The notes beneath the pieces were generated by a model. The model saw only the letters and a list, made by a program, of their open reading frames with translations. It was not told the origin of the DNA and searched no databases. The translations under genes and the position numbers were made by a program. Below, one piece after another: positions 1-64,000 of a stretch of DNA of 64,000 nucleotides (position 1 is its first letter; each line of letters opens with the position of its first letter). Source of the DNA: Thalassospira sp. MCCC 1A03138 (GTDB lineage: Bacteria > Pseudomonadota > Alphaproteobacteria > Rhodospirillales > Thalassospiraceae); assembly GCF_002115785.1 (NCBI RefSeq), contig NZ_JFJY01000003.1, positions 124,001-188,000 of the forward strand, read 5' to 3'.

Positions 1-548
1 ATATCCCCCGTTATCCACTGGCTCTCACCAGAGCGCGTCGCGGATCGGGCATCAATGGTGGATGCCAGTTTTAATGTAATGATCGGCCGACCGGAAACAA
101 TGCGCGATAGGAACCCAGCATTGATGCGATGGGCTTCGTCGCCATAAAGCCCTGTTTCAACCTTGATGCCCGCATCACGCAACATTTTGTACCCTTTGCC
201 TGAAACACGACGATCAGGGTCTTCGAGGGCGCTGACGACACGCTTTACACCGGCTTCGATCAGTCCCAACGCACAAGGCGGCGATTTACCAAAATGACTA
301 CAGGGTTCAAGCGTTACATAGGCAGTAGAATTGCGTGCTTTATCGCCTGCCTCATCAAGTGCGACACGCTCTGCATGAGGCCTTCCACCCGGCTTGGTGA
401 AGCCGCGCCCGACAATCGTTCCCTGGAGTGAAACCAGGACACACCCGACGGACGGGTTGGGCCAGACATTTCCCAGACCGCGTTTTGACAGGCTTAGCGC
501 AACCCGCATGAAATGCCGGTCGTCATCTGAAAACGCGGTGGCTGCCAT
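1..548 (-). CDS. ribD: RibD, riboflavin deaminase/reductase (partial, C-terminus outside window)
   Basis: This is the N-terminal 182 residues of the bifunctional enzyme that deaminates diaminohydroxyphosphoribosylaminopyrimidine and then reduces the product, two early steps of riboflavin synthesis in the cytosol. The deaminase domain spans about residues 5-145. It shows the zinc and catalytic set H58-A59-E60, C83 and C92 (PCSHFGKSPPC). The reductase domain begins near residue 154 (PIITLKLAST) and runs off the window edge. The ATG overlaps the stop codon of nrdR as TAATG, so the two genes are translationally coupled. The order nrdR-ribD, with glyA upstream, is widespread in Alphaproteobacteria. 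Identity is clear; only the missing C-terminus is unseen. Confidence 0.96.
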   Translation of the reverse strand, partial: MAATAFSDDDRHFMRVALSLSKRGLGNVWPNPSVGCVLVSLQGTIVGRGFTKPGGRPHAERVALDEAGDKARNSTAYVTLEPCSHFGKSPPCALGLIEAGVKRVVSALEDPDRRVSGKGYKMLRDAGIKVETGLYGDEAHRINAGFLSRIVSGRPIITLKLASTIDARSATRSGESQWITGD

Positions 549-1021
549 TACTCTGTGTCCGCCTCTTCTTCCCCATCATGCATGTTTTCCACGAACTGTT
601 CAAAGTCGCGGGCTTCCCGGAAGTTTTTATAAACCGAAGCATAGCGGACATATGCAACCTGATCGAGTGCGATCAACGCACCCATAACCATTTCCCCGAT
701 CGTGTCGGTGGAAATGTCGCTTTCACCACTGCTTTCAAGACGGCGCTGAATGCCGTTTAACGCCTTTTCGACACGTTCGTCTTCAATCGGACGTTTGCGG
801 CAGGCAAGAAAGATTGATCGTGCCAGTTTGTCACGATCAAACAATTCGCGTTGTCCGTCCTTTTTCACCACCATCAATTCACGGAGCTGAACACGTTCAA
901 ACGTCGTGAAACGCGATCCACAGGCTGGGCAAAACCGGCGCCGGCGAATGGCGTGATGTTCCTCGGTCGGACGGGAGTCCTTGACCTGGGTGTCTGTATG
1001 GCCACAGAACGGGCAACGCAT
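548..1021 (-). CDS. nrdR: Transcriptional repressor NrdR
   Basis: NrdR represses ribonucleotide reductase operons in response to the ATP/dATP balance. The 157-residue protein has the expected zinc ribbon (C3, C6, C31, C34) followed by an ATP-cone domain at about residues 46-136. It starts with the near-invariant MRCPFCGH. The acidic tail, rich in Glu and Asp, is ordinary for the family. The ATG lies 24 bases after the glyA stop region on the minus strand, and the stop overlaps the ribD start. The gene therefore sits in a probable glyA-nrdR-ribD transcription unit. NrdR boxes, if present, would lie upstream of nrd genes, which are not in this window. Confidence 0.97.
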
Positions 1022-1045
1022 TGTTTTTACTCGCTCCTGAAAGGA

Positions 1046-2320
1046 TCAGGCATAGATCGGGAAGCGTTTGCAAAGGTCTTCGACCTTGGTGCGAACAGCA
1101 TTCTCGACCTGGGCATTGCCATCAGGATTATCGACAAGCGCATCAAGCACATCGCCAATCAGTTCGCCGATCTGCCTGAATTCCTCGACACCAAAACCAC
1201 GCGTGGTGCCTGCCGGTGTCCCCAAACGAACGCCGGACGTGATGGTCGGTTTTTCGGTGTCGAACGGAATGCCGTTCTTGTTGCAGGTGATTCCTGCACG
1301 CTCAAGCGCAACTTCTGCATTGTTGCCTTTGAGGCCTTTCGGACGCAGGTCAACCAGCATCAGATGCGTATCGGTGCCTCCGGTCACGATATCGAAACCA
1401 CGCTTGACCAGAACTTCGGCCAATGCCTTGGCGTTATCGACGACCTGCTGCGCATATTCCTTGAATTCGGGACGCAAGGCTTCGCCAAAGGCAACAGCCT
1501 TGGCAGCGATAACATGCATCAATGGGCCGCCCTGCAAGCCAGGGAAGACTGCGGAATTGATCTTTTTACCGATTTCAACATTGTTCGACAGGATCATACC
1601 GCCACGCGGACCGCGAAGGGTTTTATGCGTCGTGGTTGTCACGACATCGGCATAGGTAAGCGGGCTCGGATGAACGCCACCGGCGACAAGACCTGCGAAA
1701 TGCGCCATATCAACCATCAACAACGCACCGACCTTGTCGGCGATTTCACGGAAGCGTTTGAAATCGATCTGGCGCGGAATGGCTGAACCACCTGCAATGA
1801 TCAGTGTCGGCTTGTGTTCCACAGCAAGAGCTTCGACCTGATCGTAATCAAGCGTCAGATCGTCTTCACGCACACCATACTGAATGGCATTAAACCATTT
1901 GCCAGAAAGTGCCGGGCGTGCTCCGTGGGTAAGATGCCCGCCTGCGTCAAGCGACATGCCAAGGATGGTATCACCGGGCTTGCAAAGGGCAAGCATTACC
2001 GCACCATTTGCCTGCGCGCCAGAATGCGGCTGCACGTTGACAAATTCACACCCAAACAGTTCTTTTGCACGATTTATCGCAAGTTCTTCTGCAACGTCGA
2101 CAAACTCGCAGCCACCATAATACCGGCGCGAAGGATAGCCCTCGGCGTATTTGTTGGTCAGAACCGTTCCCTGTGCCTCGATCACAGCCTTGGAAACAAT
2201 GTTTTCCGAAGCAATCATTTCGATCTGGTTCTGCTGGCGATCCAGTTCATCGGTGATCGATTTGAACAGTGCCGGATCTGCTTCTGACAAGCTGGTAGAG
2301 AAAAAGCCTTTGAATGACAT
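1046..2320 (-). CDS. glyA: Serine hydroxymethyltransferase
   Basis: This PLP enzyme interconverts serine and glycine while loading one-carbon units onto tetrahydrofolate in the cytosol. The 424-residue length matches the family. The PLP-binding lysine is K233 in the motif [14 protein letters not shown]. The substrate and folate-site segment [13 protein letters not shown] lies at about residues 58-70. The protein is complete from ATG to stop with no internal break. It heads the run glyA-nrdR-ribD and is preceded by rpiB on the same strand with an 84-base gap that could hold its own promoter. I looked for a glycine riboswitch in that gap and saw none. Confidence 0.97.
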
Positions 2321-2404
2321 TATGGGGCCTCTCGATACAATGTGGCGGGGCCGAACGCAGCAAAGTTCGAAACCCGTACCGGGTTATTGCCAGGTGGCGA
2401 AAAA

Positions 2405-2851
2405 TCAGTGGGTAAGTGAAGAAAGTTTTTCAACACGCCGTTCGTGACGACCGCCTTCGAATTCAGTCATCATAAACGCGTTAACGCAATCAAGCGCCGT
2501 CGCATCACCCAAAAGGCGTGCGCCGAGGCACAGAACATTGGCGTTGTTATGCTGACGGCAAAGTTCGGCTGACAGGCGGTCATGTACTAAGGCAGCACGA
2601 ATTTGAGGATATCGGTTGGCAGCGATGCTCATACCGATCCCGGAACCACATACAAGAATACCGCGTTCAGCCTTGCCATCGATAATCGATTTGGCAACGG
2701 ATTTCGCATAGTCCGGGTAATCAACTGACGTAGAACCGTCGGTTCCAAGGTCGAGAACCTCCCAGCCATTTCCGGCAAGCGACTTGATGATTTGGGATTT
2801 AAGTTCAACACCACCGTGATCGGCAGCGATGGCAATGGTCTTGGCTGTCAT
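2405..2851 (-). CDS. rpiB: Ribose-5-phosphate isomerase B
   Basis: RpiB interconverts ribose 5-phosphate and ribulose 5-phosphate in the pentose phosphate pathway. The 148-residue form beginning MTAKTIAIAADHGG is chosen because family members start just before the D11-H12 motif and an AGGG-type ribosome site precedes this ATG. An upstream in-frame extension to 2923 has no family support. The catalytic cysteine C68 lies in CGSGIGMSIAANR (68-80). The RpiB/LacAB fold and the C-terminal RHERRV segment are intact. Adjacency of rpiB to glyA is common in Alphaproteobacteria. The neighbouring plus-strand regulator gene is divergent. Confidence 0.95.
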   Translation of the reverse strand: MTAKTIAIAADHGGVELKSQIIKSLAGNGWEVLDLGTDGSTSVDYPDYAKSVAKSIIDGKAERGILVCGSGIGMSIAANRYPQIRAALVHDRLSAELCRQHNNANVLCLGARLLGDATALDCVNAFMMTEFEGGRHERRVEKLSSLTH

Positions 2852-3311
2852 ATGCGAGCCCTTGGTAAATACGCCAAACAGTAATTTTGAGCGCCTTTTA
2901 GCACATAGCTTCGCAACTGCCAACGCACAGCGGCATATGTTGCCAAAGTTTTAAGTCAGCAACTTTTAAGCGTACAGAACGACACTTGACTACACTTAAA
3001 AAAGACATTCACACCCATTGCGTTAGAAAATCATCAACTAAAGAAAAATGACGGGAGTATACATTGATATAAACCCCACCATACGCTGTCGAACAAAATC
3101 GACGAAACAAAAGGTTTGGAATCTTTATCAATTAAACCGCATTACCGGTCATGCCTTTGCTGATTTTATTTATTTCTCATCTCGCATGGGTTTTCTTTGT
3201 TTTGAAAATTTAAGTAGAATCGATATATTGAATAACAGTCTTGTTTGACTATATTCGTAAAATAATGCAAAAAGCATTGCCTATTCATAATAGCGAAGGA
3301 AATATTTTAAG
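2852..3311. promoter_or_regulatory. Divergent intergenic region between rpiB and the mucR-like gene
   Basis: This 460-base stretch has no convincing gene. From about 2930 to 3310 it is clearly richer in A and T than its neighbours, with many T-A steps. That fits the kind of DNA that MucR/Ros proteins are known to bind, often at their own promoters, so autoregulation is plausible (inference). A short open frame at 3048-3248 has atypical composition and no recognisable motif. A ribosome-binding AAGGA lies 10 bases before the mucR-like ATG. Confidence 0.5.
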
Positions 3312-3731
3312 ATGACCGATGCTGAAAACAGCGTTCTGGACCGCGACGAACTGCTACAGATGACTGTTGATATCGTTTCTGCTTATGTCAGTAACAATGC
3401 AATTGCATCTGCACAGATTCCGGAATTGATTTCGACAATTTTCAATTCGCTTGACGTTCTGCGTGAAGACGAAACCATTGAAGAAGAAGAACCGCTGAAA
3501 CCGGCTGTTCCGATCCGCAAATCAATTGGCGATGATTACATCATCTGCCTTGAAGACGGCAAAAAGCTCAAAATGCTCAAACGCCACCTTCGGACAACAT
3601 ACAATTTGACCCCGGAAGAATACCGGGCAAAATGGGGCCTGCCGTCAGATTACCCGATGGTCGCGCCGAACTATGCAAAACAGCGCTCGCAGTTTGCCAA
3701 GAAAATCGGCTTGGGTCGCAAGGCGAAGTAA
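3312..3731 (+). CDS. MucR/Ros-family transcriptional regulator with degenerate zinc finger
   Basis: The 139-residue protein matches the MucR/Ros family. It has an N-terminal helical oligomerisation region at about residues 10-55, an acidic linker, and a DNA-binding domain at about 70-139 containing KRHLRTTYN, LTPEEYRAKWGLPSDYP and MVAPNYAKQRS. Known members act as global regulators and nucleoid-structuring proteins of exopolysaccharide, motility and cell-cycle genes. The Ros zinc ligands are two Cys and two His. Here C79 and H92 remain, but the second cysteine position is D82 and the last histidine region reads TTY, so zinc binding is doubtful. Zinc-less homologues are known. It is a single-gene unit followed by its own terminator. 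Confidence 0.9.
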   Translation: MTDAENSVLDRDELLQMTVDIVSAYVSNNAIASAQIPELISTIFNSLDVLREDETIEEEEPLKPAVPIRKSIGDDYIICLEDGKKLKMLKRHLRTTYNLTPEEYRAKWGLPSDYPMVAPNYAKQRSQFAKKIGLGRKAK

Positions 3732-3754
3732 TCGCCAGCTCTTTGACCTAAAAG

Positions 3755-3794
3755 AAAAAGCGTTTTCAGCAATTTCTGAAGGCGCTTTTCTTTT
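3755..3794 (+). terminator. Intrinsic terminator after the mucR-like gene
   Basis: An imperfect inverted repeat with arms AAAAGCG...TTCAG and CTGAA...CGCTTTT is followed by a T-rich run, 24 bases downstream of the stop codon on the plus strand. Confidence 0.75.
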
Positions 3795-3811
3795 ATGTGA
3801 TCGGCAACAAA

Positions 3812-3837
3812 AAAGCCCGGCATTGCTGCCGGGCTTT
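3812..3837 (-). terminator. Terminator downstream of livK
   Basis: The perfect stem AAAGCCCGG/CCGGGCTTT has a short loop and, read on the minus strand, is followed by a run of T. It lies 20 bases beyond the livK stop and may also back up plus-strand termination. Confidence 0.85.
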
Positions 3838-3857
3838 CTGCTGATCAGAATATCTGG

Positions 3858-4964
3858 TTAGTTGGCGTAATCGTAGCCGCCGTCTTTCCATTCATAGAAG
3901 ACGTAACCCGGTGCTGCGACGTCACCCTTGGCATCGAACGCAATCGAACCAAGAACGGTGTCGAATGTATCACCGCTATGCAGTGCTTCGATAACAGCTT
4001 CAGAGTCGGTGGTACCGGCTTTTTCAACTGCCTGTGCCCAAGCCTGAACCGCACCGTAGGTGTAAAGGGTGTAACCTTCCGGCTTGTAGCCCTGGCCTTC
4101 GAAGTATTTTACGAGTTCAGCGTTGCGCGGGTCTTTTTCAAGCGCCGGACCGGCGGTGAAAAGTGTTCCTGCACCGGCATCACCCGTGATCGACCAGTAT
4201 TCGAGCGAGTTGAGCGCATCACCCGAAATCGCAACGGTCTCAAGACCCTGGCTGCGCATCTGACGAACGATCAGGCCCAGCTCGGTGTGGTAACCGCCAT
4301 AATAAAGGACGTCAACGCCTTCGGATTTCAGTTTGGTTACCAGAGCCGAGTAATCTTTCTCGCCCGGGGTGATGGCTTCGTACATGACTTCCTCAACGCC
4401 AGCAGCGTTCAGGTTTTTCTTGGTCTCGTCTGCAAGACCTTTGGAATAAGCCTGTTTGTCATGAACGATGGCGATTTTCTTGTCGCCATAGTTTTCAGCA
4501 AGATATTTGCCGGCAACTTCGCCCTGCTGGTCATCACGACCGCAAACACGGAAAACGTTATCCATGTCACGTTCGGTCAACTGCGGGTTGGTCGAAGCCG
4601 GGGAAATCTGCACGATGCCCTCTTCGAAGTAAACTTCCGAAGCCGGGATCGAGGAACCAGAGCAGAAGTGACCAGCGACAAGAGCAACGCCCTTGCTAAC
4701 GAGCTGGTTTGCAACAGCAACAGCCTGTTTCGGATCGCAAGCGTCATCGCCGATTTCGAGAACGACTTTTTCGCCGTTAACGCCACCGGCAGCATTGAGG
4801 TCTGCAACCGCTTTCTGGGCGCCCTGGGTCATCTGTTCGCCAAAGGCGGCGTACGGGCCGGTCATCGGACCAACGGTCGCGATAACGATGTCTGCTTTTG
4901 CTGCACCCATCGAGAGGACAAGCGCGGAAGCAGTTGCCAGAAGGCCGAGCTTGGTTTTCGACAT
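3858..4964 (-). CDS. livK: Branched-chain amino-acid ABC transporter, periplasmic binding protein
   Basis: This is the periplasmic Leu/Ile/Val-type receptor (type I periplasmic-binding fold) of an ABC importer. The start at 4964 gives a 368-residue precursor with a classical signal peptide: basic n-region MSKTK, hydrophobic core LLATASALVLSMG, and cleavage probably after AKA at residue 23. A GGGAGA site precedes this ATG, while the open frame upstream to 5165 has no family support. The mature part shows TVGPMTGPYAAFGEQM, GDDACDPKQAVAVANQLV and GHFCSGSSIPAS, all typical of LivJ/LivK. It is the last gene of the livH-M-G-F series and is separated from it by two hairpins, which may give it separate, higher expression. 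Confidence 0.93.
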   Translation of the reverse strand: MSKTKLGLLATASALVLSMGAAKADIVIATVGPMTGPYAAFGEQMTQGAQKAVADLNAAGGVNGEKVVLEIGDDACDPKQAVAVANQLVSKGVALVAGHFCSGSSIPASEVYFEEGIVQISPASTNPQLTERDMDNVFRVCGRDDQQGEVAGKYLAENYGDKKIAIVHDKQAYSKGLADETKKNLNAAGVEEVMYEAITPGEKDYSALVTKLKSEGVDVLYYGGYHTELGLIVRQMRSQGLETVAISGDALNSLEYWSITGDAGAGTLFTAGPALEKDPRNAELVKYFEGQGYKPEGYTLYTYGAVQAWAQAVEKAGTTDSEAVIEALHSGDTFDTVLGSIAFDAKGDVAAPGYVFYEWKDGGYDYAN

Positions 4965-5116
4965 AAGAGAAGTCTCCCTGTTCCAAAGGTTGATTCCGTC
5001 ACCATGACAGAACCATCTTTTTCGGACCCTAAACCGGCTCGTTTTTTTTTCGATTACCGGTTTTGGCTCCCTGTACTCTAACACCCCAGAATTGGTGTGC
5101 AATAGTACTAAACGTT

Positions 5117-5166
5117 GCATTGCCAACAATTTAGCAATGCGGTGGCGACGGCCAACCGTCACCACC
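5117..5166 (-). other. Two consecutive intercistronic hairpins before livK
   Basis: Just after the stop of the small membrane-protein gene (minus-strand sense) lies an 11-base stem GGTGGTGACGG/CCGTCGCCACC with one wobble pair (5141-5166). A second stem GCATTGC/GCAATGC follows (5117-5140). Neither is followed by a strong T-run, so they look more like RNA-processing or stability elements, or a partial terminator, than a full terminator. Confidence 0.5.
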
Positions 5167-5173
5167 GAAAAGA

Positions 5174-5527
5174 TCAGACGTCCGCCCCTTCACGTGCACG
5201 GTAGCCGAATGGTCCGACACGTTCATAAAGCCACGGATATTGCGACAGCATCTTGTTAACCCGCGTCACACGGAAGGCTGCCGCCATAATCACAAACAGG
5301 ATAACCGTATCGAAAATATATCCCGTAAGCGAAAGAAGCTCACCCTCGAACAGCGCAAACGTCATGAAACGGTCCGTCGCCCCCAGCAACAAGGCATACG
5401 GATAAAGCTGGTAGAAAGGCCGCCATGTATTGGCGATCGCCTGCCCTGTCATAAATGCACAGAACCCCATCAGGATGACGGTAATTCCGATTGTGACACC
5501 AATGCTGGTACCTGTAATCGCTTCCAT
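5174..5527 (-). CDS. Small membrane protein of the liv operon (resembles DUF6867)
   Basis: The gene encodes a 117-residue protein starting MEAITGTSIG. An AGGAGG site overlaps the livF stop codon and fixes this ATG over the longer frame reaching 5566. Three hydrophobic stretches at about residues 7-30, 42-60 and 64-86 predict an inner-membrane protein. The C-terminal PWLYERVGPFGYRARE is hydrophilic. Small proteins of this type are, as far as I recall, commonly placed beside alphaproteobacterial Liv ABC genes under the name DUF6867; no biochemical role is known to me. Its position between livF and livK suggests an accessory role in branched-chain amino-acid uptake (inference). Confidence 0.8.
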   Translation of the reverse strand: MEAITGTSIGVTIGITVILMGFCAFMTGQAIANTWRPFYQLYPYALLLGATDRFMTFALFEGELLSLTGYIFDTVILFVIMAAAFRVTRVNKMLSQYPWLYERVGPFGYRAREGADV

Positions 5528-5537
5528 ATCCGTCCTC

Positions 5538-6254
5538 CTAGTGGCCACCCTCGAGATATGCTGCACGAACTTCCGGATTTGCCAGAAGTTCAGCCCCCGT
5601 ACCTGAGAGAGTAATATTGCCGTTGACCATCACATAACCGCGATGGGCAAGCTTGAGTGCGTGGAACGCGTTCTGCTCGACCAGGAAGACCGTGACCTTC
5701 TTCTCGCGGTTGATCTTCTTGATCGTCTCGAAAATCTGCTTGACGACAAGTGGCGCAATCCCGAGAGAAGGCTCATCAAGCAACAACAAACGGGGACGCC
5801 CCATAAGGGCTCGACCGATTGCCAGCATCTGCTGCTCGCCCCCGGACATTGTTCCCGCTCGCTGGTTGATGCGTTCTTTCAGGCGCGGGAACAGATCAAA
5901 CACCATCTCCAGATCCTCTTCGAAATATTTCGGATCCTGGGTGCTTGCCCCCATCTGCAGGTTTTCATAGACAGACATGCGCGGGAAAATCCTACGCCCT
6001 TCAGGGGATTGCTGAATACCAAGACGACAAATCTCATGCGTTGGCAAGCGACTGATATCCTGACCTTCAAACAGAATGCGCCCTTTTGACGCCTGCGGTG
6101 ATCCGCAGCATGTCATCAGCAAGGTCGTCTTGCCGGCACCATTGGCCCCGATCAAGGTGACAATCTCGCCCTCGTTGACTTCCATATCAATGCCCTTGAG
6201 GGCTTCGATATTGCCATAGAAGGTGTGAACACCTTCAATCTTCAGCATGGACAT
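5538..6254 (-). CDS. livF: Branched-chain amino-acid ABC transporter ATPase LivF
   Basis: One of the two cytoplasmic ATPases of the importer. The 238-residue protein has Walker A GANGAGKT at residues 36-43, ABC signature MSGGE at 136-140, and Walker B LLLLDEP at 156-162. The specific LivF flavour shows in QQSPEGRRIFPRMSVYENL. It lies 17 bases after livG, and its stop codon overlaps the ribosome site of the following small membrane-protein gene. ATP hydrolysis by the LivF/LivG pair drives import through LivH/LivM. Confidence 0.95.
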   Translation of the reverse strand: MSMLKIEGVHTFYGNIEALKGIDMEVNEGEIVTLIGANGAGKTTLLMTCCGSPQASKGRILFEGQDISRLPTHEICRLGIQQSPEGRRIFPRMSVYENLQMGASTQDPKYFEEDLEMVFDLFPRLKERINQRAGTMSGGEQQMLAIGRALMGRPRLLLLDEPSLGIAPLVVKQIFETIKKINREKKVTVFLVEQNAFHALKLAHRGYVMVNGNITLSGTGAELLANPEVRAAYLEGGH

Positions 6255-6271
6255 ATCGATCTGCTCCCTCG

Positions 6272-7123
6272 CTACGCATTCGGATCTAGATGAAGGTCGG
6301 CGGCGACTTCCGGCGGCAGTTCATCGTCTTCATCCTCACCGAGGTAAGCACGAATAACAGCCGGATCATTCTTGACGGCTTCCGGATTGCCATCAGCAAT
6401 CTTCTTTCCGTAATCAAGGACGATCACATGATCGGAAATCTTCATGACGACGCTCATATCATGTTCGATCAACAGAAGGCCAATTCCTTGATCATCGCGG
6501 ATGCTCTGTAACAGAACGTTAAGCTCAGCGGACTCACGAGGGTTAAGGCCTGCTGCCGGCTCGTCGAGACACAGCAAGGAAGGATTGACGCACATTGCAC
6601 GCGCAATCTCGAGGCGACGCTGGGAGCCATAAGGCAGGTTCCCGGCATTCCAGTCAGCCTGTTCATACAGACCAACCTTGTTAAGCCAGAACTTGGCGGT
6701 TTCAAGCGCTTCTTTCTCGGCACTGGTATAGCGACCAAGATTGAAAAGCCCTGCCAGCGAAAAGGCGGACGCCTCCATAAGCTGGTTATGCTGGGCGACA
6801 ACCAGGTTTTCCAGAACGGTCATGCCCGTGAACAGGCGGATATTCTGGAAAGTACGTGCCACACCGTTGTTGCGTGGAATACGGAAACCTTCCATACGCT
6901 CCAGCAAACGCGGTCCGTCATTGGCATAAAGCGTCAGACGTCCCTCGGTCGGCACATAGAACCCGGTAAGACAGTTGAAGACTGTGGTCTTCCCTGCCCC
7001 GTTCGGGCCGATAATTGCCGTGATCTCACGCTTTCTTGCGGTGAACGAAAGATTATCAATCGCGACCAGACCGCCAAAGCGCATGGTCAGATGTTCGACT
7101 TCAAGCTGTACGTTGTCGGTCAT
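6272..7123 (-). CDS. livG: Branched-chain amino-acid ABC transporter ATPase LivG
   Basis: The second ATPase of the Liv importer, 283 residues. Walker A is GPNGAGKT at residues 39-46. The signature position reads [13 protein letters not shown], which is normal for LivG. Walker B is [11 protein letters not shown], followed by the LivG-typical [12 protein letters not shown]. The segment [10 protein letters not shown] corresponds to the Q-loop. Its ATG overlaps the livM stop as ATGA, so it is translationally coupled. The C-terminal tail is acidic ([11 protein letters not shown]), which is a little longer than in E. coli LivG. Confidence 0.95.
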
Positions 7124-8640
7124 TTGACTTCTCCGGCAACTTTTTCTTTCTTGCTCATATTCAGCAGAATGGTCGGGTCACGGAAAGACAGAAGACCGCG
7201 CGGACGCCACAACATGATGGCAACCATACCAGCCCCGAAAATCAGCATGCGATATTCGGCCAGTTCGCGGAACATTTCCGGGAAACCGATCATGACAATC
7301 GCGGCAAGAACCACCCCGATCTGACTGCCCATACCACCCAGAACAACGATGGCCAGGATCACGGCAGATTCAAGGAAGGTAAAGCTTTCCGGGCTGATGA
7401 AGCCCTGACGTGTCGCAAAGAACGCGCCAGCAAAACCACCGAACATTGCACCAATCGCAAATGCCGAAAGTTTGGTATTCGTCGGGTTGATCCCCAGCGA
7501 GCGGCAGGCGATTTCGTCTTCGCGCAACGCTTCCCATGCACGACCAATCGGCAGTTTGCGAAGGCGCACGGTAACAAATGCGGTTACCAGTGCCAGCACA
7601 AGGATCAGGTAATACAGGAAGATCAGGCGATGCATCGTCGAATAGTCCAGACCGAACAATTCGTTGAATCCCATAACCCCTTCAGGCAAGCGTCGATCAA
7701 ACTCGGCAAAGCCAAAGAAGCTGGGCCGGGCAATCGACGAAATGCCGTCTGGTCCACGGGTCAGATCATACCAGTTGATCAGGACAACTCGGATGATTTC
7801 ACCAAAGCCAAGCGTCACAATCGCCAGATAATCGCCACGCAGTCGCAATACCGGGAAACCAAGCACAATACCGAAACTTGCGGCAAAAATACCGGCCAGT
7901 GGCAGGCACAGCCAGAAGCTCAGATCGAAATGCTGGGACAACAGTGCATAGGAATAGGCGCCGACCGCATAAAATGCGACGTAACCCAGATCAAGCAAAC
8001 CGGCCAGACCGACCACGATATTCAGCCCCCAACCCAGCATGATGTAGATCATGACCAGTGTCGCGAGGTCGATAGCGGAGCGGTTTTCTCCAAACAGGAA
8101 CGGGAAGATAATGAAGAATACAATCCCCAATGCCCCGATCTTCTTGGTGTTGGTCCGATATGCCAGCTGGATTTTTGACGAAAGCCTGGAGCCGCTTTCT
8201 TCCTCTTCGGCACCTGGTTTTTTCATGCTGAAATAGGCAATCGCAAAAACGATCGTGACGAAGGCAACAGCCACAATCACGCTCGTTGCACTGCCAAACG
8301 CCATATCAAGGAAGACTGGCGAAGCCCAGCGATCATCCATGTCGCGGAAGCGGACGAACATCTCGAATACCGCTACTGCGGCAGCGGTAATCAGCAAAGC
8401 CTGTCCCACACGCGAAATGTGTTCGCGGCGAAGGATCAATGCCAATCGGCCAATGATTGTCGAGATGATGGCGGTAACCACCAGATCCCAACGAACAGCC
8501 AGTTCAAGCCCGGTCGGACGGTCAACCGTCTCGACACCAAGGATCATGACTGACATCAACAGTGCAATAACAGCAAAGAACGCGAGTTCCTTGACAATTT
8601 CTGCACCGGAAATTCGTGAAGAAGTGATAAGAGCGGACAT
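7120..8640 (-). CDS. livM: Branched-chain amino-acid ABC transporter permease LivM
   Basis: An inner-membrane permease subunit of 506 residues. An N-terminal extension of roughly 180 residues carries several membrane segments and a charged loop ([10 protein letters not shown]). The conserved LivM core begins near the segment [17 protein letters not shown] and includes [19 protein letters not shown] and the EAA-like loop [19 protein letters not shown]. Extended LivM forms with an extra N-terminal domain are known (E. coli LivM also has one). The start codon overlaps the livH stop (TGATG) and the stop overlaps livG (ATGA), so the order livH-M-G is tightly coupled. Confidence 0.94.
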
Positions 8641-9563
8641 CAGACTTTCTCGACCTCCGGCTTACCAAGCAGACCCCACGGGCGGAAAATCAGCACGAGA
8701 ACCAGAATGCCGAATGTCGCAACATCCTTGTATTCGATCGTGAGATATCCCGACCAGAATGCTTCGATCAGACCAATCAGAAGACCGCCAAGCATCGCGC
8801 CCGGAAGCGATCCAATCCCGCCCAGAACAGCAGCAGTAAACGCTTTAACACCGGCAAGGAAGCCGATATAGAAGTCGATCACACCGTAATAGAGGGTCAC
8901 CATCATCCCGGCTACTGCGGCAAGAGCAGCACCCATGACAAAGGTCGTGGAGATGGTGCGGTCAACGTTAACGCCAAGCAGGCCAGCCATGGTGCGGTCC
9001 TGCTCACAGGCGCGCTGAGCACGACCAAGCGAGGTTTTCGCAATCAGTGTCGAAAACACAGCCATCAGAACAAACGTCAAAAGGATAATGACGATCTGCA
9101 TGTAGCTGAGCTGAACATTGAAGTTCGGGCTTTCCATCAAGGTGATGCCGCCCTCGATCAATGGCTGCATCGGTTTCACGCGCGCGCCCTGCGAAATCTG
9201 AACAAAGTTCTGCAGGAAGATCGACATGCCGATGGCCGAAATCAGCGCTGCGAGCCGGAATGACCCGCGCAGCGGCCTGTATGCAATCCGTTCAACGCCC
9301 CACCCGTAGATCGAAGTGAGCACCATTGACACGAACAGCATCAAAAGAAGTGTAAGCGGAAGGATACCGCTAATCCCTGCTGCCTGACAGATCAGGAAGG
9401 TGATCAGGGAATGAAACGCGCCCAGCATATAGATTTCGCCGTGCGCAAAGTTGATCATACCGATGATGCCGTAAACCATCGTGTAGCCGATGGCGATCAA
9501 ACCGTAGATGGCTCCCAGCGTCAGACCGTTGATCAATTGTTGTAAAAAATAAGCCCAATCCAT
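8640..9563 (-). CDS. livH: Branched-chain amino-acid ABC transporter permease LivH
   Basis: The first gene of the liv operon encodes a 307-residue inner-membrane permease. Diagnostic segments are [23 protein letters not shown] near the N-terminus, [14 protein letters not shown], and the cytoplasmic coupling loop [22 protein letters not shown]. Hydrophobic stretches are consistent with eight or so transmembrane helices. The protein pairs with LivM to form the channel. The promoter should lie in the roughly 350-base gap upstream, which contains a 12-base palindrome. Confidence 0.95.
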
Positions 9564-9916
9564 TGCACAACCTTAGATTTGGCACAGACAAACGAGGTCT
9601 TCGACCGACTGGCTGAAGGTGCAAAACAAGATACAGCTGTATTGATTGGATGAGACCAAGTCTCCCCATTGCCCCCTAGCAAACCTCCGAAGCCTCCGTC
9701 TTTTTGTTATCGGGTTTTCCCCGGTTCTAGCCTTTGGACACGACCATTCTTGTTGTGGTTCTTTATCCAAAAGCGCGATTAGAGCACAAACCTTAGACAC
9801 ATGAGGTCGAAGGCTGCAAGCGGCTTTGATAAATTGGTCAAAAACACCAAATCGTATTTCATTCTTAGAATAAAACACCAACACCACCGAATGCACCGGC
9901 CCTTATATTGTATATT
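9564..9916. promoter_or_regulatory. livH upstream region with 12-base palindrome at 9631-9642
   Basis: This 353-base gap holds no convincing gene. The perfect palindrome ATACAGCTGTAT at 9631-9642, about 70 bases upstream of the livH ATG, is a candidate operator for the liv operon. No clear sigma-70 box or terminator could be assigned with confidence. The minus-strand small gene ending at 9917 points into this region and no strong terminator for it is visible. Confidence 0.4.
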
Positions 9917-10108
9917 TTATCCCTTATTAATGACGTATTCAAGTTTTTGTACCGCGACGCGCTTTAGTTGCTCCGGATTCCTTGAAACCGGCCCTGCCAC
10001 GGTCACCTCGATTCCCGTTTTGCCATCAATTGCCGTGCAGCGCAGATAGCTGCCAACCTGTCGCAATTCGAAATAAATCTCTCGCGGTGCATTGTTTCTG
10101 GTTGTCAT
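9917..10108 (-). CDS. Small conserved hypothetical protein (DUF6898-like)
   Basis: A 63-residue protein, MTTRNNAPREIYFELRQVGS at its start, with a compact alternating pattern that suggests a small beta-rich fold: EIYFELRQ, YLRCTAID, GIEVTVAGP, then a C-terminal helix EQLKRVAVQKLEYVI. Similar short proteins occur across Alphaproteobacteria and I associate them with DUF6898; no function is known to me. There are no membrane segments and no metal ligands. It lies between the liv operon and the valine-degradation genes on the same strand, but the terminator at 10190-10224 separates it from mmsB, so it is probably a separate unit. Confidence 0.7.
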   Translation of the reverse strand: MTTRNNAPREIYFELRQVGSYLRCTAIDGKTGIEVTVAGPVSRNPEQLKRVAVQKLEYVINKG

Positions 10109-10189
10109 TCATCAATCCGGGAAATTCTGTATCGGCGCTTTGATCGCTAGCCAGCACAAATCTACCACTAATGCAGGCCACGGTATTCA

Positions 10190-10224
10190 TAAAAAAAACA
10201 GACCCGGCAAATACCGGGCCTGCA
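10190..10224 (-). terminator. Terminator of the valine-degradation genes
   Basis: On the minus strand the stem CAGGCCCGG/CCGGGTCTG is followed by eight consecutive T. It lies about 25 bases beyond the mmsB stop and is one of the strongest terminators in the window. Confidence 0.92.
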
Positions 10225-10249
10225 TGACATACCTCATAATGCCGTAGCG

Positions 10250-11140
10250 TTACTTGTCGCCGTCTAGCATTTTGACAATTGCCGAGAAATCCATCCCACC
10301 ATTTCCGCTATTTGAATAAAGCGCATACAGGCTTTCAGCCAATGCCCCCATTGGCGTTGTTGCCCCGGCGGTTGCGGCCGCCTGTTGCGCCAGTTTCAAA
10401 TCTTTCAGCATCATGTCCACCGCAAATCCCGGTTGATAGTCACGATTTGCCGGAGACGTCGGAACCGGCCCCGGCACGGGACAATAACTCGTCAGGGACC
10501 AGCACTGACCGGATGCTTTTGACGAAATATCAAACAGCTTCTGCGCATCCAGTCCTAGACGCTTGGCAAGCATAAAGGCTTCGGACACCGCAATCATGCT
10601 GACGCCAAGCACCATGTTGTTACAAATCTTTGCCGCCTGCCCGGCCCCGCTGGTGCCGGCGTGAATGATATTGCTGCCCATTCCTTCAAGAACCGGCTTC
10701 GCGCTATCAAAATCACCATCATCGCCACCAACCATAAAGGTCAGTGTTCCGGCAGTAGCCCCCGCAACCCCGCCAGAGATCGGCGCGTCAACAGAGCCAA
10801 GACCTTTGGCCTTCGCCAACTCTGCAGCTTTGCGTGCGGCATCAACTTCGATGGTGGAGCTATCAATCAAAAGTGTGCCCGCCCTGGCGTTGGCAATCAC
10901 GCCGTCTGGTCCGTCATAAACCGACAGCACGTGCTTTCCAGCAGGAAGAACTGTGACAACGAACTCGACATCCTTTGCCGCATCGGCAACCGTCGATGCC
11001 TTGGTTGCTCCTTCTGTAACCGCCTTGCCGACGGCGGCTTCGGACAAATCAAAAACCTTCAGCGCGTGTCCGGCCTTGATCAGGTTGGCCGCCATCGGCC
11101 CACCCATATTTCCCAGACCGATGAAGCCGATTTTCGCCAT
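10250..11140 (-). CDS. mmsB: 3-hydroxyisobutyrate dehydrogenase
   Basis: This enzyme oxidises 3-hydroxyisobutyrate to methylmalonate semialdehyde with NAD+ in valine catabolism. The 296-residue protein has the dinucleotide motif GLGNMG at residues 8-13. The substrate-binding motif is DAPISGGVAGATAGTLTFMVGG (in parts at about 118-139). The catalytic lysine is K171 in GQAAKICNN. The family includes tartronate semialdehyde and other beta-hydroxyacid dehydrogenases. The adjacent acyl-CoA dehydrogenase and hydroxyisobutyryl-CoA hydrolase make the valine assignment strong. It is the last of three genes. The next enzyme of the pathway, methylmalonate semialdehyde dehydrogenase, is not adjacent. Confidence 0.92.
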   Translation of the reverse strand: MAKIGFIGLGNMGGPMAANLIKAGHALKVFDLSEAAVGKAVTEGATKASTVADAAKDVEFVVTVLPAGKHVLSVYDGPDGVIANARAGTLLIDSSTIEVDAARKAAELAKAKGLGSVDAPISGGVAGATAGTLTFMVGGDDGDFDSAKPVLEGMGSNIIHAGTSGAGQAAKICNNMVLGVSMIAVSEAFMLAKRLGLDAQKLFDISSKASGQCWSLTSYCPVPGPVPTSPANRDYQPGFAVDMMLKDLKLAQQAAATAGATTPMGALAESLYALYSNSGNGGMDFSAIVKMLDGDK

Positions 11141-11206
11141 TTGGAGTCTCCTCTGATTTCTCGATGATCGAGATTCTATTTTGATTTCTGTCAGTTACAG
11201 AACCAG

Positions 11207-12307
11207 TCAGAACTGCAACTTCAACTCTTTATCTTCAGGTAAAAGGTCAAAATATGCCGCCACATCGCGCGGATCTACCTGACCAATATCGGCGTGTTGC
11301 CATTTCGGACTGTGATCCTTGTCAACAATCACCGCACGGACCCCCTCAAACAGATCGGGCATACGAACGGTGCGCTGTGACAAGCGGAATTCCATCGCCA
11401 GATCCTGCGCCAGCGTCATGTCGCGTCCCTGGCGGATCTGTTCGAAAGCCATGCAAACAGCAATTGGCGATTTGCTTCGCAGTATTTTGGCCGTTTCTTT
11501 TGCAAAATCAGTCAAAGACGCGTCAAGTGCGGCAAAAATATCTGCCACCGTATCGGCACCAAACAGCTTGTCGATCTCGGTGCGTAGGGTATTCAGAAGC
11601 CCCTCTTCACCTTTCACATGATGATCATCCAGAACTTTCTTCACCGCTGCAAACGGATCATTCTCGCCTTCTATGGCCGACAGATCCGACTTCAGCGCGG
11701 TAATATTTTCGCTATTCACATTATGGGTTGCCAAGTCGGCATAAAGGCAATCTGCGGCCTTTATCCGGGCCCCCGTCAAGCCAAGATAGAGGCCGATCTG
11801 CCCCGGGCAGCGGGACAGAAAATATCCGCCCCCGACATCGGGGAAAAACCCAATCCCAGTCTCAGGCATTGCAAACAGGGTGCGTTCAGTCACTACACGG
11901 AAACGCCCGTGCACGGAAACGCCGACACCTCCCCCCATTGTAATGCCGTCCATCAAGGCAATATACGGCTTAGGATAATTTGCAATGTAATGGTTAAGGC
12001 GATACTCCCGACGATAAAAGGCATCAAGAAGTTCTTCGTCGTCGCGCTGCCGCGCGTCATAAAGCCCCCGTATATCGCCCCCGGCACAGAACGCCTTTTC
12101 GCCAGCGCCCTCAATTACAACAACAGCAACCGTCGGGTCCGTCTCCCACGCGCGAAGTTTGGCTGTGATCGCATCAACCATCGGCAGATCAAGCGCATTC
12201 AATGCCTTGGGGCGGTTTAACAGGATATGACCGATGGCTCCGTCTTTCGAGAAAACAACGGATGCCTCATTGCCATGCGATGGACTTGTCGCGTTTTCGC
12301 TGCTCAT
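11207..12307 (-). CDS. 3-hydroxyisobutyryl-CoA hydrolase (enoyl-CoA hydratase/isomerase family)
   Basis: A 366-residue crotonase-fold protein that should release 3-hydroxyisobutyrate from its CoA ester in valine degradation. The oxyanion-hole segments are KAFCAGGDIRGLYD (71-84) and MGGGVGVSVHG (124-134). The signature AMPETGIGFFPDVGGGYFLSR (in parts at 146-166) contains E149 and D157, at the positions of the catalytic pair of human HIBCH. Length about 350-380 is typical of hydrolases rather than of the shorter true hydratases. It begins 3 bases after the stop of the acyl-CoA dehydrogenase gene and is clearly cotranscribed with it. Confidence 0.92.
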   Translation of the reverse strand: MSSENATSPSHGNEASVVFSKDGAIGHILLNRPKALNALDLPMVDAITAKLRAWETDPTVAVVVIEGAGEKAFCAGGDIRGLYDARQRDDEELLDAFYRREYRLNHYIANYPKPYIALMDGITMGGGVGVSVHGRFRVVTERTLFAMPETGIGFFPDVGGGYFLSRCPGQIGLYLGLTGARIKAADCLYADLATHNVNSENITALKSDLSAIEGENDPFAAVKKVLDDHHVKGEEGLLNTLRTEIDKLFGADTVADIFAALDASLTDFAKETAKILRSKSPIAVCMAFEQIRQGRDMTLAQDLAMEFRLSQRTVRMPDLFEGVRAVIVDKDHSPKWQHADIGQVDPRDVAAYFDLLPEDKELKLQF

Positions 12308-12310
12308 AAA

Positions 12311-13450
12311 TCAATCCTTTAACGCGGCACGTGAGATGATCAGGCGCATGATTTCGTTGGTGCCTTCCAGAATCTGGTGAACCCGAAGATCGCGCAGAAG
12401 TCTCTCGACCGGGTATTCGCGGATATAGCCATAACCGCCATGAAGCTGTAGCGCTTCATTACATACCCTGAACCCGATATCCGTGCCGAAACGTTTCGCC
12501 ATAGCGCAAAACTGTGTTGCATCCGGTGCCTTGTTGTCCAGTTTCCAGGCTGCTTTGTGCAACATCAGCCGTGCTGCCTCAAGCTCAGTCACCATGTCGG
12601 CATATTTGAACTGCAAGGCCTGAAACTGATCGAGTGTCTTACCAAACTGTTTGCGAACCTTGATATGGTCGCGCGCATGCTCCATTGCGGCCCGTGCACC
12701 ACCGATGGAGCATGCAGAGATATTAAGTCTGCCGCCATCAAGCCCCATCATGGCAAACTTGAAACCTTCGCCCTCTTCTCCCAACCGGTTTTCCACCGGA
12801 ATTTTGCAATTGCTGAAAATGACGGCTGATGTCGGCTGACTGTTCCATCCCATCTTTTCTTCCAGCTTGCCAAATGACAGGCCTTCGGCATCTTTTGGAA
12901 CGATAAAGGTCGATATTCCCTTCGGGCTGTCATCGCCGGTTCGCGCCATGACAATGTAAACATCACTGCGCGATCCCCCGGAAATAAAGGCCTTTTCGCC
13001 ATTAAGGATGTAATGCGCACCGTCGCGCACAGCACGCGTACGCAACGAACCTGCATCTGATCCCGCTCCCGGCTCTGTCAGGCAATAGCTGGCGAAATGT
13101 TCCATGGTGACAAGTTTGGGAAGATATTTCTGGCGCTGATCTTCATTCCCGAAACGGTCAATCATCCAGCACGCCATGTTGTGGATCGAGATATAGGCAG
13201 CCGTTGACGGACATGCGCTTGCCAGTTCTTCGAAAATCACCGCGGCATCCAGACGGCCAAGGCCCGATCCCCCGACATCTTCGCGCGTATATATGGCGGC
13301 AAAGCCAAGTTCGGCCGCCTTGCGAAGGGTTTCTTCGGGGAAAATGTGGTTTGCATCCCACTCGCCCGCATAGGGTGCCATTTCGTTTTGTGCGAAATCG
13401 CGGGCTGCCTGTGCAAATGCCTGCTGGTCTTCAGACAGGTTGAATTCCAT
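12311..13450 (-). CDS. Acyl-CoA dehydrogenase, probably isobutyryl-CoA dehydrogenase
   Basis: A 379-residue flavoprotein of the acyl-CoA dehydrogenase family. Visible family signatures are CLTEPGAGSDAGSLRT in the flavin and substrate region and LHGGYGYIREYPVERLLRD near the C-terminus. The catalytic base is E362 in ILEGTNEIMR. The electrons go to electron-transferring flavoprotein. Assignment to isobutyryl-CoA comes mainly from the downstream hydroxyisobutyryl-CoA hydrolase and hydroxyisobutyrate dehydrogenase genes; short branched-chain acyl-CoA is the wider safe call. It is the first gene of the unit, with a palindromic candidate operator just upstream. Confidence 0.88.
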   Translation of the reverse strand: MEFNLSEDQQAFAQAARDFAQNEMAPYAGEWDANHIFPEETLRKAAELGFAAIYTREDVGGSGLGRLDAAVIFEELASACPSTAAYISIHNMACWMIDRFGNEDQRQKYLPKLVTMEHFASYCLTEPGAGSDAGSLRTRAVRDGAHYILNGEKAFISGGSRSDVYIVMARTGDDSPKGISTFIVPKDAEGLSFGKLEEKMGWNSQPTSAVIFSNCKIPVENRLGEEGEGFKFAMMGLDGGRLNISACSIGGARAAMEHARDHIKVRKQFGKTLDQFQALQFKYADMVTELEAARLMLHKAAWKLDNKAPDATQFCAMAKRFGTDIGFRVCNEALQLHGGYGYIREYPVERLLRDLRVHQILEGTNEIMRLIISRAALKD

Positions 13451-13485
13451 TGGATCGCCGCCTCTGAATGTTTTGGTATTTTCCC

Positions 13486-13501
13486 TTTACGTAAACGTGA
13501 A
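13486..13501 (-). promoter_or_regulatory. LiuR/MerR-like palindrome upstream of the acyl-CoA dehydrogenase
   Basis: The 16-base sequence TTTACGTAAACGTGAA is a near-perfect palindrome of the form TTnACGTnnACGTnAA. It lies 36-51 bases before the acyl-CoA dehydrogenase ATG and downstream of a minus-strand TTGACA (13512-13517) that could be a -35 box. MerR-family LiuR-type regulators of branched-chain amino-acid degradation are known to use sites of broadly this kind; the regulator itself is not in this window (inference). Confidence 0.5.
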
Positions 13502-13520
13502 TTCGGATCTTTGTCAATTC

Positions 13521-13542
13521 ATTCGGTATAACAGTACCGAAT
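13521..13542. promoter_or_regulatory. Perfect inverted repeat ATTCGGTA-N6-TACCGAAT
   Basis: This 22-base inverted repeat with perfect 8-base arms lies in the divergent promoter region between the valine genes and the O-acetylhomoserine sulfhydrylase gene, about 130 bases from the latter. The symmetry is typical of a dimeric repressor site. No cognate regulator can be named. Confidence 0.5.
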
Positions 13543-13674
13543 TATGTGAATAATTTCGCCTCCGACAGTTTCAGGGGCGAATTTGCGAATTTTTGTTCCA
13601 ATTTCTTGTCGGCTCGCAGCGAATATGCATTACTCCGGTGAAACCAATGCAACTTAAAAATCAGGGGAAACGAC

Positions 13675-14964
13675 ATGTCAGATTCCACGAAACCGGAAAC
13701 TATTGTTCTACACGCCGGATACCACGCAGACCCGGCAACCGGATCGGTTGCCGTACCGCTTTATCAGACAACGAGCTACCAGTTCCGCGATACCCAACAC
13801 GCGGCCGATCTTTTCGCGCTGAAAGAACTGGGTAACATCTATACCCGCCTGATGAACCCGACCAACGATGTGCTGGAACAGCGAATTGCTGCACTTGAGG
13901 GTGGCGCAGCAGCCGTAGCCGTCGGCTCTGGTCAGGCTGCATCAACCTTTTCCGTTCTCAATATCGCCCAGGCGGGTGACAATATTGTAAGTTCCACAGA
14001 CCTTTACGGCGGTACTTGGAACCTTTTTGCCAATACATTCAAACAGATGGGTATCGAAGTTCGCTTTGCCGATCCATCTGACCCGGAAAACTTCCGACGT
14101 CTGACGGATGACAAAACGCGCGCCTATTACGCCGAAACCCTGCCAAACCCTAAACTTCAGGTCTTTCCGATCAGGGAAGTCGCCAATATTGGTGACGAGC
14201 TTGGCATCCCGTTGATTATGGACAACACCGCCGCACCGGTGCTGTGCCGCCCCATCGATCATGGCGCGACGATTGTCATGTATTCGACCACCAAGTTTAT
14301 CGCTGGCCACGGTACGTCTGTTGGCGGGATTGTCGTCGATTCCGGCAAGTTTGACTGGGAAAAGCATGCCAAACGCTTCCCGTTACTGAACGAACCGGAT
14401 CCCAGCTATCACGGTGCGGTCTGGACGCAGGCCGTCAAACCCATCGGCCCGGTTGCTTATGCGATCAAACTGCGCTGCACATTGCTGCGCGACGTTGGCG
14501 CGGCCGCCTCGCCTTTCAACTCGTTCCAAACCATTCAGGGCATGGAAACACTGCCACTGCGCATGGAACGCCATTGCGAAAACAGCGCCAAAGTTGCCGA
14601 CTTCCTGTCGTCCCATCCCAAGGTTTCCAAGGTGATTTATCCGGGCAAGCAGGATGGCGAAAGCCGCCGCCGTGCCGATACTTACCTTAAGGGCGGATAC
14701 GGATCGCTGATGGGGTTTGAGCTTGCAGGTGGCAAAGAAGCCGGCGAGAAATTCATCAACAGCCTTGGCCTGTTTTACCATGTCGCCAATATCGGTGACA
14801 CAAGATCACTTGCCATCCATCCGGCCACGACAACGCACAGCCAGCTTTCCGAACAGGATCGCCTTTCATCTGGCGTGACGGACGGTTATGTCCGCCTGTC
14901 GATCGGTATCGAACATATCGATGATATCCTTGCCGATTTGAAACAGGCACTGGACAAAGCCTGA
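13675..14964 (+). CDS. metY: O-acetylhomoserine aminocarboxypropyltransferase (sulfhydrylase)
   Basis: This PLP enzyme makes homocysteine directly from O-acetylhomoserine and sulfide (Met17/MetY type). At 429 residues it has the length of O-acetylhomoserine sulfhydrylases, longer than cystathionine synthases. The N-terminus ETIVLHAGYHADPATGSVAV and YTRLMNPTNDVLE are diagnostic. The PLP lysine is K207 in YSTTKFIAGHG. An AGGGGAA site lies 8 bases before the ATG. I looked for a SAM-II type riboswitch in the leader, as is usual for alphaproteobacterial met genes, and could not find one. It is a single-gene unit with a strong terminator. Confidence 0.94.
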   Translation: MSDSTKPETIVLHAGYHADPATGSVAVPLYQTTSYQFRDTQHAADLFALKELGNIYTRLMNPTNDVLEQRIAALEGGAAAVAVGSGQAASTFSVLNIAQAGDNIVSSTDLYGGTWNLFANTFKQMGIEVRFADPSDPENFRRLTDDKTRAYYAETLPNPKLQVFPIREVANIGDELGIPLIMDNTAAPVLCRPIDHGATIVMYSTTKFIAGHGTSVGGIVVDSGKFDWEKHAKRFPLLNEPDPSYHGAVWTQAVKPIGPVAYAIKLRCTLLRDVGAAASPFNSFQTIQGMETLPLRMERHCENSAKVADFLSSHPKVSKVIYPGKQDGESRRRADTYLKGGYGSLMGFELAGGKEAGEKFINSLGLFYHVANIGDTRSLAIHPATTTHSQLSEQDRLSSGVTDGYVRLSIGIEHIDDILADLKQALDKA

Positions 14965-14985
14965 TCCATCATATCGTTGAATATG

Positions 14986-15018
14986 AAACCGGCCCTGTTT
15001 GCACGGGGCCGGTTTTTT
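14986..15018 (+). terminator. Terminator after metY
   Basis: The stem AAACCGGCCC/GGGCCGGTTT (one bulged G) is followed by a T run, 22 bases after the stop codon. Confidence 0.9.
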
Positions 15019-15084
15019 ATTGACCATTTTCCCGATCAAAGGTAAACGCGCATTATCGGCAAAACATGCAAAACAGGCAATCAG

Positions 15085-15846
15085 ATGTCGAGTGTCAATT
15101 CGCGCCAGCGTGAAATCGAAAAACTGCTTCACAGCCAGGGCACAGTTCATATTCATGACCTGTCTGCACTTTTTCATGCGTCCCTTGATACCATTCGGCG
15201 CGACCTGCGCCAGATGGAGGATGCCGGGGTCCTGCGGCGTATTCATGGGGGTGCCACATTACCAAGTACTGCCCGTGAAGGGTTTCATGACCGCGCACAG
15301 GATTTAAAACCGGAACGCTCCGAAATCGCCCGCAAGGTCGCCCATGACCTTGTTCCGGATCATGGTGTGGTCTTTTTCGACAGTGGCACGACCATCTATG
15401 AAGTCGCCCGGAATCTGAAACCGTCATTTTCCGGTACTGTGATCACGGTCAATCCCCTGATTGCTGTTGAACTGGCCAATCATCCGAATGCGAATATCAT
15501 CATGATTGGCGGCATGGTTCTGAAACGTGATCTGGCGATCTGCGGACCGACGGCCATTGATGAAATACGCAACTACAATGCCGATCTTGTGCTGCTGGGC
15601 ACCTGTGCCCTTCATCCAGAACTGGGTTTGACCACCAGCACAGCCGAAGAACGCGCCACCAAGGCAGCGATGCTGGCGCAATCTGCCGAAGCGATTGCCG
15701 TCACCACTGCCGACAAACTCGAAACCAGCTTGCCATTCAGGGTCTGTGACCTTGATGCGATTTCCCATCTTGTAACCGGCAGGAAGCTGTCGAGCGGTTA
15801 TCTGAGCAACTATACCGAACGCGGGATCAATGTGATCCTTGCCTGA
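15085..15846 (+). CDS. DeoR-family transcriptional regulator
   Basis: A 253-residue sugar-metabolism type repressor. The N-terminal winged helix-turn-helix (about residues 5-58) carries the DeoR pattern REIEKLLHSQGTVHIHDLSA followed by LDTIRRDLRQMEDAGVLRRIHGGA. The C-terminal domain (about 75-235) is the ribose-5-phosphate-isomerase-like sensor, with VFFDSGTTIYEVAR, VITVNPLIAVEL and IMIGGMVLKRDLAICGP in parts. DeoR proteins respond to phosphorylated sugars. It is followed 17 bases later by an MFS transporter gene, which is probably its target and operon partner. The ligand is unknown. Confidence 0.92.
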   Translation: MSSVNSRQREIEKLLHSQGTVHIHDLSALFHASLDTIRRDLRQMEDAGVLRRIHGGATLPSTAREGFHDRAQDLKPERSEIARKVAHDLVPDHGVVFFDSGTTIYEVARNLKPSFSGTVITVNPLIAVELANHPNANIIMIGGMVLKRDLAICGPTAIDEIRNYNADLVLLGTCALHPELGLTTSTAEERATKAAMLAQSAEAIAVTTADKLETSLPFRVCDLDAISHLVTGRKLSSGYLSNYTERGINVILA

Positions 15847-15863
15847 CGGAGGCCGAGCCCCAC

Positions 15864-17042
15864 ATGCCTATCTCCAACCAGATTGCCCATAACAGAATCC
15901 GTGCCATTTTCTTTTTGCATGGTGCCGCCTTTTCAAGCTGGGTCCCGCATATTCCGCTGGTGCAGGAGCGCCTTGGATTTGGTCACGATGATCTTGGTGC
16001 CATATTGCTGGCGGCCGCAGTTGGTGTTCTTGCCGTTATGCCTGTTGCCGGTCGTCTATCGGACAAGTTTGGCAGCGAACGGGTAGCACGCTATTCCGGG
16101 GTGGCTTATTTCATTGCCGTTGGTATTCCGGTTTTCATGCCAAGCTTCATGTCGATTGCGATTGCCATGTTCGCACTTGGCTTTTTTGGCGCGTTCCTTG
16201 ATATATCGATGAATGCCAATGGCCTGAATGTTGAGCGGGCCAAAAAACGTAGCGTCATGTCCGGCCTGCACGGTTTCTGGAGCCTTGGTGGCTTTGCCGG
16301 TGCGGGCACGACAGCCGCATGGTTTGCCCTGCCCTTGCCGGTTGAATGGCATCTTCCAGTCATGCTGGCCCTTTTCCTGATTCTGCATCTGGTCCTTCAA
16401 CGCCAGTTGATGCCTGATGCCGCCGTTCCCCATCTGGCCCAAACGCATGACGGATCATCTGCCAAACAGCGCGCGATGTTTCTGACCCTGCTGCCATTTG
16501 GGGCCTGCGCCTTCATCGGCCAGTTTGGCGAGGGTGTGATTACCGACTGGGCAACGGTTCTGATGAATACCGAACTCAATTCCGGCCCAACAATGGCGGC
16601 CGTGGGTTTTGCCTGCTATTCGGCGACCATGGCAATCACGCGCCTTTCGGGCGACTGGCTGGTTACGAAATTTGGCCGCCCGCAAATCCTGCTGTCCAGT
16701 TCGGCATGCGCATCCATTGGTCTGTTTGTTCTGGCACTTGCGCCGCATTACGTCGTTGCCTGGATCGGGTGTGCCATCGCCGGGATTGGGCTGGCTGTCA
16801 TTCTGCCGCTTTTGATTTCCGCCGCCGCACAGGCAAGTGGCAGAAGCGGCGGTGCGGTCGTTTCAACCATTGCAGCAACCGGTTACACGGCCCTGATGGC
16901 CGGGCCACCGGTAATCGGGGCAATCGGCCAACAGGTTGGCCTGGTTACGGCTTTTGTCCTGACGGCAAGTTTTCTGTCTTTAATCATCCCGGTCTATCTG
17001 CTGACCATGCGTAAACGCCTTTATCGCACCAGCAACAGTTGA
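15864..17042 (+). CDS. MFS transporter (YbjJ-like)
   Basis: A 392-residue inner-membrane protein with about twelve hydrophobic segments in two halves. The MFS loop motif between helices 2 and 3 reads GRLSDKFGSERVAR. The segment GLHGFWSLGGFAGAG in the fifth-helix region resembles the YbjJ/inner-membrane MFS group related to sugar exporters and fucose-type permeases. The gene follows the DeoR regulator with a GGAGG site and a 17-base gap, so both are likely in one transcript. A sugar or sugar-derived substrate is plausible from that pairing only. No terminator was seen before hemB. Confidence 0.85.
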   Translation: MPISNQIAHNRIRAIFFLHGAAFSSWVPHIPLVQERLGFGHDDLGAILLAAAVGVLAVMPVAGRLSDKFGSERVARYSGVAYFIAVGIPVFMPSFMSIAIAMFALGFFGAFLDISMNANGLNVERAKKRSVMSGLHGFWSLGGFAGAGTTAAWFALPLPVEWHLPVMLALFLILHLVLQRQLMPDAAVPHLAQTHDGSSAKQRAMFLTLLPFGACAFIGQFGEGVITDWATVLMNTELNSGPTMAAVGFACYSATMAITRLSGDWLVTKFGRPQILLSSSACASIGLFVLALAPHYVVAWIGCAIAGIGLAVILPLLISAAAQASGRSGGAVVSTIAATGYTALMAGPPVIGAIGQQVGLVTAFVLTASFLSLIIPVYLLTMRKRLYRTSNS

Positions 17043-17086
17043 TCCGCCGTCAATTCTGTCCCATAAATTGGGCACCTCATTTCTGA

Positions 17087-18124
<1,038 letters not shown>

Positions 18125-18130
18125 CAAGGA

Positions 18131-18161
18131 AACTTTTTTCCACCTTTCTGGAAAAAGTTCT
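18131..18161 (+). terminator. First hairpin after hemB
   Basis: The inverted repeat AACTTTTTTCCA/TGGAAAAAGTT follows the hemB stop within 10 bases. The stem is A-T rich and the trailing run is short, so it may be only a weak terminator ahead of the stronger one at 18225. Confidence 0.5.
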
Positions 18162-18224
18162 TGATTTGTTCTTTTTACTGTGGCATAAAGATAAAGTCAA
18201 CAGGACAAATGGGTCCGGAGACAA

Positions 18225-18260
18225 AACCCGCAAAGCGTGATTCGCTTTTGCGGGTTTTTT
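18225..18260 (+). terminator. Strong terminator downstream of hemB
   Basis: The stem AACCCGCAAAAGCG-like/CGCTTTTGCGGGTT (arms 18225-18237 and 18243-18256) is followed by a T run to 18260. Confidence 0.88.
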
Positions 18261-18262
18261 GC

Positions 18263-18885
18263 GTTTCGGGCGGCAAAACAGGAATGGGATGATGATAGAG
18301 CAGCGATCTGATCGTCTGAAAGGACGACGGCGGTATCGCCAAAGGGGCATCACTGGCGCATGGAAAAGTTATTACGGCGGTGGTGCGTCCGGGCCGTGAG
18401 GCCGCCGGAAATTTACGAAAAACTGTGGTTTATCATGACGGGAGAAATGCGCCCTTGGGCAAGGGTGCTTGTTCGGGGCAGCGAGAGCCGGGCTGAGGTC
18501 AGCCCATCCCGCCGCTACCCAACAGGTCGGTGAAGTCTGGCAATGCCGAGGATCAGCAGGCCCGAATTGCGTCTGCATTGGATCGGCTGGCTGAATTGGT
18601 TGGCTTGACGATGGGGCCGATGGATCATGATGGATCATTCGGAGATGCCGAAAGGCTGGTCGTCAATGGCGGGATTTGTCCCTGCCCTGCGACAACGCCT
18701 TCGTCCTTGGGGCGAGGTGCGCTTGCAGTGTCCATCGAAAGCCCGAGGCGTTTGTTCGGGGCAGCAGGGACTGGGGCGTGGTCGGTCTGGTGCAAAATCC
18801 AGTTCTGTCCAGCCTACCCGGTCGGTAGCGTTTGTCGATGCAAAGGGCAGTGGGATTGGTTGGAGTGGTTTGTCGGTTGATCAAA
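18263..18885. other. Non-coding, G-rich stretch with diverged internal repeats
   Basis: No gene is supported here. Open frames at 18372-18638 (minus), 18530-18880 and 18627-19061 (plus) have no domain, no ribosome site and unnatural composition. Two segments, around 18450-18610 and 18700-18870, share landmarks in the same order: a CCTTGGG(C/G)...AGGTGC or AGGGTGC stretch, then TTGTTCGGGGCAGC, then ACCC...GGTCGGT, then GATTGGTTGG or a close variant. This looks like an old, decayed tandem duplication or remnant of a repeat element. Confidence 0.45.
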
Positions 18886-18973
18886 ATCGTCATTCCGGGC
18901 GAAGCGCAGCGCAGACCCGGAATCCATGCCCTGTTGAAAGAGGCTGGATTCCCAGCGTTGCGGGAATGACGAT
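18886..18973. repeat. Dispersed palindromic repeat (ATCGTCATTCC ... GGAATGACGAT)
   Basis: An 88-base element with perfect 11-base terminal inverted repeats, ATCGTCATTCC at 18886-18896 and GGAATGACGAT at 18963-18973. The interior has CGGGCGAAGCGCAGCGCAGA and a nested pair CCCGGAATCCA/TGGATTCCCAG. Elements of this build are scattered in many proteobacterial genomes and often give spurious translated ORFs. Only one copy is seen in this window. Confidence 0.8.
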
Positions 18974-19028
18974 CAGGTCGGGAGTACCTTGTCAGCGGGC
19001 CTTTTTTACCGGGGCGTTTTATCCATTA

Positions 19029-20003
19029 TCAGGCACAGCAGGCTTCGCTTTTGGCGCCTGACACGTCAATGCCATGACCAATTGCGCGCGCACAGAAATG
19101 CGGACGCAAACCCGACTTTTCAAACAGGCTTTCGATATCGTCCTGGCCGTCAAGGAATCCGCCCTGATGCACCAGAAGCGTCTTGATGCCTGCCGCCAGT
19201 CCACCCAGCACATCGGTATGGATCGTATCCCCCACCATCAGAACACGGTCCCGGCTGATATCCGGGTGACGACGCAGAACTTCATCAAATACGTGGCCAT
19301 AGGGCTTGCCAACGCAATCCGGTATCACGTTGCACCGATCCGCTGCCTTATGGGCGAAATATCCGGACTCAACGGACAGGAATGCCCCCATCGGCGCGCA
19401 GATATCGGGATTGCCGACCAGAATGGGGCGCGGATTGGCTGCAAGGCTTTCTTCCAGATGATTCTGCTGGATATCGGTCCAGTTTTCAGAATCTATAAGA
19501 ACAAAACCGTCAACCGCATCATAAAGCGCACGATCCGCACCAAGCGGTTCCACCCTGCCCGGCAGGATATCAAATGGCCAGTGAGCCGGCGCCATGGCCC
19601 CCCAATGAGACAGATCCCTGTAGGTTTCCATCATCGGGGCGACGAATTGCTGGCTGCTGATCAGGTTTGTCGTGTTGAAATCAAACCCGCGCCCGCGATG
19701 CCGTGCCAGAATTGCTTCGGCTGAACTCGATGCATCATTGGTGACAACGGCAAGTTTCTTTCCCGATTTCTGAAGGGTTGCCACCGTTTCGACCGCGCCG
19801 GGAATGGATTGCGCGCCGCTATTGAGCACACCGAAAGCATCAAACACGATCAGATCAAATTGATCCGCGATTTCCAGAAGGTTCCCGACATACTGTGTTT
19901 TCGCAGGAACAGATGCCGGATCAACCTGCGGCAAACGCGGGGCATATTGCAGATAAGCTGCAATTGCCTGCTCAAAGCTGAGCTTCGGGCGGTTGATACT
20001 CAT
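19029..20003 (-). CDS. HAD-superfamily class IIA hydrolase (TIGR01459-like)
   Basis: A 324-residue protein if started at MSINRPKLSF, where an AGGAG site lies 10 bases upstream; a longer frame reaches 20075 but has no ribosome site. HAD motif I is LIVFDAFGVLNSG with nucleophile D55; the second Asp of the usual DxD is Phe, as in the related DVWGVLH-type proteins. Motif II is LAVVTNDASSSAEA. Motif III and IV appear in VGKPYGHVFDEVL and RVLMVGDTIHTDVLGG. The fold resembles the NagD/4-nitrophenylphosphatase group with an alpha/beta cap. The substrate is unknown. It is monocistronic. Confidence 0.88.
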   Translation of the reverse strand: MSINRPKLSFEQAIAAYLQYAPRLPQVDPASVPAKTQYVGNLLEIADQFDLIVFDAFGVLNSGAQSIPGAVETVATLQKSGKKLAVVTNDASSSAEAILARHRGRGFDFNTTNLISSQQFVAPMMETYRDLSHWGAMAPAHWPFDILPGRVEPLGADRALYDAVDGFVLIDSENWTDIQQNHLEESLAANPRPILVGNPDICAPMGAFLSVESGYFAHKAADRCNVIPDCVGKPYGHVFDEVLRRHPDISRDRVLMVGDTIHTDVLGGLAAGIKTLLVHQGGFLDGQDDIESLFEKSGLRPHFCARAIGHGIDVSGAKSEACCA

Positions 20004-20488
20004 CTGTCCGTGTCTCCTGTCCGATAGAAAGCCATCCATGGATTGGTCTGAAAACGTCAATCCGGATATGTTCATATGAAAATCGTGATTGCTGTTGTAG
20101 CGGTTCCGCCCTCAATTGGAAAGCGATTGGTAATTTAATTAGCTATGCACTGAAAACATAGCAATAAACAACGAAGCAAATCTGTATTATGACGTTATTT
20201 AAGCGTTTTCGTTGCAAAAACATGACTTTCTGCGCTTTCCAGTCGCCAGCCATGCAAAAAACGCATTGGATTTCACAATCAACCGGGCGTAGTTTGCATT
20301 CACGAAATAAAAACGATGTATCGACTGGTTGATGCGAAGAAATGCAGATGATCATTTGGTACATATTAAGCAGACCGACACGTCAAACCAGTTAACTATT
20401 CCTTGATGGAATATCTTCGGTGAGCACATGCCGGTTATCTGAATGACAGCGCCAATTTGAAATTGGCCGGTTTGAAATAGGTGATGAA
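20004..20488. promoter_or_regulatory. AT-rich divergent intergenic region upstream of the DUF1127 gene
   Basis: This 485-base region separates the HAD gene and the DUF1127 gene and has no supported ORF. It contains the inverted repeat GCTATG/CATAGC (20142-20162). It also has a perfect 17-base palindrome GCCAATTT-G-AAATTGGC at 20451-20467, ending 21 bases before the DUF1127 start codon. An AGGTGA site lies between that palindrome and the ATG. The palindrome could act as an operator or as an RNA hairpin just before the ribosome site. Confidence 0.45.
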
Positions 20489-20647
20489 ATGATCGTAACC
20501 AAGATTTTTGCTTTCCTGCGCGCCCTTCGTGTTCAGTACCAGACCCAGACTGCGCTCCGTAAACTTGATGCACGTGAGCTGGCAGATATCGGCCTGAACC
20601 GTGACATGATTGATGATGTCGCACATCGCGTTGCTTTCGGTCGCTAA
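20489..20647 (+). CDS. DUF1127 domain microprotein
   Basis: A 52-residue basic protein starting MIVTKIFAFLRALRVQYQTQ and ending with the DUF1127 signature LRKLDARELADIGLNRDMID. DUF1127 proteins of about 45-70 residues are abundant in Alphaproteobacteria. Work in Agrobacterium and Rhodobacter links short members to phosphate and carbon metabolism and to RNA turnover or small-RNA regulation; no enzymatic activity is known. The gene has an AGGTGA site, a palindrome in its leader and its own terminator, so it forms a single-gene unit. It is too short for usual gene-length cut-offs and would be easily missed. Confidence 0.88.
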   Translation: MIVTKIFAFLRALRVQYQTQTALRKLDARELADIGLNRDMIDDVAHRVAFGR

Positions 20648-20669
20648 GCCAGACCGTAGCCGTCCAAAG

Positions 20670-20700
20670 AAAAGCCCCGGCATTGATTGCCGGGGCTTTT
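20670..20700. terminator. Bidirectional terminator between the DUF1127 gene and matB
   Basis: The perfect stem AAAAGCCCCGGCA/TGCCGGGGCTTTT has A and T runs on both sides and serves the two convergent genes. Confidence 0.92.
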
Positions 20701-20751
20701 CCTGTTTTCGGGATAATGCGCTGACAGGGCAAGCTGTCCCCTCGCCCCGTT

Positions 20752-22266
20752 TTAGTTGGCAAATATGGCTTTGTAATCCTCGCGCAGGATATTCTTCTGT
20801 ACTTTTCCCATCGCATTACGCGGAAGTTCGGACACGAAGAAAACGCGCTTGGGCACTTTGAAATTGGCAAGCTGCCCCTTGATCGCATTCACCACATCGT
20901 CTTCGGACAGTTTATCGCTGCCCCGCACAATCACGGCGACAACCGCTTCGCCGAAATCCGGATGCGCGACACCGATCACGGCACTTTCGACAACACCATC
21001 CATCTTGTCGATGACCGTTTCGATTTCTTTGGGGTAAACATTAAACCCGCCGGAAATCACAAGATCCTTGGCGCGACCAACGATATGGACATATCCCTTG
21101 GCATCGATTTTCGCGATGTCACCAGTAATGAAGAACCCGTCTTCGCGGAATTCCTCGGCCGTCTTTTCCGGCATTTGCCAGTATCCGGCAAAAACGTTCG
21201 GGCCGCGTGCTTCCAGAACGCCGATCTCGTCGATTCCAAGCACGTTACCCTTTTCATCACAGACCCGGACTTCCACATCTGGCAGGGCCGGGCCGACCGT
21301 ATGCACGATCCGCTCGCCATTGAGCGGATTGGACGTTGCCATTCCCATTTCAGTCATGCCGTAGCGTTCCAGCAGCGCCTTGCCGGTCCGTTCCCTGAAG
21401 GCGACAAATGTTTCGGGCAGCAAGGGGGCCGATCCCGAAATGAACAGTCGCATGCCGGATGTCACATCGGCATTGAAATCATCACCAGATAACAGCCGGA
21501 CATAGAATGTCGGCACCCCCATCATGACGGTGCTGCGCGGAAGCAGCGCCATGACCTGATCGCGATCGAACTTCGGCAGGAAGAACATTTTCGATCCCGA
21601 CAGCATCACGCAATGACACGCAATGAAAAGCCCGTGCGTATGGAAAATCGGAAGCGCGTGCAAAAGAACGTCGTCCGGACCAAAGCCCCAAAGCTTTTCC
21701 AGGGTCGCGGCATTTGACCACAAATTGGTCTGGGTCATCATGGCGCCCTTTGGCTTGCCCGTCGTGCCAGAGGTATAGAGAATGGCGGCAAGTTCATCAT
21801 CAGCACAGGCAACCGGAGCAAATTCGGCTGGGAAATCCGCCGCCTGACTGATCAGCGTCCCCTCGCCCGATGTGCCAAGTGTTAAAACCTTTTCAACGCG
21901 CTGTGCGTCGGCAATTGCCGTTACCTCGTCTTCACGATGCGGCTGGCAGACAAAAATGACCGGTGCCGCGTTCCCCATGAAATAGGCAAGTTCACCTGCC
22001 TGATATGCGGTATTCAGCGGCAGATAGACCAGACCCGCGCGGATACAACCCAGATAAAGGAACAGGGCTTCGGGTGATTTATCCACCTGAACCGCGACGC
22101 GATCACCTTTTTGGGCACCAAGGGCCGTCAAAAGCCCGGCAATACGTGCGGATGCCGCATCGGCATCACCGTAGCTGTATGTTGTGCCCTCTGCCGTTTC
22201 GATCAGGACCTTGGACAGGTCGGATGGAAAACGGCTTTGTATGCGCATGAAAAGGCTGTTGGTCAC
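20752..22266 (-). CDS. matB: Malonyl-CoA synthetase (acyl-CoA synthetase family)
   Basis: An ATP-dependent AMP-forming ligase of 504 residues. The GTG at 22266 is preferred: a GGGAAG site lies upstream and the product begins MTNSLFMRIQSRF as in MatB proteins; a frame reaching 22341 lacks support. The AMP-binding loop TSGTTGKPKG is at 165-174. The segment RYGMTEMGMATSNPLNGERI followed by GPALPDVEVRV matches the MatB subgroup that activates malonate and methylmalonate. The C-terminal catalytic lysine lies in PRNAMGKVQKN. No malonyl-CoA decarboxylase gene (matA) is adjacent, which leaves other small dicarboxylates possible. Confidence 0.82.
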   Translation of the reverse strand: MTNSLFMRIQSRFPSDLSKVLIETAEGTTYSYGDADAASARIAGLLTALGAQKGDRVAVQVDKSPEALFLYLGCIRAGLVYLPLNTAYQAGELAYFMGNAAPVIFVCQPHREDEVTAIADAQRVEKVLTLGTSGEGTLISQAADFPAEFAPVACADDELAAILYTSGTTGKPKGAMMTQTNLWSNAATLEKLWGFGPDDVLLHALPIFHTHGLFIACHCVMLSGSKMFFLPKFDRDQVMALLPRSTVMMGVPTFYVRLLSGDDFNADVTSGMRLFISGSAPLLPETFVAFRERTGKALLERYGMTEMGMATSNPLNGERIVHTVGPALPDVEVRVCDEKGNVLGIDEIGVLEARGPNVFAGYWQMPEKTAEEFREDGFFITGDIAKIDAKGYVHIVGRAKDLVISGGFNVYPKEIETVIDKMDGVVESAVIGVAHPDFGEAVVAVIVRGSDKLSEDDVVNAIKGQLANFKVPKRVFFVSELPRNAMGKVQKNILREDYKAIFAN

Positions 22267-22391
22267 GGCGTATCTTCCCTGTTTTCGGATCTTGTACCGG
22301 GCGTTCATGCTGCCCGTGTCATAACGGGCAGCATAGTGCACACAAGAATATCCGCAAACAAGTACTGTTTTACCGCTATGGCCGGTTGTGA

Positions 22392-23558
22392 TCAGCCGAC
22401 CTGCGGAAATTCGCCATCAATGAACGGGAATGTTTCGCCAACCGTCACCAGCAATTCCGGGTAAAACCCGTTGAAATGGGTGGCGAGTGCGTTGCTGTAA
22501 GCCCCGATATGCCCAAATTCGATCCAGTCCCCTTCGCGGATGTCTGCGGGCAGAGTCACCGTTGCCGGAAGCACATCCATATTGTCGCAGGTCGGACCAT
22601 AGATCGTGAAGTCGAGGGTATCGGTTTCGTTGAAATCGCCGCCAATTCGCATCGGCCGGACCGGGAAGCGCAACTGCCCGGTAACAGCTTCGGAAAGGCT
22701 GCCATATACACCGTCATTGATGAAGAGCTGGTCTTCCTTGCGCAGGTGTACCTGCGTGATCAGTGACACGCCACTCGACACCAGTGCTCGGCCCGGCTCG
22801 CACATAAAGGTGGTATCAGGCAGGCCAAGCCAGCGGATGCAATCCTTGATTTCCTCCATGAAGACCTCAAGCCCCGGTGCGCGCTGGTTCATATACTGGC
22901 CGGGGAACCCGCCACCCACATCGATATAGCGAACTTTGACCCCGGAAAAATCGACAACCTGCCGGATCAGTTCAACAGCAATGCGATACCCGTTCGGCGT
23001 CGTGCATTGCGAACCGACATGGAAACAAAGCCCGGCGGCATAGCCGTATCCATCGACCTTTTTCAAAAGTTCCGATGCCGTCATCGGACGTGCACCGAAT
23101 TTTGCCGAAAGGTTATAGGCCGCCCCTGCCGGCGGGGTTGCCAGGCGAACATGAATGACCAGATCGGTCTCTCCGTCGGTTTCAGCGCGGACTTTTTCAA
23201 GTTCATCCTCGGTATCGATCACGTAATGCTTCACGCCGAAAACGCGGTGCGCACTGCGAATGGCGTCCCGGCTTTTGACCGGATGCATGAAATAGACATT
23301 CATTCCCGGAAACTGGCGACGGACAAGGGCAATTTCCTCGGGCGATGCGGTATCGAAATGGCGAACACCGCCTTCGTGCAGGTAGCGCATGATTTCCGGA
23401 TGCGGATTGCATTTGACTGCATAAAGGACATTGCCCGGGAACATGTCGACAAACCGTTTGGCCGATTCACGCAGGATGTCGGGGCGCAGGCAGTAAACCG
23501 GATAAGAAGGCTTAAGTTCACGGACAACATCAAACGTCGTGTCGAAATGGCGCGGCAT
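22392..23558 (-). CDS. Ornithine/lysine decarboxylase, eukaryotic-type (group IV PLP)
   Basis: This enzyme decarboxylates ornithine (possibly also lysine) to putrescine or cadaverine. The 388-residue form starting MPRHFDTTFD has an AAGGGG ribosome site 8 bases upstream; the longer frame to 23603 does not. The alanine-racemase-fold barrel carries the PLP lysine K49 in LYAVKCNPHPEI. Further hallmarks are HVGSQC, GGGFPGQY, CEPGRALVSSG, and the C-terminal GPTCDNMDV. The latter cysteine motif is typical of ornithine/lysine decarboxylases rather than of diaminopimelate decarboxylase. It is divergent from an aldehyde dehydrogenase gene, and the two share a palindromic promoter region. Confidence 0.88.
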   Translation of the reverse strand: MPRHFDTTFDVVRELKPSYPVYCLRPDILRESAKRFVDMFPGNVLYAVKCNPHPEIMRYLHEGGVRHFDTASPEEIALVRRQFPGMNVYFMHPVKSRDAIRSAHRVFGVKHYVIDTEDELEKVRAETDGETDLVIHVRLATPPAGAAYNLSAKFGARPMTASELLKKVDGYGYAAGLCFHVGSQCTTPNGYRIAVELIRQVVDFSGVKVRYIDVGGGFPGQYMNQRAPGLEVFMEEIKDCIRWLGLPDTTFMCEPGRALVSSGVSLITQVHLRKEDQLFINDGVYGSLSEAVTGQLRFPVRPMRIGGDFNETDTLDFTIYGPTCDNMDVLPATVTLPADIREGDWIEFGHIGAYSNALATHFNGFYPELLVTVGETFPFIDGEFPQVG

Positions 23559-23721
23559 GGGTATCCCCTTGTCCTTACGGAATTGTATCTGTGGCGCATT
23601 CACAATCGCGAATGCAGCCAGTGTTCATTTAGGGTCATGACTCTAACCCTATCAATCCTGCTCCTGACTGTCATGCCTAACATGGTGAAAGGACCTTGCC
23701 TTTCCGGTATCGGGTCGATAA

Positions 23722-23735
23722 ATTGGTAAACCAAT
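23722..23735. promoter_or_regulatory. Palindrome ATTGGT-AA-ACCAAT in the decarboxylase/dehydrogenase divergent promoter
   Basis: A perfect 6+6 inverted repeat with a two-base centre, 70 bases before the aldehyde dehydrogenase start. The half-site TTGGT/ACCAA is characteristic of GntR-family FadR/PdhR-like operators (established for those regulators). No GntR gene is in the window. Confidence 0.5.
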
Positions 23736-23804
23736 ACCGAATAACCACTTATTTTGCGATGCAGCCGGAAAACGGGCGCGCAGCTATATGACAGGGAGCC
23801 TGAA

Positions 23805-25292
23805 ATGTCTATCGAACCCGTGCTTGATCCCCATAAACTGGTCAAGGAACTTGATGGCCGTCACCTGATCGACGGGGAACTTGTACCAGCCAAAAATGGC
23901 AAGAATTTCGACGTCCTGAACCCGGCAACCGGCAAGGTCATTGCGCAGGCTGCCGAAGGTGATGCCGATGACGTCGATTTCGCGGTTTCGGTTGCAAAGA
24001 AGGCCCAGAAGGATTGGGCCAACCGCCCTGCCCGCGAACGCGGCAAACTGGTAGCGGAATGCGGACGTATCCTGACCCAGCATGTCGAGGAACTCGGCCG
24101 TCTGGTCGCGCTTGAATCAGGCAAGGCCCTGCGGACCGAGAGCCGGGTCGAGGCATCGGTTCTTGCCGACATGTTTACCTTCTTCGGTGGCCTTGCCTCG
24201 GAACTGAAGGGCGAAACCATTCCGTTCAACCCGAACATGATGACCCTGACAACACGTGAACCGGTTGGCGTTGTCGGTGCGATCATTCCCTGGAACGTGC
24301 CGCTGCTCCTGATGGCGATCAAGGTTGCCCCGGCATTGGTTGCGGGTAATACCGTTGTCGTTAAATCCGCCGAAGACACCCCCTTTACCGTCCTTCGCGT
24401 CTGCCAGATCATGCAGCAGATCCTGCCAAAGGGTGTTCTGAATATCCTTTCCGGTTTTGGTCCGGGATGCGGCGGTCCGCTGGTGGCGCATAAGGATGTC
24501 AAAAAGGTTTCCTTTACCGGATCGGTCGAAACCGGTCGTACGGTTTACCGCGCAGCGGCCGAAAAACTGATCCCGGTCACGCTGGAACTGGGTGGCAAAT
24601 CCCCGATGATCGTGATGGATGATGCCGATCTGGAAAAGGCCATCGCAGGCGCCATTGGCGGCATGCGCTTTACCCGTCAGGGCCAGAGCTGCACGGCATC
24701 GTCGCGCATTCTGGTTCATGAAAGCCTGCATGACGAGTTTGTCAGTCGTCTTCTGGCCAAGGTCAACACCCTTAAAATGGGTGATCCGCTGGACGAGGAA
24801 ACCGATATCGGCACCATCATCAATCGCAAACAGCGCGACAAGGTGTGCGGTTATATCGAGATTGGCGAACAGGAAGGTGCGACCAAAAACGAACTCAGCG
24901 CCCTTCCGACTGATCCGGCACTTGCCGATGGCATGTTTGTCCGTCCGGTCGTCTTTACCAATGTCAAACCCGATGCGCGGATTGCCCGCGAAGAAATTTT
25001 TGGCCCCGTTGCCTGTGTGTTCAGGTTCAAAACCTTTGACGAGGCGATCGAGCTTGCCAATGACAGCGACTTTGGCCTTGCCGCAACCGTCTGGACCAAG
25101 GACCTTAAAACCGCACTGACGGCGACCAAGCGGCTTGAAGCGGGCTTTGTTCAGGTCAACCAGAACCTTGTCGTGCAGCCAAACCTGTCATATGGCGGCG
25201 TCAAGCTTTCGGGACTTGGCAAGGAAGCATCGCTTGAAAGCATGCTTGAGCATTTCACGCACAAGAAAACCATCATCATGAATATGGAATAA
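23805..25292 (+). CDS. NAD(P)-dependent aldehyde dehydrogenase
   Basis: A 495-residue cytosolic aldehyde dehydrogenase. The general base is E261 in VTLELGGKSP and the nucleophile is C296 in RQGQSCTASSR. The cofactor segment reads IIPWNVPLLLM and FTGSVETGR. The ATG at 23805 has a GGGAG site; the frame open to 23754 is an unsupported extension. It is not methylmalonate semialdehyde dehydrogenase, which has a different active-site context and CoA-binding features. Divergence from the ornithine decarboxylase gene suggests a role in polyamine breakdown, such as oxidation of aminobutyraldehyde (inference only). Followed by a strong terminator. Confidence 0.88.
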   Translation: MSIEPVLDPHKLVKELDGRHLIDGELVPAKNGKNFDVLNPATGKVIAQAAEGDADDVDFAVSVAKKAQKDWANRPARERGKLVAECGRILTQHVEELGRLVALESGKALRTESRVEASVLADMFTFFGGLASELKGETIPFNPNMMTLTTREPVGVVGAIIPWNVPLLLMAIKVAPALVAGNTVVVKSAEDTPFTVLRVCQIMQQILPKGVLNILSGFGPGCGGPLVAHKDVKKVSFTGSVETGRTVYRAAAEKLIPVTLELGGKSPMIVMDDADLEKAIAGAIGGMRFTRQGQSCTASSRILVHESLHDEFVSRLLAKVNTLKMGDPLDEETDIGTIINRKQRDKVCGYIEIGEQEGATKNELSALPTDPALADGMFVRPVVFTNVKPDARIAREEIFGPVACVFRFKTFDEAIELANDSDFGLAATVWTKDLKTALTATKRLEAGFVQVNQNLVVQPNLSYGGVKLSGLGKEASLESMLEHFTHKKTIIMNME

Positions 25293-25314
25293 CCCTGCGC
25301 GCGTTCCCAAACCG

Positions 25315-25347
25315 GCCGGGTTGCAAATGTTGCAACCCGGCTTTTTT
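25315..25347 (+). terminator. Terminator after the aldehyde dehydrogenase
   Basis: The perfect stem GCCGGGTTGCAA/TTGCAACCCGGC (loop ATG) is followed by six T. Confidence 0.94.
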
Positions 25348-25420
25348 GTTTGCAAACTTGACCTTGCGCGCCTAATCCGCAAAGCTGCGTCACGATTAAC
25401 GATCCATAACCCGAAAGAAC

Positions 25421-25525
25421 ATGGCTATGTCTGCTTGCCTTGACATCCTCGCATCGCATCCCCGTCCGACGCTTCGTGCCGGTGCGATGGCCATGATTAT
25501 CGGGATTTCCGCCCTGCGAATGTGA
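25421..25525 (+). CDS. Possible 34-residue leader peptide upstream of threonine dehydratase
   Basis: A short frame ATG to TGA encodes MAMSACLDILASHPRPTLRA followed by GAMAMIIGISALRM. It contains four Ile and four Leu codons, with II-G-I clustered near the end, and only a weak GAAAG ribosome site. It overlaps an inverted repeat CATCGCA/TGCGATG (25453-25489) and is followed three bases later by a perfect 22-base palindrome. The arrangement recalls a transcription attenuator before an isoleucine-biosynthesis gene, but no T-run follows the second hairpin. Coding status is uncertain. Confidence 0.3.
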   Translation: MAMSACLDILASHPRPTLRAGAMAMIIGISALRM

Positions 25526-25527
25526 TC

Positions 25528-25549
25528 CCTGTCATCCGCGGATGACAGG
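25528..25549. promoter_or_regulatory. Perfect 22-base palindrome upstream of threonine dehydratase
   Basis: The arms CCTGTCATCCG and CGGATGACAGG are exact complements with no spacer, about 85 bases before the ilvA-type start codon. It could be a dimeric regulator site or an RNA hairpin with a CGCG loop. Confidence 0.5.
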
Positions 25550-25634
25550 CTTGGTTAAACATCCGAATTTTGCCCACACATGATAAAATGCCAGCACGCC
25601 ATATATAAAGGTGACTGGCCGCAGGAGTATGGAA

Positions 25635-26855
25635 ATGACCGTTTCCTATCACGACATCGTACGCGCATCCGGCTTGCTCGAAGGTATCGTCAGCAAAACG
25701 CCATTGGTAAAATCGCAAACACTTTCAAATATTTGCGAGGCCGAAGTTCACCTGAAACTTGAAAACCTGCAATATACGGCATCCTTCAAGGAGCGCGGCG
25801 CCTATGTCAAACTTGCCAGCCTGACGCCCGAAGAACGTGCCAAAGGCGTCATTGCCGTATCGGCAGGCAATCATGCACAGGGTGTCGCCTATAACGCCAA
25901 ACGACTTGGCATTCCGGCAACCATTGTCATGCCGAAAAACACGCCTTTTACCAAAGTCCGTCACACCCGTTCACACGGGGCGGAAGTTGTCCTTGAAGGC
26001 AGTGTTTTCGCCGAAAGCCTTGAAGCCGCATCGAAAATTCAGGAAGAACGCGGCCTGACCTTTGTTCACCCGTTCGATGATCCGCATATCATTGCCGGTC
26101 AGGGGACTGTCGGGCTTGAAATCCTTAATGATGGGGCTGACATCGACACCATTATCGTCCCCATTGGCGGCGGCGGCCTCGCGGCCGGTATTGTTACGGC
26201 CATCAAGGCCCGACGTCCTGATATTGAGGTGATCGGGGTCGAGACCAAGCTTTATCCTTCGATGTATGAAGGCATCAAGGGCCTGCCGCTTTCGGGCGGT
26301 GGCGTGACGATTGCCGAAGGCATTGCGGTCAAGCAGCCCGGCGGCCTTACCCTCGAAATCTGCAAGGAAAAGCTTGATGATGTGCTGCTGGTAGAGGAAA
26401 GCTCGATCGAGCGTGCCATTCAGATGCTGATCGAGATCGAGAAAACCGTTGTCGAGGGTGCTGGTGCGGCACCGCTTGCGGCCCTGCTTGACCATCATGA
26501 GCGTTTCAGGGGCAAGAAGGTTTGCATGATTGTTAGTGGCGGCAACATCGATACACGCCTTCTGGCACAGGTCCTGATGCGCGGTATGGCGCGCGAAGGC
26601 CGCCTTGTCCGCGTGCGCATCGAAATCCCCGATGTCCCGGGCGCACTGGCAACCATTAGCGCCCTGATCGGTGACGCCGAAGCCAACATCATCGAAGTGT
26701 ATCATCAGCGTCACTTCTATGATGTGCCGGCAAAGCAGACCGACGTCGACATGGTGCTGGAGGTCAGAGACACCTCGCACGCAGAACAGGTGATTACAAA
26801 ACTGACAGGTGCCGGATTTGGCAGTCGCCTTCTGGGCAACACATCGCTTGATTAA
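25635..26855 (+). CDS. ilvA: Threonine ammonia-lyase with C-terminal ACT domain
   Basis: This PLP enzyme deaminates threonine to 2-oxobutanoate, the first step of isoleucine synthesis or a catabolic step. The ATG at 25635 has GGAG with a 7-base spacer and gives 406 residues. The PLP lysine is K52 in TASFKERGAY; the phosphate-binding loop is SAGNHAQGVAY. The glycine-rich cofactor loop is PIGGGGLAAG. A single ACT domain occupies about residues 325-406 (VRIEIPDVPGALATISALIG). This is the short, about 400-residue type (TdcB-plus-ACT), not the 500-residue E. coli IlvA with two ACT-like domains. Whether it is biosynthetic or degradative cannot be decided from sequence alone. Confidence 0.9.
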   Translation: MTVSYHDIVRASGLLEGIVSKTPLVKSQTLSNICEAEVHLKLENLQYTASFKERGAYVKLASLTPEERAKGVIAVSAGNHAQGVAYNAKRLGIPATIVMPKNTPFTKVRHTRSHGAEVVLEGSVFAESLEAASKIQEERGLTFVHPFDDPHIIAGQGTVGLEILNDGADIDTIIVPIGGGGLAAGIVTAIKARRPDIEVIGVETKLYPSMYEGIKGLPLSGGGVTIAEGIAVKQPGGLTLEICKEKLDDVLLVEESSIERAIQMLIEIEKTVVEGAGAAPLAALLDHHERFRGKKVCMIVSGGNIDTRLLAQVLMRGMAREGRLVRVRIEIPDVPGALATISALIGDAEANIIEVYHQRHFYDVPAKQTDVDMVLEVRDTSHAEQVITKLTGAGFGSRLLGNTSLD

Positions 26856-26906
26856 AAGCATCCGGTAAAAGCGTCAGGGCCAGCGACAATGCCGTTGGCC
26901 CTTTGA

Positions 26907-27389
26907 TCATTCCCCGAGGGAGTGATAGCGGCCACCATAATAAAGAAGCGGATCACCGGTATTCCCCATCGAAATATCCTGCACATGCCCGACAATGATG
27001 CTGTGGTCCCCACCATCGTGAATTGCATGTCGTTTGCAGGAAAATGTCGCAAGATTACCGATCAGCTTTGGCACACCATGACAATCATCTTCAAAAACAA
27101 GGTCTTCCCAACGGTCCTGGACCGGTGATGAAAACAGGTCAGACAGGTCGCGTTGATCCCGATTAAGGATATTAATGCAAAAACGGTCACACTCACCTGC
27201 AAACAATGAATGCGTGGCCGCACGCTGGTCTACTGAAAAAAGGACCAGAGCCGGATCGAGCGACACCGACGCAAACGAATTGATCGTAATGCCTGCTTTT
27301 GCGCCATTGTTCGCCCGTGCCGTAACAACCGCAACACCGGTTGCAAATTGCCCCAGACAGTCCCGAAAATCGCGCGATGAAAATGACAT
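26907..27389 (-). CDS. Flavin reductase-like, FMN-binding protein
   Basis: A 160-residue protein of the flavin-reductase-like split-barrel family (HpaC/RutF/ActVB type). Family hallmarks are FATGVAVVTARANNG, the flavin-binding ITINSFASVSLDPALVLFSV (in parts), and SHSLFAGE-type ATHSLFAGECDRFCINIL. The motif GDHSIIVGHVQDI at about residues 127-139 is the conserved C-terminal GDH. Such proteins supply reduced flavin to a monooxygenase partner. No partner oxygenase is adjacent, so the physiological role is open. It converges on the threonine dehydratase gene and is transcribed alone. Confidence 0.88.
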   Translation of the reverse strand: MSFSSRDFRDCLGQFATGVAVVTARANNGAKAGITINSFASVSLDPALVLFSVDQRAATHSLFAGECDRFCINILNRDQRDLSDLFSSPVQDRWEDLVFEDDCHGVPKLIGNLATFSCKRHAIHDGGDHSIIVGHVQDISMGNTGDPLLYYGGRYHSLGE

Positions 27390-27489
27390 ATTGAAGAATG
27401 CTCTTGCTGATAAAACCTATTAGACATGCCCTGCGTACAGGATCAGGGAAAATGGCGGGAAAAACTTGTGCTGTCAAACCCCATGCGAC

Positions 27490-27504
27490 AGCGTTTTAAA
27501 CGCT
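27490..27504. promoter_or_regulatory. Palindrome AGCGTTT-T-AAACGCT upstream of motA
   Basis: A perfect 7+1+7 inverted repeat directly followed by TATATTAATAAG, in the roughly 250-base gap between the flavin reductase gene and motA. The TATATT could be a -10 box for motA about 130 bases upstream of its start. A further hairpin GACACAAATCGTGTC lies at about 27570. No flagellar sigma-28 site was recognised. Confidence 0.35.
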
Positions 27505-27640
27505 ATATTAATAAGATTAAAAGTTAATATGGATCATATAGTTGCAGGTACCGCGTCCCAAAATAAGCTGACACAAATCGTGTCGCGCCATTTTCGGATG
27601 AGTGACTTGTGAAAAATTATGGGGTAGCGGGGAATACATA

Positions 27641-28495
27641 ATGTTTCTGATTATTGGTTACGTTATCGTAATCGGTGCCGTTCTGGGTGGTTATCTTCCG
27701 CATGGTGATTTCGGTGTGCTTGTTCAGCCGCTTGAAGTCCTGATCATCTTTGGTGCGGCCTTTGGCACATTCCTGATCGCCAACCCGCTCAGCGTTCTGA
27801 AACGGTCAATCGCCTACACAATCCGTGCGCTTAAAGGTCCCAAGAAAAAAGCAGCTTATCTTGAACTGCTGATCTGCCTTTATGCGGTTTTCCGGCTTGC
27901 AAAATCAAAGGGTGATCTGGCTCTTGAAAGCCATGTCGAAAATCCTGAAAGCTCAAGCCTGTTTGGAAACTTCCCCGGCGTCACCCATGATCACCATGCC
28001 CTGGAATTTCTTTGCGATTATTTGCGCCTGCTAACGCTTGGCACAACCAACGCCTATGAGCTTGAGGCGGTTATTGATCAGGAACTTGAAGCCCATCACG
28101 AAGAAGAGCACATGGTTCCGGATGCGATCCAGACGGTGGGCGATGCCCTGCCCGGCCTTGGTATCGTTGCAGCCGTTCTTGGTGTTATCGTGACCATGGG
28201 CTCGGTCACCGAACCGCCAGAGGTTCTGGGTGGACTTATCGGTGCGGCCCTTGTTGGGACTTTTCTTGGTATTCTGGCTTCTTACGGCTTTGTCGGTCCG
28301 ACATCTGCCATCATCAAAAAGACGCTTGATCAGGATGCGAAATTCTATAGCTGCATCAAGGCAGCCCTGATCGGTCATATGCAGGGATATGCGCCGCAGG
28401 TTTCGGTCGAATTTGCCCGAAAATCGCTTCCTCATGACATCCGTCCAAGCTTCAAGGAGCTGGACGAAGCTCTGCAGAATGCGCCAACAGCGTAA
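27641..28495 (+). CDS. motA: Flagellar motor stator protein MotA
   Basis: MotA forms, with MotB, the proton-conducting stator ring of the flagellar motor in the inner membrane. The 284-residue form starting MFLIIGYVIVIGAVLGGYLP has a GGGGA site 8 bases upstream; the open frame extending to 27602 is rejected. Four membrane segments are expected: two near the N-terminus, and two around PGLGIVAAVLGVIVTMGSV and LVGTFLGILASYGFVGP. The large cytoplasmic loop between them is charged, as required for torque with FliG. motB follows after 46 bases. Confidence 0.95.
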   Translation: MFLIIGYVIVIGAVLGGYLPHGDFGVLVQPLEVLIIFGAAFGTFLIANPLSVLKRSIAYTIRALKGPKKKAAYLELLICLYAVFRLAKSKGDLALESHVENPESSSLFGNFPGVTHDHHALEFLCDYLRLLTLGTTNAYELEAVIDQELEAHHEEEHMVPDAIQTVGDALPGLGIVAAVLGVIVTMGSVTEPPEVLGGLIGAALVGTFLGILASYGFVGPTSAIIKKTLDQDAKFYSCIKAALIGHMQGYAPQVSVEFARKSLPHDIRPSFKELDEALQNAPTA

Positions 28496-28541
28496 GAAAC
28501 AAAAACAGACGCGTTACTCATAACCGGGACCTGCGCACAGA

Positions 28542-29501
28542 ATGCCTGATATTGTCATAAAGAAAATCAAAAAAGGCGGACATGGCGGCCACCACGGTGG
28601 TTCGTGGAAAGTTGCTTATGCCGATTTTGTGACGGCAATGATGGCGTTCTTCCTGTTGCTCTGGCTGCTTAGCAGCGCAACCGAAGAACAGCTTCAGGGC
28701 ATTTCGAACTACTTCACCCCGGAAACCATTTCGCAAAACGCGTCCGGTTCTGGCGGCATTCTGGGTGGGCAAAGCCTTGCCGAACAAGGTGCCTTACGCT
28801 CTGAAATGGGCGCGCCGACGGTCAGCATTGACATTCCGCCCGTGAAAACACCGGAAGAAATCGAGCAGCAGCGACTTGCCGCACAGGAAGATAAGGAATT
28901 CAAGGAAGCAGAAGAAGAGCTTCGCAAGGCGATTGAAAGTTCCCCGGACTTGCAGGAACTTGCCAAGAATATCCGGATCGAAGAAACCGACGAAGGTCTT
29001 CGCATTCAGATTTTGGATGAAGACGGTACTGCAATGTTCCCAAGCGGCAGTGCTGTCATGGCCGACCACACCAAACTTCTGCTGTCAAAGGTTGTCGAAG
29101 CGATCCAGGGTATGCCGCAGGATATTTCGATTGAAGGCCACACGGATGCGGTGCCCTTCACAACAGTCACTGGTTACAGTAACTGGGAACTGTCCTCGGA
29201 CCGCGCTTTGGCAACCCGTCGGGAACTTGAAACGCAGGGCCTTGCCTCCGGTCGCTTTGCCAAGGTTGCCGGCCTCGCCGATACCGACCCGTTGCTTCCG
29301 GAAGCACCGGAAAACGAACGCAACAGACGGATCAGCATCACGCTTTTGCGTGGCACTGGCGAACGCCCGGCAGCAGATGGCGAAACATCCACCCCGGCCC
29401 AGTCTGGTACTCCGTCCACCGAACAGGGATCAGGACAAGAATCGGGCAATTCAGCGCCTTCAAACCGGCGCCCCAGCTTCTCTGTCCCTACAAACCGCTA
29501 G
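28542..29501 (+). CDS. motB: Flagellar motor stator protein MotB
   Basis: MotB anchors the stator to peptidoglycan. The 319-residue protein has a Gly/His-rich N-terminus (KKGGHGGHHGGSWK), then one transmembrane helix (about residues 26-45, YADFVTAMMAFFLLLWLL). D28 is the expected proton-carrying aspartate. A charged linker of about 100 residues leads to an OmpA-like peptidoglycan-binding domain at about 165-275 (SIEGHTDAVPF, SSDRALATRRELE). The C-terminal tail is rich in Ser, Thr, Pro and Gly and probably disordered. It is paired with motA in a two-gene operon, with no other flagellar genes nearby. Confidence 0.94.
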   Translation: MPDIVIKKIKKGGHGGHHGGSWKVAYADFVTAMMAFFLLLWLLSSATEEQLQGISNYFTPETISQNASGSGGILGGQSLAEQGALRSEMGAPTVSIDIPPVKTPEEIEQQRLAAQEDKEFKEAEEELRKAIESSPDLQELAKNIRIEETDEGLRIQILDEDGTAMFPSGSAVMADHTKLLLSKVVEAIQGMPQDISIEGHTDAVPFTTVTGYSNWELSSDRALATRRELETQGLASGRFAKVAGLADTDPLLPEAPENERNRRISITLLRGTGERPAADGETSTPAQSGTPSTEQGSGQESGNSAPSNRRPSFSVPTNR

Positions 29502-29612
29502 GGAACTTTCTGGCGAATTCCGACAATCGTCGGGTTCGCCCTTTAAACCGTCATGATTTATACCTAATCTCATATTATCAGAAGAACCTCTGAAGCCGGG
29601 GCAAAACGGTAA

Positions 29613-30353
29613 ATGACAGTCAATCAAAGGCGACTGACACAGCATTACTTCATGACCGCTCCCATGCCATGCCCCTATCTGCCTGGCAGGTTCGAGCGCA
29701 AGCTGGTGACAGAACTGCGCGGTCCTGAAGCAAATAACGTTCATGATCTGCTGTCTCGTGCCGGTTTCCGCCGCAGTCATTCAATTGCCTATTTGCCTGC
29801 CTGCAGCGAATGTGACGCGTGTGTTCCCGTCCGGGTACGTTCCGAAGATTTCCGCACGACCAAATCGTTTCGTCGTATCGCGGCAAAAAACAATGATCTG
29901 ATCCGGGCCGTATTGCCATCCGTCGCCACACAGGAACAGTTTCAGCTTTTCAGTCAGTATCAGGACGCCCGCCACGGGAATGGTGATATGGCCCGGATGG
30001 ATGCCCGCGACTATCGGGCAATGATCGAAGACAGCACTGTCGATACGTCAATTTTTGAATACCGGCGCCAGAATGGCAGTCTGATCGCGGTTGCACTGGT
30101 CGATAACCTTTCGGATGGCCTTTCTGCCGTATACAGCTTCTTTGATCCCTCCGAACAGCGCCGAGGACTTGGAACCTTTATCATTCTTGATCTGATAAAA
30201 GAGTCCCAAGTCCTTGGTTTACCACATGTTTATCTTGGATACTGGATCGGAGAGTGTCGAAAGATGTCCTACAAGATGCGCTTTCAGCCTCTGGAAGGTT
30301 TTCGGGGCGGAAACTGGGTTAGCCTTCCGGCCAGTGACAGTATTGACGGTTAA
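29613..30353 (+). CDS. bpt: Aminoacyl-tRNA-protein transferase (Bpt/ATE2 family)
   Basis: This enzyme transfers leucine (Bpt) or arginine from tRNA to the N-terminus of proteins in the N-degron pathway, marking them for ClpS/ClpAP degradation. The 246-residue length and the motifs PCPYLPGRFERK, YLPACSECDACVPVRV and RRGLGTFIILDLI are family signatures. So is YLGYWIGECRKMSYKMRFQPLE near the C-terminus (in parts). The cysteines of the CSECDAC motif are conserved in the N-terminal ATE domain, and the C-terminal half has an acetyltransferase-like fold. The gene follows motB by about 110 bases; the two seem functionally unrelated. Confidence 0.93.
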   Translation: MTVNQRRLTQHYFMTAPMPCPYLPGRFERKLVTELRGPEANNVHDLLSRAGFRRSHSIAYLPACSECDACVPVRVRSEDFRTTKSFRRIAAKNNDLIRAVLPSVATQEQFQLFSQYQDARHGNGDMARMDARDYRAMIEDSTVDTSIFEYRRQNGSLIAVALVDNLSDGLSAVYSFFDPSEQRRGLGTFIILDLIKESQVLGLPHVYLGYWIGECRKMSYKMRFQPLEGFRGGNWVSLPASDSIDG

Positions 30354-30518
30354 TCTTTGGCTCGCGACACCCCGCCACAACCACTAGACCAAAGTATTAT
30401 CTCCCCAATCGATCCCCGGTTGTCACATTCTACAGACGCATATAAGCTTTACCCCAAAGCCGCATGACGGCTTTGAGTCAATAAATCATGAGCTTGCATC
30501 TTTGGGAGGCTGTAATCT

Positions 30519-31613
30519 ATGAAACGTCGCCAATTTCTTTCCGGCGCTGCGGTAGCCGGTGCGACCGCGGCGGTCGCGTCTACCTTTGCCAAACCCGCAA
30601 TCGCACAGGAAGTCCGTGAGTGGCGCATGGTCACGACCTGGCCAAAAAACTTCCCGGGTCTGGGGACCGGGGCGAACCTTTTGGCAGAATATATAAACAA
30701 GGCATCAAACGGCCGTATGAAGGTGACCGTTTTTGGCGCAGGCGAAATCGTTCCCGCCTTTGAAGCCATTGATGCTGTCGGTAATGGTACCGTCGAAATG
30801 GGCCATGGCGCGCCTTATTACTGGAAGGGTAAAGTCGATGCCACCCAGTATATCGCAGCCATGCCGTTCGGACTGAATGCCCAGGAACAGAACGCATGGT
30901 TCCAGTGGGGCGGCGGTCAGGAACTTGCTGACAAAGTCTATTCCGAACTGAACTGCAAATTCTTCCCGTCTGGCAACACCGGCACCCAGATGGGCGGCTG
31001 GTTCAACAAGGAAATGAATACGATTGACGACTATAAAGGTCTGAAAATGCGTATTCCGGGCCTTGGCGGCGAAGTCGTCAAAGCTGCGGGTGGTAACGTC
31101 GTAAACCTTCCGGGTGGCGAGATTCCGCCTGCCCTTCAGTCCGGTGCAATCGACGCGACCGAATGGGTTGGCCCGTATAACGACCTGGCGTTTGGTCTCT
31201 ATAAATCAGCCAAGTTCTACTACTATCCGGGCTGGCATGAACCGGCGACCGTTCTTGACAACTTCATCAACCTTGATGCCTGGAATGCCCTTCCCGACGA
31301 TCTCAAGGCAATCGTCGAGCAGGCCAACCGGGCAGTGAACCAGATGGTTCTGTCGGAATTCACAGCACGTAACAATCAGGCGCTCCAGACCCTGCGTGAC
31401 AAGCACAATGTCGATGTTCGCCCGTTCTCGGACGACATTCTGACAAACCTTGGCGCATTGTCGGGCAAGGTATTGCGTGATCTGGTTGCTTCAAACCCGC
31501 TGTCGCAGGAAGTCTTCGAAAGCCTGATCGCGTTCCGTACCCAGTCGATTGGCTGGTCGAAATTCTCGGAATCGGCTTTTGCCCAGGCACGTATCCTGCC
31601 GTTCAAATACTGA
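30519..31613 (+). CDS. TRAP transporter periplasmic binding protein (TakP-like)
   Basis: A DctP-superfamily solute receptor of 364 residues. The precursor has a twin-arginine-type leader, MKRRQFLSGAAVAGATAAVA, probably cut after AIA near residue 29. The mature sequence EWRMVTTWPKNFPGLGTGA, GEIVPAFEAIDAVGNGTVEMG and GWHEPATVLDNFIN (in parts) resembles TakP of Rhodobacter sphaeroides. TakP binds 2-oxo acids such as pyruvate and branched-chain keto acids. A GGGAGG site precedes the ATG. The permease genes lie immediately downstream but on the opposite strand. A keto-acid substrate is inferred by resemblance and not demonstrated. Confidence 0.9.
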   Translation: MKRRQFLSGAAVAGATAAVASTFAKPAIAQEVREWRMVTTWPKNFPGLGTGANLLAEYINKASNGRMKVTVFGAGEIVPAFEAIDAVGNGTVEMGHGAPYYWKGKVDATQYIAAMPFGLNAQEQNAWFQWGGGQELADKVYSELNCKFFPSGNTGTQMGGWFNKEMNTIDDYKGLKMRIPGLGGEVVKAAGGNVVNLPGGEIPPALQSGAIDATEWVGPYNDLAFGLYKSAKFYYYPGWHEPATVLDNFINLDAWNALPDDLKAIVEQANRAVNQMVLSEFTARNNQALQTLRDKHNVDVRPFSDDILTNLGALSGKVLRDLVASNPLSQEVFESLIAFRTQSIGWSKFSESAFAQARILPFKY

Positions 31614-31633
31614 GTTTTCTGATATAGAAACCG

Positions 31634-31662
31634 AAAAGGGTCGGCATTTGCCGACCCTTTTT
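31634..31662. terminator. Bidirectional terminator between the TRAP receptor and dctM
   Basis: The perfect stem AAAAGGGTCGGC/GCCGACCCTTTT with loop ATTT lies between the two convergent genes. It is flanked by T on the plus strand; on the minus strand the tail is shorter. Confidence 0.9.
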
Positions 31663-31689
31663 GCATGACAGGTTTTGGCTGGCCTGCGG

Positions 31690-33066
31690 TTACTTGAACA
31701 GCAAATCCGGAAGCCATGTCGCCAGTGCCGGGAACGCCGCCACAAGCCCCAAGCCCAGGACCTGGATCAGGACAAACGGGACAATCCCGCGATAAATATC
31801 CCAGGTCTTGATCGCAGCCGGAGCCACCCCGCGCAGATAGAACAGCGCAAAGCCGAACGGCGGTGTCAGGAAGCTGGTCTGCAGGTTGATGGCAATCATC
31901 ACGCCAAGCCAGACCGGATCGATATCCATCTTGAGCAGGATCGGGCCAACGATTGGCACAACCACAAACACGATTTCAATGAAATCGAGGAAGAAGCCCA
32001 TGACAAACATCAGCAGCATGACAACCAGCATGGCGCTGAAAACACCGCCAGGAAGGTTATGAAGCAGTTCTTCGACAAGGTGATCCCCGCCAAGGCCACG
32101 GAAGACCAGCGAGAATACCGAAGCACCCAGCAGGATGACGAAGACCATCGCGCTGATCTGGACGGTCTGGCGCGTCACGTGGCGCAGAACATCCCATGAC
32201 AGGCGTTTATAGAACGCCGCAAGAATGACGGCACCAACGCCACCAAAGGCCGCAGATTCCGTCGGGGTTGCAATACCGGTAAGGATCGAGCCCAGTACGG
32301 CAACGATGAGCAACCCCGGAGGCATCAGCGCGCGCAGAACTTCACCCCAAAGGCCATCCGGGCGTTTGTCGGTCACCAGCGGCGGTGCCGATTTGGGATC
32401 GATGAAGGCCTGAATGATGATCCAGCAGATATAAAGCCCGACCAGAAGCATGCCGGGAATGAATGCACCGGCAAACAGGTCGATAACCGAAACCGGCTCC
32501 GGGGCCCAATTGCCCAGCGAACGTTGTGCTTCGGCGTAAGCGCCTTGCAGGATATCACCGAGCAAAACCAGCACGATCGACGGCGGAATAATCTGCCCCA
32601 GCGTACCCGAAGCACAAATAACACCGGTCGAAAGACGCGGGCTGTATCCGGCCTTTTGCATCGCCGGAAGGCTGAGAAGCCCCATCGTTACAACGGTTGC
32701 CCCAACGATACCGGTCGAAGCCGCCAGCAGCATCCCCACCAGCACAACCGAAATGCCAAGCCCCGCCCGCATGGTGCCAAACAGAAGCCCCATGGTCGTC
32801 AGCAGCTTTTCGGCAATCCGGGCACGTTCAAGCATGACGCCCATAAAGACGAAAAGCGGGATCGCGACATAAAGTTCGTTGGTCATCACACCGAAATAGC
32901 GTGACGGCAACGACCCCAGAAGCGGCATGTCAAACACGCCCATCGAATTACCGATCAGCGCAAAGGCAAGCCCCGTCCCTGCCAGGGAAAACGCAACCGG
33001 GAAACCGAGAAGAAGAACGCCGCAGGCTACTGCGAACATTACAAGGCTAAGAATTTCCCCCGACAT
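31690..33066 (-). CDS. dctM: TRAP transporter large permease (DctM family)
   Basis: The 458-residue inner-membrane protein carries the main transport path of a tripartite ATP-independent transporter. Repeated hydrophobic stretches indicate roughly 12 to 14 membrane segments. Family marks are YVAIPLFVFMGVMLERA, AASTGIVGATVVTMGLLSLP, ICASGTLGQIIPPSIVLVLL and GIATPTESAAFGGVGA (in parts). The sequence LFPFLTPP-like SFLTPPFGFALFYLRG closes the second half. Its ATG overlaps the dctQ stop (TGATG). It converges on the receptor gene, with only a shared terminator between them, and should work with that receptor. Confidence 0.94.
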   Translation of the reverse strand: MSGEILSLVMFAVACGVLLLGFPVAFSLAGTGLAFALIGNSMGVFDMPLLGSLPSRYFGVMTNELYVAIPLFVFMGVMLERARIAEKLLTTMGLLFGTMRAGLGISVVLVGMLLAASTGIVGATVVTMGLLSLPAMQKAGYSPRLSTGVICASGTLGQIIPPSIVLVLLGDILQGAYAEAQRSLGNWAPEPVSVIDLFAGAFIPGMLLVGLYICWIIIQAFIDPKSAPPLVTDKRPDGLWGEVLRALMPPGLLIVAVLGSILTGIATPTESAAFGGVGAVILAAFYKRLSWDVLRHVTRQTVQISAMVFVILLGASVFSLVFRGLGGDHLVEELLHNLPGGVFSAMLVVMLLMFVMGFFLDFIEIVFVVVPIVGPILLKMDIDPVWLGVMIAINLQTSFLTPPFGFALFYLRGVAPAAIKTWDIYRGIVPFVLIQVLGLGLVAAFPALATWLPDLLFK

Positions 33067-33611
33067 CAGACGCCCTCGTGCTCTTCTTCTTGGATTTCAA
33101 ATTCTTTATGTCCGGCCAGCACAAGAATGCTGCGCGCTGCAAGAGAAAGCCCCTGCAAGCCAATCAGGACGCAAAAAACGAGAATGACCGATTTATAAAG
33201 GAACAGCCCCGGCAAGCCGCCGGTTTCGTGCGATCCTTCTAGGCGGTGCCAGCTGGTCATCACATAGGGTGCGCTGTAGATGTAGACCATAATGATCACA
33301 GGCAGCAAAAGCAGCAGGGACCCGAAAAGATCAACCCATGCCTTGTAACGCGCCGAAGCCGGACGATAAAAAACGTCCACCCGGACATGACCACCATGCA
33401 GCAATGTATAACCGGCCCCCACCATGAACACGATGCCATGCAGCCACATATAGCTTTCCTGCATCGAAACCCAGCCAATGGAAAACCCGTAACGAAGCGT
33501 TGCCACCAGAAATGTGATAACAACCATCGGGATGATCAGCCAGGCTACGCCACGTCCGATCCAGTCATTCAGACCGTCAACGAAACGGACGAAACTCCCT
33601 AGAAAATTCAC
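33066..33611 (-). CDS. dctQ: TRAP transporter small permease (DctQ family)
   Basis: The small membrane subunit of the TRAP transporter, 181 residues with four hydrophobic segments at about 16-40, 47-72, 89-110 and 138-160. The start is GTG at 33611, supported by a GGGAG site. The pattern VRFVDGLNDWIGRGVAWLI and LHGGHVRVDVFYRPASAR (in parts) fits DctQ. It is coupled to dctM by stop-start overlap. About 250 bases of non-coding DNA lie upstream and should hold the promoter. Confidence 0.92.
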   Translation of the reverse strand: MNFLGSFVRFVDGLNDWIGRGVAWLIIPMVVITFLVATLRYGFSIGWVSMQESYMWLHGIVFMVGAGYTLLHGGHVRVDVFYRPASARYKAWVDLFGSLLLLLPVIIMVYIYSAPYVMTSWHRLEGSHETGGLPGLFLYKSVILVFCVLIGLQGLSLAARSILVLAGHKEFEIQEEEHEGV

Positions 33612-33800
33612 GTTTTCACTCCCACGCCCTTTTGGAACTCACAGGGAAATTGCGGGCTCCCTGCCAATCAGGATGCGAAGTTACATATTTACGCCTTAAA
33701 ACGCTATATATTTTGCCCGTTTCCCGCCTTGTTCAGCATCCGGAATAAAATCAAACCGCGTTTTCAGCCGTGATTGATAAATTTCGCCCGGAAACGAGAA

Positions 33801-33832
33801 AAGGGATAAGAACATCCCTGCCCTTATCCCTT
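33801..33832 (-). terminator. Terminator of parC
   Basis: The stem AAGGGATAAG/CTTATCCCTT with a 12-base loop is followed by TTTTC when read on the minus strand, 31 bases beyond the parC stop. Confidence 0.78.
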
Positions 33833-33862
33833 TGGAATCTCATCAATCCCGTGAAGGATGCG

Positions 33863-36106
33863 TTATTCGAATTTGTTTGACCGCGGGAACCCGGTTGGCG
33901 GCATGCGTCCGGCACCGGCACGCTTGCCAATCCATTCTGCAAGCTCGGTAACGGTGCGGGTACGGCCCTCGCTGCCGCCCATGGTCCAGCTCAGTCCTTC
34001 TTCAAGATTGAACAGGACCAAATCAGCCATGCCACCCTGACGGTATTTCTGCAGGATAACACCGCGCCCACGGGTCATTTCAGGGACTTCGGAAACCGGA
34101 TAGATCAGAAGCTTACGGTTTTCGCCCAGAACGGCAACGTGATCGTATTCCACCGGCAGGCAGATTTTAGCCTCTTCATCCTTGCCAAGGTTCAAAATCT
34201 GTTTGCCGTTCTTGGTCTGGGCAACCACATCGGCCTCGGCCACCTGGAAACCACGACCGGCCGAACTTGCCACAAGCAGGTTACGGCCCGGCTTATGGAT
34301 GACCATCGCAACAATGTCATGTTCCTGAGGCAGATCAATCGTCAAACGGATCGGTTCACCATGCCCGCGTCCGCCCGGCAGCTTGTCGCACGACATCGTG
34401 TAACAGCGGCCTTCGGTGCTCATGATCAGAAGCTTGTCGGTCGTGAACGCCTTCAGCGCAAAACGCCCTTCGTCACCGTCCTTGAATTTAAGGTCGCTGA
34501 TGTCCGAAGTATGCCCCTTAAGTGCTCTGATCCAACCCATTTTCGAACAGATCACCATAATAGGTTCACGTTCGATCAGGGCTTCCAGCGGGACTTCGAT
34601 TTCTTCCGGCGCATCACCGATCACAGTACGGCGTTTGCCAAGGGGTGTCTTCTTGCCAAACTTCTCGCGCATTTCCTCGACTTCGTCGCGGATTTTCTCC
34701 CAGCGCAGGCTTTCGCTGGCAAGAAGCGCTTCGAGGCCTTCTTTTTCTTCGGTCAGTTTCGCATGCTCGTTCTTGATTTCCATTTCTTCGAGCTTGCGCA
34801 ACGACCGCAGACGCATGTTGAGGATCGCATCCGCCTGAACTTCCGTCAGGTCGAAAGTCGACATCAACGATACCTTCGGCTCATCCTCGAAACGAATGAT
34901 CCGGATGACTTCGTCAAGGTTCAGATAGGCAACAAGATAACCATCCAGCACTTCAAGGCGATGATTGATCTTGGCCAGTCGATGGTTGGAACGACGGATC
35001 AGAACGTCCTGACGATGGGCCAGGAATGCACGCAGCACTTCGCGCAGATTCATGACGCGCGGCGTATTGTCCCCGTCCAGAACGTTCATGTTCAGACCAA
35101 ACCGGATTTCCAGTTCGGTATTCTTGAACAGCATCTCCATCAAATGTTCCGGCTCGACCGCACGGGTCCGCGGCTCAAACACCAGACGGATCAGGTCGGT
35201 CGACTCATCGCGCACATCAGCCAGAAGTGGAAGCTTTTTCAGGACCATCAGATCGGCAATACGCTCGACCAGCTTGGCTTTCTGAACCTGATAGGGAATT
35301 TCGGTCACAACGACCTGGAACAGTCCATGACTAAGCTTCTCGACTTCCCATTTGGCGCGCAGACGGAATGAACCGCGCCCGGTGGCATAGGCCTCAAGAA
35401 TGTTTTCGCGCGGCTCAACCAGAACCCCACCGGTCGGGAAGTCCGGGCCCGGAACACAGCGGACGAGTTCCGCAATCGAGGTATCAGGATTATCGATCAG
35501 CTTGATCAGGCCTGCACACAGCTCGCCAGCATTGTGTGGCGGAATGTTGGTTGCCATACCAACCGCGATCCCGGCGGCACCATTGGCAAGCAGGTTCGGA
35601 AACGCTGCCGGCATGACAATCGGCTCGTGATCTTCGCCGTCATATGTCGGCCGGAAGTCAACCGCATCTTCATCAAGGCCGTTCATCAGCGCCGCGGCAA
35701 CCGCGGTCATGCGGGCCTCGGTATAACGCATTGCCGCTGCGTTATCGCCGTCGATGTTGCCAAAGTTTCCCTGCCCGTCGACCAGCGGATAGCGAACGGC
35801 AAAATCCTGAGCCAAACGCACAAGCGCATCATAGACAGACTGATCACCATGCGGGTGATATTTACCGATCACGTCACCGACAACACGGGCGCATTTCTTG
35901 AAACCCTGCGCCGGATCAAGCTTTAGCTGGCGCATGGCATACAGCAGACGCCGATGCACAGGTTTCAGACCATCGCGCACATCGGGAAGAGAACGCGACA
36001 TGATCGTCGACATGGCATAAGCGAGATAACGTTCGCTCAACGCGTCCGCAAGGCGCGTTTCCCTGATTTGGCCGGCATTGGCCGGATCGGAAGTCTTGGT
36101 GCTCAT
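33863..36106 (-). CDS. parC: DNA topoisomerase IV subunit A
   Basis: ParC, with ParE, decatenates replicated chromosomes. The 747-residue product starting [10 protein letters not shown] is chosen; the frame open to 36139 begins with TTG and lacks support. The active-site tyrosine is Y128 in [10 protein letters not shown]. The DNA-gate helix reads [13 protein letters not shown] (83-95), and the sequence GNFGNIDGD precedes the tyrosine. The C-terminal beta-pinwheel is recognisable and shorter and less regular than that of GyrA, supporting ParC over GyrA. In the quinolone-contact region the residue equivalent to E. coli ParC Ser80 is Q89. It follows recO by about 145 bases. Confidence 0.93.
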
Positions 36107-36251
36107 GAACGATTTTTCTTGTTGTTTGGCAGGTTGCAATCAATTCGGCAATTCAGTCCGGTGTCCGGCGCTCAATCACCATTTTGGCAACATACTACGG
36201 TGGGTATGGTTCTGGTCAACACAAGTCCGCATCAAAGTACGGTATTTATTT

Positions 36252-37001
36252 TTAATCCGTGTCTGCTGATCGCCAGATATGGCTTACCAATCTGTCGCGG
36301 GCAGCAACGGGCTTTACACCTTTTGCCTCAAAAATATCGCGATGAATGAAAAATCCGGTCAGTTTTATCCCTTGGCGAAACTGTTCACTCAATCCCTGAT
36401 CTCGGCTGCTTTGTGCGGCCCTGCCTGCGGCAAGGAATGCCGGTAACGGCAACAAGCGATCACGATATGCCGTTCCTGCGGCCTCGGAAACGGCCCGACC
36501 GCTTTTTGGGGATACGAAGCAAAGGTCATCGGCCACATCCGTTGCCGCACAACGATCAAGGCTGAGCCCATAGCCAAGCTCGTCAAGCAATCCGACTTCC
36601 CATCGGATGTAAGACGCCAGCCATTGCTCTGTCTTGAGGGCCGAAAGCAGTGCAACCGTTCCCTGATACAATGCGGTGTGCGCTTCGCGTTCTGGCAATG
36701 TGACTTCCAGCATCGCACAGGCCGAACTCAACGCCATCAAAGGCCCGGGAGATAACAGCAAATCGGCAACATGCGCGCCGGTCAGTTCGCAACGGAACTG
36801 CCCCAGATGTTCTGATAATCTGGCAGACCATCCGACACGAACTTCATTCCCCGGCTCCAGCGTACCGCGCATGGATTTGCTGGTCGCACCACGCACCATG
36901 CCTGCATATCGACCATAGTCGCGCGTCAGCACCGACAACCGGACCGAGTTCTCACCGAGCTTACGTGTGGAAAGGACGATCGCATCATCACGCCAGTCCA
37001 T
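36252..37001 (-). CDS. recO: DNA repair protein RecO
   Basis: RecO helps load RecA on gapped DNA in the RecFOR pathway. The 249-residue protein has the N-terminal OB-fold segment MDWRDDAIVLSTRKLGENSV and YGRYAGMVRGATSKSMRGTLEPGN (in parts). A helical C-terminal domain includes YIRWEVGLLDELGYGLSLDRCA. Vertebrate-type zinc cysteines are not complete, as in many proteobacterial RecO proteins. It lies directly after the two small membrane-protein genes (9-base gap) and is the third gene downstream of era, an order common in Alphaproteobacteria apart from the small genes. Confidence 0.92.
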   Translation of the reverse strand: MDWRDDAIVLSTRKLGENSVRLSVLTRDYGRYAGMVRGATSKSMRGTLEPGNEVRVGWSARLSEHLGQFRCELTGAHVADLLLSPGPLMALSSACAMLEVTLPEREAHTALYQGTVALLSALKTEQWLASYIRWEVGLLDELGYGLSLDRCAATDVADDLCFVSPKSGRAVSEAAGTAYRDRLLPLPAFLAAGRAAQSSRDQGLSEQFRQGIKLTGFFIHRDIFEAKGVKPVAARDRLVSHIWRSADTD

Positions 37002-37010
37002 CCTGCACCT

Positions 37011-37178
37011 CTAGAAAAAGCCGCGCGGCACGATCAGACGGGTAACAAGAAAGAAAAGCCCGACAAGGCTGGATGCAAGACAGATGAACGCAACAATAAA
37101 AACAATACGTTTCAATGTATTGCTGCCTTCGACTTGATCGATTGCATCATCAATCGGGTCATTGTCGTGCCTGGTCAT
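37011..37178 (-). CDS. Uncharacterised membrane microprotein (55 residues)
   Basis: Starting at the ATG at 37178, which overlaps the stop of the preceding gene as TAATG, the product begins MTRHDNDPIDDAIDQVEGSN. It has an acidic N-terminus, then a long hydrophobic stretch at about 23-48 (VFIVAFICLASSLVGLFFLV) and a basic end RLIVPRGFF. A single-pass or hairpin inner-membrane protein is expected. I do not recognise a family. It sits between era and recO, coupled to another small membrane-protein gene, in a block of otherwise universal genes. The overlap and the clean hydrophobic pattern support a real gene. Confidence 0.65.
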   Translation of the reverse strand: MTRHDNDPIDDAIDQVEGSNTLKRIVFIVAFICLASSLVGLFFLVTRLIVPRGFF

Positions 37179-37408
37179 TACGACGGTCCATTTCCATTCA
37201 AACGCCAAAGCAACCCAAGCACAAAGGTGGCAATAGCCGCCAACAGTGCCAACAGATTAACCGGGCGCGAAAGGAATGATTTGTCGCGCTCGATACGTTC
37301 ACCATCATGCCGGTAACGGAATGGTCGCCGGGCAACACGTGCAACGATCATCGCGGCAACGGCACCAACGACGATCAACACTATTCCCCATAAAGATCCG
37401 TTTTCCAT
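37178..37408 (-). CDS. Uncharacterised two-pass membrane microprotein (76 residues)
   Basis: The product starts MENGSLWGIVLIVVGAVAAM. It has two hydrophobic segments at about 6-25 and 51-71, joined by a very basic loop (ARRPFRYRHDGERIERDKSF). By the positive-inside rule the loop is cytoplasmic and both ends periplasmic. It ends LLWRLNGNGPS. The ATG at 37408 is used; an in-frame TTG lies two codons upstream. The stop overlaps the next small gene as TAATG. It begins 50 bases after the era stop. No family is recognised; its position suggests co-expression with era and recO. Confidence 0.68.
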   Translation of the reverse strand: MENGSLWGIVLIVVGAVAAMIVARVARRPFRYRHDGERIERDKSFLSRPVNLLALLAAIATFVLGLLWRLNGNGPS

Positions 37409-37458
37409 ATCCAAACCTGCTGGCAGGGCAAATGTGCGTTACACTAACGCGATGTGCG

Positions 37459-38397
37459 TCAAGCGTTGGGGTCAAGTCCCCACATGGCAAAGCGATTAGG
37501 GTCGTCGCCCCAATTTTCACGCACCTTGACGAACAGGAACAGATGAACCCGACGTTCGAAAATCGCTTCAAGTTCCTTTCTGGCATCACTGCCAAGGGCC
37601 TTGATGCGCTTGCCGCCTTTACCAAGGATGATGGCTTTCTGGCCCTCGCGCTCGACGAAAATCGTCTGCTCCAGCTTGACGGAACCATCCTTGCGCTCTT
37701 CCCACAGTTCGGTTTCGACCGTTGCGGAATACGGCAATTCCTGCTGTAGCTGATAATAAAGCTTTTCGCGCGTGATCTCGGCCGCCAGCAACCGCAACGG
37801 CATATCCGAAACGTCGTCTTCCGGGAACATCCACGGACCATCGGGCATCTTTGCGGCAAGGAAATTCACCAGATCCTGCGTACCAGAACCCTTTTTGGCC
37901 GAAATCATGAAGACATCGGTGAAAACTTCCTCGGCAAAGAATTCCTGCGACAGACGCAGCAGCTTTTCCTTGTCGGCAACCTTGTCGACCTTGTTCATCG
38001 CCAGAATGGCTTTGCGATTCTGGGATTTAAGCTGATCAATGATCGCGCGCACCTCGTCGGTGATCCCTGCCCCGGCATCAATCACCAGAACGACAAGATC
38101 GGCATCATCCGCACCGTTCCACGCAGCTTTGACCATCGCACGGTCTAGGCGGCGCTTCGGCGCAAAAATGCCTGGCGTGTCGATAAATACCAGCTGCGCA
38201 TCCTCGGTCATGACAATGCCGCGCACACGCGTACGTGTCGTCTGCACCTTGGGTGAGACGATGGATACTTTCGTGCCAACAAGCTGATTGAGCAGTGTCG
38301 ATTTTCCGGCATTCGGCGCCCCGACAAGTGCGACAAAGCCGCAACGCTGCTGATAAGGTAATCTGTCTTCGTTCACCGGTGTGGGAACCTCATTCAT
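37459..38397 (-). CDS. era: GTPase Era
   Basis: Era binds the 3' end of 16S rRNA and is needed for small-subunit maturation. The 312-residue protein has G1 GAPNAGKS at 26-33, G3 DTPG in FIDTPGIFAPK, and G4 NKVD in ILAMNKVDKVA. The C-terminal KH domain includes IFVEREGQKAIILGKGGKRIKALG (in parts) with the GKGG loop. The start overlaps the last codons of rnc by 8 bases in another frame, a classic rnc-era coupling that links rRNA processing with ribosome assembly. A short N-terminal extension of about 15 residues is normal in this group. Confidence 0.96.
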   Translation of the reverse strand: MNEVPTPVNEDRLPYQQRCGFVALVGAPNAGKSTLLNQLVGTKVSIVSPKVQTTRTRVRGIVMTEDAQLVFIDTPGIFAPKRRLDRAMVKAAWNGADDADLVVLVIDAGAGITDEVRAIIDQLKSQNRKAILAMNKVDKVADKEKLLRLSQEFFAEEVFTDVFMISAKKGSGTQDLVNFLAAKMPDGPWMFPEDDVSDMPLRLLAAEITREKLYYQLQQELPYSATVETELWEERKDGSVKLEQTIFVEREGQKAIILGKGGKRIKALGSDARKELEAIFERRVHLFLFVKVRENWGDDPNRFAMWGLDPNA

Positions 38398-39073
38398 GGT
38401 TCAGTGTATCCAACATCAATTGAGCGGCCAGTTGTTCCGCCTCGCGTTTCGATTTGCCCTCGGCCTTTACGCTTTCACCGTCTCCGGTGCTCAGTTCGAT
38501 GGTAAAGACAGGTGCATGCGCGGGGCCCTGACGACCGACCATTTCATATTTGGGCAATGGCTTGCCACGTCCCTGCAAAAGTTCCTGCAATCGGGTTTTG
38601 GCATCTTGCGGCGGCTTGGGCGCTTCATCGAGAAGCGGCAGCCAAAGCCGTTCGATAAATTCTCTTGCCGGTTCCAGCCCACCGTCAAGATAGAGTGCGG
38701 CAATCACCGCCTCCATGCAATCAGATAAAATGGCGGGATTGGTATCCGCACCGGCGGCACGTTCGCCTTTTGCCATCTGGATATGACTGCCAAGGCCGAT
38801 CTGCTGCGCCAGTCTGGCAAGCGTTTCACGACGGACCAGCGCGACAAAACGCTTGGCCATCGCGCCTTCGCGCTCGCGCCCGAAACGGGTATAAAGCATT
38901 TCGGCAACAACCAGCCCCAGAACCCTATCGCCCAGAAACTCCAGCCGTTCGTTGCCGCCGCTTAACGCATCCTTGCCTTTGGCGGCACTGCGATGCGTCA
39001 ACGCCACCCGAAGCAAATCGGGTTGCGCAAACTCGTGATCAATCTCGGCAATCAATGGCACCGTTTCGGCCAT
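38390..39073 (-). CDS. rnc: Ribonuclease III
   Basis: RNase III cuts double-stranded RNA, including rRNA precursors. The 227-residue protein has the catalytic signature NERLEFLGDRVLGLV (41-55), whose acidic residues bind magnesium, and the second acidic cluster SDCMEAVIAALYLDGG. The double-stranded RNA-binding domain is at about 156-225 (KTRLQELLQGRGKPLPKYEMV). The start overlaps the lepB stop as TGATG and the 3' end overlaps era. lepB-rnc-era is a conserved operon. Confidence 0.96.
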   Translation of the reverse strand: MAETVPLIAEIDHEFAQPDLLRVALTHRSAAKGKDALSGGNERLEFLGDRVLGLVVAEMLYTRFGREREGAMAKRFVALVRRETLARLAQQIGLGSHIQMAKGERAAGADTNPAILSDCMEAVIAALYLDGGLEPAREFIERLWLPLLDEAPKPPQDAKTRLQELLQGRGKPLPKYEMVGRQGPAHAPVFTIELSTGDGESVKAEGKSKREAEQLAAQLMLDTLNHE

Positions 39074-39819
39074 CAGTTGACCCCCTGGAACAGCCGGTCA
39101 AACCTGATGCTGCCCAAGTCATAGATCGGCTGGGAACTGTCTTTGGAATAGAACAGGAATTCAGCACGTCCCACGAGATTCTCGATCGGGACAAACCGGA
39201 AGCGCGACGGGAAGGCCCGGCTATCCGCCGAATTGTCGCGGTTATCGCCCATCATGAAGAAATGCCCTTCGGGGACAGTAAACGGTTCGGTGTTATCGCT
39301 TGGCCCCTGATCGCCAAAGATTTCGAGGATACGATGAACCTTACCATTCGGAAGTGTTTCGATATATTGCGGAACGGCAATCGCCTGCCCGCTGCCATCG
39401 GTCAGGATATAATCTTCGATCCGGTCACGTTCTACCGTCTGGCCATTAATCAGCAACCGGCCATTGGTGACCTGAACCGTATCGCCCGGCAGGCCGATAA
39501 CGCGTTTGATGTAATCCTGCGACGGATCAGCAGGCAGTTTGAAAACCACCACATCGCCGCGTTCCGGTTCGGACGACATGATACGACCGGGAATCAGCGG
39601 CACGCTGAACGGCAGGCTGTGCTTTGAATATCCATAGGAAAATTTCGACACAAACAAATAGTCGCCAACCAGCAAGGTCGGGATCATCGAACCGGATGGA
39701 ATATTAAACGGTTCGAAGGCGAATGTCCGAACCAGAAGCGCGATCACAATGGCCCAGAAAACGGTTTTGAAGGTGTCCAGAAGTCCACCCGTTTTCTTCT
39801 TTTGCACTAGCTTTTCCAT
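39073..39819 (-). CDS. lepB: Signal peptidase I
   Basis: LepB removes signal peptides on the outer face of the inner membrane. The 248-residue protein has one N-terminal membrane segment (about residues 15-33). The catalytic dyad is S44 in NIPSGSMIPTLLVGDYLFV and K105 in DYIKRVIGLPGD. The GDNRDNSADSRAF box is in the C-terminal half. Alphaproteobacterial forms are shorter than E. coli LepB, which has two membrane segments. It lies between acpS (30 bases upstream) and rnc (overlapping). Confidence 0.95.
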   Translation of the reverse strand: MEKLVQKKKTGGLLDTFKTVFWAIVIALLVRTFAFEPFNIPSGSMIPTLLVGDYLFVSKFSYGYSKHSLPFSVPLIPGRIMSSEPERGDVVVFKLPADPSQDYIKRVIGLPGDTVQVTNGRLLINGQTVERDRIEDYILTDGSGQAIAVPQYIETLPNGKVHRILEIFGDQGPSDNTEPFTVPEGHFFMMGDNRDNSADSRAFPSRFRFVPIENLVGRAEFLFYSKDSSQPIYDLGSIRFDRLFQGVN

Positions 39820-39849
39820 TCAGTATTTAAACCAATCACTTTTTGCCAA

Positions 39850-40245
39850 TCAATCGGCCGAAATTACAACGACCGCATTCGCCAGCGGGTATTCGTCTGT
39901 CAGCGTTACATAAACTGATGCAACTTTTCCCTCTGGCGTCAATTCTTCAAGTCTTTTCAGCGCCCCGTCAATCAGGACCATGTCGGGTTTGCCGCTCGGC
40001 TGGTGCACAACACCCATCGTGCTGTGATACACGCCACGACGAAACCCCGTACCCAACGCCTTGGAACAGGCTTCCTTTGCCGCAAACGACATCGCCAGTG
40101 ACGATGCCGTGCGATGCGGGCGACGTTTGGCACGCGCGATCTCGACGTCGGTGAAAACACGGTTCATGAAACGCTCGCCATGGCGTTCCAGCGCGGTTTC
40201 AATCCGCCGGATATCACACAGATCGGTACCAATGCCAATAATCAT
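39850..40245 (-). CDS. acpS: Holo-[acyl-carrier-protein] synthase
   Basis: AcpS transfers the phosphopantetheine arm from CoA to acyl carrier protein. The 131-residue length is standard. Metal and CoA binding are set by D8 in GIGTDLCDIRR and the glutamate in FAAKEACSKALGTGF. The C-terminal beta region reads VYVTLTDEYPLANAVVVIS. The ATG overlaps the pdxJ stop as TAATG. pdxJ-acpS adjacency is conserved across Proteobacteria. Confidence 0.96.
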   Translation of the reverse strand: MIIGIGTDLCDIRRIETALERHGERFMNRVFTDVEIARAKRRPHRTASSLAMSFAAKEACSKALGTGFRRGVYHSTMGVVHQPSGKPDMVLIDGALKRLEELTPEGKVASVYVTLTDEYPLANAVVVISAD

Positions 40246-40991
40246 TATTGGTCGCCACTTTCCTGACGTGCCTCATCCATCAACCGGCGCATTTCCGCGA
40301 TACTGTTTTCAAGCCCGGTGAAGACGGCCTCGCCGATCAGAAAATGCCCGATATTGAGTTCGGCAATCTCGGGCATCGCCGCAATTGGCGAAACGGTATC
40401 AAAGCCCAGACCATGCCCGGCATGCACTTCAAGGCCGATGCCTGCACCATAACGCACGGCATCCCGAATCCGGTCCAGTTCGCGCGCCTGTGCGGCACCG
40501 GTTGCTTCGCAATAGGCACCCGTATGGATTTCGACAACAGGCGCGCCAAGATGTCTGGCCGCATCGAGCTGCGCCTTCGATGCTTCGATAAACAGCGATA
40601 CCCGAATACCGGCAGCCCCCAGTTCGGCAACATACCTTTTCAGGTGATTGTGACCACCCGCCGCATCCAGGCCGCCTTCCGTCGTGCGTTCTTCACGCTT
40701 CTCCGGAACAATGCAGGCCGCATTGGGTTTTGCCGCAATCGCAATGGCCAGCATTTCATCGGTTGCCGCCATTTCGAAATTCAGCGGAAGATCAATTTCC
40801 GCACGCAACCGCTTGATATCGTTATCGGAAATATGGCGACGATCTTCGCGCAAATGGGCCGTGATACCGTCAGCGCCAGCCTTTGCGGCCAGCTTGGCGG
40901 CCCGGACCGGATCGGGATGCGCCCCACCCCGCGCATTGCGGATCGTGGCAACGTGGTCGATATTCACACCCAGTCTTAATTTCGCACTCAT
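40245..40991 (-). CDS. pdxJ: Pyridoxine 5'-phosphate synthase
   Basis: PdxJ condenses deoxyxylulose 5-phosphate with aminoacetone phosphate to give pyridoxine 5'-phosphate. The 248-residue TIM barrel starts with [18 protein letters not shown], the family signature including the active-site histidine. Further conserved segments are [34 protein letters not shown]-like [11 protein letters not shown] and [10 protein letters not shown]. It is coupled at both ends: ATGA with the DUF2062 gene upstream and TAATG with acpS downstream. Confidence 0.96.
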
Positions 40992-41698
40992 TGCGTCTCA
41001 TCCTGCTTTTTGGTGGCGCTGGCCGTTGCCGAACCGATTTTCTTTTTGGCACTTTCAAGCATCGGTCCAAGACCGTGGCGTTCGGATGTTTTCATCCGGC
41101 GCAGAATGCGATTGTGACGATAGATGACCACGGCCCGACGTACCGGGAAGTAAAACAGCATCCAGACGACAAGTGAAGTGGGAACACACCCGACCATCAT
41201 CGGCCAGATAATATCGACAATACTGCCCCACAACTGGCCAAGCTGGGCCTGGTCGGCTGTATCCCAGTGACCGAAAATCAGGCCACCACCGATATAGCTT
41301 AATCCCATGACCACAAAGTCCCACAGGACGGCCATGTTGAAATGCACGGTATCCGCGGCACGATCAACGCCAAGGATCCAGTTCCCGCAGGTATATAGCC
41401 ACAGCCATATGAACGGGAATGTCCAGGGATTGCCGACAATGGTCCCCAGCAGTGACGCCACCAGATTGCTGCGCGTCAGCATGCTCAATAGTGCCGAAAG
41501 GACAAAATGGAAGCCGATAAACGGGGTAAAGGATATTGCCGCCCCAATGGCAAAGCCCGAAGCAATGCTATAGGGCGTCCCCGGAAGTCGCGCGACCCGA
41601 TGAGCGAAATATCGCGAAGACCTACGCCAGCCGCCGCGCGGCCAAAGCACATTTCTTATGCGTTGAAAAGATGTCGGTTTGATACGGCGCCGGAACAT
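40988..41698 (-). CDS. DUF2062 family membrane protein
   Basis: A 236-residue inner-membrane protein. The DUF2062 core lies at about residues 20-180, with [40 protein letters not shown] and [12 protein letters not shown] near the end. Two to four hydrophobic segments are visible, along with very basic N-terminal and C-terminal stretches. The biochemical role of DUF2062 proteins is not established. The position between rel and pdxJ is usual for Alphaproteobacteria. Its stop overlaps the pdxJ start as ATGA. Confidence 0.9.
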
Positions 41699-41829
41699 GC
41701 AGGATCAATTCATAGGCCAAACGGGACAGGCATAAAACAGGAGTGACATATGCGTAAGTGCTAGCCGCCCGAATGGCAAGGCTTTTGCGCCCGATTTTCC
41801 CAAAAGGCGAACTCCTTCACAATCCTGTT

Positions 41830-43971
41830 TCATCCGCGTGCACGCTCAACGGTGTTGACCACAGGTGTCGCGCGCAGTGCCGCGATAATGTTGGTCAGAT
41901 GTTTGACGTCAACCACATCAATATCGATCAGCATTTCAAAGAAATCCTGCGTGCGGTTGGTGAAGCGAAGGTTGGTGATGTTGCCGTGGTTTTTGGCAAT
42001 CACACTGGTAATGGAACTGAGGGCCCCCTGTTCATGGCCAACCGTAAGGCCAAGGCGGCCGATGAAATGTTCCGGCTCACCATCATTATCCCAGCCGACA
42101 TCAAGCCAGCGTTCCGGCTGTTCGGTAAAGGTTTCAAGTGTATCGCAATCAATCGTGTGAATGGTAACGCCCTTGCCGGTCGTGACGATCCCGACAATGC
42201 GGTCCCCCGGCAACGGATGGCAGCAACCGGCATAATGCACGGCCATTCCCGGTATCAGCCCCTTAAGCGGTATGGCGTGATCATGCTTGCGGTTTCGCGC
42301 ACGCTCATGCGGGATCACTTTCCGGGCGGTTTCGACGTCCTTTGAGCCCGGGAACACCGCATGCACGACTTCCCGACCGGTATGATGTCCCGCACCAACA
42401 GACGCCAGAAGCGTATCAACGCTAGGCATTTTGAAGATTTTCAATACGCCATCAATGGCCTTGTCAGAATAGTCATAACCTTCCTGGCGGAATGCCTTCT
42501 GCAGGATGGCTTTCCCAAGGTCCTTGTATTGATCGTCCTGTTGCTGCCGGATAAAGCGGCGAATACGCGCGCGCGCCTTGCCTGTAACTACGAAGCGCTC
42601 CCATGTCGGATTCGGGGTCTGCGCCTTCGAGGTGACAATTTCGATCTGATCACCATTGTTCAGCGTCGTGCGCAACGGTACCATCGCACCGTTGACCTTC
42701 GCCCCGACACATGTGTCGCCGATATGGGTGTGGATCATGTATGCGAAATCAACCGGCGTCGCACCAGCAGGCAGGGCAATCACATCGCCCTTGGGGCTGA
42801 AACAGAATACCTGATCCTGGAACATCGCCAGCTTGGTATGTTCCAGAAACTCTTCGGGCTCGGAGGCGTGCTCAAGGATATCAAGCAGATCACGCAGCCA
42901 GCGATACTGAACGCCTTCCTTGTTTTCATCCCCGCTGCCCTGTTTATAGGCCCAGTGCGCGGCAACACCGTTTTCGTTGACCTCGTGCATCTGCCGGGTG
43001 CGTATCTGCACCTCGATACGATGGTTTTCAGGGCCAAGGACGGTGGTATGGATGGATCGGTAGCCGTTCGGCTTGGGTGTTGATATGTAATCCTTGAACC
43101 GGCCCGGCACGACTTTGTAGTTGGCATGCAGATAGCCAAGAACCTCGTAGCATTGCGGCATGTCCTCGACCAGAACACGGAACGCCATGATATCGGACAG
43201 TTCACCAAAGGTGATGTTCTTGCGCTGCATCTTCTGCCAGATCGAATATGGCCGTTTTTCACGCCCGTAAATATCGACCGACAGCCCCTGGCGGCTGATG
43301 ACGTCTTTTAGCTCGGTAACGATGCGGTTGACGACATTGTCGTCCTTCTCGCGCAGGAATTCCAGCCGGGCGCGGATCGAATCACGTGCTTCGGGATTGA
43401 TATGCTGAAAGGCAAGATCCTGCAGCTCTTCCTTGATGTCATGCATACCGATGCGTTCGGCAAGCGGCGCATAAATCTCAAGCGTTTCTGCCGCAATGCG
43501 CACCCGTTTTTCCGGCTTCGGGATATAATGCAGCGTGCGCATGTTATGCAGACGGTCGGCAAGCTTCACCAGAAGAACACGGATGTCCTCGGACATCGCC
43601 AGCAACAGCTTGCGGAAATTCTCCGCCTGCTTTGAATCGGCAGATTTCAGTTCAATCTGCGTCAGCTTGGTCACACCATCGACCAGCTTCATGATGTTGC
43701 TGCCAAACAGCTTGGTAATTTCCTGCGGCGTTGCGTCGGTGTCTTCGATGGTGTCGTGCAGCAGCGCCGTGATGATCGTGTCGCAGTCCAGCTTGTAGTT
43801 CGTCAGGATACCTGCAACTTCGATCGGATGGGAAAAATACGGGTCGCCATTGGCACGCTTTTGCGAACCATGTTTCTGGGTCGCATAGACATATGCCCGG
43901 TTCAGCGATGTTTCGCATGCATCCGGATCATAGGCCTTAACCCGTTCCACAAGTTCGTATTGGCGCATCAT
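41830..43971 (-). CDS. rsh: Bifunctional (p)ppGpp synthetase/hydrolase RelA/SpoT
   Basis: The single Rsh protein makes and degrades the alarmone (p)ppGpp. In the 713 residues the order is as follows. The HD hydrolase domain carries H72-D73 and E76-D77 in LLHDTIEDTD. The synthetase domain has GYRSIHTTVLGPE with preserved catalytic context. A TGS domain follows (CFSPKGDVIALPAGATPVDFA), and a C-terminal ACT domain ends the protein. Both catalytic centres look intact, as expected when only one long Rsh is present. It starts at a double ATG. It lies downstream of rpoZ on the same strand, after a terminator-like hairpin. Confidence 0.95.
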   Translation of the reverse strand: MMRQYELVERVKAYDPDACETSLNRAYVYATQKHGSQKRANGDPYFSHPIEVAGILTNYKLDCDTIITALLHDTIEDTDATPQEITKLFGSNIMKLVDGVTKLTQIELKSADSKQAENFRKLLLAMSEDIRVLLVKLADRLHNMRTLHYIPKPEKRVRIAAETLEIYAPLAERIGMHDIKEELQDLAFQHINPEARDSIRARLEFLREKDDNVVNRIVTELKDVISRQGLSVDIYGREKRPYSIWQKMQRKNITFGELSDIMAFRVLVEDMPQCYEVLGYLHANYKVVPGRFKDYISTPKPNGYRSIHTTVLGPENHRIEVQIRTRQMHEVNENGVAAHWAYKQGSGDENKEGVQYRWLRDLLDILEHASEPEEFLEHTKLAMFQDQVFCFSPKGDVIALPAGATPVDFAYMIHTHIGDTCVGAKVNGAMVPLRTTLNNGDQIEIVTSKAQTPNPTWERFVVTGKARARIRRFIRQQQDDQYKDLGKAILQKAFRQEGYDYSDKAIDGVLKIFKMPSVDTLLASVGAGHHTGREVVHAVFPGSKDVETARKVIPHERARNRKHDHAIPLKGLIPGMAVHYAGCCHPLPGDRIVGIVTTGKGVTIHTIDCDTLETFTEQPERWLDVGWDNDGEPEHFIGRLGLTVGHEQGALSSITSVIAKNHGNITNLRFTNRTQDFFEMLIDIDVVDVKHLTNIIAALRATPVVNTVERARG

Positions 43972-44040
43972 TCAGTGGCTTCTCCGTATTCATCCAAAGG
44001 CCGAAATCCGGCCCTTTCATAAGATAGTACGATTTGGATA

Positions 44041-44076
44041 AAAAAAAGCCACGGAAGATAATCACCGTGGCTTTTC
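44041..44076. terminator. Hairpin between rpoZ and rsh
   Basis: The stem AAAAGCCACGG/CCGTGGCTTTT has T runs on both sides and lies 37 bases beyond the rpoZ stop and 70 bases before rsh. It would separate rpoZ transcription from rsh at least partly. Confidence 0.85.
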
Positions 44077-44112
44077 TTTTGAACTTTGCCTCAGAACAAA
44101 ATTTCTTTGGCC

Positions 44113-44451
44113 TTATTCGTCTTCATCAGCAGACGGAATGGTCACACCAACCGAGGCATCTTCAATTGCTTCTGCCATCAGTTTCGGACCAAAATCGTCT
44201 TCGGATTCTTCGGGTTCATCGACTTCAACATGCCGCTGCAGGCCGGAAACCATGCCATTGCGCAGATCGTCATAATCAACGGTCTGTTCTGCGATTTCAC
44301 GTAAAGCGACAACCGGGTTCTTGTCGTTGTCACGATCAATGGTCAGTTCGGCACCGGCCGAGATGTTGCGTGCACGCTGAGCTGCCAGCATCACGAGCTC
44401 GAAGCGGTTCGGAATCTTTTCAACGCAATCTTCGACGGTAACGCGCGCCAT
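44113..44451 (-). CDS. rpoZ: RNA polymerase omega subunit
   Basis: Omega assists assembly of RNA polymerase and mediates part of the ppGpp response. The protein starts [20 protein letters not shown] with a GGAG site upstream and is 112 residues. The conserved core [14 protein letters not shown] and [12 protein letters not shown] is in the first 70 residues. The acidic C-terminal tail ([10 protein letters not shown] and PSADEDE) is longer than in E. coli omega (91 residues), which is usual for Alphaproteobacteria. The rpoZ-rsh neighbourhood is widely conserved. Confidence 0.95.
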
Positions 44452-44567
44452 AAATGTCTCCAGAAATACTTTTGGGGTGTCCAGACCGGACTTTATAGCG
44501 TCGCATTTGCTTTGTTGCAACAGCGAAGCCATCGGGATGAACAGGTTTTTAGCGGATTTTTTGCATA

Positions 44568-45095
44568 TCAGGATTGTTTTCGGATTTCCTGATCCGTCGG
44601 AAGGTCCGATATCAGATCGTTAATCGACCGATGAAGTTGCGGATGATGCCATTCGGGCACGATATCGCGCAGCGGCAGCAGAACGAACGCCCGTTGGTGC
44701 ATGCGGGGATGGGGCACCTGAATGCCGCCCTCCTCGATCAGCAGATCATCCCCATAGGCAATTAGATCAAGATCAATCACCCGTGCTTCGTTTCTTTCGC
44801 GTCGAACGCGACCAAATTCCGCCTCGACATGGTGAAGACGCGCCAGAAGATCACGCGCACCCAAAGCGGTTTCAAGCCGCGCAACGCCGTTGACATACCA
44901 AGGCTGATCCGAAACCGGAACCGGTGCCGTCTCGTAGAACGGGGATACGTTTGCCACAGAAATGTCGCCATCCTCGGTCAATCGTCTAAGGGCTGCTTTC
45001 AATGTATCGGCTGGTGCCCCATATTCCTCCGTAGGAAGATTGGCGCCAAAGGCGATCAGAATCACCCTGTCATTACGGGCAGTATCGTTGTTCAT
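44568..45095 (-). CDS. folK: 2-amino-4-hydroxy-6-hydroxymethyldihydropteridine pyrophosphokinase
   Basis: FolK transfers pyrophosphate to the pterin precursor of folate. The 175-residue form begins with the ATG at 45095; an in-frame GTG lies five codons upstream, and neither has a strong ribosome site. Family motifs are [37 protein letters not shown] (in parts), and the metal-binding [19 protein letters not shown] with the two aspartates. [17 protein letters not shown] closes the fold. It lies upstream of rpoZ with about 115 bases between them. Confidence 0.93.
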
Positions 45096-45286
45096 GGTCG
45101 GCTTGCTCACGAAACTGGCTATTGCACATCATTTACGGGGATGCTGGCGCATAACTACGGAAGCGGCCCCGTTGTGTCCACGATATTTTCGCCCTTTCTT
45201 TGTGTGCAGTTGCACGGTAAAAAAGTCGGCGTTTCCCGAATTTTGGAAACGACATTATTAAAAAGCTATGTTTGAGGAATTTTCAG

Positions 45287-45895
45287 ATGATTTTTTACCC
45301 GCAGGAACGCATCGGGCTGTTCATTGACGGCTCGAACCTTTATGCCGCGGCCAGAGCACTTGGTTTCGACATAGATTACAAACGCTTACTTGATCTTTTT
45401 GCACAAAAAGGTCAACTGATCAGGGCCTTCTATTACACCGCACTGATCGAAGATCAGGAATATTCCCCCATCCGCCCGCTCGTCGACTGGCTTGACTATA
45501 ACGGCTACACCATGGTCACCAAACCGACCAAGGAATTCACCGATGCCGCAGGTCGCCGCAAGATCAAAGGCAACATGGATATCGAGCTGGCAATCGACGT
45601 GATGGAAATGGCACAACATCTTGATCATGTTGTTATTTTCTCCGGCGATGGCGATTTCCGCCGCCTTGTTGACGCTGTTCAGCGCAAAGGCGTTCGTGTC
45701 ACTGTTGTGTCGACCGTGAAATCAAATCCGCCAATGGTTGCCGATGAATTGCGTCGTCAGGCCGACAACTTTATCGAGCTGACGGAACTGGAAGGCACAA
45801 TCGCCCGCAAGGTTCAGCAGCGTCGCGAAGACGACCATCCGGATTTTGATGATCACCCGGAACATCCTGATCTGAATGAAATTGATTTCGATTAA
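45287..45895 (+). CDS. NYN-domain (LabA/DUF88-like) protein
   Basis: A 202-residue protein of the NYN group, related to PIN-type nucleases. The conserved acidic residues lie in IGLFIDGSNLYAAARALG, KGNMDIELAIDVMEMAQ and VIFSGDGDFRRLVDAVQRKG. That arrangement suggests a metal-dependent RNA-cleaving active site, though nuclease activity is shown for few members. The C-terminal 25 residues are rich in Asp, Glu, His and Pro. A GAGGA site precedes the ATG. Neighbours are uracil-DNA glycosylase and recQ on the same strand. The role in Alphaproteobacteria is not defined. Confidence 0.88.
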   Translation: MIFYPQERIGLFIDGSNLYAAARALGFDIDYKRLLDLFAQKGQLIRAFYYTALIEDQEYSPIRPLVDWLDYNGYTMVTKPTKEFTDAAGRRKIKGNMDIELAIDVMEMAQHLDHVVIFSGDGDFRRLVDAVQRKGVRVTVVSTVKSNPPMVADELRRQADNFIELTELEGTIARKVQQRREDDHPDFDDHPEHPDLNEIDFD

Positions 45896-45960
45896 TCACC
45901 TTTTTCAACCAAACGACCGGGCGCAGCACGCATTGCGCCCGGCAAACTGTCGGACACGTC

Positions 45961-46602
45961 ATGACCACCTATCTGCAACCCGACAGGGACTGCCTGCTTT
46001 GCCCGCGCCTTGTTGAGTTCCGCCGCGCCAATCAGGCAAAGTTTCCCGATTTTTATAACGGCCCCGTCCGCCCGTTCGGCCCCCTTGACGCCCGTCTACT
46101 TGTCGTCGGTCTTGCCCCGGGGGTAAAGGGTGCCAACGCAACCGGCCGTCCTTTCACCGGTGATTATGCCGGTGATCTGCTTTACGGCACGCTCAAGAAA
46201 TTTGGCTTCGCCACGGGCACCTATGCAAAGCGCCCCGATGACGGGCTTGAACTGGTTGATTGCCGGATCACCAATGCCGTCAAATGCGTACCGCCTGAAA
46301 ACAAGCCGACAGGCCCCGAAGCCAATACCTGCCGCCCCTTCCTGATCAGTGAATTTGCCGCGATGAAAAACCTTTCGGCCATTCTGTGCCTTGGACAGGT
46401 GGCCCATCAGGCAATGCTGCGCACCTTTGGCCTGAAGCTTTCATCCCTGAAATTCGGTCATGGGGCATCCCATCAGATGGAAAACGGGATTACACTGTTT
46501 GATAGCTATCACTGTTCGCGTTACAACACCCAGACCTATCGCCTGACGCCAGAGATGTTTGAAAACGTCTTTGTCGATATCCGCGCACATCTGGACCGTT
46601 AA
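45961..46602 (+). CDS. Uracil-DNA glycosylase, family 5 (UDGb type)
   Basis: This enzyme removes uracil and some other deaminated bases from DNA. In the 213 residues the family-5 motif is [20 protein letters not shown] (50-69); the polar catalytic residue of family 1 is absent, as expected for UDGb. Four cysteines, C11, C14, C109 and C124, are placed to bind a 4Fe-4S cluster. The C-terminal [11 protein letters not shown] is the HPSxxN-like motif. recQ starts one base after its stop, so the two genes are cotranscribed. Confidence 0.93.
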
Positions 46603-46603
46603 A

Positions 46604-48454
46604 TTGCCCGATACAGCCCCCCTACCTGGCTTGCTCGACCGACCTGCGCAACGTCTGCCGATTGACGTCCTGCGGGACGTTTTCGGCTATGATAGCTTCC
46701 GCGGTCAGCAGGCCGAAATCATCGATCATGTGATTGCCGGAAACGATGCGCTGGTCCTGATGCCGACCGGTGGTGGCAAATCTTTGTGTTATCAGATCCC
46801 TGCCCTTTGTCGTTCGGGAACGGCAATTGTTGTATCGCCCCTGATTGCCTTGATGAAGGATCAGGTCGATGCGCTAAGCCAGCTTGGCGTCAAGGCTGCC
46901 TTTATCAATTCAACACTTTCCCCGGACGCGGCGCGCGAAATCGAAACCCGCGCGATTGATGGCGATATCGATCTGCTTTATGTCGCCCCGGAACGGTTTG
47001 CGACGGATCGTTTTCTGAACCTGCTTGACCGGATCAGCATATCACTGTTTGCCATTGACGAAGCACACTGTGTTTCGCAATGGGGGCATGATTTCCGCCC
47101 GGAATACCGTCGGCTTGACCTTCTGCCAACGCGTTTCCCGCATGTACCGCGGGTTGCCTTGACCGCAACCGCGGACACGCCAACCCGCAAGGACATTGCC
47201 GAGAACCTGCATCTGACAAATGCGCAGTGCTTCCTGACCGGCTTTGACCGCCCGAACATTACCTATCGGATCGAAACAAAGGGAAATTCGAAGCAGCGCC
47301 TTCTGTCGTTCCTGAACCGTGAACATGCCGAAGATGCGGGGATTGTCTATTGCCTGTCGCGTCGCAAGACCGAGGATGTCGCGCAATGGCTTACCGATAA
47401 CTGTCGCCCGGCCTTGCCTTATCACGCAGGTCTGACACAGGAAACAAGACAGCTTCATCAGGACAGGTTCCTGCGCGAAGACGGTCTGATCATTTGCGCC
47501 ACGGTCGCCTTTGGCATGGGGATCGACAAGCCGAATGTCCGATTTGTCGCCCACCTGAACCTGCCCAAGAGCATGGAAGCCTATTATCAGGAAACCGGCC
47601 GTGCGGGCCGCGATGGCCTTCCGGCCAATGCATGGATGAATTACGATCTGTCCGATATCGTTTCCATCCGTTCCATGCTGGCATCATCCGATGCGCCCGA
47701 CAGTCAGAAACGCATCGAAAGCCGCAAACTCGATGCTTTAGTCGGCCTTGCCGAAACCACAAAATGCCGTCGACAGGTCATTTTGTCCTATTTCGGTGAA
47801 GAGGATGCAAAACCCTGCGGCAATTGCGATACCTGCCTTGAACCGGTTGATACCTGGGACGCAACCGAGGCCTCCCGCAAGGCACTTTCGGCGGTTTATC
47901 GCACCGGACAGCGGTTCGGTCCGGCCCACATCATCGAAGTTCTGATGGGACGCAAGACCGAAAAAATCCGTCAGAACAGCCATGACGATCTTTCCGTCTA
48001 CGGTATTGGCAAGGATGTCTCACAGCCGCAATGGCGGTCGGTTTTCCGCCAGTTGCTAGCCATGGGATATCTTCAGGTCGATGTCGAGGGGCACGGTGGG
48101 GTTTACCTGACCGAAGAATCCCGCCCCGTCCTGCGGGGTGAAAAAGTCGTTGAAATGCGCAAGGACCCGGGCGAAAGCAAGCGCACCATGACCAAGCGCC
48201 TGCGCGATTTCGATACCGAGTTCGAGAACGAGGAAGATCGTGATCTGTGGGAACGCCTGCGCACCCTGCGGCGCGAACTTGCCACCAGCCAGAATGTTCC
48301 GCCTTATGTCATTTTCAGTGACAGAACGCTTTGGGAAATGGTCCGCTTCAAACCACGGACATTGCAGGATATGGCATCAATCAACGGGGTTGGCGTCAAG
48401 AAGCTCGACCAGTACGGGCTGGTGTTTCTTGATGTGATGGACGGTCGGCGCTAA
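46604..48454 (+). CDS. recQ: ATP-dependent DNA helicase RecQ
   Basis: RecQ unwinds DNA at stalled forks and during recombination. The TTG at 46604 gives 616 residues starting [10 protein letters not shown]; a further in-frame TTG at 46559 lies inside the preceding gene and is less likely. Walker A is [12 protein letters not shown]. The DEAH-type box is [17 protein letters not shown]. The zinc-binding cysteines follow in [10 protein letters not shown], then the winged-helix RQC domain. An HRDC domain is at the C-terminus (about 540-610, [17 protein letters not shown]). The start codon is poor and there is only a weak ribosome site, so translation may depend on coupling with the glycosylase gene. 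Confidence 0.94.
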
Positions 48455-48461
48455 ATCGGTT

Positions 48462-49058
48462 CTATGATCCGGCCAATGCCTGCCGGATGGCGGAAATCAC
48501 CTGATCATCTTCCGGCTTGATCCGGGTGGAAAAACTGGCAACCAGATTGCCGTTCGGATCGACCAGATATTTGTGGAAATTCCATTTCGGGGCCTGATCG
48601 CTGCCAAGTTCCGCCTCCGCCCATTTAAAGAACGGATGCGCATCGTCTCCGCGAACCGACTGTTTGGTGGCCATCGGGAAATCGACATCAAAATTGACGG
48701 TGCAGAAATCCTTGATTTCGCTGTCATCGGCATATTCCTGCCCACCGAAATCGCCCGAAGGAACCCCCAGAACAACAAGTCCATCGGCCCGATAATCCGA
48801 CCATAGCGCCTGAAGCCCGGTATATTGCGGGGTGTAACCACACATCGACGCCGTATTGACGACCAGAACCGCCTTGCCGCGATAATCGGCAAGGTCGATT
48901 TCGCCCCCGTCAATTGATGGGAATGAAAAATCGTGAGCATTCATCTCTTTATCGCTGGCTATGGCAGAATTTCCAATTATCAGGCAAATCAGTCCGCATA
49001 AACCGGACTTCAACAGATTCCGCATTCCGTTTTCGAAAGTTCTGATTTTCCTAGCCAT
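48462..49058 (-). CDS. Exported glutathione-peroxidase-family protein
   Basis: A 198-residue thiol peroxidase of the GPx family, which reduces hydroperoxides. The catalytic triad is C73 in NTASMCGYTPQY, Q107 in GDFGGQEY and W159 in APKWNFHKYLVD. The codon at C73 is TGC, so it is a cysteine and not a selenocysteine enzyme. Unlike most bacterial GPx it has an N-terminal signal-peptide-like stretch, LLKSGLCGLICLIIGNSAIA, before SDKEMNAHDF, so export to the periplasm is predicted. A GGAAGAG site supports the ATG at 49058. It overlaps the end of the upstream molybdoenzyme gene by 8 bases. Confidence 0.87.
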   Translation of the reverse strand: MARKIRTFENGMRNLLKSGLCGLICLIIGNSAIASDKEMNAHDFSFPSIDGGEIDLADYRGKAVLVVNTASMCGYTPQYTGLQALWSDYRADGLVVLGVPSGDFGGQEYADDSEIKDFCTVNFDVDFPMATKQSVRGDDAHPFFKWAEAELGSDQAPKWNFHKYLVDPNGNLVASFSTRIKPEDDQVISAIRQALAGS

Positions 49059-49710
49059 ATCGCTCTTCCGTCCATGGATCGGCATTATTGTGATAACCGC
49101 GTACTTCCCAAAATCCGGGCTTGTCGATTTTGGAAAATGTAATCTGGCGAACCCATTTGGCACTTTTCCAGAAATAGAGCTTGGGGATGATCACGCGAAC
49201 CGGGCCACCATGTTCCTCGGTCAATGGCTCATCTTCCCAATGATGGGCCAGCAACACATCATCATCGATAAACTGATCAATCCGAACATTGGTCGTATAA
49301 CCGTCATGGGCGGTGAAGAGCACGTGGCGGGCGTCTGATGTCGGCTTTACCAGATCGGCAAGCGACAAGGCAGACACACCCTGCCAGTGATTGTCGTAAC
49401 GCGACCAACTGGTAACACAATGAATATCGTTCTTGGCCATAAAGGGCGGCAGATCAAGCAACTGGCCGAAATCAAGCGTGACCGGGTTTTCAACCTCGCC
49501 GTCAATCGTCAGGCGAAAATCATCCGTCCCGACATGCGGCGTAATGCCGAGATCAAGCACCGGCCAGTCCTTGACCTCGCGCTGGCCGGGCGGCAGGCGA
49601 TTTTCATGGGCATGATCGGCCTGTCCCGTCAAAAGGCGCCCGTTTTCCGCCCATTTCTGTTTCGCTTCGATCAGCTTTTCCTTGATCTTGCCACTGAAAC
49701 CATCAGCCAT
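49051..49710 (-). CDS. Sulfite-oxidase-type molybdopterin oxidoreductase
   Basis: A 219-residue protein of the oxidoreductase molybdopterin-binding domain family (sulfite oxidase/MsrP fold). The molybdenum-ligating cysteine is C98 in DIHCVTSWSRYDNHWQG. Conserved cofactor-pocket segments are FTAHDGYTTN, HHWEDEPLTEEHGGPVR, KLYFWKSAKWVR and PGFWEVRGYHN. There is no signal peptide, so unlike MsrP it should be cytoplasmic. The N-terminal 45 residues are charged and probably flexible. The substrate is unknown. It overlaps the GPx-like gene, suggesting a shared oxidative-stress role (inference). Confidence 0.88.
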   Translation of the reverse strand: MADGFSGKIKEKLIEAKQKWAENGRLLTGQADHAHENRLPPGQREVKDWPVLDLGITPHVGTDDFRLTIDGEVENPVTLDFGQLLDLPPFMAKNDIHCVTSWSRYDNHWQGVSALSLADLVKPTSDARHVLFTAHDGYTTNVRIDQFIDDDVLLAHHWEDEPLTEEHGGPVRVIIPKLYFWKSAKWVRQITFSKIDKPGFWEVRGYHNNADPWTEERYG

Positions 49711-49737
49711 TCATCATCCTCCCTGACCACATCATAC

Positions 49738-49777
49738 GAAAAATGGCGCAGTCATGTTCACCATGTCTGCGCCATTT
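49738..49777 (-). terminator. Terminator of smpB
   Basis: The long stem AAATGGCGCAG...CATG/CATG...CTGCGCCATTT, with one mismatch, is followed on the minus strand by five T. It separates smpB from the molybdoenzyme gene. Confidence 0.88.
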
Positions 49778-49829
49778 ATGCATTCTATCGCCATTGGCAA
49801 GCAATACACATGCTTGCGAGGCAGGACTA

Positions 49830-50306
49830 TTATCCGAAATCCCGCATGATCCGGGCCTTGTCACGCTGCCAGTCACGTTCCTTGACCGCCTCGCGCTTAT
49901 CAGCCTTTTTCTTGCCTTCCGCGATCGCCAGTTCAAGCTTGGCGATGCCACGGTCATTGAAATAAAGCTTCACCGGAACAAGGGTGAACCCCTTCTTGTT
50001 CAGGGCATCGCTCATTTTCGTGATTTCGCGTTTATGCAGAAGCAACTTGCGCGGACGGCGTTCTTCATGGCCGAACGGCATCTTGCTTTGATATTCCGGA
50101 ATATAGGCATTAATCAGCCAGATCTCGCCGTTCTTTTCTTCGGCATAGGATTCCTGAATGTTCCCCTTGCCGTCACGAAGCGACTTGACCTCGGTCCCGC
50201 GCAGGGCGACCCCGGCTTCAAAAGTTTCCGTCAGGAAAAAATCAAACCGGGCCCGCCTGTTTTGCGCGACGACCTTATTATTGCTGTCTTCTTTTTTGGG
50301 TGCCAT
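49830..50306 (-). CDS. smpB: SsrA-binding protein SmpB
   Basis: SmpB brings tmRNA to stalled ribosomes. The 158-residue protein shows [39 protein letters not shown] and LHKREITKM, all family hallmarks. The C-terminal basic tail [20 protein letters not shown]-like stretch inserts into the mRNA channel. It follows dapA with a 30-base gap; dapA-smpB is a conserved alphaproteobacterial pair. The tmRNA gene ssrA was not found in the window. Confidence 0.96.
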
Positions 50307-50336
50307 TACAACAACTTGTAGGCCGAAATTAATCCC

Positions 50337-51215
50337 TTAGGACAAAATTCCGGCAGTGCGCAGCGCGGATTCAACGCGCTGCTTGGATTCTTCGGTAATC
50401 TCGACCATCGGCAAACGCATGTGGCTGCCGCAAAGGCCAAGAAGCTCGGCTGCATATTTGACCGGTCCCGGGCTGGTTTCGCAGAACATCGCCTTGTGAA
50501 CCGGCAGAAGTCGATAATTCAACTCCTGAACCTTGGCGATGTTCCCGGCTGCCCATGCGGTATGCAATTCCGCGCAAAGCTTCGGTGCGATGTTGGACGT
50601 GACCGAAATGCAGCCATGCCCGCCCTGCGCCAGGAACGGAACAATGGTGCCGTCTTCGCCCGACAACTGGCAGAAATCCGTCCCTGCCGCCAAACGCGTC
50701 AATGCCGGACGTTCCAGATCGCTGGTCGCGTCCTTCACACCGACGATACGCGGCAATTTCGAAAGCTGCGCCATCGTATCAACCGACATGTCCACGACCG
50801 ACCGGCCCGGAATGTTGTAGATCACGATCGGAATATCGGTCGCGTCATGAATAGCCTTGTAATGCGCATACAGGCCACGCTGACCGGGTTTATTGTAATA
50901 CGGTGTTACAACAAGTGCCGCATCGGCCCCGGCATTCTGGGCATGACGGGTCAGCGAAATCGCTTCGGCGGTCGAATTTGAGCCCGTTCCGGCAATAACC
51001 GGGCCGCGGCCCTTGGCAACTTCAAGTGCCAGTTCGACAACGCGGTGGTGTTCCGCATGGCTCAAAGTCGGCGATTCACCTGTGGTTCCGACCGGCACAA
51101 CACCGGTCGTGCCCTGTTTAAGCTGCCAATCCACAAACGACTGGAACGCTTTCTCATCGATTGCACCATCCTGCGTGAACGGTGTAATCAAAGCGGTAAT
51201 CGAACCCTTAAACAT
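50337..51215 (-). CDS. dapA: 4-hydroxy-tetrahydrodipicolinate synthase
   Basis: DapA condenses pyruvate with aspartate semialdehyde in lysine and diaminopimelate synthesis. The start at 51215 gives the standard 292 residues, with GGAG six bases upstream. The Schiff-base lysine is K161 in GVKDATSDLERP and the catalytic tyrosine Y133 in VIYNIPGRS, at the same positions as in E. coli. GTTGESPTL is the pyruvate-site loop. It is divergent from the lytic transglycosylase gene and followed by smpB. Confidence 0.96.
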   Translation of the reverse strand: MFKGSITALITPFTQDGAIDEKAFQSFVDWQLKQGTTGVVPVGTTGESPTLSHAEHHRVVELALEVAKGRGPVIAGTGSNSTAEAISLTRHAQNAGADAALVVTPYYNKPGQRGLYAHYKAIHDATDIPIVIYNIPGRSVVDMSVDTMAQLSKLPRIVGVKDATSDLERPALTRLAAGTDFCQLSGEDGTIVPFLAQGGHGCISVTSNIAPKLCAELHTAWAAGNIAKVQELNYRLLPVHKAMFCETSPGPVKYAAELLGLCGSHMRLPMVEITEESKQRVESALRTAGILS

Positions 51216-51424
51216 CGATATCTCCAAATCTTATCGTGGATTGAAAGCGACGCGAAAATAGCGGCTGTTAAGGCATCCGGCAAGCGTCTGTATACATTAA
51301 AGCGCGCCTTGTTTGATCAAGGTTACTCTTTCCTCTTACGACCGATTGGCAATTGGCTGTTTCACTGCCATAATAAGGGTGTCTGGAGCGCATTACCTGC
51401 CGTAAGGCAAAAGGGGAATTTTAA

Positions 51425-53467
51425 ATGGCGCATGCGTCTTTCCGCGGTGTTTCGATCTGCGCATTGGCACTCGGTATGTTCACTTTGCTGACGCCGATTG
51501 GCGATAAGGCATTGGCCGCAAGTCAGGATAAAAATATCCTGACCGAACTGCCGCCATCACCGGCGTTTTCGTCGGTTAGCCGTGCGCGGCTGAATGTTTT
51601 TCTTGATGCGCTGGAAGACGGCCGCACAAAAACATTCGAAAAACTTCTTCCAAACTTTGACGACCCGCTGCTTCAGAAAGCCAGCGAGTGGATGTGGCTG
51701 ATCAGCCCGAATTCCGGTCGCAGTTTCGAAGAAATCACAAATTTCATTGATGCCAATCCGAAATGGCCCAGTCAGTCACTGCTGCGTCAGCGCGCCGAAG
51801 AAGCCATGACCGATGCCGTTCCAGACGATGTCGTTCTGGCATGGTTCAAGCGGTCCGCCCCGGTTACAGCAGACGGTGCCACCCGCCAGATAAAGGCGCT
51901 TCTGGTGACTGGCGAAATCGAAGCCGCAACCACCCTCATACGCAACAGCTGGGTGAATGAAAATTTCGGCACCGGTCAGGAAAAACGTTTTCTGGATCGA
52001 TACGGCAAATATATCGATCAGGAAACCCATCAACAGCGCCTTGACCGTCTTCTGTGGGAAGGTCGTCTTGGACCGGCAAGCCGCACTGAAAAATATGTCA
52101 GCAAAGATTATCTTTTGCTGGCCAAGGCACGCGCAGCCTTGCGGTCGCTCGACCCCGGTGTTGACGGCGCAATCAACCGTGTCCCCAAGAAATACCAGAA
52201 CGATCCGGGCCTCATCTATGAACGCGTTCGCTGGCGCCGGATAAAGGACCGCGATCAGGAAGCGCGTGACCTGCTTCTCTCGCAGGCCAATGACCTCGCC
52301 TATATTTCAATCCGGCCGCAATACTGGTGGATTGAAAAGGCGATTCTTGCGCGCCGCGCCCTTCAGAAGGGGCATATTACCGATGCCTATCGTCTGGTTG
52401 CCAATCATGGCCAAAGTGATGCAGGCGATATCGCCGAGGCAGAATGGTTTGCCGGATGGATCGCCCTTGAATTCCTGGGCGATGCCCGCATCGCGCTGAC
52501 CCATTTCCAGAACCAGTATGACGTCGTGCAATACCCGATCAGCCGTGCGCGCGGGGCCTATTGGGCCGGCCGGGCCAACGATGCGATTGGGGACAAGGAA
52601 AAGGCGCGCGAATGGTACAGGCTGGCAGCCGATCACGCCCATACCTTCTATGGCCAGCTTGCCATTGATGCACTGGGTGCCAAGCCCACCTACTCTGTTG
52701 AACAACCCGTCCCGACGGAACAGCAACGCGCCGATTTCGAATCGCAGGAACTGACACAGGTTACCCGCAAACTTGGTGAGATGGGCCTTGGCAACATCAT
52801 TCGTCCGTTTGTCATGGCGCTTGTTTATGCGCATGACGAACCGGAATATCTCGCCATGGCAACCGATCTTGCGCGCGAATATGGCCGTGCCGACCTTGCA
52901 ATTATTGCCGCCAAGCGCAGCATCCGGACCGGTAGCGGATATCTGGATGCGGCCTATCCCGTTCATGAACAGGTACCGCTTGGTCACAATCCCGACCCCG
53001 CACTGGTCCATGCAATCATGCGCCAGGAAAGCCTGTTTAACCCCGAAGCCGTTTCGTCGGCCGGTGCACGCGGCCTGATGCAGTTGATGCCTGCAACCGC
53101 CGAACGCATGGCCAAGGATCTTGACCTTGAATATGAAACTGCACGTCTGACCGCAGATCCGGGCTTCAATATCTCGCTGGGGCGCGAATATCTCTCGAAA
53201 CTTCTGGATCGTTGGGATGGTGAAGAAATACTGACCATCGCAAGCTATAACGCCGGTCCAAGCCGCGTAAGACAGTGGATTGCAGAATATGGTGATCCAC
53301 GAGACGCCGATGTTGACCCGGTCGACTGGATCGAAATGATCCCCTATAGCGAGACACGCAATTACGTCCAGCGCGTTATGGAAGGCACCTATGTCTATCG
53401 CCGCCGCTTCGCACGCGACGAAATCGCAATGGGTCAGCAGGATGAAACACCCTCAAATTCCCAGTGA
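51425..53467 (+). CDS. slt: Soluble lytic murein transglycosylase
   Basis: A periplasmic enzyme that cleaves peptidoglycan between MurNAc and GlcNAc to give anhydro-ends. The 680-residue precursor has a signal peptide in the first 33 residues (VSICALALGMFTLLTPI...ALAA). The long middle is an alpha-superhelix like that of Slt70. The C-terminal SLT domain carries the catalytic glutamate E535 in IMRQESLFNPEAVSSAGARG, then LMQLMPATA and ITIASYNAGP-like LTIASYNAGPSRVRQW. A GGGGA site precedes the ATG. The divergent arrangement with dapA is common in this class. Confidence 0.94.
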   Translation: MAHASFRGVSICALALGMFTLLTPIGDKALAASQDKNILTELPPSPAFSSVSRARLNVFLDALEDGRTKTFEKLLPNFDDPLLQKASEWMWLISPNSGRSFEEITNFIDANPKWPSQSLLRQRAEEAMTDAVPDDVVLAWFKRSAPVTADGATRQIKALLVTGEIEAATTLIRNSWVNENFGTGQEKRFLDRYGKYIDQETHQQRLDRLLWEGRLGPASRTEKYVSKDYLLLAKARAALRSLDPGVDGAINRVPKKYQNDPGLIYERVRWRRIKDRDQEARDLLLSQANDLAYISIRPQYWWIEKAILARRALQKGHITDAYRLVANHGQSDAGDIAEAEWFAGWIALEFLGDARIALTHFQNQYDVVQYPISRARGAYWAGRANDAIGDKEKAREWYRLAADHAHTFYGQLAIDALGAKPTYSVEQPVPTEQQRADFESQELTQVTRKLGEMGLGNIIRPFVMALVYAHDEPEYLAMATDLAREYGRADLAIIAAKRSIRTGSGYLDAAYPVHEQVPLGHNPDPALVHAIMRQESLFNPEAVSSAGARGLMQLMPATAERMAKDLDLEYETARLTADPGFNISLGREYLSKLLDRWDGEEILTIASYNAGPSRVRQWIAEYGDPRDADVDPVDWIEMIPYSETRNYVQRVMEGTYVYRRRFARDEIAMGQQDETPSNSQ

Positions 53468-53574
53468 TTTGATCCAGCAACAGCGATCCGTTACGGACAG
53501 TTGAACCGTTTGCGGTTTGCCAAAGCGAACACCATATTCGATCAAACCCAGTTCGACAGATGAGGCCAGAGCAA

Positions 53575-54273
53575 ATGTCAGAAAATGCACTTACTTCCTG
53601 CCGCGCATTCGTTTTCGATGCCTATGGTACCCTGTTCGACGTTGGATCGGCCGTTGACCGGTTCAAGGAAACCATCGGGGATGAAGCAGACCGGCTTTCA
53701 AGTATCTGGCGCCAAAAGCAGCTTGAATATACATGGCTGCGCAGTCTGATGGGCGACTTCACGGATTTCTGGAATGTCACCGGTGACGCTCTTGATTACG
53801 CCATGGCAGCAACCGGAAAAAAAGACCCCGCCCTTCGCGCAAAACTTATGGAAACCTATCTGTCGCTTGATACTTTCCCCGAAGTTGTTGAAACCCTGAA
53901 AACACTTAAATCCCAAGGGCACAAGCTGGCGATCCTGTCGAACGGCGCCAAACATATGCTGATTTCAGCAGCAAAGGCATCCGGGATTCTATCACTGTTT
54001 GACCAGATCATCTGTGTGGATGATATCAAAACGTATAAACCGCACCCCGAGGTCTATCAGCTTGCGGTCGACCAGCTCGAATTGACGCCCGCCGAAATAT
54101 CATTCCAGTCGTCTAACGGATGGGATATTGCCGGTGCCGGGCATTTCGGGTTCCGCACGGCCTGGATCAACCGGACGCAGCAGCCAACAGAACGCCTGTC
54201 TCATAGCGCAGACGTGGTTTTAAAAGGCCTGGACGAGCTGCTGCCGCTAGTCGCACAGCCGGAAAAAGCCTGA
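53575..54273 (+). CDS. Haloacid dehalogenase, type II
   Basis: A 232-residue L-2-haloacid dehalogenase-type HAD protein. The nucleophile D15 is in VFDAYGTLFDVGS. Motif II is AILSNGAKHML, the catalytic lysine is in DDIKTYKPHPEVY, and the type II signature SSNGWDIAGAGHFGF follows. In characterised relatives these residues hydrolyse 2-haloacids with inversion. The natural substrate in an organism without known haloacids may differ. The ATG at 53575 starts MSENALTSCRAF; another ATG lies five codons upstream. It ends in a terminator. Confidence 0.88.
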   Translation: MSENALTSCRAFVFDAYGTLFDVGSAVDRFKETIGDEADRLSSIWRQKQLEYTWLRSLMGDFTDFWNVTGDALDYAMAATGKKDPALRAKLMETYLSLDTFPEVVETLKTLKSQGHKLAILSNGAKHMLISAAKASGILSLFDQIICVDDIKTYKPHPEVYQLAVDQLELTPAEISFQSSNGWDIAGAGHFGFRTAWINRTQQPTERLSHSADVVLKGLDELLPLVAQPEKA

Positions 54274-54320
54274 AAACCGGGCCCGCGAAGTACGCCAATT
54301 CCGATCAGACCGAATAAAGA

Positions 54321-54357
54321 AAACCCGGAAAAGCGATTTGCAGCTTTTCCGGGTTTT
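54321..54357. terminator. Bidirectional terminator after the dehalogenase
   Basis: The stem AAACCCGGAAAAGC/GCTTTTCCGGGTTT lies between the convergent dehalogenase and bactofilin genes. Confidence 0.93.
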
Positions 54358-54401
54358 ATATTCTTTGCTGGCCTGCGGGAAAGATTGCCAACACAAACCT
54401 T

Positions 54402-54860
54402 TTATTGTTTGTGTTCTTTCTTCACGTTCGCGGCAACGATCTGACCGGCCTGAATGACGGTAAGACCGCCCTCTTCGACGGCACCTTCAATGCGACGGCA
54501 ATGGCCTTCGATATGGGCACCCGGTTCGATCGACAGGCTTTCATGAAGGATATCGCCCAGCATACGGGCCGTTTCTGCGAGTGAAACGTCACGGGCGCGA
54601 ACCTGACCGGTGACAGAACCACAAATGCGAACCTTTTCGGCGACAATCTCGCCGCGGACTTCGCCGTTCTGACCAATTGTCAGGGTACGCGTGCGAATGT
54701 CGCCATTCACAAAACCGTCCACCTGAACATCTGATTCAGAGATCAGATCACCGGTAACCCGAAGATCGGAATTGATAATCGACAGACCGCCTCTTTTCTC
54801 GGTCACCGAATTATGGGAATTAGTCGTTGTCTGCTGTCTCTTGCTCGTTTTTGAAAACAT
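54402..54860 (-). CDS. Bactofilin family cytoskeletal protein
   Basis: Bactofilins polymerise into membrane-attached filaments that localise cell-wall enzymes. The 152-residue protein has a short polar N-terminus (MFSKTSKRQQTTTN), then the DUF583 right-handed beta-helix at about 30-130. Its repeats read DVQVDGFVNGDIRT, TIGQNGEVRGEIVAE, VRICGSVTGQVRARDV and LSIEPGAHIEGHCR. The ATG at 54860 lies inside the 3' end of the upstream M23 peptidase gene; the 41-base overlap is in a different frame. That linkage and the known bactofilin/M23 partnerships suggest a joint role in local peptidoglycan remodelling. Confidence 0.93.
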   Translation of the reverse strand: MFSKTSKRQQTTTNSHNSVTEKRGGLSIINSDLRVTGDLISESDVQVDGFVNGDIRTRTLTIGQNGEVRGEIVAEKVRICGSVTGQVRARDVSLAETARMLGDILHESLSIEPGAHIEGHCRRIEGAVEEGGLTVIQAGQIVAANVKKEHKQ

Positions 54861-56166
54861 AATGTCCCGCCTCAATAAACTTGATGGGGTCTACCTGCTT
54901 GTCGTGAACCAGAACTTCATAGTGCACGTGGCTGCCGGTGCTACGGCCGGTACTTCCCATCAATGCGATTTTGCCCTTTAAATTCACTTCGTCGCCCTTC
55001 TTGACGAGGACCTTGTATAGATGTCCGAAACGGGTTCGAAGGCCGTTACCATGGTCAATTTCGACCATCTTCCCGTATTTTCCGCTCCATCCGGCGAACA
55101 CCACCTTTCCGGGGGCCGTCGCATAGATTGGTGTTTTCATGGGCCCGGCAAGATCAACGCCGGAATGAAAAGCCCATTTACCGTTGATAGGGTCCTTGCG
55201 CTTCCCGAAAGAACTGGAAAGGTAATAGGAATCCGCAGGCTCCCCCAACGGGGTTCTTTTTATTCTATCATGCAGACTTACCAGCTGATCCATACGATCA
55301 CCCACTGCAAGTGCCACACTTACAAACTGTTCGTCCTCGGGGTGCTCGGGCTCGAACGCCACGAACGGTCCACCCACACCACCGGCAACCTCGCCACCTC
55401 CCGGTGCCTGAGGCTTCATCGGCGGTGTAATGATCTCGTCAACCGTAAGACCAGTCATCTCAAGAACCGATTCCAGTTCCAGAATGGTACTGTCAGCGGT
55501 TTCCGCCACGCGCTGCATCGCCTGCTTCTGGATGGTATGCAGATCGGCAATGCGCTGACGTGCTTCACCAAGTTCCGATTGCAGTTTTTTCGAACGCTGC
55601 ATGGCCTGATCACGCTCACGCATAACCCGCGACATGACGGTTTCGACAGTTTCCAGTTCGTCGCGCAAGGCAAGATTTCGGTTGGTAATCCCGTCAATCT
55701 GGGTCTGGAGCGCGTTCATCTGATTATCCATTGATGTCCGCAAGGCGGAAATCTGGACTTTTTCCTTTTCACTGACCGCCAGTTTCGAGGTGTAATCCTG
55801 AACCCGGGCCTGCAGCATCAAATTCTTTTCAGCCATCGACAGAAGATTACGGTGGGTATCTTCCATCTGTGATGTGATTTCACCAAAACGGCGCTGGCTT
55901 TCGGTGACACGTGCGATCAACTGATTGTAGGAAAGCTCGCTGCGAAACAGCTGTTCTTCACGCGTGGCAAGCCGTTGATCAAGATACCAGGAATAACCCG
56001 ATACCCCGACCGTCCAAGTGATCGCAAGGACCCCGACCGATGCCAATGTCAGTTGAGCGTATTTGCCAATCCGCACTTGAGAAACGGAATCATTGGACCG
56101 CACAAGAATGTGCCGGTCCGGAAACCATTTTTCAATCAGGCGACGGCCACGTTCGAACGCCGACAT
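54820..56166 (-). CDS. Coiled-coil M23 metallopeptidase (LmdC/LytM-like)
   Basis: A 448-residue envelope protein. Residues 1-36 are cytoplasmic, one membrane anchor lies at about 37-62, a long coiled coil spans about 70-230, and a Gly/Pro linker precedes a LytM domain at about 310-435. The zinc ligands of an active peptidase are present: H334 and D338 in HSGVD and H415 in HVHYE (413-417), with H413 as catalytic partner. Active peptidases of this family cut peptide cross-links in peptidoglycan. It overlaps the bactofilin gene. Comparable bactofilin/M23 pairs control cell shape in Helicobacter and in alphaproteobacteria. Confidence 0.93.
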   Translation of the reverse strand: MSAFERGRRLIEKWFPDRHILVRSNDSVSQVRIGKYAQLTLASVGVLAITWTVGVSGYSWYLDQRLATREEQLFRSELSYNQLIARVTESQRRFGEITSQMEDTHRNLLSMAEKNLMLQARVQDYTSKLAVSEKEKVQISALRTSMDNQMNALQTQIDGITNRNLALRDELETVETVMSRVMRERDQAMQRSKKLQSELGEARQRIADLHTIQKQAMQRVAETADSTILELESVLEMTGLTVDEIITPPMKPQAPGGGEVAGGVGGPFVAFEPEHPEDEQFVSVALAVGDRMDQLVSLHDRIKRTPLGEPADSYYLSSSFGKRKDPINGKWAFHSGVDLAGPMKTPIYATAPGKVVFAGWSGKYGKMVEIDHGNGLRTRFGHLYKVLVKKGDEVNLKGKIALMGSTGRSTGSHVHYEVLVHDKQVDPIKFIEAGHYVFKNEQETADND

Positions 56167-56391
56167 ACTCAGTGTCTAACCCCTATTTACCCAACATTGC
56201 CCGTTCGATACGAAATCGACGCACAACCGTTTTTTTTCAGACCCCGGCTGAATATCTATTTTCTTTACGCTACCTGTTAGCGCGAAGACAGGCAAGCACG
56301 TTAACACATCCTTAAGGGTAAAAAAATCATCTGCTTTGCACTTCAATATGTTACTCAATGATCTCCCGATGAATTCAACAGCGTTCAAAAC

Positions 56392-56874
56392 ATGCGTTTA
56401 TCCCAATTCATGCTGACCTGTGCTGCAACATGGTTTTACAGCGGACGAACCACCAAGGCACCTGGCACGATGGGATCGCTGGCCGCTGTTCCTGTGGGCT
56501 GGGCAATTGCCGTTTTGCTGGGATACCCGGCTCTGTTGGCCGGAATTGTCATCGTATTCCTTGTAGGAATTCCGATTTCCCATAAATACAGCGAGATGAT
56601 CGGGGTTCACGATCCCGGTGAAATCGTCATCGACGAAGTTGCAGGGCAATGGCTTTGCATACTTGTCGTTCCGCTGGGCAACGAGCTTGCCGATCTCGGC
56701 TGGCTGGCGGCGGCATTTGTCATGTTCCGGTTTTTCGATATTCTGAAACCCTGGCCGATCCGCTGGATCGACCGCCGGATCAGCGGTGGTTTTGGCATCA
56801 TGCTTGATGACATCCTTGCGGGCATATTTGGCATGTTTGTATTGATCGCCGCCCGCTACTTTGCAGGAGTTTGA
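56392..56874 (+). CDS. pgpA: Phosphatidylglycerophosphatase A
   Basis: PgpA dephosphorylates phosphatidylglycerol phosphate in the inner membrane. The 160-residue protein has YSGRTTKAPGTMGSLAAVPV near the N-terminus and the acidic signature HDPGEIVIDEVAGQWLCI (73-90), both diagnostic. About four hydrophobic segments are visible. Six bases separate it from the cinA-type gene. It is divergent from the M23 peptidase gene, with about 225 bases between them; that gap contains no recognisable operator. Confidence 0.93.
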   Translation: MRLSQFMLTCAATWFYSGRTTKAPGTMGSLAAVPVGWAIAVLLGYPALLAGIVIVFLVGIPISHKYSEMIGVHDPGEIVIDEVAGQWLCILVVPLGNELADLGWLAAAFVMFRFFDILKPWPIRWIDRRISGGFGIMLDDILAGIFGMFVLIAARYFAGV

Positions 56875-56880
56875 CCGCCC

Positions 56881-57384
56881 ATGAACATCGAACCGGATAT
56901 TCTTGCGCGCGCAGAAAACCTGATTGCCCTATGCAAATCCAAAGGCGAAATGATCGCAACCGCAGAATCCTGTACCGGCGGGCTTATAGCTGGCGGGCTG
57001 ACGGCCGTTGATGGCAGTTCGTCCGTTGTCGATTGCGGCTTTGTGACGTATTCCAACGAAGCAAAACACGGCCTGATCGGCGTACCGCAGGAATTGCTTG
57101 ATACCTATGGTGCCGTCTCAGAACCGGTCGCGCGCGCAATGGCCGAAGGCGCACTGATCCGCGCTCCACTGGCAACACTGGCTGTCGCGGTTACCGGCAT
57201 CGCCGGTCCGGGCGGCGGATCAGATGAAAAACCGGTTGGACTTGTCCATCTTGCTTGCGCTGGAAAAGGTCGGCCTACCCTGCACCGTCGCCGGGTCTAT
57301 GACGGTGATCGCCATTCGGTACGCAAGGCAACCATCATCGACGCCTATGACATGCTTTCGAAAATGGTCGGCAAAACCGGTTAA
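56881..57384 (+). CDS. CinA-family amidase (nicotinamide-nucleotide amidohydrolase domain)
   Basis: A 167-residue stand-alone CinA C-terminal domain. This family (PncC) converts nicotinamide mononucleotide to nicotinate mononucleotide, recycling the by-product of DNA ligase. The conserved loop ATAESCTGGLIAGGLTAVDG contains the serine of the active site. Further hallmarks are VTYSNEAKHGLIGV, GAVSEPVARAMAEGA and VTGIAGPGGGSDEKPVGLVH (in parts). The N-terminal MoCF domain of full CinA is absent. pgpA-cinA pairing is conserved in Proteobacteria. Confidence 0.93.
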   Translation: MNIEPDILARAENLIALCKSKGEMIATAESCTGGLIAGGLTAVDGSSSVVDCGFVTYSNEAKHGLIGVPQELLDTYGAVSEPVARAMAEGALIRAPLATLAVAVTGIAGPGGGSDEKPVGLVHLACAGKGRPTLHRRRVYDGDRHSVRKATIIDAYDMLSKMVGKTG

Positions 57385-57430
57385 TCAGATTGGCGCATCA
57401 TCGCCCATGCAGCGTGAATGCAACATGTAC

Positions 57431-57889
57431 TCACCGATCTGACAGGGCCTCGTCCGGCTCGCCATAAACCTGATGGGCGCGGGTTTCAAATGCACCAACC
57501 ATCAATTTGACGGCCTCGTTGAACACGACCCCGATCATCTTCTGCAACAGGGCAGAACGGAATTCAAAATCGACAAAGAAGTCGAGCCACGTTCCACCGT
57601 CTTCCGCCGGTTCAAACACCCAGTGATTGTTAAGGTACTTGAACGGCCCCTGCAGATATTCGACATCGACCCGATCCGGGCGCTGTAGCGTGACTTTTGA
57701 TGTGTATTTCTCGCGAAACATTTTGAAACCGATCACCAGATCGGCATGCAAGACATCGCCATCGCGCTTGCGCACACGAGATGCCACACACCATGGCAGA
57801 AATTCCGAATAGGAATCGATATCCGCGACGAGGTCAAACAGCTGTTCCGGCGTATAGGGCAGTTTCCTGCGCTCCGCATGCGTCGGCAC
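57431..57889 (-). CDS. COQ10/RatA-type START-domain protein
   Basis: A 152-residue helix-grip protein of the polyketide-cyclase/COQ10 family. It starts at GTG 57889, fixed by an AAAGGAG site six bases upstream. LPYTPEQLFDLVADIDSYSEFLPWC, VDVEYLQGPFKYLNNHWVF and FRSALLQKMIGVVFNEAVKLM (in parts) are family signatures. Mitochondrial COQ10 binds ubiquinone and assists respiration; E. coli RatA has been described as blocking 70S assembly. The alphaproteobacterial form is closer in context to COQ10. It follows lipA by about 45 bases. Confidence 0.9.
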   Translation of the reverse strand: MPTHAERRKLPYTPEQLFDLVADIDSYSEFLPWCVASRVRKRDGDVLHADLVIGFKMFREKYTSKVTLQRPDRVDVEYLQGPFKYLNNHWVFEPAEDGGTWLDFFVDFEFRSALLQKMIGVVFNEAVKLMVGAFETRAHQVYGEPDEALSDR

Positions 57890-57936
57890 CCTGATCTCCT
57901 TTGTCGTCGCGTTTATCGGTTTGAAATGCGGCGCAC

Positions 57937-58932
57937 TTACTGCGCCGCTGTTGTTGCCTGCATTCTGGCTTTGGCTTCGTCAGCAGCCGCAAGCTTTCTT
58001 TCGCGTGCCTTGCGCAGTTCCTCGAAGTCACGGTCCGCATGATAGCTTGAACGCGTCAGCGGCGTTGCCGACACCATCAGGAAGCCCTTGCCGCGTGCCA
58101 TCGAGGCGTAATCCTTGAACTCATCCGGCGTCACGAACCGGTTAACCGGTTCGTGCTTAAGCGTCGGCTGCAAATACTGGCCAATCGTCAGGAAGTCGAC
58201 ATCCGCAACCCGCAGATCGTCCATGACCTGTGCCAGTTCATGACGCTCTTCACCAAACCCAACCATCAGGCCCGATTTGGTAAAGATCGTCGGATCAATC
58301 TGTTTGACGCGATCAAGAATGCGCAGCGACTGGTAATAGCGCGCACCCGGCCGGATCGAGGTATAAAGCCTGGGAACGGTTTCAAGGTTATGGTTGAAAA
58401 CGTCCGGACGTGCACGGGCAACGATTTCAACGGCACCTGGCTTATCGCGGAAATCGGGGGTCAGAATTTCAATCGTGGTTTCCGGCGATTTATGGCGGAT
58501 CGCCTCGATCACGCGGGCAAAATGTGCGGCTCCACCATCGGCCAGATCATCACGGTCGACCGAGGTGATCACGACATGTTTAAGCGCCATGTCGGCAACC
58601 GCCATCGCAAGGTTTTCCGGCTCGAACGGATCAAGCGCACCGGGCATGCCGGTCTTGACGTTACAGAACGAACAGGCACGCGTGCAGGTGTCCCCCATGA
58701 TCATGAAGGATGCGTGTTTCTTCTGCCAGCATTCACCAATGTTCGGGCACGCCGCTTCTTCGCAGACGGTATGCAAATTGAGGCCGCGCGCAAGTTCGCG
58801 CGTTTCCTGATACCCCTTCGAGGTTGGCGCCTTGACGCGAATCCATTCGGGTTTGCGTCCGGACGGACGATCCGGGCGTTTCTGCTTTTCCGGGTGACGA
58901 AGTGCCTGTGCTTCGTTGCGCGCCGTCGACAT
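57937..58932 (-). CDS. lipA: Lipoyl synthase
   Basis: LipA inserts two sulfurs into protein-bound octanoyl groups, making lipoate for the pyruvate and other 2-oxoacid dehydrogenases. The start at 58932 has GGAGGT six bases upstream and gives 331 residues. The auxiliary cluster cysteines are C57, C62 and C68 in [13 protein letters not shown]. The radical SAM cysteines are C83, C87 and C90 in CTRACSFC. The C-terminal RSSYHAD supplies the serine ligand. The position after lpdA matches its service to the pyruvate dehydrogenase genes encoded just upstream. Confidence 0.96.
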
Positions 58933-59050
58933 AGAGTTACCTCCGAAGGATTGGACGGGCGGCAATGTGCCGCCACGTCACGCATTTGTCAAACCGACAA
59001 TCGTCCAAAACGGTCATACCGGGCATGTTCGCCCGGTACAACGCCGTATT

Positions 59051-60448
59051 CTAGAAGTGGATCGCACGCCCATAGGCGTCAAGGACCGACTCATGCATCA
59101 TTTCCGAAAGGGTCGGATGCGGGAAGACCGTATGCATCAGATCTTCTTCGGTCGTTTCAAGACCCATGGCCACGACAAAGCCCTGGATCAGCTCGGTCAC
59201 TTCGGCACCAACCATGTGCGCACCAAGCAATTCACCGGTCTTGGCATCAAACACCGTTTTGACCAGACCTTCGGCCTCGCCCAGTGCAACCGCCTTGCCG
59301 TTCCCGATGAACGGGAATTTGCCGACCTTGACGTCGTAACCGGCTTCCTTGGCTTTGGCTTCGGTCAGACCGACACTTGCCACCTGCGGATGGCAATAGG
59401 TGCAACCCGGAATCTTGCGCGGATCAAGCGGGTGAACCCCTTTGACACCGGCAATCTTTTCAACGCAGATGACGCCTTCATGCTCGGCCTTGTGCGCCAG
59501 CATCGGCGGTCCTGCGACGTCACCAATGGCATAAATGCCCGGCTCTGCCGTTGCCGAATACTCGTTCGTATCAATGACGTTGCGATCAACCTTGACCTTG
59601 GTGGTTTCCAGACCGAGATTTTCGGTATTGCCGATCACACCAACCGCGGAAATCACGCGATCAACGGTCAATTCCTGTTTCTTGCCGTCCTTGGTTTCAA
59701 TCGTGACGACAACATTGTCGGCGTTGCGCTTAAGGTTCGCGACCTTGGCTTCCGTCAGGATTTTCATCCCGTCCTTGGTCATCATCTTCTGCGCAAGGGC
59801 GGCCACTTCCTTGTCTTCGACCGGCATGATCTGCGACATGATTTCGACCACCGTCACTTCCGCACCCATAGTGTGGTAGAAGCTGGCAAATTCGATACCA
59901 ATCGCGCCTGAACCGACAACCACAAGGCTTTTGGGCATCTTGTCAGGCGTCATCGCCTTTTTATAGTCCCAGACCACCTTGCCATCGGCTTCCAGCCCCG
60001 GCAGGGACCGTGCCCGTGCACCTGTCGCGATAATGTAATTCTTCGCGGTATAGGTACCGGCATCCTTGCCTTCGACCTTGATCTTTTTGGGACCGTCGAA
60101 TTTGGCTTCGCCGTTGATCACGGTGACCTTGTTCTTCTTCAGAAGATGGCCGACACCGCCCGAAAGCTGCTTGGAAACGCCGCGCGAACGCTGAATGACT
60201 GCATCCAGATCAAAGGAAGGCTTTTCACATGACAGACCGAATGACTTGGCATGCTGCATGTTGCGATAGACTTCCGCCGAACGCAGCAGCGCCTTGGTCG
60301 GAATACAGCCCCAGTTCAGGCAGATGCCGCCAAGATGTTCGCGTTCAACAACCGCGGTTTTCAGGCCAAGCTGTGCGGCACGAATGGCCGTGACATAGCC
60401 ACCGGGGCCCGCGCCAACAACGATTAAGTCGAAATTGTTATCCGCCAT
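59051..60448 (-). CDS. lpdA: Dihydrolipoyl dehydrogenase (E3)
   Basis: E3 reoxidises dihydrolipoamide with NAD+. The 465-residue flavoprotein has the FAD motif VGAGPGGYV at about 11-19 and the redox disulfide C43/C48 in GGICLNWGCIPTK. The NAD motif is VVGSGAIGIEFASF. The catalytic pair is H444 and E449 in FPHPTLSEMM. It lies downstream of pdhC with a hairpin between, and upstream of lipA, so this copy probably serves the pyruvate dehydrogenase complex. Confidence 0.96.
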   Translation of the reverse strand: MADNNFDLIVVGAGPGGYVTAIRAAQLGLKTAVVEREHLGGICLNWGCIPTKALLRSAEVYRNMQHAKSFGLSCEKPSFDLDAVIQRSRGVSKQLSGGVGHLLKKNKVTVINGEAKFDGPKKIKVEGKDAGTYTAKNYIIATGARARSLPGLEADGKVVWDYKKAMTPDKMPKSLVVVGSGAIGIEFASFYHTMGAEVTVVEIMSQIMPVEDKEVAALAQKMMTKDGMKILTEAKVANLKRNADNVVVTIETKDGKKQELTVDRVISAVGVIGNTENLGLETTKVKVDRNVIDTNEYSATAEPGIYAIGDVAGPPMLAHKAEHEGVICVEKIAGVKGVHPLDPRKIPGCTYCHPQVASVGLTEAKAKEAGYDVKVGKFPFIGNGKAVALGEAEGLVKTVFDAKTGELLGAHMVGAEVTELIQGFVVAMGLETTEEDLMHTVFPHPTLSEMMHESVLDAYGRAIHF

Positions 60449-60505
60449 CGTAAGATCTCCTTCGCCTGCCCGTCACCGGTCACAGGTCTTGAAATTCAAA
60501 TGCTT

Positions 60506-60529
60506 GCGGGGACTGTTTAAAGTCCCCGC
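60506..60529 (-). other. Intercistronic hairpin between pdhC and lpdA
   Basis: The perfect stem GCGGGGAC/GTCCCCGC with loop TGTTTAAA lies 15 bases after the pdhC stop. There is no T run after it, so RNA stabilisation or processing is more likely than full termination. Confidence 0.55.
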
Positions 60530-60543
60530 GCAATTTCCGAACC

Positions 60544-61869
60544 TCAGAGCAACATGCTCAGCGGATCTTCGATCAGCTTTTTGAATTCAGCCATGAATTC
60601 AGCACCGACCGCACCATCGACCACACGATGGTCGACCGACAGCGTGCAGCTCATGACGGTGGCAATAGCCAAGGCACCGTCCTTGACAACCGCGCGCTGT
60701 TCACCGGCACCAACGGCCAGAATGCAGCCCTGCGGCGGGTTGATGATGGCAGAGAATTCCTTGATGCCAAACATGCCAAGGTTAGAGACAGAGAAAGTCC
60801 CTCCCTGGAATTCTTCCGGTTTGAGCTTACCTTCGCGTGCCTTGCCAGCCAGAGCCTTCATCTCGGTCGAGATTTCGGCAAGCCCCTTGCCACCCGCATT
60901 GCGGATAACCGGGGTGATCAGTCCGCCATCAATGGCAACCGCAACCGAAATGTCCTGCTGCTTGCACTGCAGGATGGCTGCATCGGTCCAGACAGCATTG
61001 GCCGCCGGAACACGCTTCAGCGCGATGGATGCTGCACGAATGACGAAATCGTTGACCGAAACCTTGACCCCCTCGCCGGCTTTCTCATTAAGCTGCTTGC
61101 GGGTAGCAAGCAGATTGTCGAGTTCGCAATCGACCGTCAGGTAGAAATGCGGAACCTGCTGTTTGGACTGGGTCAGACGACGGGCAATAACCTTGCGCAT
61201 CGAGCTGTTCGGGATTTCTTCGTATTCCGGCAAACCGGTCAAATCCGGGTTCCAGCCAGACGCCGCCGGTGCCTGCGGGGCTGCTGCAGGTTTCTCGGCA
61301 GCAGGAGCCGAAGAAGTAGCAGCAGAAGCAGCTTTATCGGCCGGTTTGGACGACATTGCGGCCTCGACATCGCGTTTCACAACACGACCACGCGGGCCTG
61401 AACCTTCGACCTTGCCAAGATCAACGCCTTCGTTCGCAGCAATGCGACGCGCAAGCGGGCTTGCCTTGACGCGATCCCCACCGGAAACCGGTGCGGCAGG
61501 TGCCTGACCTTTTGCCGGTGCAGACTCTGACTTCGATTCTTCCTGTTTCGGCGCTTCCGCAGCCGGTGCAGCGCCGCCAGTAGACGCTGCAGACGTATCT
61601 GCACCATCAAGCGCGCTGGCATCTTCGCCTTCTTCCAGAAGAAGTGCTATAACCTCGTTCACAGCAACGCCTTCGCTGCCTTCGGAAACAAGGATTTTGC
61701 CGATTTTGCCTTCATCGACGGCTTCAACTTCCATCGTGGCTTTATCGGTTTCGATTTCGGCAATGACGTCACCTGACTCAACGGTGTCGCCTTCCTTGAC
61801 AAGCCATTTCGCCAAGGTGCCTTCGGTCATGGTCGGCGACAGGGCCGGCATCAATATCTTAACAGGCAT
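60544..61869 (-). CDS. pdhC: Pyruvate dehydrogenase E2, dihydrolipoyl acetyltransferase
   Basis: The core of the complex, 441 residues. One lipoyl domain spans about 1-80, with the lipoylated lysine K43 in [11 protein letters not shown]. An Ala/Pro-rich linker follows, then the E1/E3-binding domain at about 135-172 ([20 protein letters not shown]). The catalytic domain is at about 205-441, with H414 and D418 in DHRVVDGA near the C-terminus. The order pdhA-pdhB-pdhC is a standard alphaproteobacterial operon. The lipoyl domain is almost the same as that of pdhB. Confidence 0.96.
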
Positions 61870-61932
61870 GAACGCAATCTCCCGGTAACGGGGCGGCGCG
61901 GGTTTGCCGCGCCCTGCCCCTGTCCGTTTTAC

Positions 61933-63366
61933 TTAGCGATAGCAAACGGCCTTGGCCGCATCGACGATGTGTTGCTCCTGCGGAAGTGCAAGCACTTCGA
62001 GGTTAGCAGCATATGGCATCGGAACATCTTCACCGGTAACGCGCGCGACCGGCGCATCCAGGTAATCAAACGCATGTTCCATGATGACCGATGCGATCTC
62101 GGCACCGATACCGGCAAAGTGCCAGCCTTCTTCGCAGGTCACGAGACGGTTGGTTTTCATGACCGAGCGAACGATGGTGTTCACATCAAGCGGACGGATG
62201 GTCCGAAGGTTGATGACCTCGGCGGAAATGCCCTGCTCTGCAAGCTGCTCTGCCGCTTTCAGCGCCTTGCCGACCATGATTGAAAACGCAACGATGGTAA
62301 CGTCCGTTCCTTCGCGTTCGATCTTTGCCTGACCGATCGGAAGAACGAAATCTTCGTCGTCCGGCACTTCGAAGCTTTGTCCGTAAAGGATTTCGTTTTC
62401 AAGGAAGACAATCGGGTTCGGATCACGAATAGCAGCCTTGAGCAGACCCTTCGCATCGGCCGCCGACCAAGGTGCGACAACCTTGAGCCCCGGGCAATGA
62501 GCATACCAGGATGCATAGCACTGCGAATGCTGTGCGCCCACACGCGACGCAGCACCGTTCGGGCCACGGAACACGATCGGGCAACCAAGCTGGCCACCGG
62601 ACATATACAGGGTTTTCGCAGCAGAGTTGATGATCTGGTCAATCGCCTGCATGGCGAAGTTAAAGGTCATGAACTCAAGAACCGGTTTCAGGCCCATGAA
62701 TGCCGAACCGGTTGCAAGGCCGGTAAAGCCATGCTCGGTAATCGGGGTGTCGACAACACGCTTGTCACCGAATTCATCGAGCAAGCCCTGGGTGACTTTA
62801 TAAGCCCCCTGATACTGCGCGACTTCTTCCCCCATGACATAAACGTTTTCATCGGCTCGCATTTCTTCGGCCATGGCATCGCGCAGGGCTTCACGAACGG
62901 TCTGGGTCTTGAACGACGTATAGGTTTTCTCGTCCTGGGTCGCGTTCATGACGCTCATGGCACGCGGGTCCTGTTCGGCCCGTTCAATCGCACCGCTTGC
63001 AGCAACCGGTGCTGCATTGGACGAACTGGCCGGGGCCTTTTCTTCTTCCTTGGCTTCGGCCGGTGCGGCGTCGGCTTTCGGTGCAGAAGACGCCGAAACA
63101 TTATCAAGGGCGGAAGCATCCTCGTCTTCTTCGAGGATATAGGCGATCACAGCATTCACCGCGACGTTTTCAGTCCCTTCGGCAATCACGATCTTGCCGA
63201 TGGTCCCTTCGTCAACGGCCTCGACTTCCATCGTGGCTTTGTCGGTTTCAATTTCTGCAATCACGTCACCGGAGGCAACAGTGTCGCCTTCCTTGACGGT
63301 CCATTTGGCAAGCGTGCCTTCTGTCATGGTCGGCGACAGCGCCGGCATCAAAACTTCAATCGGCAT
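61933..63366 (-). CDS. pdhB: Pyruvate dehydrogenase E1 beta subunit with N-terminal lipoyl domain
   Basis: The 477-residue protein joins a lipoyl domain (about 1-80, K43 in [11 protein letters not shown]) through an Ala/Glu-rich linker to a transketolase-type beta subunit (about 145-477). The beta part shows [47 protein letters not shown] and [21 protein letters not shown] (in parts). Fusion of a lipoyl domain to E1 beta is a known feature of Alphaproteobacteria. It lies between pdhA and pdhC with short gaps of 53 and 63 bases. Confidence 0.96.
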
Positions 63367-63419
63367 TGTTCCCTCTCTCCCGGGAAATATCGGTCAAAAG
63401 CGGTTCGCGGGTGTCGCGA

Positions 63420-64000
63420 TCACGCGTCGATCAGAATATCTGTGAACAGTTCGGAAACATCCGGTTCCGGGCTGTTTTGCGCAAACTCGGCCGCTTTGGC
63501 GACTTCCGCTTTCACATCCTTGTCGATGTCCTTGAGACCAGCCTCGTCGATGATATCGCCATCGATCAGCAGCTTTTTGACCATATCGATCGGATCGTGC
63601 TCTTTACGCATTTTATCGAGCTCGTCCTTGGTACGATATTTCGCCGGGTCGGACATGGAATGCCCGCGATAGCGATAGGTCTTGAGCTCAAGGATATAGG
63701 GCCCTTTGCCTTCGCGGCAATGCGCAACGGCACGTTCACCGGCGTCCTTGACCGCCAGAACGTCCATGCCATCAACCTGTTCGCCCGGGATACCATAGGC
63801 AGAACCGCGCTCGTAAAGGTCCGGGCTGGCCGAATGGCGCTGTGCCGACGTTCCCATGGCATACTGGTTGTTTTCGATGCAATAGATCACCGGAAGCTTC
63901 CAGAGCGCTGCCATGTTGAAGGATTCGTATACCTGCCCCTGGTTGACGGCGCCGTCCCCAAGATAGGTCAGGCAGACACGGTCCTGACCGCGATATTTGT
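63420..64000 (-). CDS. pdhA: Pyruvate dehydrogenase E1 alpha subunit (partial, N-terminus outside window)
   Basis: The visible 193 C-terminal residues belong to the thiamine-diphosphate-binding E1 alpha subunit. At the window edge the frame is open and reads TYLGDGAVNQGQVYESFNMA, which is the GDG...N thiamine and magnesium motif. IYCIENNQYAMGTSAQRHSA and TYRYRGHSMSDPAKYRTKDE follow; the latter contains the phosphorylation-loop region of eukaryotic homologues. It ends 53 bases before pdhB. Confidence 0.96.
   Translation of the reverse strand, partial: KYRGQDRVCLTYLGDGAVNQGQVYESFNMAALWKLPVIYCIENNQYAMGTSAQRHSASPDLYERGSAYGIPGEQVDGMDVLAVKDAGERAVAHCREGKGPYILELKTYRYRGHSMSDPAKYRTKDELDKMRKEHDPIDMVKKLLIDGDIIDEAGLKDIDKDVKAEVAKAAEFAQNSPEPDVSELFTDILIDA

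Follow-up and report, generated by a model that had tools for sequence, protein, structure and literature searches.

A bactofilin start codon held in a fixed register inside the M23 peptidase gene lmdC of Thalassospira and other Alphaproteobacteria

Introduction

Genes for M23 peptidases often adjoin bactofilin genes, a neighborhood reported for 226 species (Pohl et al. 2024, PMC10945521), and the initial annotation of the locus described here was correct to treat such partnerships as known. Among the closest described systems is the lmdC-bacA operon of Rhodospirillum rubrum (Rru_A1868-Rru_A1867; PMC10945521), a member of the same order as Thalassospira, where deleting lmdC, bacA or both raises cell curvature and where the pair reduces curvature from the inner curve. 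The tail of LmdC binds BacA with a KD of about 15 uM. In the R. rubrum LmdC hairpin, a change of R25-H26-L27 abolishes enrichment at the inner curve, and a change of R30-S31 has similar defects (PMC10945521).

The pair does not serve the same purpose in every bacterium. Hyphomonas neptunium has a two-gene operon as well, with a 17-bp lmdC/bacA overlap, but its LmdC is essential and the pair serves the growth zones of stalk and bud rather than curvature; in the available text of that study the word overlap appears once, for these 17 bp (PMC10945521). Helicobacter pylori likewise joins a bactofilin, CcmA, with the M23 proteins Csd1/Csd2 in a shape complex, although its assemblies lie at the outer curve (PMC10945521). 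BacA of Caulobacter crescentus (2n3d) has the bactofilin core and a membrane-targeting start, MFSKQAKS, that exemplifies the consensus MFSKKKK, whereas the only client reported in the available text is the synthase PbpC and not an M23 peptidase (PMC12448750).

Here we describe an lmdC-bacA pair of Thalassospira in which the bactofilin gene begins inside the peptidase gene, and we compare the position of that start among relatives across the order and the class.

Results

The lmdC-bacA locus

The stretch of DNA analyzed (64,000 nucleotides, referred to as the window) comes from a draft assembly of Thalassospira sp. MCCC 1A03138 of 4.56 Mb in 33 contigs. In the window lmdC and bacA are adjacent on the same strand with lmdC first (Table 1), and with a divergent pgpA upstream and a convergent HAD-like gene downstream the pair resembles a two-gene unit. 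Judging by its sequence, the hairpin between bacA and the convergent gene is likely a bidirectional terminator of both; the region held five terminator-like sites against 4.6 expected, and only this perfect stem is notable among them. Compared with Rfam at gathering thresholds, the window gave no matches.

Table 1. Features of the lmdC-bacA region, in coordinates of the window.
Feature	Position	Strand	Remarks
HAD-like gene	53560-54273	+	named by eye; convergent with bacA
15-bp perfect hairpin	54320..54357		flanked by T-rich sequence on each strand; separates bacA from the convergent gene
bacA (bactofilin, 152 aa)	54402..54860	-	ATG at 54860
Bactofilin domain, residues 27-121	54498..54782	-	predicted beta-strand-rich (beta-helix type) core
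lmdC (M23 peptidase, 448 aa)	54820..56166	-	cytoplasmic tail, TM helix, coiled coil, M23 domain
lmdC/bacA overlap	54820..54860	-	41 nt
MFSKTSK, BacA membrane-targeting sequence	54840..54860	-	coded inside the lmdC 3' end; matches published consensus
GAGGCGGGA, ribosome-binding-site-like run	54865..54873	-	from lmdC codons Glu-Ala-Gly; just before the ATG
Rejected alternative start TTG	54873..54875	-	at the upstream edge of the Shine-Dalgarno-like run
LmdC M23 domain, residues 333-427	54886..55170	-	PF01551; H334, D338, H413, H415 invariant
LmdC predicted coiled coil, about residues 62-237	55456..55983	-	AlphaFold2 helices; TM boundary by eye
LmdC residues 15-33	56068..56124	-	FPDR and predicted beta-hairpin (18-24, 27-33); R18-H19-I20 / R23-S24
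pgpA (phosphatidylglycerophosphatase A)	56392-56874	+	divergent from lmdC; PF04608 match

The lmdC product matches PF01551 (E=6.8e-32, residues 333-427) and the domain of unknown function PF19353, DUF5930 (E=2.1e-8, residues 8-249); in NCBIfam 16 models matched the peptidase, none above its cut-off. The four residues that we take to be the zinc ligands of the M23 motif HxxxD...HxH (H334, D338, H413 and H415) are invariant across 27 aligned relatives, as are H372 and H382. The complete ligand set that the initial annotation had read from the sequence is thus present, as is expected of an LmdC-type M23 peptidase. An AlphaFold2 model (mean pLDDT 80.5, pTM 0.49) begins with a short helix, passes through a beta-hairpin (strands 18-24/27-33) into a helix of residues 35-157 that holds a hydrophobic segment, and continues with a second helix (166-237) and the M23 domain. 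The two helices are predicted to form a transmembrane (TM) helix plus coiled coil, in line with the long coiled coil claimed earlier, and a short tail with a beta-hairpin ahead of these elements is the predicted architecture of LmdC, shared with R. rubrum. Foldseek matched the model to M23 peptidases that include H. pylori Csd1-Csd2 (5j1l), which was also among the sequence matches.

The alignment of 27 relatives has the N-terminal consensus FPERQxxxRTxGR. Within it, R18-H19-I20 and R23-S24 of the window's LmdC are spaced as in the BacA-binding clusters of R. rubrum, R25-H26-L27 and R30-S31, so that by sequence the hairpin carries the R/H/L and R/S clusters for BacA binding; R23 is invariant and R18 at least 90% conserved in the 27 rows, and H19 is replaced by Q or E in most of them.

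The bacA product matches PF04519 (E=1.1e-25, residues 27-121), no NCBIfam model matched it, and a search with the bactofilin family profile hit Caulobacter BacA 2n3d (E=2.4e-34), the match beginning at position 1. Together with an AlphaFold model that has a strand-rich core at pLDDT >90, these matches identify a BacA-type beta-helix core, and the first residues, MFSKTSK, fit the membrane-targeting pattern M-F-S-K-x-x-K.

The bacA start codon

The initial annotation had the bactofilin gene start within the 3' end of the peptidase gene and share 41 bases with it, and both points hold, since the ATG lies 41 nt inside lmdC. This ATG is kept in 29/29 Thalassospira loci. The TTG at 54875, which the ORF lister gave as the bacA start, was rejected; it is missing in five of the 29 loci (L034-L038). 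The wobble bases of GAGGCGGGA are invariant at 3/3 sites in the 29 Thalassospira, compared with 8/56 in the preceding lmdC codons (p=0.007), and ATGTTTTCAAA is identical in all 29 loci, with little variation at its synonymous sites. The conserved ATG, the invariant wobble bases and the agreement of MFSKTSK with the published membrane-targeting sequence argue that the overlap is real. It is very improbable that the start was mis-called and that the true one lies past the peptidase stop, with no overlap at all. Later in-frame GTG or TTG codons do occur in some loci, the window's included, and one locus (L054) has ATA where ATG is expected; however, a later start would remove the MFSK motif, the identity of ATGTTTTCAAA and its low synonymous variation speak against it, and the window's bacA has no later ATG ahead of the core.

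The overlap phase is identical at 56/56 order-level loci, 29 of them from Thalassospira, and the start is present at 55/56, so the overlap is not due to chance. We found no RNA structure around the bacA start, with 190 of 200 shuffled sequences folding equally well or better (z = +1.6), and a structure that hides the start was rejected on this basis.

A fixed start register and a drifting stop

The 41-nt length itself is not conserved. The overlap measures 41 nt at 21 of the Thalassospira loci, 44 nt at six and 38 nt at two; it is mostly 17-23 nt in the other families of the order and, with the order and class sets taken together, ranges from 11 to 62 nt. Conservation lies instead in where the bacA start falls inside lmdC, while the lmdC stop drifts. 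When the peptidases are aligned on the motif F-I-x-A-G-x-x-V-F, the bacA start codon consists of the second and third bases of the codon that precedes Val and the G of Val; in the peptidase tail this register falls at 'AGxYVF'. It follows that the 41 nt of the window correspond to the common 17 nt lengthened by eight peptidase codons, an extension that the genus shares with small changes.

The register is kept at 27 of 28 order-level loci, drawn at about one per family, and in 49 of 63 adjacent pairs at the class level, for a total of 76 loci in sets whose genomes are related and do not represent independent events. Three of the class-level pairs were scored as not in register because the ATG is out of the bactofilin frame (L196, L204) or the codon is ACA (L183), and L221, with a poorly aligned register column, is also counted as not in register within the 49/63. 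By genome, 51 of the 65 members of the class draw that have both genes show the register overlap, a count that includes two (G000, G050) whose loci are in the order set. Among 80 named contigs found with a bactofilin alignment (the best 80 of 198 relatives), 77 have an ATG-Phe start that overlaps in the register phase; L100, L107 and L139 do not.

Several loci depart from the pattern in ways of their own. L054 (G059) is the only order-level locus without the ATG; it has ATA at the exact place, and the peptidase Val is changed to Ile, which could reflect a sequencing error in this 81% complete draft or a rare start. At L100, L139 and L149 the peptidase tail is long and its last residues are SVARN, SVAKN or NVARN, and the bactofilins there probably start at MDI[RK]RII, without MFSK and without overlap. 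At L107 (about 2950-3020) a bacA copy has no lmdC detectable in the 3 kb upstream, even by an unfiltered search, and about 15 lmdC tail codons remain just before and over the bacA start (NPMRFIKGGRHVFQE followed by a stop). An intact pair, L098, is present in the same draft genome. L107 is either a duplication or an assembly artefact; if it is not an artefact, the bacA copy has retained just the end of lmdC that carries its start signals.

Dual coding within the overlap

Among the 29 Thalassospira there is little variation at the third positions of bacA codons 2-7: their minor-base fractions are 0, 0, 0.14, 0.17, 0 and 0.10, whereas 90 core codons of bacA average 0.36 (Mann-Whitney p=1.6e-4). 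In the peptidase, the residue that the ATG dictates is Val at 48 of 49 in-register class loci and at 1 of 19 others. This comparison is partly circular, because Val is unavoidable wherever an ATG in the register precedes Phe, and its informative half is the loss of Val elsewhere. The 19 comprise five LmdC genes from genomes that gave no bactofilin match, a single M23 gene with opposite-strand bactofilins and 13 adjacent pairs out of register, and the rarity of Val among them indicates that the peptidase itself does not require this residue. A strong constraint of the overlap on the neighboring peptidase Phe was not supported (F/Y at 30/49 in-register and 8/19 other class loci, Fisher p=0.18).

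On the bactofilin side, TTT makes up 55 of the 75 Phe codons at codon 2 in register, an excess when these same genes supply the background (p=2.5e-10, 55/74 scorable loci). The excess is smaller relative to 26 ATG-Phe bactofilins outside the register (12 TTT, 14 TTC; p=0.016), and it may partly be a start-region effect.

These patterns bear on the possibility that the overlap is a frozen accident, in which the start, ribosome-binding site and membrane-targeting sequence of bacA became embedded in lmdC codons, any change hurts one protein or the other, and the register is kept without a benefit from coupling. A fixed register with a wandering stop, a Val that the peptidase can do without, and the scarcity of wobble variation inside the overlap are all as this explanation predicts. 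On the other hand, 14 of the 63 adjacent class-level pairs are out of register and yet remain neighbors; escape is therefore possible, and a pure accident should decay more often. We give the frozen accident slightly less than an even chance.

Overlap distance and the translation of bacA

In published work, which measured gaps rather than long overlaps, reinitiation is centered on stop-start distances of -4/-1 and drops fast with distance; compared with -4, distances beyond the range of -8 to +6 nt occur at most one tenth as often (PMC10666635). Here the start lies 41 nt from the stop, and 11-62 nt in relatives, which places the pair outside the window of about -8 to +6 nt that characterizes termination-reinitiation. 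Because the start-stop distance both varies and exceeds the usual range, the overlap is weak evidence for coupling. The initial annotation had argued that tight coupling supports a filament that positions a cell-wall hydrolase. Homology, the LmdC hairpin and co-occurrence uphold the functional idea, whereas the step from overlap to coupling is weak at 11-62 nt.

It is possible, though somewhat unlikely in our view, that the overlap does serve translational coupling, through termination-reinitiation or co-translational assembly, that it fixes the ratio of scaffold to hydrolase, and that the register was selected for this purpose. The frequency of the in-register overlap in the class-draw genomes is consistent with selection, and subunits of complexes are often coded by overlapping pairs (PMC10666635). 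Against this stand the variable overlap length, given that reinitiation is centered so close to the stop; the conserved Shine-Dalgarno-like run of bacA and the unstructured RNA, which fit independent initiation; and L107, since a bacA with just a short remnant of the lmdC tail would, unless an assembly artefact, be hard to reconcile with obligatory coupling. Because the distance is long and drifting, the start is preceded by a run resembling a ribosome-binding site, and the RNA is unstructured, we find independent initiation at a frozen, dual-coded start more probable than reinitiation maintained by selection. At the gene level, we infer that bacA has its own such run and start within lmdC codons. 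Most likely ribosomes translate both genes from a single two-gene mRNA and initiate at bacA independently, at least in part.

It is tempting to speculate that the observed register was selected for a different reason, namely that new BacA is anchored beside LmdC from the same mRNA, so that scaffold and cutter assemble in cis across the Alphaproteobacteria; this purpose is a proposal that we consider improbable.

Co-occurrence of lmdC and bacA

In a draw of 150 genomes from the order, 131 have both genes, five LmdC only, none a BacA-type bactofilin only and 14 neither, counted as presence in the genome and not as adjacency (BacA-type: PF04519 E <= 2e-22, a cut set after the table was seen). In a draw of 144 from the class the corresponding numbers are 65, 5, 9 and 65. 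Here LmdC presence (70/144) was judged by eye from matches that reach upstream of the M23 domain, with G171 (L212) left out, bactofilin presence (74/144) means E <= 1e-15, and no bactofilin means no match at these thresholds. Fisher p-values for co-occurrence are tiny, but they ignore kinship; the thresholds were set after seeing the tables, and missing draft contigs may remove both adjacent genes at once.

All 65 class-draw genomes with both genes have them as neighbors on one strand in the order lmdC-bacA. The neighborhood is therefore more conserved than the overlap, as 14 of these pairs are out of register.

Five genomes (G260, G249, G221, G174, G205; loci L207-L211) have LmdC orthologs and no bactofilin match at threshold, and the VF pair is found in 0/5 of their peptidase tails. 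At L212 (G171) three consecutive bactofilin frames lie on the strand opposite to an M23 gene.

Discussion

The LmdC-BacA morphogenesis module, in which a scaffold positions a wall cutter, is probably represented in Thalassospira by this locus and most likely modulates curvature there. By analogy with orthologs, BacA would bind the inner membrane through MFSKTSK and polymerize, and the polymer would recruit LmdC through the beta-hairpin of its short cytoplasmic tail. The coiled coil of LmdC would extend into the periplasm, where the zinc M23 domain would cut peptidoglycan locally and, as in R. rubrum, most likely modulate curvature. The BacA-LmdC interaction, the enzymatic activity of LmdC and the effect on cell shape were demonstrated in R. 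rubrum (PMC10945521), whereas for Thalassospira we infer them from such orthologs. The functional link rests on the hairpin, on co-occurrence and on ortholog experiments, and not on the overlap.

The initial annotation fairly called the function in this organism open, and we found no literature with both 'bactofilin' and 'Thalassospira'. A role in curvature is to be expected because R. rubrum, of the same order, curves more upon deletion and because Thalassospira is described as spirilla-shaped (PMC7179689). Nevertheless, the phenotype does not follow from the genes, as the H. neptunium pair serves growth zones and not curvature. The pair might instead set cell width or division-site growth in Thalassospira, and its confinement of growth zones in H. 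neptunium offers a precedent; with a curvature phenotype in R. rubrum, the relative of the same order (PMC10945521), we regard this as unlikely.

The genome encodes a second bactofilin and has six other M23 matches, and redundancy or other partners are possible. The second bactofilin gene (G000:C12, L066 6395-7132, minus strand) has its own MFGKKK start, possibly from an inner ATG. Its neighbors, named by eye, look like an EI24-type gene and lolA, with no M23 among the listed ORFs.

The module itself is already published, and the class-wide dual-coding register appears to be a new detail: among the papers listed for bactofilins and gene overlap, none describes a conserved bactofilin start register. 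With this locus, a shape module that was defined by experiment gains a member in a spirillum-shaped marine genus, which yields a concrete prediction, that losing the pair increases Thalassospira curvature. The fixed register also offers a test case for whether long conserved overlaps reflect translation coupling or dual-coding lock-in, and it comes with natural controls, as most sampled lineages are in register, some are not, and a few lack a bactofilin at this place.

The membrane anchor of BacA is reported to contact PG lipid headgroups (PMC12448750), and a phosphatidylglycerophosphatase gene is divergent from lmdC in the window. We found no literature that names both 'bactofilin' and 'pgpA', and pgpA as a class-wide neighbor was not supported, as we read only G000, G222, G203 and G253 as having it beside the pair in the class draw. 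Among the named loci (the best 80 of 198), 65 of 80 have a pgpA match on the opposite strand.
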